Origin: Spirochaetales bacterium
Lineage (GTDB): Bacteria > Spirochaetota > Spirochaetia > SZUA-6 > JAFGRV01
Assembly (NCBI GenBank): GCA_016934975.1
Contig: JAFGRV010000380.1
Coordinates: 1 to 39,308 of the forward strand
Reading direction: 5' to 3'
Length of the DNA stretch: 39,308 nucleotides
The translations under genes and the position numbers were made by a program. Position 1 is the first letter of the stretch. Each line of letters begins with the position of its first letter. This document shows, piece after piece, positions 1 through 39,308 of the stretch. Below the pieces are notes generated by a model. It did no database searches and was not told the origin of the DNA. It was given only the letters and a program-made list of their open reading frames with translations.

Positions 1-1
1 A

Positions 2-466
2 TTACCAAATAAACAATTTATTAAAGAACAATTCTTTCTTGAATTACCCTATACGGCTCGGGAAAACAAAGACAATGTGAACAAAGCGTTGATATTAAGT
101 GAAATATTAAAAGAAGATTCGAAAATTGCCGTATTCTGGGCAGGAAGTATTCCCTATTATACGGATTTCTATTGTATCGATTTTCTCGGAAAATGTGATA
201 AATATATTGCGAGACTGGATGCGGACATAAGCGGATCGGTAAGTTGGTATAATATGAAATCTGTTCCGGGACATAATAAATATGATCTAAATTATACAAT
301 AAAGCAATTAAAACCTGATTATGCTCAAAGCTGTAAATGGGGAAAGGAAGATTTGGGATATTACATGTTGAATCATTATGTAGAAATTGAAAAAAACAAT
401 TATACGTTTTTTATCAAGCCGGATGCATTGAAAAATAACCTATTCATATCCGTCAACAAAAAATAA
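2..466 (+). CDS. C-terminal part of a membrane glycosyltransferase-like protein (truncated by window start)
   Basis: Frame stays open from base 2 (LPNKQFIKEQFFLELPYTARENKDNVNKAL...) to the stop at 466. It resembles the soluble C-terminal tail of the GT39-like proteins downstream and lies 8 bp before the next gene. Confidence 0.55.
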   Translation, partial: LPNKQFIKEQFFLELPYTARENKDNVNKALILSEILKEDSKIAVFWAGSIPYYTDFYCIDFLGKCDKYIARLDADISGSVSWYNMKSVPGHNKYDLNYTIKQLKPDYAQSCKWGKEDLGYYMLNHYVEIEKNNYTFFIKPDALKNNLFISVNKK

Positions 467-474
467 TACTTGAT

Positions 475-2100
475 ATGATTAAAATATTTACAATTATACG
501 ACAATCTTTATCATCTCAAAAACTAATAGATACAATTATAATTGCCGTATGTTCTTTTATCATTTTATTTATGGGAATACAATTATTATCAATGGAATAC
601 GGCCGGGATCAGGGAGTTTTCTCAACTGTTGCGGATATCCTCGCACACAATGGATCTTTATATAAGGACGCATGGGATTTAAAACCTCCGGGTATTTATT
701 ATGTTTATTATTTTGCGGAATGTATTTGGGGTGATACCATGCTTTCAATCAGATTACTTGAATTGCCCGCACTTCTTTCAATGCTTATTGCATTCATCAT
801 TTTATCCGGACGGTATATTAATGACTGGCGTCCCGGACTTATCGCCGCAACTTTTGTAATGATCACGACAATCGAAATTGGATTCTGGAATACGGCACAA
901 ACCGAGACTTTTGGAGGGATTTGTATAATCTGGGGACTGGTCGCTGCCGGTTCAGGTCAAAACGGTATATTCCGATTGATAACCTGGATATGCTTTATGA
1001 TTGCAGGCTTGTTTTTTACATGGTCTGCCTTTTTTAAACCGACCTTTTGTTTCACATTCATTATTGGTATATTCTATTCTTACTTTATAATTTCAGAACC
1101 GAAAAAATTATCCGAATTCGCAATAAAAAAAATAAGCTTTATTGGTTCCGCGTACGTTATCGGGGCATTGATCATCATTGCAATCAACATGATTCCATTA
1201 ATGATAAGCGGGAGTATACATTATGCAGTTGATATTTATATGAATTTTCTTCCGGAGTATATATCCTTAAGTTTTCAGGAATCCTCATTCCTGGATAATG
1301 TCATACTTTTTTTTGTACGGTGGCCCGGCATAATTAAATTTATTATCCTGCCCGGATTAGCTATCTTTTTATTCATTCCCGGCAAGAATCAAAAAGAGAT
1401 TGAAGGCTTGATGTTATTCGCTGGTATAATACTCATCATATTATTGACCATCATCCTGCAGGGAAAATTCTTTGAATATCATTACAATGCTTTGATTTAT
1501 ATGACACTTTTAATTTCATTATGGGGGTATTGTAAATCACTTAAATACATAAAATTTAAATCACCGGTTATAATTTTCATTCTTCTTTTATATGCTTTCT
1601 ATTTTCCCAGATATGAACTTGCAGCAATGAGTAAGAGAATCTCCGGTCTGTTACATCCTCAAAACCGCATAGAACTAAATGATAAATTATATTCCATTTA
1701 TGATGTCAATATGGAGACAAATAGGTTTGTAGCTCATTGGATTAAATGTAATACAAAAGCCGAAGATGCCATATATATTTGGGGTTTTGAATCGATAATA
1801 TATGATTTATCCGACAGGAAGCCGGCAAGTCGTTATATTTTCAATCTTGCTCAGAGAGTAAACTGGACGAATGATCCGGCCCGAAAGGAACTTATGCGCG
1901 AGTTGCAGCAAACAATGCCTGCAGTTATTGTGGTCGTTAAAAATGACCGGCATTTTCATATAACAGGAAATAATAAAGACAGCCTGGAGACTTTATTTGA
2001 ATTTGCCGCCTTACATAATTTTATTGAGCAATATTACCGATATCATTTTACAAAAGAAGATCTTGATGTTTATCTATTAAAGGATCCGGTAATAGAATAA
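475..2100 (+). CDS. GT39/ArnT-like multi-pass membrane glycosyltransferase
   Basis: 541 aa, many TM segments, N-terminal loop 'MEYGRDQGVFSTVADILAHNGSLYKDAWDLKPPGIYY' typical of the dolichyl-phosphate-mannose mannosyltransferase-like superfamily. Confidence 0.75.
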   Translation: MIKIFTIIRQSLSSQKLIDTIIIAVCSFIILFMGIQLLSMEYGRDQGVFSTVADILAHNGSLYKDAWDLKPPGIYYVYYFAECIWGDTMLSIRLLELPALLSMLIAFIILSGRYINDWRPGLIAATFVMITTIEIGFWNTAQTETFGGICIIWGLVAAGSGQNGIFRLITWICFMIAGLFFTWSAFFKPTFCFTFIIGIFYSYFIISEPKKLSEFAIKKISFIGSAYVIGALIIIAINMIPLMISGSIHYAVDIYMNFLPEYISLSFQESSFLDNVILFFVRWPGIIKFIILPGLAIFLFIPGKNQKEIEGLMLFAGIILIILLTIILQGKFFEYHYNALIYMTLLISLWGYCKSLKYIKFKSPVIIFILLLYAFYFPRYELAAMSKRISGLLHPQNRIELNDKLYSIYDVNMETNRFVAHWIKCNTKAEDAIYIWGFESIIYDLSDRKPASRYIFNLAQRVNWTNDPARKELMRELQQTMPAVIVVVKNDRHFHITGNNKDSLETLFEFAALHNFIEQYYRYHFTKEDLDVYLLKDPVIE

Positions 2101-2148
2101 TAAATTTTACCATCGAAATAAAAATAGAAAATTAAAAAAGAGGAGAAA

Positions 2149-3669
2149 ATGCAATCGATCAATAAAAAAAATGAAAAATATAAATATGTAATTATCGGTT
2201 TACTATCGGCTTTCATACTGTTGAATTGTCTCATCTGCATAAGTCAGGCTTTATTTGCATCCCTTGATCATGATGAACTTCAACATTTACATATTGCATG
2301 GAACATGAATAATGGGAAGATCCTTTTCAAGGATTTCTTTGAGCATCACGGACCTGTATATAGCCTGATAAATGCATCCCTCTGGAAATTATTTCAGTTG
2401 ACTCCGGGAATTAATGTAATCCTCATTTTTCGCATGGAAAGTCTATTCTATCTTTTTTTAACTCTCATATGCATATTTCTGATCGCAAAAAAAATATTTA
2501 CATCAAACCTCTGGGGATTATTATCCGTAGCCATAATTTCTTCACTCGCTTTTTTTCAGGATAAAGGGACGGAGATCAGGCCTGATGTTCTTCAAAATCT
2601 TTTTATGGTTGCGGCAGTTTATTTTGTTCTCGTTGCCATCGATTCAAAAAAATGGTACCACATCTGTCTTTCCGGCTTAGCAATGGGGTTGATGTTCTTG
2701 TGTAACACAAAAGCAGGAATAGCCATTTTTGCTGTTTTTATATTTCTGATAATAAATCATTTTTATAGCAGAAAAAGTTTTAAGACAACCTTTCAGGATT
2801 TTATATTATTTTCAATTCCCATTATCTTTTTATTATTAATCTTTTGTATTTATTTTCTTATTAACAATACACTCAATGAATTCCTGTATTATGTATTTCG
2901 TTTTCCATTTATGCTCATTAACGGTAACAGTACTCAACTCCCGGTTCAATATTTAAAATTTTTTATAAAGAATCAACCCATCTTTTTGGTTCTTTCAGGA
3001 ACCGGCCTATTTTTACTTATTAAAAATTTTGTGATAAGGAGAAATCAACCCAAAGATGATCAACCTTTATTCTTCCTGCTTATCTTTACAATAATTGTTA
3101 CATCCACCTGCCTGTTACCGCTTTACAAACAGCATTATTTATCTTTTCTACCGTTCCTTGCCCTATCCGCTGTTTTCTGTATTAAAGAAATCTCTATTTT
3201 TCTCAATAGAAAATTTCATGATTCCAAAAGACTTCATGCGATTGAAATCATCCTGATTTTCCTCATCTTTTCAGGTCTTACAATATATCCCGTGAACAAT
3301 ATGCTCTTAACTCATGATGAATTTAAATTCACGAAACAAAAAAAATTCACCCAATATATTATAGATACCATTGATCGGCAGCAGGAGATCCAAATTATTT
3401 GGACTGATGCAGGAGGCTACATGTTCAATAATGATTTTCAATATTATTGGATGTCCGCGGCCGATTCTATTGCTGTTTTCAAAGCAATAGAGGGGTATGA
3501 TGTATTCGGTAAAAAACTCATCCGGAAAATGGAAGAGGAACAACTCCGGTATTTTATCGCCACTGAATCCGAATTCCAATACTTTTGGCCCGATGGATAT
3601 GTGTTTGAATATATAAAAAATAATTTTTATCAGCATGATGTTTTTCCCGCTTTATGGATCAGACATTAA
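2149..3669 (+). CDS. GT39-like membrane glycosyltransferase
   Basis: 506 aa, multi-TM, 'LDHDELQHLHIAWNMNNGKILFKDFFEHHGPVYSLINA' loop; AGGAG ribosome-binding site upstream. Confidence 0.72.
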   Translation: MQSINKKNEKYKYVIIGLLSAFILLNCLICISQALFASLDHDELQHLHIAWNMNNGKILFKDFFEHHGPVYSLINASLWKLFQLTPGINVILIFRMESLFYLFLTLICIFLIAKKIFTSNLWGLLSVAIISSLAFFQDKGTEIRPDVLQNLFMVAAVYFVLVAIDSKKWYHICLSGLAMGLMFLCNTKAGIAIFAVFIFLIINHFYSRKSFKTTFQDFILFSIPIIFLLLIFCIYFLINNTLNEFLYYVFRFPFMLINGNSTQLPVQYLKFFIKNQPIFLVLSGTGLFLLIKNFVIRRNQPKDDQPLFFLLIFTIIVTSTCLLPLYKQHYLSFLPFLALSAVFCIKEISIFLNRKFHDSKRLHAIEIILIFLIFSGLTIYPVNNMLLTHDEFKFTKQKKFTQYIIDTIDRQQEIQIIWTDAGGYMFNNDFQYYWMSAADSIAVFKAIEGYDVFGKKLIRKMEEEQLRYFIATESEFQYFWPDGYVFEYIKNNFYQHDVFPALWIRH

Positions 3670-3886
3670 GAAGCCGCAGCCCTGATAAATTTAAACAATG
3701 CTGTGGCGACATATCTTCGGAACATAGAAAATGGAAATAAAGAACCGGGTATAGACTTATTTTATTTTATGTTGTAATATAAAATAAAACAACAGGCTTA
3801 TAGCTGTGTTCTCTGCAATGTTGCTGATGATACAAAGGTAATAAAGCGAGGGTATTGCGTTGTATTTTTTTTTTAAAGAATGAGAA

Positions 3887-4564
3887 ATGAAAATATTACT
3901 AATAGAAGACGATAAAAAAACCGGCGGATTCATTATCAAAGGCTTGAAACAAGCCGGTTATGTTGTCGAGTATTCATGCGATGGTGTGGATGGTCTCTTC
4001 CGGGCAACAACAGAAAATTATGATCTGGCTATTATCGATATCATGCTTCCTCAACTTGACGGATTCAGTATCATAGAGAAACTCCGGCAGGAAAAAATTA
4101 TTACACCTATTATAGTCCTTAGTGCCAAAAGTAGTGTAGATGACCGGATAAAAGGACTTCAAAAAGGTTGTGATGATTATCTTGTTAAGCCTTTCGCTTT
4201 TTCAGAACTCCTGGCAAGAATACAGGCTTTGATCCGGAGAGCGAATGCTTCTGCCGAACCATCAACATTGACAGTCGGTGATCTCTCGATTGATCTGTTA
4301 AAACGCAGGGTAACACGTGGATCAGATCGTATCGACATCCAGCCTCTGGAGTATGCGCTTCTTGAATACCTTATGCGCCATGCCGGTCGTATTGTATCCA
4401 AAACCATGATAGTAGAGAATGTGTGGGAATATAATTTCGATCCACAGACAAATGTTGTCGAGGCGAGGATCTGTAAGTTGAGAGATAAGATCGATCGTCC
4501 GTACAAAAACAAACTGATCCATACGGTAAGAGGGTTTGGATATATCCTTGAAGAAAAAATATAA
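3887..4564 (+). CDS. OmpR/PhoB-family response regulator
   Basis: Receiver domain (MKILLIEDDKKTGG..., DIMLPQLDG, KPFAFSELLARI) plus winged-helix C-terminus (VVEARICKLRDKID...IHTVRGFGYIL). Confidence 0.95.
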   Translation: MKILLIEDDKKTGGFIIKGLKQAGYVVEYSCDGVDGLFRATTENYDLAIIDIMLPQLDGFSIIEKLRQEKIITPIIVLSAKSSVDDRIKGLQKGCDDYLVKPFAFSELLARIQALIRRANASAEPSTLTVGDLSIDLLKRRVTRGSDRIDIQPLEYALLEYLMRHAGRIVSKTMIVENVWEYNFDPQTNVVEARICKLRDKIDRPYKNKLIHTVRGFGYILEEKI

Positions 4565-6170
4565 TATCTTCAAAACAGTTAAATTCAGAATCACCCTGCT
4601 TTACATCGCTCTTTTTGCATTTTCCTTCGTTTTTCTTTTTTTCTTTACATATCATCTACTGAACCGGAATTTGATACGGGGAGTCGATGAACGCCTGAAA
4701 CTTTCTTTACGCAGACTTGAAGAACGTTATCTGGTTGCCGGTGATAATAAGTTTTATGCCCCCTTTAAGAATGTTCCCGATAACATTATTTTAAAAGCGA
4801 GTAGAATTGTGGATGGTCTTTCCCTCAGATTTGTCAAAACTGAAGACCTTCATCAGCAAAAATATTATGTTTTCCTTGGTACGACGGACAGGATGATCTA
4901 TGAAATCTGGATCAGTCTAAATGGAGTGCTTTTTAAAGTGAATGGTGTGGAACTATCCCCGGAGATCGAGTTTCTTGAAAATGAATTCGAGAATGAAGCG
5001 CAGTATTTTGGAACAGACCGGATATATTTTATGATGATCTCCCCGGAAGGAAAAATCCTTGCAAATTCTGAACTTGATACATGGGGAAAATTAAAAAATA
5101 CCCCTTTTCCCAATACTCTTCACGGGAAAGCCGAATCCTATGTATTGACACTATCATACGATAAAATAAAAACCAGGGTTTTAAATCATCGTCTCCCGGA
5201 TGGCAATACATTACAAGCCGGTATAAAAATGGATGAAGAGGAAAGATTTCTCGATTATATAACGGTTATTTTTCTCGGTTTATTACTGATTACTCTGATC
5301 CTGAGCAGTGCCTGCAGCTGGTTTATCTCACATAGAGCCATGGCAGGAATTAAAAGGGTAGCCGCAACCGCTAATAATATAGGAAAAGAGGAATTGGACA
5401 GTCGTGTCTCTGTGGGAAATGAAGGCGAAGAGATCAGAGAACTTGTGGATTCATTTAATCAGATGTTGATAAGAATTCAGACTCTTATCCGTGAGATGAA
5501 AGAGGTGTCGGATAATATCGCCCATGATCTCCGAACTCCCCTGACCCGTATTAGGGGAATTATTGAGACGACTGTCAATGGAAGAGCGGAAAAGGATGAA
5601 TACAGACAGATGTGCGGGGAAGTACTCGAAGAGTGTGATCGTCTTGTTACAATTATTAATACGATGCTTGAAATTTCTCAGATGGCTTCGGGAGTGACGG
5701 AATTGAACCGGGAAAATGTAAATATAAATGAACTTTTGGAACAGGCCTGTACACTATTTTCTCCGGTGGCAGAAATTAAAAATATTACCTTGGACCTGCA
5801 AATTCCTGATGACTATCCGGTTTTTTACGGTGATAAGATACGACTCCAGAGGATGATTGCAAATCTCATCGATAATGCGATCAAATATACACCGGAGAAT
5901 GGAAAAGTAACTCTCTCTTTATCTTTAGAAGATGATTGGATCTTTATTACAGTAGAAGATACGGGTTGCGGGATCTCAGCACAGGATCAGGAATTGATTT
6001 TTAACAGATTTTACAGGTGCGACAACAGCCGCTCTCTTCCCGGTAACGGTCTTGGATTGAGTCTGGCACTTGCTATTGCAAAAATCCATAATGGTGAAAT
6101 CGATCTTAAAAGTTCACTTGCAAAAGGGACTGTTGTGAGAGTGACATTACCTCTTTTTACGAATAACTAG
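4536..6170 (+). CDS. HAMP-domain sensor histidine kinase
   Basis: Overlaps the response regulator. H-box 'VSDNIAHDLRTPLTRIRG', N-box 'NLIDNAIKYTP', 'DTGCGIS', 'GNGLGLSLALAIAKIHNGEI'; two TM segments and HAMP. Confidence 0.95.
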   Translation: MDISLKKKYNIFKTVKFRITLLYIALFAFSFVFLFFFTYHLLNRNLIRGVDERLKLSLRRLEERYLVAGDNKFYAPFKNVPDNIILKASRIVDGLSLRFVKTEDLHQQKYYVFLGTTDRMIYEIWISLNGVLFKVNGVELSPEIEFLENEFENEAQYFGTDRIYFMMISPEGKILANSELDTWGKLKNTPFPNTLHGKAESYVLTLSYDKIKTRVLNHRLPDGNTLQAGIKMDEEERFLDYITVIFLGLLLITLILSSACSWFISHRAMAGIKRVAATANNIGKEELDSRVSVGNEGEEIRELVDSFNQMLIRIQTLIREMKEVSDNIAHDLRTPLTRIRGIIETTVNGRAEKDEYRQMCGEVLEECDRLVTIINTMLEISQMASGVTELNRENVNINELLEQACTLFSPVAEIKNITLDLQIPDDYPVFYGDKIRLQRMIANLIDNAIKYTPENGKVTLSLSLEDDWIFITVEDTGCGISAQDQELIFNRFYRCDNSRSLPGNGLGLSLALAIAKIHNGEIDLKSSLAKGTVVRVTLPLFTNN

Positions 6171-6272
6171 TTTTATTACCAAAAGATAATCTTTCAGCAA
6201 TAATCCGGTAATTTCAGTGTGATATATTCAAAACAATGATCTTAACAATATAATAATGAGAAGGAGATTAAA

Positions 6273-6785
6273 ATGAAAAAAATGGTTATATTCAGCCTGG
6301 TATTTTTAGCTTTTTCCGGAGTGTTTACATCCCAATTGACAGCTGATGATATCGAGATCATTTCCCTTTCGGAGGTACCGGAAAATATAAAAGCAACTGC
6401 ATATGCTGCACTTGAAGGTGTGGTTCTCTTTGAAGTGAACGTGAAAATAAAAAAATTCGGAGAGATATACGAGCTTAAAGGAAAACTCAATGGAAAGATC
6501 TATAAATTCAAGATCAGGCCTGATGGTACTCTCATTAGTACGAAATCAGACAACGATGATGATGAGATTCCCCTTTCGGAGGTACCGGAAAATGTAAAAG
6601 CAACTGCATATACTGCGCTTCCGGGAATAGTACTTGTAGAGGCTGAACTGGAAATAAAAAAATCCGGTGAGATATACGAACTTGAAGGTAACCTTGATGG
6701 GATGGCGTACGAATTAAAAATTAAAGCTGATGGAACTCTCTTGAAAATTGAATTGGAGGAAGATGATGATGACACTAAAGAATGA
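6273..6785 (+). CDS. Secreted/periplasmic protein with two tandem PepSY-like domains
   Basis: Signal peptide (MKKMVIFSLVFLAFSGVFTSQLTA) followed by two homologous ~69-aa units starting 'LSEVPENIKATAYAAL' and 'LSEVPENVKATAYTAL'. Confidence 0.7.
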   Translation: MKKMVIFSLVFLAFSGVFTSQLTADDIEIISLSEVPENIKATAYAALEGVVLFEVNVKIKKFGEIYELKGKLNGKIYKFKIRPDGTLISTKSDNDDDEIPLSEVPENVKATAYTALPGIVLVEAELEIKKSGEIYELEGNLDGMAYELKIKADGTLLKIELEEDDDDTKE

Positions 6786-6834
6786 TTATGACTCTAAGAG
6801 AGGGAAATTAATTGAAATATAATAGTGTCAATGA

Positions 6835-7716
6835 ATGGAGATTACAAAAATGAAAAAAATAGTTAGTTTGCTATTATTTCTTATTTTATTCAATACTGGT
6901 TTTTCACAAGAAGCTTTTTTCTACAATATAGATCAACCGGACAAAGAAATTGTTCTTCCTGACATATTAAAAGAAGCTTCCGGTCTTACTGATATTGATT
7001 CATCTCATGTTGCTCTGGTTCAGGATGAAATTGGTTCGATTTTTATCTACAATTTTCAAAAAGAATCTATAATTGCGGAACATAAATTTGCCAAAAAAGG
7101 AGATTTTGAAGGACTCACCTTTACCGGTCATTCAATGTATATTTTAAGAAGCGATGGATGGCTTTTCGAATGGGTTGATTTTAGCATAAATACCAATTCG
7201 GGAAAAAAGAACAATTATAAATTACAGCTGTTAACATCAGATAATGAAGGTTTGGGATATGATTCAAAGAATAATAGACTTTTAATTGCCGCCAAAAATA
7301 AGCCTTCAGAAAAGGAAAATAAGCTTTACCGTTATATTTATGAATTTGATTTAATAACTAAAAAATTAAACAACACACCTGTCTATGCCTTAGATATAAA
7401 TAAATTAGAAAATTTTGCACAAAACAATAATATAAAATTAAACGGTAGAACAAAAAAAGGCAAATTAATAAAATTTAATTTCTTACCTGCAAGTATTGCT
7501 GTTCATCCCAAAACAGAGGATATTTATATTATTTCGGCAGCGAATTATTTAATAACAGTAGTAAACCCCAAAGGAGATGTAATTCATATGGAACCCCTCA
7601 ATAAAGAATTATTTCCTCAGGCAGAAGGAATTACATTTCTTAAAAACGGTACAATGATTATAGCTAATGAAGCTGCAGGGAAAAAACCCACATTGTTATT
7701 TTTTACTATGCGATAA
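6835..7716 (+). CDS. SdiA-regulated-like / YjiK-like beta-propeller protein
   Basis: Signal peptide; 'LPDILKEASGLTDIDSSHVALVQDEIGSIFIYNF', 'GDFEGLTF', 'DNEGLGYD', 'SIAVHPKTEDIYI', 'QAEGITFLKNGTMIIANEA'. The true start may be the ATG at 6850. Confidence 0.65.
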   Translation: MEITKMKKIVSLLLFLILFNTGFSQEAFFYNIDQPDKEIVLPDILKEASGLTDIDSSHVALVQDEIGSIFIYNFQKESIIAEHKFAKKGDFEGLTFTGHSMYILRSDGWLFEWVDFSINTNSGKKNNYKLQLLTSDNEGLGYDSKNNRLLIAAKNKPSEKENKLYRYIYEFDLITKKLNNTPVYALDINKLENFAQNNNIKLNGRTKKGKLIKFNFLPASIAVHPKTEDIYIISAANYLITVVNPKGDVIHMEPLNKELFPQAEGITFLKNGTMIIANEAAGKKPTLLFFTMR

Positions 7717-7782
7717 ATGGGTAAACCGAGGTTTACTATTGTATCTGCCAATCCGGATCAAATGAAAAAAGAAATTACAAAA

Positions 7783-7818
7783 GTTATAAAAGGTGTGGAT
7801 GCCCATACCTTTTATAAC
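7783..7818. terminator. Hairpin between convergent genes
   Basis: gttataaaaggtgtgg-atgc-ccataccttttataac: 16-bp stem (one G:T pair) with 4-nt loop, between the stop codons of the 6835 (+) and 7860 (-) genes. Confidence 0.6.
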
Positions 7819-7859
7819 CCTCATAAAAAAAATATAAATATGCAATTATATAGACTATC

Positions 7860-9155
<1,296 letters not shown>

Positions 9156-9437
9156 AAATTTATCTAAAGTTAAATGATAGGAAAACCTATAATTTCCCCT
9201 GTGGAAAACTCCCAAAAAAACTGACAATTCCCTGTCATGTGAGCTTATGTTACAACACGAGGGCAAAATAATCAATAAGAAAAATTACCATATCACCCAA
9301 AGTGAACACTCACATCGTGTTTTTTTCCAATACCAAACCTTGCATTAACACCACATCCCGCTATCACCCAAAGGTATACCTTTTTTCATCCCTTTTACCC
9401 AATAGCGTTCCGGTCCTTGGTGTGTCATAGTATTCTC

Positions 9438-10493
9438 ATGAATACGAGGAAACGTAAAGCAGACAAGACGGTAAAAAATATCGGATTTGACGAATCATTT
9501 AAAATTCTCGCGGTACACTTTTTCAGCAGGTTCAGCAAGGTCATTTCCTTACGGTTGTATGTCCAATAGATATAAAAGGATCATACACCCGTAAGGTAAC
9601 TCTGGGTTTTGCTCCGGTTTAGTAACCGGGCATTTTCCCGTATTTACAGACTTTGAACTCATCAACCTGCCTAAAAAGGCCGATGTGCTTGTGGTTGAAA
9701 CAGACAAACCGGTTACCCGGCATGTAAAGGTTTTTGATTATTTTAAGGCTTTCAATATTATCGAGTTCAAATCCGTGAACAATCCCTTTCGCGTGGCAGA
9801 GGATCTTCCCAAAATCCTCATATACACCGGGGGACTTCTGTTGAATGAGAAAAAGGCAGCGATTGCGAATACCACATTTACCGTGCTTTCATCACGGAAA
9901 CCGGAACGGTTTTTACGGGATTATAAAAACGATGTACAAAGGGTTAAAAATGGTGTATAATTAGCCAATTGAAAAAAATGTAGTAAAGAAAACGGTATTT
10001 TTCAATTGGCTTTGGAGTATTTTTATTTTATTATAAAATAAGGTAATAAAAATACTCCACAGTTTTTCAATTTAAACAAGTACCTGTGTATGTTGTTTGT
10101 GCAAATGAGGTACAAGGTGATCTGGATAGAGAACTTGCTTTAATAAAGGAGTTTTCAACGGGCAATGAACGGGTCCGGTTTATCGAAGAGGTGCTCGATG
10201 AGAGTTTAAAAGGGGATCATCTGTTAGAGGAATATATGCATATTGCTTTTTCCCTGTACAGAGGTGAGATAAATCGTGTACTTTCAAAGAAGGGAGTGAG
10301 TATGACTATTGTAGAGAAAAATATCCGGGACTGGGTTGAACAGTTGGGATTAAAAGATAAATATAAGAAAGAAGAGAAACAGAGTGTTGCAATAAAAATG
10401 CTGGAACGAGGGGATTCCGTAGAAGAGGTTATGGAGGTTATTGATTTAACCCGGGAAGAGATTATGAAGATCAAGAAGGAAATGGATGTATAA
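9438..10493 (+). pseudogene. Disrupted Rpn-like (PD-(D/E)XK nuclease / putative transposase family) gene
   Basis: N-terminal 'IGFDESFKILAVHFF' then a frameshift in a T-run (9519-9523); middle 'DFELINLPKKADVLVVETDKP...'; C-terminal 'VPVYVVCANEVQGDLDRELALIKEFSTG...' in another frame. The middle and C-terminal parts are separated by a hairpin-rich insertion. Confidence 0.65.
9960..10063. mobile_element. ~104-bp insertion with two consecutive hairpins inside the Rpn-like pseudogene
   Basis: Stem 1 AGCCAATTGAAAAA (9963-9976) / TTTTTCAATTGGCT (9998-10011); stem 2 GGAGTATTTTTATT (10014-10027) / AATAAAAATACTCC (10045-10058). Removing about 104 bp restores ...NGVYFQFKQVPVYVV... in frame. Confidence 0.5.
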
Positions 10494-10622
10494 TTCAGGC
10501 TGTCCAATAACCTTTATTGTAAAGGAATGATCGTATAGCATCGTTAAAATTATATACCTGCTCTAAACTCCAAAAAAAATCGCCTATTTCCCAAACAGAC
10601 CCATCCCCCGGGCATAAATTTC

Positions 10623-11432
10623 TCACTCAAATCTTATTGTCCCGGGATCAAAGTCCGGTTCCGGATAGTGAAGATCCATGTCTTTTAATGTCTCTATCAC
10701 AATCTCTGCAACAAGTAAGTCCCGAAACCACCGGGTTTCTGCCGGAATAATATACCAGGGGGCTTGTTTTGTGGAACATCGTGAGAGAGCGGTCTCGAAT
10801 GCCTTCATATAGTCGTCCCATCGTTCCCGTTCTTTTAAGTCTGCGGGATTAAACTTCCAGTATTTATCCGGTCTGGAAAGGCGGCGTTCAAATCGTTCTT
10901 TCTGGTAGTTTTTTGAAATATGAAGATAAAACTTTACAATCCTCGTTCCCTCATCATGCAGCAGCCTTTCAATATTATTTATATGGTCATATCGTCTTTC
11001 GATTGTTTTTTCCGGGGCGAATTTTTTTACCTTTACAATGAGAACATCCTCGTAGTGCGATCTGTTGAAAACACCGATATAGCCTTTGGAAGGGGTCTGC
11101 GCGTGGATTCTCCACAAAAAATCGTGGGCAAGTTCATGTGATGTGGGTGCTTTAAAGGAGGTGACTTTACATCCCGCCGGATTCAGGGGTCCAAGGACAT
11201 TACGGATCGTTGAGTCTTTACCCCCGGCATCCATGGCCTGAAAAACAATCAAAAGGGATTGTTTTGATTCGGCATAGAGTACTTCCTGAAGTTCCTGCAG
11301 CTTCTCCGTTTGTTCCCTGAATCTTTCTTTTCCCTCGTCTTTGTCCATTTTCCCTTTATATTCCGTGTCGATTTTATCAAGCCGGACACTATCACCCTCT
11401 TTTACACGGAAATCTTTTATATCAATACCCAT
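10623..11432 (-). CDS. ppk2: Polyphosphate kinase 2 family protein (polyphosphate:nucleotide phosphotransferase)
   Basis: 'LLIVFQAMDAGGKDSTIRNVLGPLNPAGCKVTSFKAPTSHELAHDFLWRIH', 'GVFNRSHYEDVL', 'RYDHINNIERLL', 'WKFNPADLKERERWDDYMKAFE'. Confidence 0.93.
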   Translation of the reverse strand: MGIDIKDFRVKEGDSVRLDKIDTEYKGKMDKDEGKERFREQTEKLQELQEVLYAESKQSLLIVFQAMDAGGKDSTIRNVLGPLNPAGCKVTSFKAPTSHELAHDFLWRIHAQTPSKGYIGVFNRSHYEDVLIVKVKKFAPEKTIERRYDHINNIERLLHDEGTRIVKFYLHISKNYQKERFERRLSRPDKYWKFNPADLKERERWDDYMKAFETALSRCSTKQAPWYIIPAETRWFRDLLVAEIVIETLKDMDLHYPEPDFDPGTIRFE

Positions 11433-11649
11433 ATTTGTTACCTCCCATGAGAGATGAGTAAAAGTATAGTGTGACCTCCTTTTTTTTTCAACACAACCTT
11501 GGGAATTCCTTAAAACAACGGTGCCGGCCAGTCATTACGGTATCGGTGAAATCGGTAAACACCATCAGACAAAAAACTGATTGTCCGCGATAGAATAAGG
11601 TATTACATTATTAATGGAAGTATGTTGGAGGTTTTCATACTGTTTTGCG

Positions 11650-11726
11650 ATGAGTTTGTCAGTTTCACTTCTCTGTATATGATAATATTCATAAAGAAGC
11701 AGAAAGCAAGAAACTGACAAACTCAT
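11650..11726. repeat. 17-bp perfect inverted repeat with 43-nt spacer
   Basis: ATGAGTTTGTCAGTTTC (11650-11666) and GAAACTGACAAACTCAT (11710-11726). Confidence 0.9.
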
Positions 11727-11898
11727 AGTTTTTTTTAAAGATGCGAAAATATCCTCATAGAAATTGGGTTTTAGAACAAGAAAAATAGAAAAGCGCATAA
11801 CGGGAATAACAAATATACAAAATCTTATCCCTGCACAATTTCCATCTTAAGAATTCCATAAAATTTATTAAAATTAATTATAAAAAACAGCAGAAGAT

Positions 11899-11916
11899 GT
11901 TGCCATTAGCAACTAA
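11899..11916. promoter_or_regulatory. Candidate MarR operator/promoter
   Basis: GTTGC-CATTA-GCAAC (11899-11913) overlapping TTAG-CAA-CTAA (11906-11916), immediately upstream of marR. Possible -35 TTGCCA (11901-11906) and -10 TATTAT (11923-11928). Confidence 0.45.
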
Positions 11917-11934
11917 ATATGCTATTATCTATGT

Positions 11935-12357
11935 ATGACACAGTTGATGGATATGATTATCAAATTAAAAGGCTGTTGTGAACGGGAAGAAAAAAATATC
12001 AGCTCTTCCCTGGGTCTAAAGCCCTCGGAGTACAGGACCCTCGCCCTTATCAAGGAAGGATGCGATTATACGAATGACCAATTATCGGAAGAGACAGGTC
12101 TTTCAAAATCAAGAGGGAGCAGGGTTTTTGAGAATTTGGTAAAAAAAGGGTTTTTATTGCGCCGCGAGAATGCCATGGATAAACGCAGTTTCCTCTATGA
12201 GTTGACAAATGACGGAAAGCGGGTAAAGATGGAAATAGCAGTTTTAAAAAAAGTGTGCGAAAATAAAATACTTTTGAGTATCAAAGATCAGGATCATGAT
12301 ATAATACATCAGGGTCTTTATCTTTTGTTACATGTCATGGAGGGAAAGAGTAAATGA
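11935..12357 (+). CDS. MarR-family transcriptional regulator, Cys-rich
   Basis: Winged HTH 'YTNDQLSEETGLSKSRGSRVFENLVKKGFLLRRENAMDKRSFLYELTNDGKRV'; Cys-Cys near the N-terminus (KLKGCCEREEKN). Confidence 0.85.
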   Translation: MTQLMDMIIKLKGCCEREEKNISSSLGLKPSEYRTLALIKEGCDYTNDQLSEETGLSKSRGSRVFENLVKKGFLLRRENAMDKRSFLYELTNDGKRVKMEIAVLKKVCENKILLSIKDQDHDIIHQGLYLLLHVMEGKSK

Positions 12358-12989
12358 ATGAACAGGTAAAAGAATCGATTACAGTGAGATATAATAAATT
12401 GGCACACATGAGTTGCTGTCTTTCCTGCGGCGGTGCCATTAAGCATGCTCATATTAAACCGGGAGAACAGTGCCTGGATCTTGGAAGCGGCAGAGGGCAG
12501 GATGTCATACGAATGGCGGAAGAGGCCGGACCTTCCGGGTTTGCCTATGGAATTGATCTTTCGGAAGGCATGATAGAAAAAGCGAAAAAGAATGCTCACA
12601 AATTCAATATTTCAAACCTGGAGTTTATACAATCGGAATTGGAAATCCTCCCCATTAAAGATGACTCAATCGATGTTGTGATATCCAATTGTACGATTAA
12701 TCATGCCAGGGACAAAGGGGCGGTCTATAAAGAGATTTACCGGGTCCTTAAAAAGGGGGGACGGATCGTTATCAGCGATATTTATTCCCTTGACACCGTA
12801 CCCCCGGAATACGCCGAAGACCCGCAATCAATCTCGGAATGCTGGGGCGGTGCTATCACCAAAGATACCTACATCCGGGTGCTTGAGGAAGCCGGATTTA
12901 ATGAAGTTGTTATTGTGGATGAAAGTGAACCGTATGACAAAGGAAAAATTGTTGTAGCAAGTTTTACTTTTATCGCTTATAAACGATAA
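12354..12989 (+). CDS. ArsM-like SAM-dependent methyltransferase
   Basis: 4-nt overlap (ATGA) with marR. 'CLDLGSGRGQDVIRMAEEAGPSGFAYGIDLSEGMIEKAKKNA', 'VVISNCTINHARDKGAVYKEIYRVLKKGGRIVISDIY', 'SECWGGAITKDTYIRVLEEAGF' as in arsenite methyltransferase-type proteins. Confidence 0.8.
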   Translation: MNEQVKESITVRYNKLAHMSCCLSCGGAIKHAHIKPGEQCLDLGSGRGQDVIRMAEEAGPSGFAYGIDLSEGMIEKAKKNAHKFNISNLEFIQSELEILPIKDDSIDVVISNCTINHARDKGAVYKEIYRVLKKGGRIVISDIYSLDTVPPEYAEDPQSISECWGGAITKDTYIRVLEEAGFNEVVIVDESEPYDKGKIVVASFTFIAYKR

Positions 12990-13000
12990 GGAGGTGTGGA

Positions 13001-13105
13001 ATGAAATCACTTATTAAAAAGGACAAAAAGGCAGAAGTGAATGCCTCAAAAAAAGCATTATGTTGCGCGAAGTTGTCTACAAAAGCAGTGGGGTGTCATG
13101 ACTAA
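13001..13105 (+). CDS. 34-aa Cys-containing putative RiPP precursor peptide
   Basis: ATG at 13001 preceded by AAGGAGGTGTGGA. Translation MKSLIKKDKKAEVNASKKALCCAKLSTKAVGCHD*. Its TAA overlaps the ATG of the radical SAM gene (TAATG). Absent from the ORF track because it is under 60 aa. Confidence 0.7.
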   Translation: MKSLIKKDKKAEVNASKKALCCAKLSTKAVGCHD

Positions 13106-14433
13106 TGTTGAAGGTATCGAAGTATAATATCATCACAAAAGTGAAAGACTCACCGGATTATTTTATTATGAATGCTTTAAGCGGCAGTGCGGATATCCTC
13201 ACTGCCGCCGAGTATTCCCTGATAAAACAAGGGAATATTCCCGATAATCCCGATTTTATTGAAAAGGGTTATGTGGTTGATGAAGCAGCGGAGGAAAAAC
13301 GATTCAGGGAAGAGTATTTCAAGTTTCTCGATCAAAGGGATGATGAAGAAATCCAGTTGTTTTTTATTCCTTCGTACGCCTGTAATTTTAATTGCTTTTA
13401 TTGTTACCAGGATGAATATACGACAGAGAAATCTTCTCTTACACATGAAATAATAGATGCTTTCTTTCATTATATTGATAAGGAATTCGGCATCAGGAAA
13501 AAATATATTACCCTCTTCGGGGGTGAACCTCTTCTGCCGTCTGCGCATCAGAAGGCTATGATCGACTATTTCATAGAACAGACGAACAAGCGAGGTCTCG
13601 GAATTTCCGTGGTGACAAATGGTTACCTTCTTTCGGATTATCTCCCGATCCTTCGAAAAGCAAAGATCCGTGAAATCCAGGTAACCCTGGACGGAACCGC
13701 GAGCTGCCACAATAAACGACGCCCCCTGAAAAATGGCGATCCTACTTTCGACAGAATCGTCCGGGGAATCGACGCAAGTCTTGAAGCCGGGCTCCCCATC
13801 AACCTGAGGGTTGTTCTTGACAGGGAGAACCTGGCGAATCTTCCGGAGCTCGCTCATTTTGCCATGGAAAAAGGCTGGACAAAAAGCGGGCTTTTTAAAA
13901 CCCAGCTGGGAAGGAATTATGAATTGCACAGTTGTCAGCGGAATCCCGAAATCCTACTGAGCCGCCTGGAACTTCACCGGGAGTTGTATGACCTTATCAA
14001 AAAGAATCCGGAGATACTCGATTTTCATAAACCCTCTTTTTCCATCGCAAAACATCTTTTTGAAAACGGTACATTACCCCAGCCGATTTTTGATGATTGT
14101 CCCGGCGCAAAATACGAGTGGGCCTTTGATTTCCGGGGAAATATTTATGCGTGTACCGCGACCGTGGGAAAATCCGGAGAAGAGCTGGGTACCTTTTTCC
14201 CGGAAGTAAAGAAATATGACGATAAAATAGCATGTTGGGAAGACCGTGATATTACCACAATACCCGGATGCGGGGACTGTCCGTCTCAATTGTTATGCGG
14301 TGGCGGATGCGCTTCCCTTGCGAAGAATAAAAACGGCAGCCATTTATCCAAAGATTGCAGGCCATTTACGGAACTTCTGGAGCTTGGAATTGGGTTATAT
14401 TATGATGATTCATCAGAGGAGGAAATAAAATGA
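13105..14433 (+). CDS. Radical SAM/SPASM-domain protein, putative peptide maturase
   Basis: 'SYACNFNCFYCYQDEY' (CxxxCxxC), 'ITLFGGEPLL', 'VTLDGTASCHNKRRPLKNGDPTFDRIVRGI', C-terminal Cys cluster 'CPGAKYEWAFDFRGNIYACTATVG...CGDCPSQLLCGGGC...C'. Confidence 0.9.
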   Translation: MLKVSKYNIITKVKDSPDYFIMNALSGSADILTAAEYSLIKQGNIPDNPDFIEKGYVVDEAAEEKRFREEYFKFLDQRDDEEIQLFFIPSYACNFNCFYCYQDEYTTEKSSLTHEIIDAFFHYIDKEFGIRKKYITLFGGEPLLPSAHQKAMIDYFIEQTNKRGLGISVVTNGYLLSDYLPILRKAKIREIQVTLDGTASCHNKRRPLKNGDPTFDRIVRGIDASLEAGLPINLRVVLDRENLANLPELAHFAMEKGWTKSGLFKTQLGRNYELHSCQRNPEILLSRLELHRELYDLIKKNPEILDFHKPSFSIAKHLFENGTLPQPIFDDCPGAKYEWAFDFRGNIYACTATVGKSGEELGTFFPEVKKYDDKIACWEDRDITTIPGCGDCPSQLLCGGGCASLAKNKNGSHLSKDCRPFTELLELGIGLYYDDSSEEEIK

Positions 14434-15719
14434 GTGAAAAAATAAAATATATCGATACAGACCAGTATGATAAGGAAGTACTTGCCGGAGGGAAGGTTGT
14501 TCTTGATTTTTATTCGACCGAATGTCCCCCCTGCGAGGCCCTTGCAGCCAAATATGAGCAATTAAGTCTCATGTATGGAGAGGATATTAAATTCTTGAAA
14601 ATTTTCCGTCAGGAAAACAGGGCTTTGGCGGAAAAACTCGGGGTCTCCGGATCTCCTACAGTTTTGTTCTATAATAATGGTGAGAGAACCGGAGATGTTC
14701 TGACTGGCGGTATTAAGCGGTCGGAGTTGATAAAAAATCTTGATGCCTTGTTACCCGAAGAAAGAATCACGGCGATTAAAGCCGGTATCAAGCCCCGGGA
14801 AACAACCTGTGATCTTCTAATCCTCGGGGGTGGTCCCGCGGGATTAACCGCCGGGATATACGCTGCCCAGGCCAAGATTAATGTTCTGCTTGTGGATATT
14901 GCCCTGACCGGGGGCCAGGTTAAAACAACACATATGGTTTCCAACTATCCCGGGTTTAAAGAGCCTCAACCCGGTTATATGCTGATGCATTATATGCAGG
15001 AGCAGGCGGTCGCCGCCGGAGTTGAGTTCCGTCAGGCTGTTGATGTTACTTCCATCAACCTCCAAAAAAAAGAGATACTCATCGATAATTATGAAACAAT
15101 TCGCGCAAAGAAAATAATTATCGCCACAGGTTCTTCCCCGAAACCTCTCGGCCTGCCTGGTGAAAAAGAATACCGGGGAAAGGGAATATCCTATTGCGCT
15201 ACCTGTGATGCGAAATATTACGAAGGAAAAGAAATCATCCTGATCGGGGGAGGTAATTCCGCCATCGAAGAGGCTTTGTTTATCGCCAGGTTTGCTTCGA
15301 AAATAACCATCGTGCACCAGTTTGCCGTATTGCAGGCAAATAAGGTTGCCCAGGAAAAGGCGTTTGCGAATGAGAAAATCAATTTTCTTTTCGAGCATGA
15401 ACCGAGGGCGTTCATTAAAAGAGATAACGGGGATATGGCTGTGGTTGTTGAAAACCTTAAGACCGGTGAACGTACAACCCTGGAAACCAGGGGAGTATTT
15501 GTTTTTGCCGGAATGCAGCCCAACCTGGATGGAATAAAAGGGAATAATGATCTTGCTTACGACAAATGGGGATATATTCAGGTTGATGATCTCATGCATA
15601 CGAACATACCGGATGTCTTCGCCGCAGGTGATGTGGCGAGCAAGCCGTTACGTCAGATCACTATCGCCACCTCGGAAGGAACCATTGCTGCTGTCCAGGC
15701 TGCAAGGGAATTGGAATAG
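14430..15719 (+). CDS. Thioredoxin - thioredoxin reductase fusion (thioredoxin domain N-terminal)
   Basis: 4-nt overlap with the rSAM gene. N-terminal thioredoxin domain with CPPC (FYSTECPPCEAL); C-terminal FAD/NAD(P) domains 'LLILGGGPAGLTAGIYAAQ', 'GISYCATCDAKYYEGKEIILIGGGNSAIEEA', 'VFAAGDV'. Confidence 0.92.
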   Translation: MSEKIKYIDTDQYDKEVLAGGKVVLDFYSTECPPCEALAAKYEQLSLMYGEDIKFLKIFRQENRALAEKLGVSGSPTVLFYNNGERTGDVLTGGIKRSELIKNLDALLPEERITAIKAGIKPRETTCDLLILGGGPAGLTAGIYAAQAKINVLLVDIALTGGQVKTTHMVSNYPGFKEPQPGYMLMHYMQEQAVAAGVEFRQAVDVTSINLQKKEILIDNYETIRAKKIIIATGSSPKPLGLPGEKEYRGKGISYCATCDAKYYEGKEIILIGGGNSAIEEALFIARFASKITIVHQFAVLQANKVAQEKAFANEKINFLFEHEPRAFIKRDNGDMAVVVENLKTGERTTLETRGVFVFAGMQPNLDGIKGNNDLAYDKWGYIQVDDLMHTNIPDVFAAGDVASKPLRQITIATSEGTIAAVQAARELE

Positions 15720-15729
15720 TGTGATTTTT

Positions 15730-17919
15730 TTAAACTATCTCCACTTTTCCGGATTTATAAAATTCATCACCAAGCACTACTTCTGCGTTTGTATCACCAT
15801 CGTGGAAAAGAAGGGCATGGGAGACAGGCTGGAGTATTTTCTTTTCAATGAGCCGTTCAACACCTCGTGCTCCTGTTTTGTTCTTTTTCAGAAAGGAGAG
15901 TAGATAATCGCCTATTTTCTCATCATCGTATGTGAGGATAATATCCCGTTTTTTTAGCCGTTCGAGGGCCGTTTTGCACTTCAGGATGATAATTTCTTTA
16001 ATATGTTTATCATCAAGTGAATTAAAAAGGATTAATTCATCCAGCCGGGCAAGAAATTCCATGGGAAAATGATCAAGGAGTAAGTCGGTTATATCCGGTT
16101 TTGCGGCCGCTTGTTCAAAACCGACGGTTTGTTTTTTTAGATCTTCCAGGCGAAGGGCATTGGTCGTCAGGATAATGACACATTGTCTGCAATCAAGACG
16201 TTCACCTTTACTGCTCGATATTCTTCCGTTATCCAGGAGCCCGAGAAGAAGCTTGTGGACATCGGGGTGTGCTTTTTCTATTTCGTCGAAGAGGATGACT
16301 CCGCTCCCGGTAGTATGAAGCCAGTCCGTGAGGACCCCTTCTTTTTCGCTTCCCACATAACCTGCCGGAGACCCTATCAGCTTATTGATTGATCCGCCCT
16401 GATTATATTCCGCGAGATCCAGGAGGAGCAGGGAATTCCTTTTCCCGAAAAATACATTTGCTATCACTCTTGCCAGTTCCGTTTTCCCGATTCCCGACTG
16501 CCCGGCAAAGAGAAATGAACCGAGATTTTTTTCTTCCGGTCCGAAATCAAGGCGGCGGTGAATCAGGGTTGCGCATACTTTTTTTATCGGTTCATCCTGT
16601 CCGATTATCCATTTTTTTATTTCGGATTCGAGGTTGCGGAGTTCTTCCCGTATATCGCCGGTAAGGGAAGAGATCGGCCGCCCTGTCTGGCGGGAGAGGG
16701 TGTTTAACAACTCATCAATGGTAATGATATCTTTACCGGCACGTGACACATTCACACATGTCGAATCAAGGAGGTCCACGCTTTTGTCAGGCTGAAAGCG
16801 GGTCGGTAAATGGCGGTCTGTGAGGCGGATTGCTTCACGGATTACTCTTTCGGATATCTCGATGGAATGATGGCTGGTCAGGCTCCGGGCCTGGGCACGT
16901 ACCATTTTATAGGTGAGTTCTTCATCTGGTTCATCCAGGCGTATCTCCTGAAACCGCCGTGCTAATGCCGCATCCTGGTTTATATAGCGGTGAAATTCTT
17001 CGACTGTTGTGGCGCCGATGACACGAATTGACCCCCGTCCGAGAAAGGGTTTTAACAGATTCGCCGCGTCTGTTGTGACGCCTTCTGCTCTGCCCGCACC
17101 CCAGATAAGATGCATTTCATCTATAAAAAGAATCGCGGAATCAATCTCGGTAATAGTATCGATAACTGCGCTCATCCGTTCTTCAAAATCACCCCTGTAC
17201 TTTGTCCCGGCCACAAGCTTCCCCATGCTTACTTCAAATACTTTTACGCCGTTAAGACGGGGCGGAAGATTTTCTTCGGTAGCAAGATACTTAGCGAAGA
17301 GTTCGACTAATGCGGTTTTCCCGACACCTGCGGGGCCGGTAAGGGCGGGGTTTGCTTTTTGCTTCCGCAGGAGAACCTCCAGGAGTCTGTCTATTTCTTT
17401 CGGTCTGTTACAGAGTGAATCAAACTCGCCTTCGGCGGCCAGGGCGGTAAGATCCCGGCCATATTTAAGGAGCGGATTGGATATTTTTTTTACCTCAATA
17501 CCGTGAGCTGCTAAAATTCCGCTTTTCCCCTGCATCGCTTTATTTATATTTCTTTTTAAAGTATCGATGTTACAGCCTGACTGTTGTAATGTTTTATATA
17601 TTCTGTTCTCCGGGTTTTCGACGAGAAGCTTAAGCAGATGGGCGCCGTAAACAGGACCTTCGGTGGCAACTAATAGGCACGAAGTGAGTAAAGCATCATC
17701 CTCTTTGGAGGTTGTGTTTAAAAAAGGTTGTATGCTTTGTGAAAAATCTTCCAATGTCAGACCGGTTTCGTTGAATATTGCAGAAAGTTCCTTGTAAGGA
17801 TCGCTTTCCGCCCAACTGATGAGCATCGCGACAAGAGTAATGGGGGCACCGGGAAATCGTTTAATACATAGTTTTCTCAATTCGTACATGGTGATCATAC
17901 AAAGCTCCTTTTTCCTCAA
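15730..17919 (-). CDS. ClpA/ClpB-like double AAA+ ATPase
   Basis: Two Walker A motifs (GPAGVGKTALVE; GQSGIGKTELAR), 'GTKYRGDFEERM', 'AILFIDEMHLIWGAG', 'GSPAGYVGSEKEGVLTDWL', 'FDEIEKAHPDVHKLLLGLLDNGR'. Start may be the internal MITMYELRK. Confidence 0.92.
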   Translation of the reverse strand: MRKKELCMITMYELRKLCIKRFPGAPITLVAMLISWAESDPYKELSAIFNETGLTLEDFSQSIQPFLNTTSKEDDALLTSCLLVATEGPVYGAHLLKLLVENPENRIYKTLQQSGCNIDTLKRNINKAMQGKSGILAAHGIEVKKISNPLLKYGRDLTALAAEGEFDSLCNRPKEIDRLLEVLLRKQKANPALTGPAGVGKTALVELFAKYLATEENLPPRLNGVKVFEVSMGKLVAGTKYRGDFEERMSAVIDTITEIDSAILFIDEMHLIWGAGRAEGVTTDAANLLKPFLGRGSIRVIGATTVEEFHRYINQDAALARRFQEIRLDEPDEELTYKMVRAQARSLTSHHSIEISERVIREAIRLTDRHLPTRFQPDKSVDLLDSTCVNVSRAGKDIITIDELLNTLSRQTGRPISSLTGDIREELRNLESEIKKWIIGQDEPIKKVCATLIHRRLDFGPEEKNLGSFLFAGQSGIGKTELARVIANVFFGKRNSLLLLDLAEYNQGGSINKLIGSPAGYVGSEKEGVLTDWLHTTGSGVILFDEIEKAHPDVHKLLLGLLDNGRISSSKGERLDCRQCVIILTTNALRLEDLKKQTVGFEQAAAKPDITDLLLDHFPMEFLARLDELILFNSLDDKHIKEIIILKCKTALERLKKRDIILTYDDEKIGDYLLSFLKKNKTGARGVERLIEKKILQPVSHALLFHDGDTNAEVVLGDEFYKSGKVEIV

Positions 17920-20900
17920 TTATCCTCTATGAGTTTGGTTTTTATTCCGGTGACCGGCCGGTTGTTTGCTTTCTTGTGTACCAAAAATCTCGAATTCAAC
18001 CGTTTAATAACAGTGTCTCTGTTATTGTATAATTTTAAGTAATTTTCTCTTTCCGGATGGGTGTCATGTAACACCTCGGCGTTTTTCCCTTCCTGTTCAC
18101 ATTCAATAACATTGATAATATCGATTCTGTCTGTCCAGAATCTTCCGGAAGGCGCATTGTTATCCGGCGGAGTGGTCCAGAGAAATCCTTCATTAAGATT
18201 GTAATACGTCGCCCTCAGTTCGAAGGTATCAAGAGTCCAGAATTTTACTGTTCCGTCATAGCTGGAGGTTATGAGCAGATTTTCATCTTCGATAAGTGAA
18301 ACCCCGGATATCCAGCCAAGGTGTTCTTCGGTGAGGAGTTTTATACATTTCCCGGTATCACTATCCCAGACTGATACAGATCCGATATTACTTCCTGAAA
18401 TTATCCGGGTCCTGTCGACAGTCATCGCAAGGGCCGTAACATAACTTTCCGTCTTAATTATTTTAAAAGGGATACCTGTTCTTACATCCCATAGACGGAT
18501 AGTTTTATCCTTGCTCCCGGAGACAAGAAGCGTTTCATCCCAACTCAAGGTAATTTTACTCACACTCTCCGTATGTCCTTTAAAGGTGTTAAGAACCGTT
18601 CCCTTTTCTACATTCCATTCCTTTATAGTCTTATCTTCACTGCAGGTGTAAAGCTTTTCTTCGTTTCTGCTTAATTTAAGATCATACACTGCTCCTTTGT
18701 GACCTTTATATGTCGAGGAGCACATAATATAATTTGTATTCCACCTGCGGGCATAATGATCCGAAGATGCAGTATAAAGGTAATTACCTTTCGAATTAAG
18801 GAGCAAGGAATTTACTGTTTCAGTATGTTCAAACCAGCGAAGTTGTTTGCCGGTTTTCGCGTCTAAAAGATTTGTCAGGACACATCTTCCTCCAGCGACA
18901 ATACGTTGCCCCGAAAGACTCATATACACGGCGTAGGTAGCAGACATACAATATCTGTATTCTTTGGTGACCCGTGCTTCCCGGAGATCGATTTTTTTTG
19001 CGCCAAACTCCCAGCAGCCTATAAGTACTTCATGTGTGTAGGGATTTACGTGCATGGCGCATACACTGTTGGCGAATCCTGTAAATTCCCGGGCCAGAAC
19101 ACCGTTTTTAACAAACCACATCCGCATTGAATATTTTCCGGATGTAAAAATATATTTTCCCTGCCGATCGAATCGTGCGGAATAAAGCTGATAATCATTG
19201 CCGTTTATTTCTTTTAAAAGTTTTCCTGTTTCATTGTTCCAAATCCGGATAACTTTATCATTTCCTCCGGACATAGTCATTTTGTTATTGTCGCTTATAT
19301 CAACAGAATAAATAGTATGTGAACACCCGTCATATTCCCGAAGGAGTTTTTCCGTCTCTATTTCCCATAGCCGGACTTTAAGATCACATCCCCCGGTAAT
19401 AAGATATTTGTTATCTTTACTAATCCGGACGGCTTCCACCCAATCGGTATGTTCACGAAAAACATGCAGACATATTCCCTTATTCACATCCCAAATCCGG
19501 GCCGTATTATCCGCGCTTCCGGTTGCCAGGAGAGTACCATCATCACTTAAATCCAGGGTAAAGACGGTATTATCATGCCCCCAGAAGTTCCGGATAAGAT
19601 CTCCTGTTTCAAAATCATATATCCGTATGTTTTCGTAGAGCTCCCGGCAGCAGATGATAATTGACTTCATATCCGGGGTAATACAGATACCATGGATATT
19701 ATCTGCTTTTGTATTTATTGTCCTGATATTTTTTCCGGTTATCAGATCCCATAGAACAATATAACCATTATCACTTCCGGTAATGAGGAACTTATTATCT
19801 TTTGTTATGTAAAGGGAAAGGATTCCATTTCCCCTGGTTTTACGTTGTACTAACTTATAACGGAGGTTGTTTTGTTGTAAATCCCATACGTTGACGATTC
19901 CATCCCATCCACTTGTAACAAGGATTGTATTGTCCCGGCTCAAGCTCAGAGCAGAGACATTCTTTGAATGTCCTTTAAACTCGGATATACAATTTCCCGA
20001 TTCGAGGTCCACAATTCCGACACGGTGTTCAGATCCGAATACAACGTTTTTATTATCTCTGCTAAATTGTAATGCGTTTACTCCCCAGGTTGGTCCGCCA
20101 AGTGTATAGGCATGAAAAGGATCGGCTATAGACCATAACTTGATAATTCCATCAAGATCTCCGGTAAGGAGGGTTTTTTCATCCGGGCTTAAGGTGATTG
20201 TCATAATCCAGTTTTTATGCCCCTCATATTTCATAATACAGGTACTCGATGCTATATCCCATCTCATGGCAGTACCGTCTCTCCCTCCCGAGAATAGTTC
20301 CGTACCCGCTTTATTTATATGAAGAGAAAATATTTCACCATTATGTCCCTGAATCGTTTGGGGATTACTCCTGTTCTTTGTGTCCCATTTTTTAATGAAG
20401 GAATCTTCACTTCCGGTAAAAAGATATCGATCATCCGGTGTAAGAACAACCACACGTACGGCTTTCTTATGACCGCTGAATATGCGTGTACATTTTCCGG
20501 AATCGAGACTCCATTTCCTTGCCGTTTTATCCTCACTGCCGGAATAAATAGTTCTTCCGTCTGAGCTTGTAATTATTGATCTGATCCTCGCCGTATGGCC
20601 TCTCATGATTTTTAAGCATTTCCCGGTTTCAAGTTCCCAGACCCGGATTGTTTTGTCCCAACTTCCGGTTATGAGAATCTTATCATCCGGGGTGACAGCG
20701 AGAGCCCGTACCGTATCGGTATGTCCTACAAAGACTTTTAAACACCGTCCGGTTGCTATATCCCACAGCCGGGCTGTGTTGTCATCACTTACCGACACAA
20801 TTTTCGTATTATCATGAGTGATGAATAATTCCCTGATCCAATCCGTATGTCCTCCCACATTATGGGTTTTATCCCGTACTTTTATATTGCAGAGATCAAA

Positions 20901-20999
20901 GATGTTCTGTTGTACATCGGACAGGTGATTTCCCGTAGCTTCATGGAGAGAAATATTTTTGTCTGATTCATCTGATGTTAAAGATTTATCTTTACTCAT
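17916..20999 (-). CDS. Large WD40-repeat protein (1027 aa)
   Basis: Many WD40 units ('GHTDTVRALAVTPDDKILITGSWDKTIRVWELETGKCLKI' and similar) across nearly the whole ORF. Stop overlaps the Clp-like start by 4 nt. Confidence 0.95.
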   Translation of the reverse strand: MSKDKSLTSDESDKNISLHEATGNHLSDVQQNIFDLCNIKVRDKTHNVGGHTDWIRELFITHDNTKIVSVSDDNTARLWDIATGRCLKVFVGHTDTVRALAVTPDDKILITGSWDKTIRVWELETGKCLKIMRGHTARIRSIITSSDGRTIYSGSEDKTARKWSLDSGKCTRIFSGHKKAVRVVVLTPDDRYLFTGSEDSFIKKWDTKNRSNPQTIQGHNGEIFSLHINKAGTELFSGGRDGTAMRWDIASSTCIMKYEGHKNWIMTITLSPDEKTLLTGDLDGIIKLWSIADPFHAYTLGGPTWGVNALQFSRDNKNVVFGSEHRVGIVDLESGNCISEFKGHSKNVSALSLSRDNTILVTSGWDGIVNVWDLQQNNLRYKLVQRKTRGNGILSLYITKDNKFLITGSDNGYIVLWDLITGKNIRTINTKADNIHGICITPDMKSIIICCRELYENIRIYDFETGDLIRNFWGHDNTVFTLDLSDDGTLLATGSADNTARIWDVNKGICLHVFREHTDWVEAVRISKDNKYLITGGCDLKVRLWEIETEKLLREYDGCSHTIYSVDISDNNKMTMSGGNDKVIRIWNNETGKLLKEINGNDYQLYSARFDRQGKYIFTSGKYSMRMWFVKNGVLAREFTGFANSVCAMHVNPYTHEVLIGCWEFGAKKIDLREARVTKEYRYCMSATYAVYMSLSGQRIVAGGRCVLTNLLDAKTGKQLRWFEHTETVNSLLLNSKGNYLYTASSDHYARRWNTNYIMCSSTYKGHKGAVYDLKLSRNEEKLYTCSEDKTIKEWNVEKGTVLNTFKGHTESVSKITLSWDETLLVSGSKDKTIRLWDVRTGIPFKIIKTESYVTALAMTVDRTRIISGSNIGSVSVWDSDTGKCIKLLTEEHLGWISGVSLIEDENLLITSSYDGTVKFWTLDTFELRATYYNLNEGFLWTTPPDNNAPSGRFWTDRIDIINVIECEQEGKNAEVLHDTHPERENYLKLYNNRDTVIKRLNSRFLVHKKANNRPVTGIKTKLIEDN

Positions 21000-21046
21000 T
21001 TTCTCCCCTCTGGTCGATTATTGTCGATCTGATGCATCTGCCATAC

Positions 21047-22507
21047 TCATTCTCCGGGGTCACTTTCAAATAAGGATTCAAACTGTTTCTCAAGCTCAGA
21101 TGCTTCCTTTTTATACATCTCTACTCGTTTAAGCATCTCTTCCCGCACCTGATTGTGTTTTGACGGACATGCTAAAGCTGCTTTTTTTTCTAGTATATCT
21201 TTATTATTTTTTAGAGTAAGTATGTCCTCTTTTGTATTTTGAATATCTTTTTCAAGCTGCTTTATCTCTTTATTGAGCCATTCTATCCGTTCCTCTATGG
21301 TTTCTCCAATTATAATATACCCCACATTTATTTCAAGTCCGGAATGAGCCAATATTTTTTTACTTTTATCTAAGATAGCCAGGAGGTTTTCCAGAGAATG
21401 CATATAATGTCCGACAGTACCTTCCGGATACTTGAGGTCATATTCTTTGATATCCATTACTTTTTCCCATAATTTCTTTAAATGGTCCCTCTGTTTGTCC
21501 GTGAGTTTATGAAAATTCGGATTATGCATGAGCCGGTGGGGATGAAGAATGAAATAGACCTCTTTCAGTATTTTTTTTACCTTTTTTTTGTACTCATTCA
21601 GAGATTCGGTATCCATTGATCCTTCTGCTTTTATATCTTCAATAAGATCGGCCATTTGGGCGGAATATTTCAGTCTGTCTATTTCCTTTTTCTCATTATT
21701 CTCGATTTCATCTACCGTTTTTTCAATCTCATTTCTCGACCATTCAGGATGTGCATCTTTAAGCATCATCCTTCGTTTAAGAGAAAGGACGCGGATAATC
21801 TGTTCTTTGAGTTCTACATATGAGTCCCCGAAGGTTTTCAGGAATTCCCGCATAATGTATCCATTCTGAAGTCTTGAGGATTCAAGGAGCATAAGCAATT
21901 CCGAGAGTTCTTCCTGGAGTTCAACCCATACACATTTTGCGATCCAATAGTCCTGCTGTTTTTTTTCATCGGCAATTTTGAGAATACGTTGTTCATCATC
22001 TTTTTTTTGGATAAATGAATTCACTTGTTCGGAATTAATAGAAAGAAAATAAAGCCGGTTCAGAATCATTTCCTGAATCAAGCTCCCTAATATACGTTCA
22101 TCATAATCCCCGTAATGAAGTTCATCTATATAGTCAAGGGATTCATTTCCTGTCAGCTGTTCCTTATATACTTTCTGAAAGTTAAAATATATATCCTGTG
22201 CCCGGGGATGAAATTGTGAGATGAGTACTTCTTCCTCAATCTTTGGTGCGGGGTTAGTCGCCCCTGTTTTTTCATTCTCTTCCCGGTGATCCGCAAGAAA
22301 ATTTTCCCACAATACTTTAAGAATAAGTAATAATATTCTGTACATATCGAGTCTTATTTCGAATCCCCACCGGATAATTTCTTCGATAGTGAGCGTTTGT
22401 ATCTTTTCGTTTTTTTCATTTTGGTCAAAGAGAGCCTTAAAAAGCTCTTTGTTATTGATTTTCTTAAATCCTCTTAGCTCTTCAGTAAAAGAGGTGTATT
22501 TTCTCAT
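21047..22507 (-). CDS. Coiled-coil protein with degenerate J-domain-like segment
   Basis: Segment 'KKKVKKILKEVYFILHPHRLMHNPNFHKLTDKQRDHLKKLWEKVMDI' resembles J-domain helices II/III with HPH replacing HPD; C-terminal coiled coil. Confidence 0.6.
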   Translation of the reverse strand: MRKYTSFTEELRGFKKINNKELFKALFDQNEKNEKIQTLTIEEIIRWGFEIRLDMYRILLLILKVLWENFLADHREENEKTGATNPAPKIEEEVLISQFHPRAQDIYFNFQKVYKEQLTGNESLDYIDELHYGDYDERILGSLIQEMILNRLYFLSINSEQVNSFIQKKDDEQRILKIADEKKQQDYWIAKCVWVELQEELSELLMLLESSRLQNGYIMREFLKTFGDSYVELKEQIIRVLSLKRRMMLKDAHPEWSRNEIEKTVDEIENNEKKEIDRLKYSAQMADLIEDIKAEGSMDTESLNEYKKKVKKILKEVYFILHPHRLMHNPNFHKLTDKQRDHLKKLWEKVMDIKEYDLKYPEGTVGHYMHSLENLLAILDKSKKILAHSGLEINVGYIIIGETIEERIEWLNKEIKQLEKDIQNTKEDILTLKNNKDILEKKAALACPSKHNQVREEMLKRVEMYKKEASELEKQFESLFESDPGE

Positions 22508-22708
22508 ATTTTCCTCACAATTTTTATGTTATTTGAATTTACCCTAACATCATATAAAAGACAATATGTGGTTCTTGCAAAAAGTCTACAATTATTATCG
22601 GATTTTTGCAATTGGCTCAAATACTCTTATTATAAAATTGGATAAGAAGTTCATTACGTCTGAATGATAGTGAAATCTTGTTTCTTTACATGGGGAATGA
22701 GATGCGGG

Positions 22709-23467
22709 CTATATTACTTTTTCCCTATACTGGTATTCATAAAGATGAGGGAGTGTCGTAATAATTGCGTTATTTTGGATATGTGTGTGTACTTTTGATC
22801 CATCCTGTTGTATAATCACCAGTTCCTGAGGCCCAAGACCAATTCCGTACTCATTATGGTCGTTTTCATATTCTTTAGTACAGATATATTCAGTCTCATT
22901 GCTGTTTATATATTTTCTGCTCTCTTTAGACACATAATAATGAGAAGCCAGATAACAGATATCCTTCTCTTTTTTATTTCTATAGGAAATGAGAGTTCCC
23001 TTCGAGTTAATCATTATCGACTTTATGTGGGTAAGGGGGAGAAAAGAAATTGACAGGGGTGTTAATTCCGAATCAACATTAACAATTTCGATGCTCCCCA
23101 GGTGGGTAAGTGAACCATTCATGAGTATGCCTGTCAGTTTCTTAAATTCTTTGTGCCTGGTAAGTATATCAAATTTAATTTCTGATTGCTGCGGTACATA
23201 CGGACTCTCATCACTTAAAAGCATCGCCAGAGTTTTCTGTAATTCGAGGTATGTGTTGTTATGAGAGGATATCTTATTTCTTGAAAATATAAAATTTCCT
23301 TTCATATGATCATGAAACGCTTCCATGCAGAGGAGATGATGCAAACGCAAAAGATCTTTCCAATCGGAAATTCGCGGAAATTGTGAGAGAAGAATTTCCT
23401 TTTCGCCTTTATTAAAGGTCCAATAATTCTGTTGGATCTTCATTATTTCATCTACCATTGTATTCAT
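22709..23467 (-). CDS. Hypothetical protein
   Basis: 252-aa ORF in line with the downstream minus-strand genes; no family recognised. Confidence 0.55.
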   Translation of the reverse strand: MNTMVDEIMKIQQNYWTFNKGEKEILLSQFPRISDWKDLLRLHHLLCMEAFHDHMKGNFIFSRNKISSHNNTYLELQKTLAMLLSDESPYVPQQSEIKFDILTRHKEFKKLTGILMNGSLTHLGSIEIVNVDSELTPLSISFLPLTHIKSIMINSKGTLISYRNKKEKDICYLASHYYVSKESRKYINSNETEYICTKEYENDHNEYGIGLGPQELVIIQQDGSKVHTHIQNNAIITTLPHLYEYQYREKVI

Positions 23468-23548
23468 TTGTATACCCCGCTTCCCAGTTATTTTCTACAT
23501 TATCACAGGTATGGGAATATTTCAAGAAAAAAAAATTTAAAATCTTAA

Positions 23549-23590
23549 GACTATTTCAAGTAAGATTTCAGAATTTTCCTTGAAATAGTC
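23549..23590. repeat. 12-bp inverted repeat (possible hairpin)
   Basis: GACTATTTCAAG (23549-23560) / CTTGAAATAGTC (23579-23590), 18-nt loop. Confidence 0.8.
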
Positions 23591-23692
23591 ATTATATTTT
23601 GGCGTTTTAAACAGCACTAAGGCATGAAATGAAACATATTTTAACTTCTCTCATGTAATAAGGCATCTGGCAATATAGTGAGCAAGTGATTT

Positions 23693-23725
23693 AAAAGGGG
23701 TTGCTCTTTGCGAACAACCCCTTTT
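23693..23725 (-). terminator. Rho-independent-type terminator downstream of the dockerin gene
   Basis: AAAAGGGGTTG-ctctttgcgaa-CAACCCCTTTT: perfect 11-bp stem with T-run. Confidence 0.75.
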
Positions 23726-23827
23726 ACTATCAAAAGAAAGCCACTGCCGTTTATGGAAAGGCCGTTCTGTGAACGGACTTTGCAGGTGGTCTTTTACTTT
23801 AGAGATTTCCCACGATTACCGTACGTT

Positions 23828-25894
23828 TTACTGGATCATATAAATCGTGTGAGTTTTAATCGTCACCCTGTCCGGGTTTCTGTCCGACCAGATAACGGTG
23901 ACGTGTTTCGGTGAACCGGGCATTATTTCGATGTCCGGATACCATGTTTCTCCAGTACTCGATACGAGAGTGCCGATCATGCTCCACGAAGTTCCGGAAT
24001 ATGTGGCGTACGCGAGTTGGGACTGGCCGCCGGTCTTTTTATCGTAGACGAGGTACACGGTACCGTTCAGCGACTCCGCATCCGCAACGAGCCTCGGGCA
24101 ACAATTGTCCGGGGTGCTGTCGACGACGGTTTTCGCAGTCCATGAATTATTTATGATTTTTCTGTGCACTATCTGGCCCCGTCCTTCGACGAATGGAAAA
24201 TTCGGATCTCTGGTTGGGACATCCCCGGTCCAGTACACAAGATGTAATATCCCTAATTTGTCTTTCACAATATCACAGCCGCGCACGTTTATCTCGGCCG
24301 TGGCTTGGTTCGGGATGTATGCTTCCGCGCTCCAGGACGTAACGAATTTTCTGTGAACCAACCAAGAGTCCAAAACCCCATGGTAAAAGTTTTTCACGTA
24401 CACGAGGTGAATGGTCGAACCGATCATCGCAACATCGAACTGGTACGGATCGAAATTACGAACGACCCAGTTGTTGACACCGATCGCCAATCCGGACGTA
24501 TTGAGATCCGAGAGCAATTCCGGGGTACTCCAGCTCGAGCCGCTGTTTGTCGACCAGTACAGGGAAACGGTCGCTTGATTATTTCTTACTACGGTCCAGA
24601 ACGCATACGTAGCCCCCGAAGTCGAGAGGACTTTCGCATCCGCAAGAGACATGTATTCCGTCGAGGAGGAGATCTGCGAGATGTCCCCGATTACGGCCGG
24701 GCTTGCCGATGCATCGAGGGTGCCGTGAAACAAACCGACTCGATACATATCGTCCGGCGCAAGGAACTTGCCTGTAAAAAGCACATGATAGTGCCCATCC
24801 GGACCCATCATCGCGTCAAGGATCCGGTTCATGTAACACACGGACGAATCGACGAGGGCGGTTCCACCGACCGTATCCGTAAACGGGAGATCGGACATAT
24901 GGATAGCCGTATTTCTGTCCATGTCATCGTTCATGGTATGGTACAAGACCTTTCCGTTCCCGAGTTTCAATAACTGCGGATTCCAGAAATCCGACGAGTT
25001 ATCCGGGATCACCGTCGGCGCGGTCGGCCGGGTCGTCATCAGATCCCTGTCGTGGTAATTCGCGATCCACTGGCCGTTCACACAACTGAATTCGACGATT
25101 GTGGCATGGTCTCTCATCTGGTAGTCCTGGAAAAATATTATGACGGGGTTATCCGGATTCATGTTCCAGTCTCCCGGTGAAACGATACTGTCCTCCTGGG
25201 GTTCTATGAACAACCAGTTTTCGAATACGAGAGGGTTGTCCTTGCCGGGATCATTTTCTTCGCCGCCGACGAACACGGCATTGATCGCGTGATTCGTACC
25301 GATGGGAGGGGCGCTATCTGAACCCACTGATACCTGGTACATGGGAATGTTGAACAATGTCTGCCCGTGATTGTAGCGATTCATAAGGTAATGACCGAAG
25401 TCGATACGCTCCATCGCGAAATTTATAAACATCTGTCTCGCGTAATCCTTGCATTCGAATGAGGACCCGATATAAGAGTTCAATTCCTTCGTCGTATCTA
25501 TGGCGATCATTTTCATGACCCAGTCGATACGTTGCTGCCGCGTCATCGGTTCATTCCACCATCCCGAAAGAGAACGTCCTGAAAGCGCGGCGAACAGCGC
25601 GGTGATATCGTTCCAATCGATGATTCCGTTACCGTCCACATCCGCCCTGACATTCCCGGGTTCGTATTGACCCACGATCAGGAACAAGAGACTCACATCC
25701 GCATCGTCGATCACACCGTCGCAATTCACGTCTCCGCTTCCGTAATAATTCGTCGTCCTCGAAGGCTGGTGATACGGATTCAATCCGTTCCAGAACCTCG
25801 ATCCCTCGGGTGGTCTGCTCAAATCCTGGATTTGCGCGAACAAACCCGCGGCGACAAAAAAGAAAAGGATGAAAACACATTCTGATCTTTTCAT
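23828..25894 (-). CDS. Secreted dockerin-domain protein with transglutaminase/cysteine-protease-like segment and BNR-like repeats
   Basis: Signal peptide from MKRSECVFILFFFVAAGLFA (start 25894); dockerin calcium loops 'DVNCDGVIDDADVSLLFLIVG...RADVDGNGIIDWNDITALFAALSG'; 'FECKDYARQM' and 'GTNHAINAVFVG' as possible Cys/His catalytic motifs; repeated 'SLYWSTNSGSSWSTPELL'-type Asp-box segments. Confidence 0.75.
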   Translation of the reverse strand: MKRSECVFILFFFVAAGLFAQIQDLSRPPEGSRFWNGLNPYHQPSRTTNYYGSGDVNCDGVIDDADVSLLFLIVGQYEPGNVRADVDGNGIIDWNDITALFAALSGRSLSGWWNEPMTRQQRIDWVMKMIAIDTTKELNSYIGSSFECKDYARQMFINFAMERIDFGHYLMNRYNHGQTLFNIPMYQVSVGSDSAPPIGTNHAINAVFVGGEENDPGKDNPLVFENWLFIEPQEDSIVSPGDWNMNPDNPVIIFFQDYQMRDHATIVEFSCVNGQWIANYHDRDLMTTRPTAPTVIPDNSSDFWNPQLLKLGNGKVLYHTMNDDMDRNTAIHMSDLPFTDTVGGTALVDSSVCYMNRILDAMMGPDGHYHVLFTGKFLAPDDMYRVGLFHGTLDASASPAVIGDISQISSSTEYMSLADAKVLSTSGATYAFWTVVRNNQATVSLYWSTNSGSSWSTPELLSDLNTSGLAIGVNNWVVRNFDPYQFDVAMIGSTIHLVYVKNFYHGVLDSWLVHRKFVTSWSAEAYIPNQATAEINVRGCDIVKDKLGILHLVYWTGDVPTRDPNFPFVEGRGQIVHRKIINNSWTAKTVVDSTPDNCCPRLVADAESLNGTVYLVYDKKTGGQSQLAYATYSGTSWSMIGTLVSSTGETWYPDIEIMPGSPKHVTVIWSDRNPDRVTIKTHTIYMIQ

Positions 25895-25933
25895 GAATAA
25901 ATAACTCCTTCCATTAATAATTTTTCGTTTTGA

Positions 25934-25952
25934 AATGTTCCTAGGGAACATT
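25934..25952. promoter_or_regulatory. Palindromic site upstream of the dockerin gene
   Basis: AATGTTCC-TAG-GGAACATT, about 40 bp upstream of the start codon. Confidence 0.35.
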
Positions 25953-26309
25953 ATTTTTATAATAAATAAAATATTTCCCGTTATTCAATTTTTGTATCAA
26001 AGGATTTTTATATACTGCTCTCCATATCTATGGATCACTTCCTTTTCTTTTTGTTTCTCCAAAACAAACAAAAAGCCGGAATGCACATCTGTAATTCTGA
26101 ATATTGGCATTACATTACATTGGGTACCTATGATAAGCAAAAACCATGCCAGGCTGAAAAAAGGGATTTCTCTGATTGTGAAGGGTTTGACGGGAAAAAT
26201 GTCTTTTTTATTTTCGTGTTTTCGCGAAAATGCGAATAGTTATTTTTATTTTCGCGAATATCTTAACTCTTCAATAAATGGAAACATAACGCCCCGGATA
26301 CCATAGAAC

Positions 26310-26445
26310 TCATCTCAGAATCTCCTTCGCATCAAGGGATTCAACCCACGGGGTTTTATCTTTCACGATTGTGATGGTGAATTGTGTTCCCCGTCCCGGT
26401 ACCGCATCAATACATATCTCCCCCCTGTTCCGTACGCAGCCGGGC
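26310..26445 (-). pseudogene. Remnant of a histidine kinase C-terminus
   Basis: Minus-strand frame reads ...GCVRNRGEICIDAVPGRGTQFTITIVKDKTPWVESLDAKEILR*, which matches the final HATPase strands ('GGEI.I.S.PG.GT.F.I'). No intact kinase lies upstream. Confidence 0.6.
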
Positions 26446-26860
26446 CGCTCCCGGGTCCTGGTACTCTTCATCATCAAGATAGCATATTGCGTTGGGTCGT
26501 GTCAGTGAGCTTTTCGTTTCCCCGGTCCGAAAAGCGGGGTTCGTGCCCGGTTTCCACGACGCTCATTGAAACAACCGTGAATTTCGATTATCTTGCATTA
26601 ACCGATTGACTATTTTTTTTTCTTGATGTAGATTATAAACAAAATGTGCTTCGCTATTTCAACAAACACATATAAGACGCAAAACGAATTCCGCCGGGGC
26701 TGTTCTCTCGATTTTCTTACCTGGTACGGCAGAACCCCCTTTCTGTCTGCATGTGCCTCGAAAAAAAACACAGGGAGGCTCATCATGACACTTTCCACAG
26801 AAAGAATCGAATTGCGGCACGGAAGATCTCCCTCTTCTTCTGTTTAACAAATAGACTTTT

Positions 26861-28105
26861 ATGATCTTAAAAATTGACCGGTATAGAATCCGGTTTATAC
26901 AACATCTTTTATTTATTCTTCTCTTCTTTAATGGAGTTTGTTTTTCAGAGGACAACACTGACTCTTTCAATTGGCCCCGGTTCCGGGGTAGTCATGGTAA
27001 TGGAATCTCGGACTGCAAGGTATGGGATCCTTCCTTGATAAGAGAAAATATGAATTTTCGCTGGACGATTGATGTGGGAGCAGGTTATTCGAATGTCGCG
27101 ATAAAGGGTACTCATCTGTTTACCCTGGGGAATAAAAAGAAACAGGATACTGTATATTGTATTGATAGTGATAGCGGAGTCATTCGCTGGGAGTACTCCT
27201 ACTCATGTCCGACCAGGGGGTTTTATCCCGGTACCCGTGCAACACCCATTATCGATGAAGACAGACTTTACACAATGAGCCGTGAAGGACATGTTTTTTG
27301 TTTCGATACCCGCTCCGGGAATGTTATATGGAAAAAACATGTGGTAAAGGATTTTCATGCGGAAATTCCCATCTGGGGATTTTCCGGTTCACCGGTTATC
27401 CGTGGAAATATTCTCTATCTTAATGCGTGCCGGTTTGGGATCGCCCTGGATAAACGGAACGGCAAAACAGTATGGTCGAGCCCCGAGGGAAAAGCCGGTT
27501 ATGCGACCCCGGTGTTCTGCACTTTGGATCAAACAGATTCTCTTCTGTTCTTCGGCCATGATGCCCTTTATGCAGTCGAAGCATCCACAGGGAGTTTACT
27601 TTGGAACTATTCCTGGGAAACCGAATGGGGAGCGAATACCGCGGACCCTCTTGTATTCGGAAATCATGTATTTATTTCATCACATTATGGAATGGGAAGT
27701 GTGTGTCTGGAAATAAAAGGCAATACACCATCTCTTTGCTGGAAATTGGAAAAGGTAAGCAGTCACTTTCCGGGTTTTATTTACAGCCGGGGATTTATCT
27801 ACGGAAACGACGGAACAGCGGGAAAAGGGAGGTATTGCTGTATTAATGCGGAAACCGGGAATGTAATGTGGTCCGCTTCTCTCGGTTTCGGGACACTGAC
27901 AGCGACAGATAAACATTTAATTTTCCTTACTGAACTTGGGTATCTTTCAGTAGCAGAAATTAATACATCCACATATAAAGTAATCGCGAAAACAAGGATA
28001 AAGGGAGGCATTTTTTTTACGGAACCTGTTCTTTGCAGCGGATTTCTATTTATACGGGAAAGAAGAGGAATGCTCTCCTGCATCGATCTTCGAAAACAGA
28101 AGTAA
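26861..28105 (+). CDS. PQQ-binding-like beta-propeller repeat protein, exported
   Basis: Signal peptide; 'NWPRFRGSHGNGISD' and repeated 'VYCIDSDSGVIRWEYSY', 'VFCFDTRSGNVIWKKHV', 'CINAETGNVMWSASL'. Confidence 0.88.
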   Translation: MILKIDRYRIRFIQHLLFILLFFNGVCFSEDNTDSFNWPRFRGSHGNGISDCKVWDPSLIRENMNFRWTIDVGAGYSNVAIKGTHLFTLGNKKKQDTVYCIDSDSGVIRWEYSYSCPTRGFYPGTRATPIIDEDRLYTMSREGHVFCFDTRSGNVIWKKHVVKDFHAEIPIWGFSGSPVIRGNILYLNACRFGIALDKRNGKTVWSSPEGKAGYATPVFCTLDQTDSLLFFGHDALYAVEASTGSLLWNYSWETEWGANTADPLVFGNHVFISSHYGMGSVCLEIKGNTPSLCWKLEKVSSHFPGFIYSRGFIYGNDGTAGKGRYCCINAETGNVMWSASLGFGTLTATDKHLIFLTELGYLSVAEINTSTYKVIAKTRIKGGIFFTEPVLCSGFLFIRERRGMLSCIDLRKQK

Positions 28106-28157
28106 CAAATTTGTGCCATACTCAACTGTTTGGAGTTTGTCAGTATATATTTTATTC

Positions 28158-28185
28158 TTGACAACCTAATAAAATCTCTTATAGT
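28158..28185 (+). promoter_or_regulatory. Candidate sigma70-type promoter for the TIGR03546/03545-like pair
   Basis: TTGACA (28158-28163), 16-bp spacer, TATAGT (28180-28185); implies a long (over 200 nt) 5' leader. Confidence 0.35.
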
Positions 28186-28421
28186 GTATAATAGTGTTTT
28201 GACCACTATAGTTTAAATCAATTTTTAGATATTACAAGGCATCTATTATTGAATAGAATCGTCAAAACACGCAAGCTTTGACCGAATTTTTAATGAATAT
28301 GAAAATTTTGCGAACCAATTATAAAAAAAAATATTCATTTTTTGAAAAGATATCTGAAAATTTTATGTGCGTTTACAAAATGGAGTTTTTAGATTGATCC
28401 ATAATGTAAGCCCCTGGGGAG

Positions 28422-28964
28422 TTGCATATGTTTTTTAAATGGATAGCTAAATTTATAATAGCCATTAATGCCAATACTAAACCGGGTCAGCTATCCGGTG
28501 GTATTGCCTGTGCCATGGTTCTCTCTTTTTTACCGGTAAACCTGTTCTGGTTCACTATATTCTTCATCATTTTCTTTATTAAAATTAATACAGGTGTTAT
28601 GTTTATTTTTCTGGGAATTTTCGGATTACTGAGCCCGTTATTGACAGACGCATTCAATACTATCGGTTTTACCCTCGCCTACTTACCGGGGATTTATGAC
28701 TTTTTAATGTGGATTAATAATATCCCTGTTATCTCACTCATGGGGATAGATTACACCCTGACTCTCGGGGGACTGGCCTGTGGTATCGTACTCTTTGTCC
28801 CTGTTTATCTGCTTTTTAATCTTCTTATTAAAATGTATAGAAAGCTGGTGAGAGACAGACTTGCAAAGACTAAAATAATCAAAAGACTGCTTTTGATTCC
28901 GGTTATTGCAAAACTCGCAGAAGCAGTCCGTGCTGCTTATACTATGTATGTGACATCGGTTTAA
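28422..28964 (+). CDS. TIGR03546-like (DUF2062-like) membrane protein
   Basis: 180 aa with 'NTKPGQLSGGIACAMVLSFLPVNLFWF' and several TM segments; immediately precedes the TIGR03545-like gene. Start may be the ATG at 28428. Confidence 0.65.
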   Translation: MHMFFKWIAKFIIAINANTKPGQLSGGIACAMVLSFLPVNLFWFTIFFIIFFIKINTGVMFIFLGIFGLLSPLLTDAFNTIGFTLAYLPGIYDFLMWINNIPVISLMGIDYTLTLGGLACGIVLFVPVYLLFNLLIKMYRKLVRDRLAKTKIIKRLLLIPVIAKLAEAVRAAYTMYVTSV

Positions 28965-28979
28965 ACAAGGAGTTATGGA

Positions 28980-31043
28980 ATGGGAAAGAAACTACCGAAA
29001 CCACCGAAATTATTTTTAAAGCAGTATAAAGAGAAGGATTTTAATGCAAAAATTCTCTCCAGGACATTCATGGAAAAGGATAAAGAGTTACTTCTTTCTC
29101 TTTTTAATAAAGATAAAGAGAATATCTATTCCATAAAGAGCGGCTATTCAAAGGATGATGTAAAACAACTTAAAATCATAGCCAAAGCAATTAAGAAAAA
29201 TACCGGTGTCGTTCAAAAAGGCAAGTTGATTGTTTTTCTCGTCATAATCGGGGCTGCCCTCCTCTTTAACTTTATTTTTAAGGATTCACTTTTACGCGAT
29301 GCCCTTGAAAAGGGTATGGTTGCGGTTTTTCAGGCAAAATCGGCAGTATCCGGGCTCTCATTCGATATTTTGGGGGCTGATATATCAATTTCAGGATGTG
29401 TGATCGGGGACAGTACAAAACCATTTAAGAATCTTATTCAACTTGGAAAAACGGAAATCGATCTGAATATGACGGAACTCCTTAAAGGGAAATTTGTTGT
29501 TACCAATATAGAATGCCAGGACATACAATTCGGAACTCCCCGGACGGACTCGGCACGTATTGCTCAACAGGGGACTTCTCCGGAACCCGGGGAGGAACAG
29601 GGAACCCCGGAAGAAAGTAAAGAAGAGTTTATTCCGGATCTCAAGGGAATAGATACCGATGCCATCATCGAAAAAGAAATGTCAAATCTTAAAAGCCCGG
29701 GAAAAATTACGGAAATAAATGAAACCCTCGGGACAATGACAAATAAATGGAGCGATACTGTAACCGCATATGAGAAAGATATAGAAGAGCTTGGTCAATC
29801 AATAGAAGCAGTAAAAAAAATAGATATAAAGAAGATAAAAACTATTCCCGATGCGGAAAAAGCATATACGACAATTAATTCGGCAGCAAAAAAAGCAACG
29901 AAATTTAAAAATGCAATCACACAAACTCAGAGTGAGATAAAAAAAGATCTCGCATATGTGGAAGCAGAATCAAAACAAATCGGGGCATCCATAGAAAATG
30001 ATTATAATTATCTCCTTTCTTTTGTGAAAGCCCCGGAACAGGGAGCAAAACGGATTTTTTCTTCCATTGCGGAGGATTTTCTGAAAGCACAATGTGGTGA
30101 ATTTTATACCTATGGTATGAAAGGTCTGGATGTTATCAAGAATCTGGATTTTGGCAAGAAAAAAAAGGAGAAAAAGGAAAAGGCTCCTCCGGGAGAGGGA
30201 TATAAAATAGAGTTTCCGGGAAATGCATATCCGAATTTTCTCATCGAAAAAGCCTCTTTTTCAATCGGGGATACGGCAAGTACCGATTATATGTCAGTCC
30301 GGTTAGAAAATATCTCAAGTGCACCGGAGCTCACTCACAAACCATCGACGGCCCAGGTCTTTTTTAAAGCCGGAACTCAGGAGACTTCATTTGACGGATC
30401 CGTTGATATCCGGAAGGAGAGCGAAGAAATGCTTTCGCTTACGTTTAAGACAAGCAACTATCCCCTTGACTTGTCATCCGGACTCGAACTTCTTGGAATC
30501 AGGCAGTATAGCTCGGATGCTACTTTTTCAACGGAATTTAAAATTCTAAAAGAAAATAAAACTCTTGGTAATATTTTTTTATCGTTAAAAAATATTTCTC
30601 TTAGCCTTGTGGATGAAAAGAATGAAATCAGCAGGAATATAAAAGAAATCCTGACACAAGCACAAGAGGTCACCATAGAAGCAGGATATTCGGTAAAGGA
30701 TGATGATTCAATTGCGATAAATGCTTCCAGTAATATCGATAAACTAATAGCCGACCGCGTCGGCAAGATGATAGAAGAATTAATCCGGGATGCAAAAACG
30801 ATGCTTGTGAATAAATTAGATTCATTACTGGAAGAATCATTAAAGAAAAATAAAACCTTATATTCGGCATTTACGGAAATTAAAAGTTTGTTAGATGGTG
30901 ATGTGAAGGATGTTGATGGATTTCAGGCAGTAATCGACGGCAAGTTTAAAGCTCTGGAGGCAAAGAAAAAGCAAATCCTGAAAGAGATAGAGGATAAAGC
31001 GAAAGATACTGTTAAAGACCTGATTCCTAAAATCGGATTATAA
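28980..31043 (+). CDS. TIGR03545-like protein
   Basis: 687 aa, single N-terminal TM, long coiled-coil and AsmA/LPS-transport-like beta-rich regions; paired with the previous gene. Confidence 0.65.
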   Translation: MGKKLPKPPKLFLKQYKEKDFNAKILSRTFMEKDKELLLSLFNKDKENIYSIKSGYSKDDVKQLKIIAKAIKKNTGVVQKGKLIVFLVIIGAALLFNFIFKDSLLRDALEKGMVAVFQAKSAVSGLSFDILGADISISGCVIGDSTKPFKNLIQLGKTEIDLNMTELLKGKFVVTNIECQDIQFGTPRTDSARIAQQGTSPEPGEEQGTPEESKEEFIPDLKGIDTDAIIEKEMSNLKSPGKITEINETLGTMTNKWSDTVTAYEKDIEELGQSIEAVKKIDIKKIKTIPDAEKAYTTINSAAKKATKFKNAITQTQSEIKKDLAYVEAESKQIGASIENDYNYLLSFVKAPEQGAKRIFSSIAEDFLKAQCGEFYTYGMKGLDVIKNLDFGKKKKEKKEKAPPGEGYKIEFPGNAYPNFLIEKASFSIGDTASTDYMSVRLENISSAPELTHKPSTAQVFFKAGTQETSFDGSVDIRKESEEMLSLTFKTSNYPLDLSSGLELLGIRQYSSDATFSTEFKILKENKTLGNIFLSLKNISLSLVDEKNEISRNIKEILTQAQEVTIEAGYSVKDDDSIAINASSNIDKLIADRVGKMIEELIRDAKTMLVNKLDSLLEESLKKNKTLYSAFTEIKSLLDGDVKDVDGFQAVIDGKFKALEAKKKQILKEIEDKAKDTVKDLIPKIGL

Positions 31044-31060
31044 TAGAATGGAGACGATGT

Positions 31061-32599
31061 GTGAGTGATTATGATGGAATTCCCTGTGATGCCCATGACT
31101 ATGAATTGCTGAAAAAATTGGAAGAAAAAACGGGAAAACAATTTCCTGTTGCGGACTCTCTCTCTCAATGGCAGGAAGCACGCTTTGAAAAGGGGGTTGT
31201 TATCAGGGATGGTAAAGTAATTGCTTTGGATCTTTCATATAAAGCTCTGCGAACCTTGCCGGAAGCAGTAATGGAACTTACCAGCCTTATTGCACTTGAT
31301 CTAAAAGGAAATACATTTAAAAACACTCCTCATAATATAGGTGTTTTAAAATGCTTAAAATACTTAAGCTTAAGTAATACGGGAATAAAAACATTTCCCC
31401 GCACCCTCCTTGAACTTGTCCATTTACATGAACTGGAATTATCGGGTAATGAACAATTACAAAGTTTGCCAAAGGACATCGAACTCCTTGCTGATCTTCG
31501 AATTCTTAATATCAGCTTTTGCGGGATTTTATCTTTACCTGCGGGGTTTGTGAAATTAAAAAACCTTACTTCTTTTTATGGCGGCGGTAATAAAATGACA
31601 TCTCTTCCGGAAGAAATCGGAGATCTTGAAAACCTTGAACATCTTGATCTTAAGGAAAATAAACTTACGATGTTGCCGGAAAGTATATCCATGCTTTCTC
31701 ATCTTCGTGTTCTTGATTTATCACAGAATAATTTTTCTGCATTCCCCCAATCCGTGACAAAATGCGGAAGTTTAATTAAATTGGGATTTGCCGCAAACCA
31801 GGTTAAAAATATTCCGGATTCAATAGGTGATCTTAATAATTTGGAATATCTTAATGTGACTGATTGTGAACTCCTGTCTTTACCGGATTCAATAAAAAGA
31901 CTTGAAAAATTAAAAGAATTATATATTTCCTGGAATAAATTCGAAGACCTCCCCCCCATTATCGGGGAGCTCGTTCATCTTGTAAAATTGGATGCCAGCA
32001 ATTGTTTTATTTCTTTTCTTCCTCCTTCCTTCTGCAATCTTACCGAGCTCAAACATCTGAATCTGCTTAACAATAACCTTGAAATTTTTCCGGAAATTAT
32101 TTTTTCCCTGCATCATTTGGAAAAACTGAACATGATGAGTAATCATATTGTATCCCTTCCTGAAAAGATAAACAGTCTGTCACATCTTAAGGAACTTAAT
32201 CTGGAGGATAATGCTCTTACGGAGCTCCCGGAATCTATCTGTGAATTATCCGAACTTAAAAATTTGATACTTTCTTATAATAAACTCCGGAAAGTACCGC
32301 CGGGTTTTTCAAATATTGATACCCTCTATACTCTGGAACTTGACGGCAATGAATGGACGGATTTTTATAAAAACCATATTATACGTGAGACAACGGCACT
32401 TACTCTCATGCAACTTGAACGTTTAAATGAGTTTATATCAACTCTTATTGAAAAGATAGAACAGAGCCAGCCTTTGGATGATTTTGACAGAGCATATCCG
32501 TATTACCACGACTATAAAGATATTCTCACCATAAAATGCAGAGAGTACGATAATGCAACGTCGAAGGAAGTCTTTTCGATTTTGTCATCCTTAGCTTAA
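31061..32599 (+). CDS. Leucine-rich repeat protein
   Basis: GTG start; many ~23-aa LRR units ('LPESICELSELKNLILSYNKLRKVPPGFSNIDTLYTLELDGNEW'). Confidence 0.92.
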   Translation: MSDYDGIPCDAHDYELLKKLEEKTGKQFPVADSLSQWQEARFEKGVVIRDGKVIALDLSYKALRTLPEAVMELTSLIALDLKGNTFKNTPHNIGVLKCLKYLSLSNTGIKTFPRTLLELVHLHELELSGNEQLQSLPKDIELLADLRILNISFCGILSLPAGFVKLKNLTSFYGGGNKMTSLPEEIGDLENLEHLDLKENKLTMLPESISMLSHLRVLDLSQNNFSAFPQSVTKCGSLIKLGFAANQVKNIPDSIGDLNNLEYLNVTDCELLSLPDSIKRLEKLKELYISWNKFEDLPPIIGELVHLVKLDASNCFISFLPPSFCNLTELKHLNLLNNNLEIFPEIIFSLHHLEKLNMMSNHIVSLPEKINSLSHLKELNLEDNALTELPESICELSELKNLILSYNKLRKVPPGFSNIDTLYTLELDGNEWTDFYKNHIIRETTALTLMQLERLNEFISTLIEKIEQSQPLDDFDRAYPYYHDYKDILTIKCREYDNATSKEVFSILSSLA

Positions 32600-33519
32600 A
32601 AGACATATATTCCCCGGAAGGCCTCGAAGGTATTGACAGCGGCACCAAGGAGTTCTTCTTTGAGACAAATCTCATCGCAGAGCATCATCCTGTGATACCC
32701 GATATCGTAGAGCCATGCAAGCTGAAGCAGGTCCGCACATGCGGGTACCGGTTTATTTACAAGCGAAAGCAGCATTCTGGAACCTGCGAATGCTTCTGGG
32801 TCTCTGTTGATAATGAGTTTTAAAGCGGCCATCATATGGTGGGGTTTGTCTATCTCCACATAGAGGTCCCCGCAGGCAGCCATAAGGATGAGATCCGGAT
32901 CTTTTTTAAACTCTGTTGCGACATAATCCAGCCCTTTTTTATTCTCGATTTTTGCGACAATTGTACCGTCTCCAACATGTTCACGAAACTCGTCTATGTC
33001 AGATGCTTTTTCCACATATGAAAGACACCATTTGCTGAATCCCGCTTGTTTTGCTTTACTGATTTTTTCAATTTCATAATCGAGTAATACAGGACCCGAA
33101 ACATCAAGGCTCGGATGCCGAATGTGGATGGATTCGCCCGGATAGACATTATATTCCGGCCCGCCCTCAAAAATAAGGTGGCGTTTATCCGCCACCTTGA
33201 TACATAATGCATGGTCTTCCCCCCCTTTAAAGAGTATGGGTACCGGTGTCTTCACCGTTATAGGGTGATTAAGGGTGAGTTCCAGATGATCCGGGTATGA
33301 CATCACATCCGTTACCCGTAATTGTTTACCTTTTATATCAAATAGAAAGGGCACGGGATTATCGATTGTTTTTAGAATATTCAGGTCTGCGTCAAGTTCC
33401 TGAGTATGTATCATCGCACTATTGAGTCTGATGCCGGCAAGGCGGTCATCAATGGCAAATCGGCTGAAATGAGGAAATGTCGGCCAGAGGGAAACGAATA
33501 ATTCACACGTGTTCATCAT
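32596..33519 (-). CDS. Pyruvate-kinase-like PEP-binding TIM-barrel protein (short, divergent)
   Basis: 'PFLFDIKGKQLRV', 'GPVLLDYEIEKISKAKQAGFSKWCLSYVEKASDIDEFREHVGDGTIVAKIENKKGLDYV', 'GDLYVEI' parallel pyruvate kinase core motifs. No obvious C-terminal domain; 307 aa. Confidence 0.65.
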   Translation of the reverse strand: MMNTCELFVSLWPTFPHFSRFAIDDRLAGIRLNSAMIHTQELDADLNILKTIDNPVPFLFDIKGKQLRVTDVMSYPDHLELTLNHPITVKTPVPILFKGGEDHALCIKVADKRHLIFEGGPEYNVYPGESIHIRHPSLDVSGPVLLDYEIEKISKAKQAGFSKWCLSYVEKASDIDEFREHVGDGTIVAKIENKKGLDYVATEFKKDPDLILMAACGDLYVEIDKPHHMMAALKLIINRDPEAFAGSRMLLSLVNKPVPACADLLQLAWLYDIGYHRMMLCDEICLKEELLGAAVNTFEAFRGIYVF

Positions 33520-33531
33520 ATATACCTGCTG

Positions 33532-35199
33532 TCATTTCTTGCTTTTTTTTGAAGGTGATTTCTTCTTTGGAGTACTCGTATCCTTCCTGGTTGCTGTTTT
33601 CTCTTTTTTGGAAGCGGCTGCGGTTTTCTTCGTTCGGGCTGGCGTTTTCTTTGCATCAGTTGTTGTTTTTTTCGTTGCGGTGGTTTTCTTTGAAGCAGCC
33701 GTTGTTTTTTTCGTCCCGGCAGTCTTATTTGCATCAGTTGTCGTTTTCTTCGTCCCTGCCGTCTTATTTGGAGCAGCCGTTGTTTTCTTCGTTGCGGTGG
33801 TTTTCTTTGAAGGAGCCGTTGTTTTCTTCGTGTCTGCCGTCTTCTTGGAAGCAGCCGTTGTTTTTTTCGTCCCGGCAGTCTTCTTTGCATCAGTTGTCGT
33901 TTTCTTCGTTGCGGTGGTTTTCTTTGAAGCAGTCGTTGTTTTCTTCGTGCCGGCCGTCTTCTTTGAAGGAGCCGTTGTTTTCTTCGTGCCGGCCGTCTTC
34001 TTTGAAGGAGCCGTTGTTTTCTTCGTGCCGGCCACAACTTTCTTGGAAGTATCTGTGGTTTTCTTCCTCCCGGGTGCCGCCTTCCTGGCAGCAGTCGTGG
34101 TCTTCTTTGTCCCGGCTGAAACCTTCCCGGAAACATCCGTGGGTTTTTTGTCTTCCGGAGGAGCATCAATAAGTTTCTTCATACTTGTCGTACCTGTTTT
34201 GCCGGGAGTTTTGATTCCCTTTGAGATAAGTGGTTTCGATGTTTTGGTGGTACTCTTCGTCGTGGTTGTTACGGATTTAGCCGATGTCGTATCTTTTGAA
34301 TCCGGTGAAGAAATCCCGAGGATCGTGTGAAGACCTTTCATCGCTGTTTTTACCTGGTCCGGTTTCTGGCGCTGAGTGATCTCCTCCTGAAAATATTTTA
34401 TCTTGCCTGTTTCTTTGGCAAGAATACCGAAGATAACATCGACAATTCGTTCGGCATTGGGAAGAAAAGCCATATGATCTTCTCCCAGGACATCCGCCCA
34501 TTGTTTATGGATTTTCATATCGGCGGAACTCATTTTGTCACCGCCTGTTTTGGAATATGGCTGACGTATGCAGTAGACCGCGAATTTTTGTTGTAATGCC
34601 CGGAGAACATCGGCATAACTCGTTCTCTTTTCGAGGTTTGTCCGTGTCCAGCGCTTTGCCTGGGCAGTATCGACAAATTCATATAATCCCTCATCACCGA
34701 TAAAAATAATAATCGGATTAAGAGCATTGGGCATTTTGACATGATTTGCGTAGTAGAGAGCCCCAAGTTCGTATGTCTCCATGCTCTGGCCCCCCCCGCC
34801 TCCTTCAATTATGAGTTCTTCCAGCTCTTTTTTCAGATCAAGGCCTTTTACGAAAGGACGTACCTGCAGAGGATAATTATCCGAATATGCATCGCCGATG
34901 GCTGCAAAACTGATCTCCAGATCATCTCCAAGATATTCTTTTCCTTCCAGATCGAGATAGGGGCATTTGGAAAAGATGGTTGCCGGGGATTCTCCCATTG
35001 AACCGGTGACATCACACGCGACAACCAGCGGTGCCTTACTTTCCGTAACTAATTCCACCGGAACAAGTTTATCCGGATTAACACTTTTTTTTACCGCATC
35101 CGAATAACTGCGGCCGACATGAATATCATATTTTTGCTTCGCGGATTTAAAATCATGTCCTTTCCATGGTCCCGGATCCCAATCACCTGCTTCTGACAT
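33532..35199 (-). CDS. vWA-domain-like protein with Lys/Thr/Ala-rich repeat tail
   Basis: 'PLVVACDVTGSMGESPATIF' (MIDAS-like DxTxS), 'IIIFIGDEGLYEFVDTAQA'. C-terminal ~200 aa are (GTKKTTAPSKKTA)-type repeats. Confidence 0.8.
   Translation of the reverse strand: MSEAGDWDPGPWKGHDFKSAKQKYDIHVGRSYSDAVKKSVNPDKLVPVELVTESKAPLVVACDVTGSMGESPATIFSKCPYLDLEGKEYLGDDLEISFAAIGDAYSDNYPLQVRPFVKGLDLKKELEELIIEGGGGGQSMETYELGALYYANHVKMPNALNPIIIFIGDEGLYEFVDTAQAKRWTRTNLEKRTSYADVLRALQQKFAVYCIRQPYSKTGGDKMSSADMKIHKQWADVLGEDHMAFLPNAERIVDVIFGILAKETGKIKYFQEEITQRQKPDQVKTAMKGLHTILGISSPDSKDTTSAKSVTTTTKSTTKTSKPLISKGIKTPGKTGTTSMKKLIDAPPEDKKPTDVSGKVSAGTKKTTTAARKAAPGRKKTTDTSKKVVAGTKKTTAPSKKTAGTKKTTAPSKKTAGTKKTTTASKKTTATKKTTTDAKKTAGTKKTTAASKKTADTKKTTAPSKKTTATKKTTAAPNKTAGTKKTTTDANKTAGTKKTTAASKKTTATKKTTTDAKKTPARTKKTAAASKKEKTATRKDTSTPKKKSPSKKSKK
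33590..34180. repeat. Imperfect 39-bp tandem repeats encoding the 13-aa KKTTAPSKKTAGT-like tail
   Basis: e.g. gccggccgtcttctttgaaggagccgttgttttcttcgt repeated in tandem near 33950-34030, with degenerate copies either side. Confidence 0.85.
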
Positions 35200-35282
35200 A
35201 GCTTCCTCCTAAAAAATAAAATTTTACTTGAATTGAAAGCAAAAATCTTTAATTATATTGATTTCTGCAATAGCTCCTGCTT

Positions 35283-36290
35283 CTAAAAATTTGGAATTGG
35301 TTTCATCTCCGACCGCCGTCGTCCGAAAAGTTTCAGCCGTAAATCGGCAATTGAATCGGTAAAATCTTCAATTTCCCATCCCGGGCGTGAAAGCACATCC
35401 CGTACAAGGAACCTCCTTAGAAACGAACAAAGCTCATCAGGCACTGTTTCAGGTACTTCCTTTGTTGCCACATCACCGCCCAGTGCATAAATCATGGTCA
35501 TGGCAAGACTGTAAAAATCCGACCGGGGAATGAGAACATTCCCGGCCATCTGTTCCGGTGAGGCATAATAGGGTGTGTAGCCGATGTTTTTTGCATCGCT
35601 TTTAGGCCGGATCATGGCGAGTCCGTAATCCACAAGTACAACCGTATGACTTGACGGCTGCATTATAATATTCTGGGGTTTAACATCCCCGTGAACGACG
35701 CCATGATAATGAAGGTATTTTAAGATATTCAGAGTCCGCTCCATGACCCAGCAGACATGTTCGGGGTCAAGACGGGTGTTTTTTTCAATAATTTTTGCAA
35801 GGGTGGGACCGGGAATATAACTCATGACAATCGCGTAGCTCCCGTCATCCAGCCGCACAAGGTCCCTGATTGCGGGAATCCCGAAGTGCCTGAGATCCCA
35901 GATAGCCCGGGCTTCATCCATAAGTATTTCCGCGTCCTGGGGGGAAATATTTATTCCATGTTTGATGCATACCGGGGTTTTAAGTTTGATATGTTCTCCC
36001 CTGTATGTGCGTCCGAATCCTCCTTCCGCGATAAGTTCAAGTACCCGGAAACCCCCGATATCTGTCTCTTCAAGATCGTTTCGTTCTTTATCATAGGCCT
36101 CCCGCTTTTTTTTATCCAGGAGGATTTCTTTTGCATTATTAATCACTTTCGCGATTTTTTGGTCACCATCTGTTTTATCAGGATGATATTCCTGAATAAG
36201 TACTTTATAAGCCGCATTAATAACTTCCGGTCTGGCCCTGGGGCTTACTTCGAGGATATCATATAGATTACCGGAAAGATCATCTCCCAT
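35283..36290 (-). CDS. J-domain - Ser/Thr protein kinase fusion
   Basis: N-terminal J domain 'LYDILEVSPRARPEVINAAYKVLIQEYHPDKTDGDQKIAKVINNAKEILLDKKKREAYD'; kinase 'IAEGGFGRTYRGEH', 'VVHGDVKPQNIIM', 'VLVDYGLAM', 'YYASPEQ', 'DFYSLAMTM'. Confidence 0.92.
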   Translation of the reverse strand: MGDDLSGNLYDILEVSPRARPEVINAAYKVLIQEYHPDKTDGDQKIAKVINNAKEILLDKKKREAYDKERNDLEETDIGGFRVLELIAEGGFGRTYRGEHIKLKTPVCIKHGINISPQDAEILMDEARAIWDLRHFGIPAIRDLVRLDDGSYAIVMSYIPGPTLAKIIEKNTRLDPEHVCWVMERTLNILKYLHYHGVVHGDVKPQNIIMQPSSHTVVLVDYGLAMIRPKSDAKNIGYTPYYASPEQMAGNVLIPRSDFYSLAMTMIYALGGDVATKEVPETVPDELCSFLRRFLVRDVLSRPGWEIEDFTDSIADLRLKLFGRRRSEMKPIPNF

Positions 36291-36469
36291 TATAATTCCT
36301 TTCTTCCTGTCCGTGTTTTGTGAAATAAATGAGTAACAAATTAAAATTTAATGCTACCATTAAAATTATAGTAAATCTTGCGGTATTTTCAAGTGAATCT
36401 ATTTTCAATTTGATATTATTACAGGTGTGGTACTGCCACATTTTTTATTTATGTGAAACTGATTTTATT

Positions 36470-37903
36470 TCATTTTTTATCTGCCGGCATAGCTCTATAT
36501 ATAGAAAACGTTTTTGCATATAAGTCATGTGGTTTTGTGTATTCCTGTTTTTTCCTGATTTCCGATAATAGAAATTTTATTCTCCCGATAGCGATACTTT
36601 TTTCACCTGCCTTCAGATCTGCTTCAGGTCTCACGGAAAGGTTTTTTACCTTGAGTTTTCCTTCCGGATATATGAGAGAGAAGGTCTCTTCGTTGTCCCC
36701 TTTCAGGTGTCTGTCAATAAAATGGGCAAGTTCAATAAAAAATTCATCGTTAAGGATAAAATCGCCTTTTCGTACCTTCTCATAGATGAAAAAAAGACCA
36801 CGGGATGTACTCTGGCTGTGGGCTTTAAAATCATCAACCCGTTCAAAATCGGTCCGTGTGTCCCGCTTGAGTGTGCCGATAGTCGTTGAAAGGGAGAGCA
36901 GCCTTTTCCGGATGGCAGCTATGGCCGGTTCCCCGGTATCAATCCCGATCCATCTTCTTTTTAGTTTTTCAGCGACAGCGAGGGTTGTCCCTGATCCGGC
37001 AAAGGCATCGAGAACAATGTCTCCTTTGCCGGAAGAAGCTCTTATAATACGTTCAAGGAGTTTCTCGGGTTTTTGGGTCGGGTAATGACCGGAGCTCCCG
37101 CGCTCAGGATCTTTTTGCTGCAAATGACTTATATCATCCCACACATCATCGGGTGTGAGGCGGGTGTCCTCATAATAGGTGTATTCTTTATTTCCCGAAT
37201 TTATAGACCAATACACCCTGCCGTCGGGATCAACATTCCGCTTCATATTATTTCTTTTTTGTCTTCCCCAGGGTAATCCGATTTCATGTTGATGAAAAAC
37301 CGCTTTTTTTCCTTTTTTATAGAAATAGAGAGCGGCATGTTTCCGGGCATAATAGGTTTCCGGTCTTCCCCCGGAGGAATAATACCAGATACACTCATTA
37401 AGAAAATTTTCCGGGCCGAAAACTTCATCCATGATTATTTTGATATAATGACCGAATCTCCAGTCTATATGTAGATAAATAGAGCCGTTATCAGCAAGAA
37501 TTTCTTTTAACAATATAAGTCGTATCCGTAAAAACTCAAGAAATGCGGCGCCGGTCATCGTGTCTTTATATGCCTTTTGATTCTGTTGTTTAAATTCCTT
37601 TTTTGTCGCAAAGGGCGGATCAATATAGATAAGGGTTATCCTGTTTTTTGTCATGAGACGATCCCGGTTTTGCTGGTCATCATAGATTGTTTTTAAAACA
37701 GAGAGGTTGTCCCCGTGGATGAGCATATTTGCCCATGAATCATCAAAAGTGTTTTCGCCGTGAAACTCCTCGATTTTTTTAAGGAGAGCCGGGGGAGTCG
37801 TGTTGATAATGTTTTCTTTTGATAATTTGCCGGAATAAACTAATTCATATTCTCCGTTTGCTGCAATACCGATAAGCATATCATTTATCATAAGAAAAAC
37901 CAT
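36470..37903 (-). CDS. Beta-class DNA methyltransferase (adenine- or N4-cytosine-specific)
   Basis: Motif IV 'LIYIDPPFAT' precedes motif I 'VLDAFAGSGTTLAVAE'; 'HYPTQKPEKLLERII'. Confidence 0.92.
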   Translation of the reverse strand: MVFLMINDMLIGIAANGEYELVYSGKLSKENIINTTPPALLKKIEEFHGENTFDDSWANMLIHGDNLSVLKTIYDDQQNRDRLMTKNRITLIYIDPPFATKKEFKQQNQKAYKDTMTGAAFLEFLRIRLILLKEILADNGSIYLHIDWRFGHYIKIIMDEVFGPENFLNECIWYYSSGGRPETYYARKHAALYFYKKGKKAVFHQHEIGLPWGRQKRNNMKRNVDPDGRVYWSINSGNKEYTYYEDTRLTPDDVWDDISHLQQKDPERGSSGHYPTQKPEKLLERIIRASSGKGDIVLDAFAGSGTTLAVAEKLKRRWIGIDTGEPAIAAIRKRLLSLSTTIGTLKRDTRTDFERVDDFKAHSQSTSRGLFFIYEKVRKGDFILNDEFFIELAHFIDRHLKGDNEETFSLIYPEGKLKVKNLSVRPEADLKAGEKSIAIGRIKFLLSEIRKKQEYTKPHDLYAKTFSIYRAMPADKK

Positions 37904-37931
37904 AATATAGGATGAAGTGTATTTTTACAAG

Positions 37932-37977
37932 CGTTTTTTTCCGGTGAGGGAGGTAATCCCTCACATAAGAAAGCCAC
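37932..37977. repeat. Nested inverted repeats between MTase and CDF genes
   Basis: CCGGTGAGGGAGGTAATCCCTCACATAAGAAAGCCACCGG contains stem GTGAGGGA-ggtaa-TCCCTCAC and alternative outer pairing CCGGTG/CACCGG (end coordinates approximate). Confidence 0.7.
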
Positions 37978-38106
37978 CGGCGTGACCTGAGTGAATTGTG
38001 AAGCTGATTCTTTGTTCTCATCAACCTCATAAAAAGCCCGGATGAGCTTGTTGAATTCAGATCATTACTGGTATATTGTAATGATATCTGCAAAAGGAGA
38101 TATACT

Positions 38107-38997
38107 ATGAGTCATGATCATGATCATTCTCATTCACACGATAATGTAAAGAGTTTACGCGTTGTATTTTTTCTCAATTTCTTTTTTACCCTTGTGGAGA
38201 TCGCCGGGGGGCTTTTTACCAATAGCCTTGCGATTCTTTCGGATGCTCTCCACGACCTTGGAGATACCTTTTCATTAGGACTTGCCTGGTATCTGGAGAA
38301 ACTCTCGGAGAAAAAGAGGACAAATCGTTTTACCTTCGGATATAAGCGATTTTCCCTTCTCGGGGCCTTCATATCTGCTCTTATCCTCATTTCCGGATCA
38401 ATTTTTATTGTTATTAATGCCATACCCCGGATCCTGCATCCCGAACCAATTCGTCCGTTCTGGATGCTCATCTTTGCACTTGTGGGAATTGGTGTGAACG
38501 GCCTTGCGGTACTACGCCTGCGGAAAGGAAAAAAACTGAATCAGCGGGTCGTTATGCTTCACCTTCTTGAAGATGTCCTCGGGTGGGCGGCGGTCCTTGT
38601 GGGAAGTATTTTTATCCTGATATTTAATTTCGTCATTATCGATCCGATCCTTTCCCTCGTAATCTCCCTTTTCATTTTATGGAAAACCTTGCGTCATTTC
38701 TTAAGAACCGCTCAAATCTTTCTCCAGTCCACACCCTCTCATATTGAAATACAGAAAATAGAAGCAGAGATAAATGCAATAGAAAAAGTTAAAAAAGCCC
38801 ATGATATTCATATCTGGTCCCTTGATGGCTCCGCTCATGTGGCGAGCCTTCATCTTGTAATGGAGAACAATCTGTCCCCGGATGAAATCATCGGTATAAA
38901 ACAGGCCTGCAGGATTATTCTTAAAGAGCATCATGTCGATCATGTCACCATCGAGACGGAACTGGAAACAGAGAGTTGTTTACAGACAGATTGTTAA
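38107..38997 (+). CDS. Cation diffusion facilitator (CDF) family transporter
   Basis: His-rich N-terminus MSHDHDHSHSHD; 'VEIAGGLFTNSLAILSDALHDLGDTFSLGLAWY', 'FTFGYKRFSLLGAFISA', 'HDIHIWSLDGSAHVASLHLVM'. Confidence 0.93.
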   Translation: MSHDHDHSHSHDNVKSLRVVFFLNFFFTLVEIAGGLFTNSLAILSDALHDLGDTFSLGLAWYLEKLSEKKRTNRFTFGYKRFSLLGAFISALILISGSIFIVINAIPRILHPEPIRPFWMLIFALVGIGVNGLAVLRLRKGKKLNQRVVMLHLLEDVLGWAAVLVGSIFILIFNFVIIDPILSLVISLFILWKTLRHFLRTAQIFLQSTPSHIEIQKIEAEINAIEKVKKAHDIHIWSLDGSAHVASLHLVMENNLSPDEIIGIKQACRIILKEHHVDHVTIETELETESCLQTDC

Positions 38998-39165
38998 ATG
39001 TTCTTTTTGGCTTAATCTAAAGTGTATCGTGATTATTCTGTTCCGGTTTTGTGGTAAATTATTTCTTTACACTCTCATACCTGTAAAAAGCTGAAATGCT
39101 ACAGTCCGGACAATACGTTATTGAATAAACAACGAGTTTATGCTATATTATTAACAGGAGTTTAT

Positions 39166-39308
39166 ATGACTACAAAAACATTAACACTTGAGATACCCGG
39201 GGATATTATTATATCGTTAAATGAAAATGAACAAGAATTTTCAAACCAAATGAAATTGTATACAGCTTTATTATTATTTCAGGAACAAAAATTATCCATT
39301 GGAAAAGC
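39166..39308 (+). CDS. UPF0175-like small protein, start only (truncated by window end)
   Basis: Translation MTTKTLTLEIPGDIIISLNENEQEFSNQMKLYTALLLFQEQKLSIGKA...; AGGAG upstream. Confidence 0.55.
   Translation, partial: MTTKTLTLEIPGDIIISLNENEQEFSNQMKLYTALLLFQEQKLSIGK

Follow-up and report, generated by a model that had tools for sequence, protein, structure and literature searches.

What does an operon do in which a MarR-family regulator, an ArsM-like methyltransferase (MTase), a short cysteine-bearing peptide, a radical SAM/SPASM enzyme and a fused thioredoxin-thioredoxin reductase (Trx-TrxR) are encoded in direct succession? The operon lies at positions 11935-15719 of the window, the whole stretch of 39,308 nucleotides from a Spirochaetales bacterium that was analysed (Table 1). 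A sequence-only reading had described five closely joined ORFs and proposed that they make a modified thiol-rich peptide. Direct reading of the window gave the same ORFs and junctions, namely a 4-nt overlap (ATGA) between marR and the MTase gene, an 11-nt gap before the peptide gene that holds the ribosome-binding site AAGGAGGTG, a 1-nt overlap (TAATG) between the peptide and radical SAM genes, and a 4-nt overlap between the radical SAM and Trx-TrxR genes. The window shows exact translational coupling; gaps in relatives are mostly 0-50 nt, with 160-330 nt from the MTase to the radical SAM gene when the peptide gene is counted in. The five-gene unit with MarR, although correct for the window, is one form only; most operons from outside the spirochaetes gave no relative of MarR.

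Table 1. Features of the operon and of the region immediately upstream of it, in window coordinates.
Feature	Position	Strand	Evidence
Candidate operator GTTGCCATTAGCAAC for the operon's own MarR	11899..11913	.	Conserved palindrome; putative
Promoter-like TTGCCA-17-TATTAT	11900..11928	+	Consensus scan; overlaps candidate operator
MarR-family regulator, 140 aa	11935..12357	+	Pfam MarR_2 E 3e-8; 14-orthologue alignment
ArsM-like SAM methyltransferase (MTase), 211 aa	12354..12989	+	Methyltransf_31 / PRK11873-like; CmArsM alignment; AlphaFold model
Shine-Dalgarno AAGGAGGTG of peptide gene	12988..12996	+	Read directly
Precursor peptide, 34 aa (MKSLIKKDKKAEVNASKKALCCAKLSTKAVGCHD)	13001..13105	+	Homologue conservation; no NCBIfam or Pfam family
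Radical SAM/SPASM peptide maturase, 442 aa	13105..14433	+	Pfam Radical_SAM; conserved Cys; fold match
Fused thioredoxin-thioredoxin reductase, 429 aa	14430..15719	+	Pfam Thioredoxin 6-105 + Pyr_redox_2 128-417

The 34-aa peptide ORF in the window begins with a basic N-terminus (MKSLIKKD), continues through a variable linker and ends in the core ALCCAKLSTKAVGCHD. In 107 distinct homologues the final 16 residues read AQCC[AST]Kx[ST]xxxxGCHD up to the stop codon and the leader is variable, the length of homologous peptides ranging from 30 to 52 residues. A chance ORF was rejected: over 100 loci, spread across at least four phyla, encode the same peptide and use differing synonymous codons for its fixed residues. 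A core that is fixed while its linker is free and its synonymous codons are mixed points to purifying selection on one structure, and in being held constant it differs from the cores of diversifying antimicrobials. The sequence-only reading depended on a small CC...C ORF being conserved in homologous operons, and neighbourhood search found one there at the same position. NCBIfam and Pfam profile searches returned no peptide family.

The peptide and radical SAM/SPASM genes occur together in Spirochaetota, Bacteroidota, Ignavibacteriota and Myxococcota. Among the best 80 relatives by radical SAM protein, 74 had the peptide, 73 the MTase and 71 the Trx-TrxR protein; a DNA search starting from the peptide led to 30 Spirochaetota loci, 29 of them with the MTase and radical SAM genes within 1.5 kb and the remaining one with its radical SAM gene 2.3 kb away. 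From both search directions, then, a conserved short precursor gene adjoins the maturase gene, as is characteristic of RiPP systems. The parts are rearranged yet still together in Myxococcota, and at two loci (L134 and L138) the matches to Trx and to TrxR lay in separate stretches. A radical SAM paralogue in the same genome (G000:C429, 36% identity) and three further loci (L060, L061 and L063) were set aside as other systems, no such peptide or partners having been found there. Carriage as plasmid or phage cargo was rejected, as plasmid and phage collections gave no match above 30% identity.

In the maturase, C93, C97 and C100 form the radical SAM motif CxxxCxxC, followed by seven SPASM cysteines (C332-x12-G345-x4-C350, C389-x2-C392-x5-C398-x3-C402 and C418) and with C277 as an additional cysteine. 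Every one of the 112 system proteins spanning the site has Cys at the motif and SPASM positions, although Pfam did not call a SPASM domain in the maturase. Its predicted fold resembles that of CteB over residues 5-436 (Z 24.9, 395 residues, 16-18% identity), the best full-length match that takes in the N-terminus, and also those of anSME and ChlB. The N-terminal 80 residues or so, predicted as strands and then helices, align with the N-terminal part of CteB from model residue 5; Pfam reported no RRE family. The closest NCBIfam relatives are maturases of Cys-rich peptides, and not a family with a non-peptide substrate, which would have spoken against the sequence-only reading. The best of them is the CefB 'Cys-every-fifth' maturase (NF038107; 155 bits against a cut-off of 600), followed by TIGR04463 (132 against 525) and the Clo7bot (111 against 600), PapB (106 against 340) and geopeptide (103 against 400) maturases, and the SCIFF maturase model TIGR03974 gave 74 bits against 425. 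Known family names were rejected, since no NCBIfam model passed its cut-off for either the peptide or the maturase. CteB/SCIFF and other ranthipeptide systems likewise combine a radical SAM/SPASM enzyme with an adjoining gene for a small Cys peptide, but the SCIFF peptide has a six-Cys pattern where the operon peptide has a CC...GCHD core, and the operon adds the ArsM-like MTase and Trx-TrxR. By its likeness to CteB in the predicted fold, the maturase may be akin to those of ranthipeptides or sactipeptides, which have Cys thioether cross-links.

Alignment of the MTase to CmArsM places its C25, C113 and C163 at CmArsM C72, C174 and C224, the three cysteines that bind As(III) in that enzyme (PMC3877260). 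The triad is kept in system MTases from several phyla (C25 in 104 of 104, C113 and C163 each in 105 of 105); the canonical-ArsM loci used in this comparison of Cys sites were L177, L178 and L181. Many of the system MTases also end in a tail rich in Cys. CmArsM (4fr0) was also the best match to the AlphaFold model (Z 24.8, 193 residues, 34% identity). With the complete As(III)-binding triad retained, the link to ArsM is stronger than the sequence-only reading knew. The MTase has the fold and triad in common with ArsM/AS3MT, but at 211 residues it is shorter than ArsM, and its gene is linked to those of a peptide and its SPASM maturase. Against PRK11873 (NF008823) it scored 194.6 bits, below the cut-off of 263, and its orthologues 176-202 bits. 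A canonical ArsM is also present in four genomes that carry the operon (G004, G027, G034 and G055).

The Trx CPPC (residues 32-35) and TrxR CATC (residues 256-259) pairs are both conserved in 18 orthologues, and Trx/TrxR is a favoured reductant of AS3MT (PMC12608789). Among 106 families of 108 same-strand neighbour ORFs, the 25 commonest included no ars efflux, reductase or regulator family, and membership of an ars cluster was rejected for this lack of recurrent ars neighbours. Acr3 was weakly associated with the operon, being found in 16 of 22 carriers versus 32 of 76 others (p = 0.015, or p = 0.08 after correction for genome size).

The cysteines C15 and C108 of MarR are invariant in 14 orthologues. 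Of 14 loci, 13 have the palindrome TTGCTAWTAGCAA ahead of marR, with a summed score of 165 against a mean of 119 and a maximum of 125 for dinucleotide shuffles, and the candidate operator is the one place in the 6.8-Mb assembly that matches TTGCYAWTRGCAA exactly. The promoter-like element agrees with 10 of 12 consensus positions and has a TG before the -10; chance matches of this kind are common, and what speaks for a promoter here is its overlap with the conserved candidate operator. A putative palindromic operator in the marR promoter would be in keeping with autoregulation. A regulon beyond the operon was rejected, as the palindrome is a single site in the genome of the window and extra sites in other genomes came at about the frequency of a reversed-pattern control. 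Operons without MarR had no palindrome match of at least 11/13 upstream of the MTase gene.

We tentatively favour the reading that the radical SAM enzyme matures an intracellular thiol peptide of RiPP type, and that this peptide, together with the ArsM-like methyltransferase and a reductant of its own, would act on metalloids like As(III). As a RiPP system the operon is well supported, whereas we infer the arsenic part, and with it the metalloid function and the methylation and redox cycling of the peptide. Judging by the families concerned, MarR with its two invariant cysteines would repress at the TTGC...GCAA candidate operator over the promoter until a metalloid or a thiol-reactive signal frees it. 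The basic N-terminus of the 30-52-residue peptide could serve as a recognition segment and the 16-residue C-terminus (AQCCAKxSxxxxGCHD) as the functional core, which the radical SAM/SPASM enzyme would modify, a thioether or C-C link on or close to Cys being the likeliest change. Since no transporter or protease gene recurs beside the operon, the product is probably retained in the cell, where the thiols and His of the mature peptide may bind As(III) or another thiophilic metalloid like it. The ArsM-like enzyme, with its whole As(III) triad, would methylate the peptide-bound metalloid, and the fused Trx-TrxR could donate electrons to re-reduce both peptide and MTase. Gene content, the conservation of the peptide and of the cysteines, the predicted folds and the conserved palindrome are what the analysis shows; the proposed actions of MarR, maturase, MTase and Trx-TrxR and the metalloid binding are drawn from the families of these proteins. 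The identity of the metalloid, and the part of the peptide as ligand, carrier or substrate, are guesses.

For the metalloid-RiPP reading we counted the two-sided linkage of peptide and radical SAM genes, the fixed core, the CteB-like fold, the invariant triad and the AS3MT reductant precedent, together with the cohesion of the parts after rearrangement in Myxococcota and the local operator-like palindrome. Against the metalloid reading we counted the non-recurrence of ars neighbours, the separate canonical ArsM, the corrected Acr3 result, and an MTase that is shorter than ArsM and under the cut-off of its subfamily.

A metalloid would not be needed if an MTase of ArsM descent simply methylated the radical SAM-modified peptide at Cys, His or a terminus, with Trx-TrxR only keeping its cysteines reduced. 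MTase scores below the ArsM cut-offs, the lack of recurrent ars genes nearby and the closeness of peptide and MTase genes in 29 of 30 peptide-first loci would all suit such ordinary tailoring. However, a plain S-, N- or O-methyltransferase is not expected to need the As(III)-site cysteines, which never vary among the 105 MTases of several phyla, and the common Cys-rich MTase tail points the same way, so that we regard this explanation as rather unlikely. Adjoining ArsM and radical SAM enzymes are also a known pattern of organoarsenical biosynthesis (PMC8552651). Much as ArsL and ArsM do for arsinothricin, or ArsS and ArsM for arsenosugars, the radical SAM enzyme might form a C-As bond or set up an arsenic-bearing peptide, the arsenic of which the ArsM-like enzyme would methylate. 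The intact As(III) site of the MTase would fit, but the maturase carries all the SPASM cysteines and is related to peptide maturases, while a single Fe-S cluster has been inferred for ArsL (PMC8552651), and no ArsQ-like exporter recurs; an organoarsenical RiPP of this kind seems improbable to us. We give a similarly low probability to the idea that the peptide becomes a redox carrier or a signal, as meant for mycofactocin or SCIFF, with Trx-TrxR as its dedicated partner and the MTase acting as a guard or having lost its ancestral substrate. Such a role could account for the strongly conserved core, the dedicated reductase and the absence of a recurrent exporter, yet no dehydrogenase or cofactor-using partner enzyme recurs among the operon neighbours, the recurrent ones being DUF1847, DUF302 and DUF6132.

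Among known systems, arsQML (arsinothricin) and ArsM-ArsS (arsenosugar) share with the operon the pairing of an ArsM-type and a radical SAM enzyme (PMC8552651), but their products are small molecules made without a peptide gene, and arsQML lies within an ars operon with an exporter. Literature searches on the gene combination, DUF1847 and metal-binding RiPPs found no description of the operon system, nor a peptide partner for any arsenic-methylating enzyme. Copper-binding RiPPs such as bufferins are made by MNIO (DUF692) enzymes instead of a radical SAM enzyme, and we know of no ArsM-like partner for them. These RiPPs, among them a conserved Microbulbifer RiPP (PMC12538549), are conserved Cys peptides like that of the operon; they are reported to have a link to metals and a role outside warfare, as may also hold for the operon peptide.

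The near-fixed 16-residue core with its maturase, ArsM-like enzyme and reductase occurs in at least four phyla and is absent from the curated family libraries searched. It is possible, and we put it forward with some reserve, that this is a new RiPP class for metalloid chemistry, in which a radical SAM-matured thiol peptide presents an As(III)-like element to the ArsM-like MTase, or itself bears an organoarsenical, with its own Trx-TrxR as reductant. If the metalloid reading is true, RiPP chemistry would be joined to arsenic biotransformation, and in arsenic methylation the peptide would be a ribosomal counterpart of glutathione or metallothionein; even if it is false, the operon represents a well-defined new SPASM RiPP family. 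DUF1847, on which a literature search found no paper, recurs as a sixth gene of the operon and gains a genomic context from it.

The five ORFs of the operon and all of their junctions, read from the window sequence, match the sequence-only reading exactly, and the operon is self-contained because its PPK2 and ClpA-like neighbours both lie on the opposite strand. The window is one contig in an assembly of 6.8 Mb (665 contigs, 87% complete) from a group with Spirochaetota relatives.

Coordinates of the operon genes and their neighbours in the window, with examples of DUF1847 (PF08901) genes at relatives' loci
Feature	Position	Strand	Basis
marR	11935-12357	+	ORF read in window
Methyltransferase	12354-12989	+	ORF read in window
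Peptide gene	13001-13105	+	ORF read in window
Radical SAM gene	13105-14433	+	ORF read in window
Trx-TrxR gene	14430-15719	+	ORF read in window
PPK2, upstream neighbour	10623-11432	opposite to operon	
ClpA-like ATPase, downstream neighbour	15730-17919	opposite to operon	
DUF1847 examples	L126:7342-7920; L048:4482-5054; L041:5060-5602; 22 other loci		

The peptide ORF is real. In relatives with an intact interval, an ORF ending in CCAKxSxxxxGCHD-stop lies between the methyltransferase (MTase) and radical SAM (rSAM) genes, usually preceded by a Shine-Dalgarno-like sequence. When the rSAM alignment was used to scan the genomes of 84,980 species, at least 472 relatives were found, counting all degrees of radical SAM kinship; the best 80 belong to Bacteroidota, Spirochaetota including Leptospiraceae, Ignavibacteriota, Myxococcota and other 'Deltaproteobacteria'. 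A neighbourhood search for a conserved CC...C ORF between the rSAM and MTase genes had been proposed from the sequence alone. Of these best 80 loci, the peptide was present at 74, the MTase at 73, the Trx-TrxR protein at 71 and a recognisable MarR at 8. Three of the six peptide-less loci begin where a contig ends; for two more, the peptide motif turned up on a different contig of the same genome, and for the last, L134, no peptide motif was found. Conversely, a degenerate DNA pattern of the core alone, applied to 296 Spirochaetota genomes irrespective of the enzymes, was present in 34 (reversed-pattern control, 0/296); at 29 of 30 such loci examined the MTase and rSAM genes both lay within 1.5 kb, and at the thirtieth the rSAM gene was 2.3 kb off on the same contig. 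The link between peptide and enzymes therefore holds both ways. Within the class, 24 of 98 genomes had an rSAM match, with a close relative (49-57% identity) in 22 and only paralogues of 27-34% in the remainder, so that close relatives are patchy. One Bacteroidales bin (KR4_bin-0449) carries two operon copies on two contigs (CAIWMA010000128 and CAIWMA010000259), whose peptides differ slightly.

Across 107 distinct peptides of 30-52 aa, the final 16 residues read A-Q-C-C-[AST]-K-x-[ST]-x-x-x-x-G-C-H-D. The CC, K/R, S/T and GCH[D/E] positions are partly fixed by data selection, since the collection demanded them; however, A-16 (107/107) and Q-15 (106/107) were free to vary, and K was never R, nor D ever E, although either was allowed. 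The fixed residues use mixed synonymous codons, the N-terminus resembles MK[ST]L[IV]K, and the variable linker holds an additional CC or CxC pair in 21 of the 107. This profile is that of a peptide held to a single structure for a conserved job rather than of a diversifying antimicrobial.

A leader-plus-core peptide very probably matured by the radical SAM enzyme is the reading with the best data support. The maturase has CxxxCxxC, all seven SPASM cysteines and C277; the NCBIfam models closest to it describe enzymes that mature Cys-rich peptides (CefB, TIGR04463, Clo7bot, PapB and geopeptide), and it scores far under the cut-off of each. Residues 5-436 of its AlphaFold model (mean pLDDT 83) share the fold of the SCIFF thioether maturase CteB (Z 24.9, rmsd 3.9, 395 residues), with anSME and ChlB matching at similar Z. 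A tree of 115 sequences places the rSAM proteins of the system in one group (SH-aLRT 100), with three other spirochaete paralogues outside it; phyla are interleaved within the group, which suggests horizontal transfer, and the window's protein is placed, with support that is not strong, near Bacteroidota sequences. A second, 36% identical radical SAM protein in the window's own genome (G000:C429, at L059:12010-13344) has no such peptide nearby. Library models gave no name to peptide or maturase, and no description of the gene combination was found in the open-access papers searched. Viewed by type of system, the operon is a new variant among SPASM RiPPs.

When the methyltransferase (METHYLTRANSFERASE) was aligned to Cyanidioschyzon ArsM, C25, C113 and C163 corresponded to C72, C174 and C224, the three residues that bind As(III) and are required for the first methylation step (PMC3877260), and this triad is kept in 104/104, 105/105 and 105/105 of the system homologues covering each site. 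The three best structure matches of the predicted MTase are all ArsM (4fr0: Z 24.8, 193 residues, 34%). The last gene encodes a CPPC thioredoxin fused to a CATC thioredoxin reductase. The Trx/TrxR couple is among the reductants that AS3MT favours (PMC12608789). At Myxococcota loci, L134 and L138 among them, Trx and TrxR are matched in two distinct stretches, and several Myxococcota operons are rearranged or divided between both strands with their parts retained. Three features, an intact metalloid site, a core rich in thiols and the Trx-TrxR partner, suggest that the system may act on As(III)-like metalloids. The strongest rival is that a re-purposed ArsM would simply methylate the peptide. 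The system MTase is shorter than ArsM and falls under the ArsM subfamily cut-off, and a canonical ArsM coexists with the operon in four carrier genomes. A peptide carrying arsenic as the product is also conceivable, because organoarsenical biosynthesis already offers cases of ArsM next to a radical SAM enzyme (PMC8552651). If it makes a metalloid peptide, the system would be new in kind.

As to action on metalloids, none of the 25 most frequent families in a count of 108 neighbouring ORFs on the same strand is an arsenic-resistance family, and Acr3 was commoner in operon carriers (16/22 vs 32/76, p 0.015), an excess no longer clear after genome-size correction (p 0.08). DUF1847, whose N-terminus is rich in Cys, recurs as a sixth gene and adjoins or sits inside the operon in 25 loci; no publication on it was found in the open-access literature. 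DUF302 (14 loci) and DUF6132 (11 loci), the latter a small membrane-like protein with GCSSGSC, recur near Bacteroidota operons (e.g., L123:3768-4172 and L102:1513-1755).

Two MarR cysteines are kept in 14 orthologues, and a palindrome, TTGCTAWTAGCAA, overall far over the shuffled-sequence level, lies 8-62 nt upstream of marR at 13 of 14 loci. The window copy, GTTGCCATTAGCAAC, overlaps a promoter-like TTGCCA-17-TATTAT and is the sole such site in the assembly. This pattern points to a probable local, dedicated regulator with a candidate operator. The predicted marR -10 box ends just 6 nt before the ATG (11900-11935), so the operon transcript may be leaderless.

Elsewhere in the window, the ClpA-like double-AAA ATPase and a 1027-aa WD40-repeat protein overlap by 4 nt on the minus strand (15730-20999) and look like a two-gene unit. 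The stretch 31061-36290, its proteins named by eye from translations, encodes a protein of leucine-rich repeats, another whose low-complexity Lys/Thr tail is specified by a 39/117-bp tandem repeat (33643-34116), and, at 35283-36290, a J-domain/serine-threonine-kinase-like fusion. About 30 ATC triplets (8622-8712) encode a poly-aspartate run within minus-strand ORF 7860-9275.

Follow-up and report, generated by a model that had tools for sequence, protein, structure and literature searches.

A J-domain kinase, a vWA-like protein and a pyruvate kinase-like barrel encoded by one conserved gene cassette in Spirochaetota and phages

Genes and domains at the locus

The window, which here means the whole stretch of 39,308 nucleotides that was analysed from a Spirochaetales bacterium (contig JAFGRV010000380.1), contains three collinear ORFs on the minus strand, just as the initial annotation had described them. 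Gene 1 (35283..36290; 335 aa) encodes a Ser/Thr kinase with a J domain, gene 2 (33532..35199; 555 aa) a vWA-like protein with a basic tail, and gene 3 (32596..33519; 307 aa) a pyruvate kinase (PK)-like barrel protein, which has the A and B domains of PK and no C-domain. The gap between genes 1 and 2 is 83 bp, and that between genes 2 and 3 is 12 bp. The best sigma-70-like promoter match 5' of gene 1 (36365..36392, minus strand) is a consensus match only (11/12), and 19 such sites were found versus 12.8 expected by chance. A DNA methylase gene (36470..37903, minus strand; N6_N4_Mtase in Pfam) adjoins the cassette on its upstream side.

Both domains of gene 1 were recognised by Pfam above the cut-off. 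The J domain (36090..36269, minus strand; aa 8-67; DnaJ, E = 5.9e-15) has an intact HPD motif at aa 36-38 and is genuine, as had been read from the sequence beforehand. The protein kinase domain (35472..36047, minus strand; aa 82-273; Pkinase, E = 4.7e-29) was also supported by alignments, in which the catalytic residues are present (K110, E126, HGDVKPQN at 200-207 and DYG at 221), and judged by these residues the kinase looks catalytically intact. The protein stops about 60 aa past the Pkinase match, and neither a C-terminal zinc ribbon nor an OB-fold was found by Pfam.

For gene 2, it turned out that there was no match in Pfam or NCBIfam, that is, no vWA family model recognises the protein, and a profile search against PDB sequences gave no match either. 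We assigned the vWA domain (about aa 55-267; 34399..35037, minus strand) because of its MIDAS-like motifs, a match to phrog_2971 (E = 5e-21), which is a PHROG without known function, and weak support from structure prediction. The motifs are DxTxS at 63-67, in which D, T and S are invariant across nine diverged homologues, and GDE at 168-170, which is invariant across the same number. The AF2 model, built from a three-row alignment, has low confidence (pLDDT 47, pTM 0.54), and its best 13 PDB matches by Foldseek, all of which contain vWA or I domains, are weak (best E = 1.6e-3). The Lys/Thr-rich C-terminal tail (33535..34287, minus strand) includes a tandem repeat of 39 bp x 12 (33643-34116), and its length varies among homologues: it is shorter in genome G001 and hardly present in G003, and the phage homologue described below has none. 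The initial annotation had offered this Thr-rich tail as a substrate of the kinase. That idea is weakened by the lineage-specific tandem repeat, and since the tail is a repeat that is not conserved, its phosphorylation cannot be a function of the family; the tail was rejected as a conserved kinase substrate.

The PK-like nature of the barrel, also noted beforehand, was confirmed by Pfam (PK, E = 6.2e-11, above the cut-off). In a profile-profile comparison the barrel family aligned with E. coli PykF and canonical PKs with a probability of 98.8% over 312 columns, at about 20% identity, and the alignment covers the A and B domains while the C domain is absent. The barrel keeps R32, N34, D66, R73, K220, E222 and D246 of PykF, with T278 replaced by Ser. 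Of these, K220, E222, D246 and R32 are PEP/Mg-binding residues in PykF, and S36 and T67 are potassium ligands there. The two potassium-ligand positions are changed in the window barrel (S36 to Ala, T67 to Ile), and the position of R244 is Cys in the three Spirochaetales barrels (G000, G001 and G003), while Arg is kept in the phage barrel. Because of the changed potassium positions and the Cys at R244 in the Spirochaetales copies, PK activity itself may have been lost. A canonical PK is encoded separately in all 5 of the 5 genomes with this barrel family (f1), so the barrel was rejected as the only PK of the organism. Besides, stand-alone barrel paralogues adjoin msrA in two of the f1 genomes. 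An AF2 model of the barrel (three-row alignment) reached a pLDDT of only 39 and was discarded.

Conservation and distribution of the cassette

Among 61 related genomes, the vWA gene was found in exactly three (G000, G001 and G003), and full-length orthologues of the J-kinase and the barrel occur in the same three, adjoining the vWA gene in the same order. The initial annotation had proposed that the three genes belong together, and their co-conservation in other genomes bears this out. G003 belongs to another genus, and the flanking genes of its copy differ on both sides. The methylase upstream of the cassette is common to G000 and G001, and neither G003 nor the phage has it next to its copy; therefore the shared unit is the three genes, and the methylase gene (36470..37903) was rejected as a core part, which it probably is not.

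The same triplet exists in a phage. The uncultured phage LR745208 (L050; 485 kb) carries the J-kinase (4932-5966), the vWA gene (6001-6963) and the barrel (6981-7895) consecutively and in the same order as in the window. The gene 1 orthologues share 85% (G001), 72% (G003) and 45% (phage) identity with the window protein, and the phage orthologues of gene 2 and of the barrel share 40% and 45%, respectively. The three protein trees, one each for the kinase, the vWA and the barrel, concur on the relations that they have in common, with G000 and G001 grouped together, then G003 and then the phage, and with G061 and other families outside this group. The three genes are thus one conserved unit, and the cassette is firmly supported.

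For the wider family, we ran profile searches against Spirochaetota genomes (298 for the barrel and 395 for the vWA). The vWA gene is carried by 12 of the 395 genomes, with a sporadic distribution. At the 13 vWA loci that are not cut by a contig end, which include G001 and G003, the next gene downstream of the vWA is a barrel or a PurA-like gene in every case (13 of 13). The kinase lies directly upstream of the vWA at nine loci and 3.6 kb upstream in G234, and was not found at three. All four genes stand in a row in G425 (kinase-vWA-barrel-PurA). The order kinase-vWA-PurA occurs in G231, G265, G161 and G207, and vWA-PurA in G197, G381 and G223, where no kinase was found alongside the vWA. A second set of loci came from the barrel search. 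In G061, a kinase without a J domain is followed by the vWA, the barrel and a gene of 157 aa; the last three also follow each other in G125, in which the contig begins just before the vWA, ahead of the kinase position. In G274 and G234 a PurA-like gene comes after the barrel; in G234 these two genes are located at one contig's end, and a different contig ends after the vWA. The canonical order of the family is (J-)kinase, vWA, PK-like barrel and PurA-like enzyme, and most lineages retain one enzyme of the two.

In a tree with the housekeeping PurA of the same genomes, a 100/100 branch sets the PurA-like proteins apart, and a canonical PurA is also encoded by every examined Spirochaetota genome with a PurA-like gene. 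They retain GDxGKG and the catalytic His motif, and the substrate loop is altered in most of them (GGxQAAH or QAGH versus GGxNAGHT). Because separate canonical PK and PurA coexist with them and residues are changed, both the PK-like barrel and the PurA-like enzyme seem to be specialised forms of enzymes from central metabolism. The PurA-like partner of the related cassettes points to nucleotide metabolism. The window cassette has no PurA-like gene, so its own link to nucleotides runs through its relatives only.

The kinase varies with the enzyme. In barrel-only cassettes (the window relatives, the phage and G061) the catalytic loop reads HGDVKPQN, HGDIKPQN or HRDVKPAN, and these kinases look active from their residues, while the loop is degraded in PurA-carrying cassettes (HGNIEP, HGAITP and others). 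Of 16 kinases and pseudokinases of the family that were compared, 12 have HPD at aa 33-59, and the catalytic loop of several of these 12 is degraded, although the Pfam scores of the J domain are marginal in several pseudokinases. In this small sample, the function of the J domain is probably conserved across more of the family than kinase activity. Hsp70 recruitment and phosphorylation cannot hold for the whole family, since the J domain is absent in G061 and in the family f67 kinases, which carry a hydrophobic N-terminus in its place, and no kinase was found at some vWA loci.

Outside Spirochaetota, we read the gene neighbourhoods of the phage and plasmid records named here. Kinase-vWA-PurA exists on plasmids of Rhodococcus opacus, R. 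jostii RHA1, Tsukamurella, Agrobacterium vitis, Acetobacter and Variovorax, and in the mycobacteriophages Tonenili and ArcherS7, with one small gene in between in ArcherS7. The vWA-PurA pair, with no kinase detected, is found on the megaplasmid of Methylorubrum extorquens AM1, in one Rhizobium phage and in one Vibrio phage. By tblastn, relatives of the vWA occur in 208 phage records, nearly all of them Mycobacterium phages.

Several annotations around these copies were also recorded. The vWA is labelled as hypothetical in well-studied mycobacteriophages. A NUDIX or NrtR-like gene adjoins some of the cassette copies, NAD-salvage genes are located near the vWA-PurA pair of the Rhizobium phage, and DpnII-like restriction-modification genes adjoin the G061 copy. 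A MoxR-like/vWA pair lies close to the cassette at G061 only, which is a distant copy.

Proposed function and rival explanations

Starting from the gene content, gene order, co-occurrence, family relationships and conserved residues described above, we infer a regulatory cassette, and estimate a probability of roughly 0.5 that an Hsp70-linked pair (J-kinase and vWA) controls a dedicated PEP- and/or purine-nucleotide enzyme and moves between bacteria, plasmids and phages. The J domain would recruit the Hsp70 (DnaK) of the cell, and the vWA site would bind a peptide or a partner protein, so that a complex may be formed. Kinase and vWA together might then switch the downstream enzyme on, help to assemble it or hold it back, and phosphorylation would be involved wherever the kinase is catalytically competent, as it appears to be in the window. 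The barrel would bind Mg-PEP, and/or the PurA-like enzyme would use GTP on a purine-like substrate, and in this way the downstream enzyme could alter or make a nucleotide-type metabolite apart from housekeeping metabolism, with a presumed benefit to the bacteria, plasmids and phages that carry the cassette.

A role in conflict is possible, and is made plausible by the phage and megaplasmid carriers, the adjoining restriction and methylase genes, and the NUDIX/NrtR and NAD-salvage neighbours. In its strong form, which we hold to be possible but doubtful, the cassette would be a module of phage-host or mobile-element conflict, in which J-kinase and vWA sense infection via unfolded or foreign proteins and trigger an enzyme that uses up or modifies nucleotides or PEP, while the phage copies interfere with the bacterial or plasmid module or with rival phages. 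The presence of copies in four groups of phages and on many megaplasmids, their scattered occurrence in 12 of 395 Spirochaetota genomes, the methylase beside the window and G001 copies and the DpnII-like genes beside G061 would all fit such a role. The kinase domain of gene 1 is also most similar in PADLOC to Mad6 / PD-T4-6 (E = 1e-37), but this is a match to the common kinase fold and generic to it, and models of the vWA and of the barrel are missing from PADLOC; only the kinase fold and the adjoining methylase were matched. Moreover, no nuclease, membrane protein or other evident toxic effector is found in the cassette, the neighbours differ from copy to copy, and the mycobacteriophage copies seem to be a stable part of the gene content of their genus.

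A simpler explanation is a housekeeping unit of quality control or stress response, in which J-kinase and vWA would merely help to fold the barrel as a spare pyruvate kinase, without any special signalling. The barrel spans the full length of the PK A and B domains with most of the PEP/Mg residues kept, the J domain implies Hsp70, and stand-alone paralogues of the barrel lie next to msrA in two f1 genomes. We consider this unlikely, as a canonical PK is already present in every f1 genome, an unrelated PurA-like enzyme fills the enzyme slot in many lineages, and phages and plasmids are among the carriers. Least probable of all is a variant of TerY-P phospho-signalling, with the barrel replacing the biosynthetic TIM barrel associated with Ter. 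A vWA, a Ser/Thr kinase and a metabolic barrel side by side do resemble the logic of Ter, but no PP2C phosphatase gene adjoins the cassette, the kinase has a J domain instead of a zinc ribbon or OB-fold, and the vWA lies outside the family models.

Beyond the regulatory pair with its dedicated enzyme, it is tempting to go one step further, and only tentatively, to a new class of Hsp70-linked cassettes in which J-kinases or J-pseudokinases and vWA proteins govern neo-functionalised PK-like and/or PurA-like enzymes, the product being a nucleotide-derived metabolite for competition between phage and host or between elements. The carriers span Spirochaetota, Actinomycetota, Proteobacteria and several groups of large phages. 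If the enzymes do make a new nucleotide-type molecule, a metabolite pathway would be added to the biology of phages and plasmids. Relatives of the cassette exist in cultured Rhodococcus jostii RHA1, Methylorubrum extorquens AM1 and mycobacteriophages, and therefore its function is directly testable.

Comparison with known systems

The TerY-P triad consists of a vWA protein, a PP2C phosphatase and a Ser/Thr kinase with a zinc ribbon (PMC11090510). Like the cassette, it has neighbouring vWA and kinase genes and occurs in mobile contexts that are linked to conflict. However, the kinase of the cassette has an N-terminal J domain, the vWA is unmatched by Pfam and NCBIfam, and a PK-like or PurA-like enzyme stands directly downstream. 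Compared with the TerY-type MIDAS (DxSxS...T...D), gene 2 has the invariant DxTxS and GDE, yet matches no vWA family model. No PP2C phosphatase gene was found among the genes adjoining the cassette in the window, G001, G003 or the phage. The kinship with TerY-P suggested by the initial annotation thus did not hold, and membership was rejected on the absence of both the phosphatase and the zinc ribbon.

The MoxR-vWA ternary systems (PMC7159879) share with the cassette a vWA protein as a likely peptide-binding co-chaperone, a small operon and a link to chaperones. In the cassette, this link is instead the J domain (Hsp70), no MoxR AAA+ ATPase is encoded, and an enzyme slot takes the place of the variable effector domains. 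For Mad6 / PD-T4-6, the likeness is confined to the kinase fold, and the only other MADS-type part nearby is an unspecific DNA methylase; a catalogued defence system (MADS etc.) was rejected, with the full gene set missing and the PADLOC matches generic. A survey of jumbo phages (PMC7824862) mentions DnaJ cochaperones and a MoxR-vWA pair, and this cassette does not appear in those passages of it that were searched.

The enzymes have closer counterparts. The barrel resembles pyruvate kinase (PF00224) in its A and B domains and in the PEP/Mg residues, but it differs in that the C-terminal regulatory domain and a full potassium site are missing and that its gene stands beside a vWA gene. Similarly, the PurA-like enzymes of the sister cassettes share GDxGKG and the catalytic His with housekeeping PurA and phage PurZ, but they group separately from housekeeping PurA, and most of them have the altered substrate loop. 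We found no description in the open-access literature of this combination, in which a J domain for docking to Hsp70 is joined with a kinase or pseudokinase, a vWA protein and two apparently repurposed metabolic enzymes (PK-like and PurA-like). Assigned from its gene content, we rate the cassette as a new kind by composition.

Barrel genes inside and outside the cassette

Stand-alone paralogues of the pyruvate-kinase-like barrel were found in two of the compared Spirochaetota genomes, G000 (locus L061, 4928-5884) and G002 (locus L064, 5825-6793). Both are adjoined by msrA, with no kinase or vWA genes close by, and these paralogues may have a role separate from the cassette. Within the barrel gene of the window itself, a terminator-like hairpin (33175-33198, minus strand; 9 pairs, 6 of which are G-C) lies in frame and is followed by ATTTTTG; this hairpin is probably a chance occurrence.

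Other genes of the window

On the minus strand of the window, an ORF at 7860-9275 contains a long aspartate run and a C-terminal J-like segment that includes the HPD motif. At 15730-20999, also on the minus strand, the gene of a 1027-aa WD40-repeat protein is directly followed downstream, with a 4-bp overlap, by that of a ClpA/ClpB-like double AAA protein, and this pair is a possible second chaperone unit. Besides, members of the TIGR03546 and TIGR03545 families, both of unknown function, are located side by side at 28422-31043 on the plus strand.

Neighbours of related cassettes

A 157-aa gene directly 3' of the barrel is conserved between the cassette loci of G061 (L060, 6056-6529) and G125 (L055, 2061-2534); a Pfam search with this gene returned no convincing match. 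The G061 cassette is flanked on one side by DpnII-like methylase/restriction genes (L060, 658-3214) and on the other by a pair of MoxR-like AAA and vWA-metallopeptidase-like genes (L060, 6779-11100), all identified by eye from sequence.

Among phages, LR745208 carries a Thg1-like reverse polymerase gene, likewise identified by eye, close to its cassette (L050, 9398-10291). In Rhizobium phage RHph_Y65, the vWA-PurA pair is preceded, at a distance of a few genes, by phosphoribosyltransferase-like and NMN adenylyltransferase/NUDIX genes (L095, 70-1745), which places NAD salvage beside this pair.
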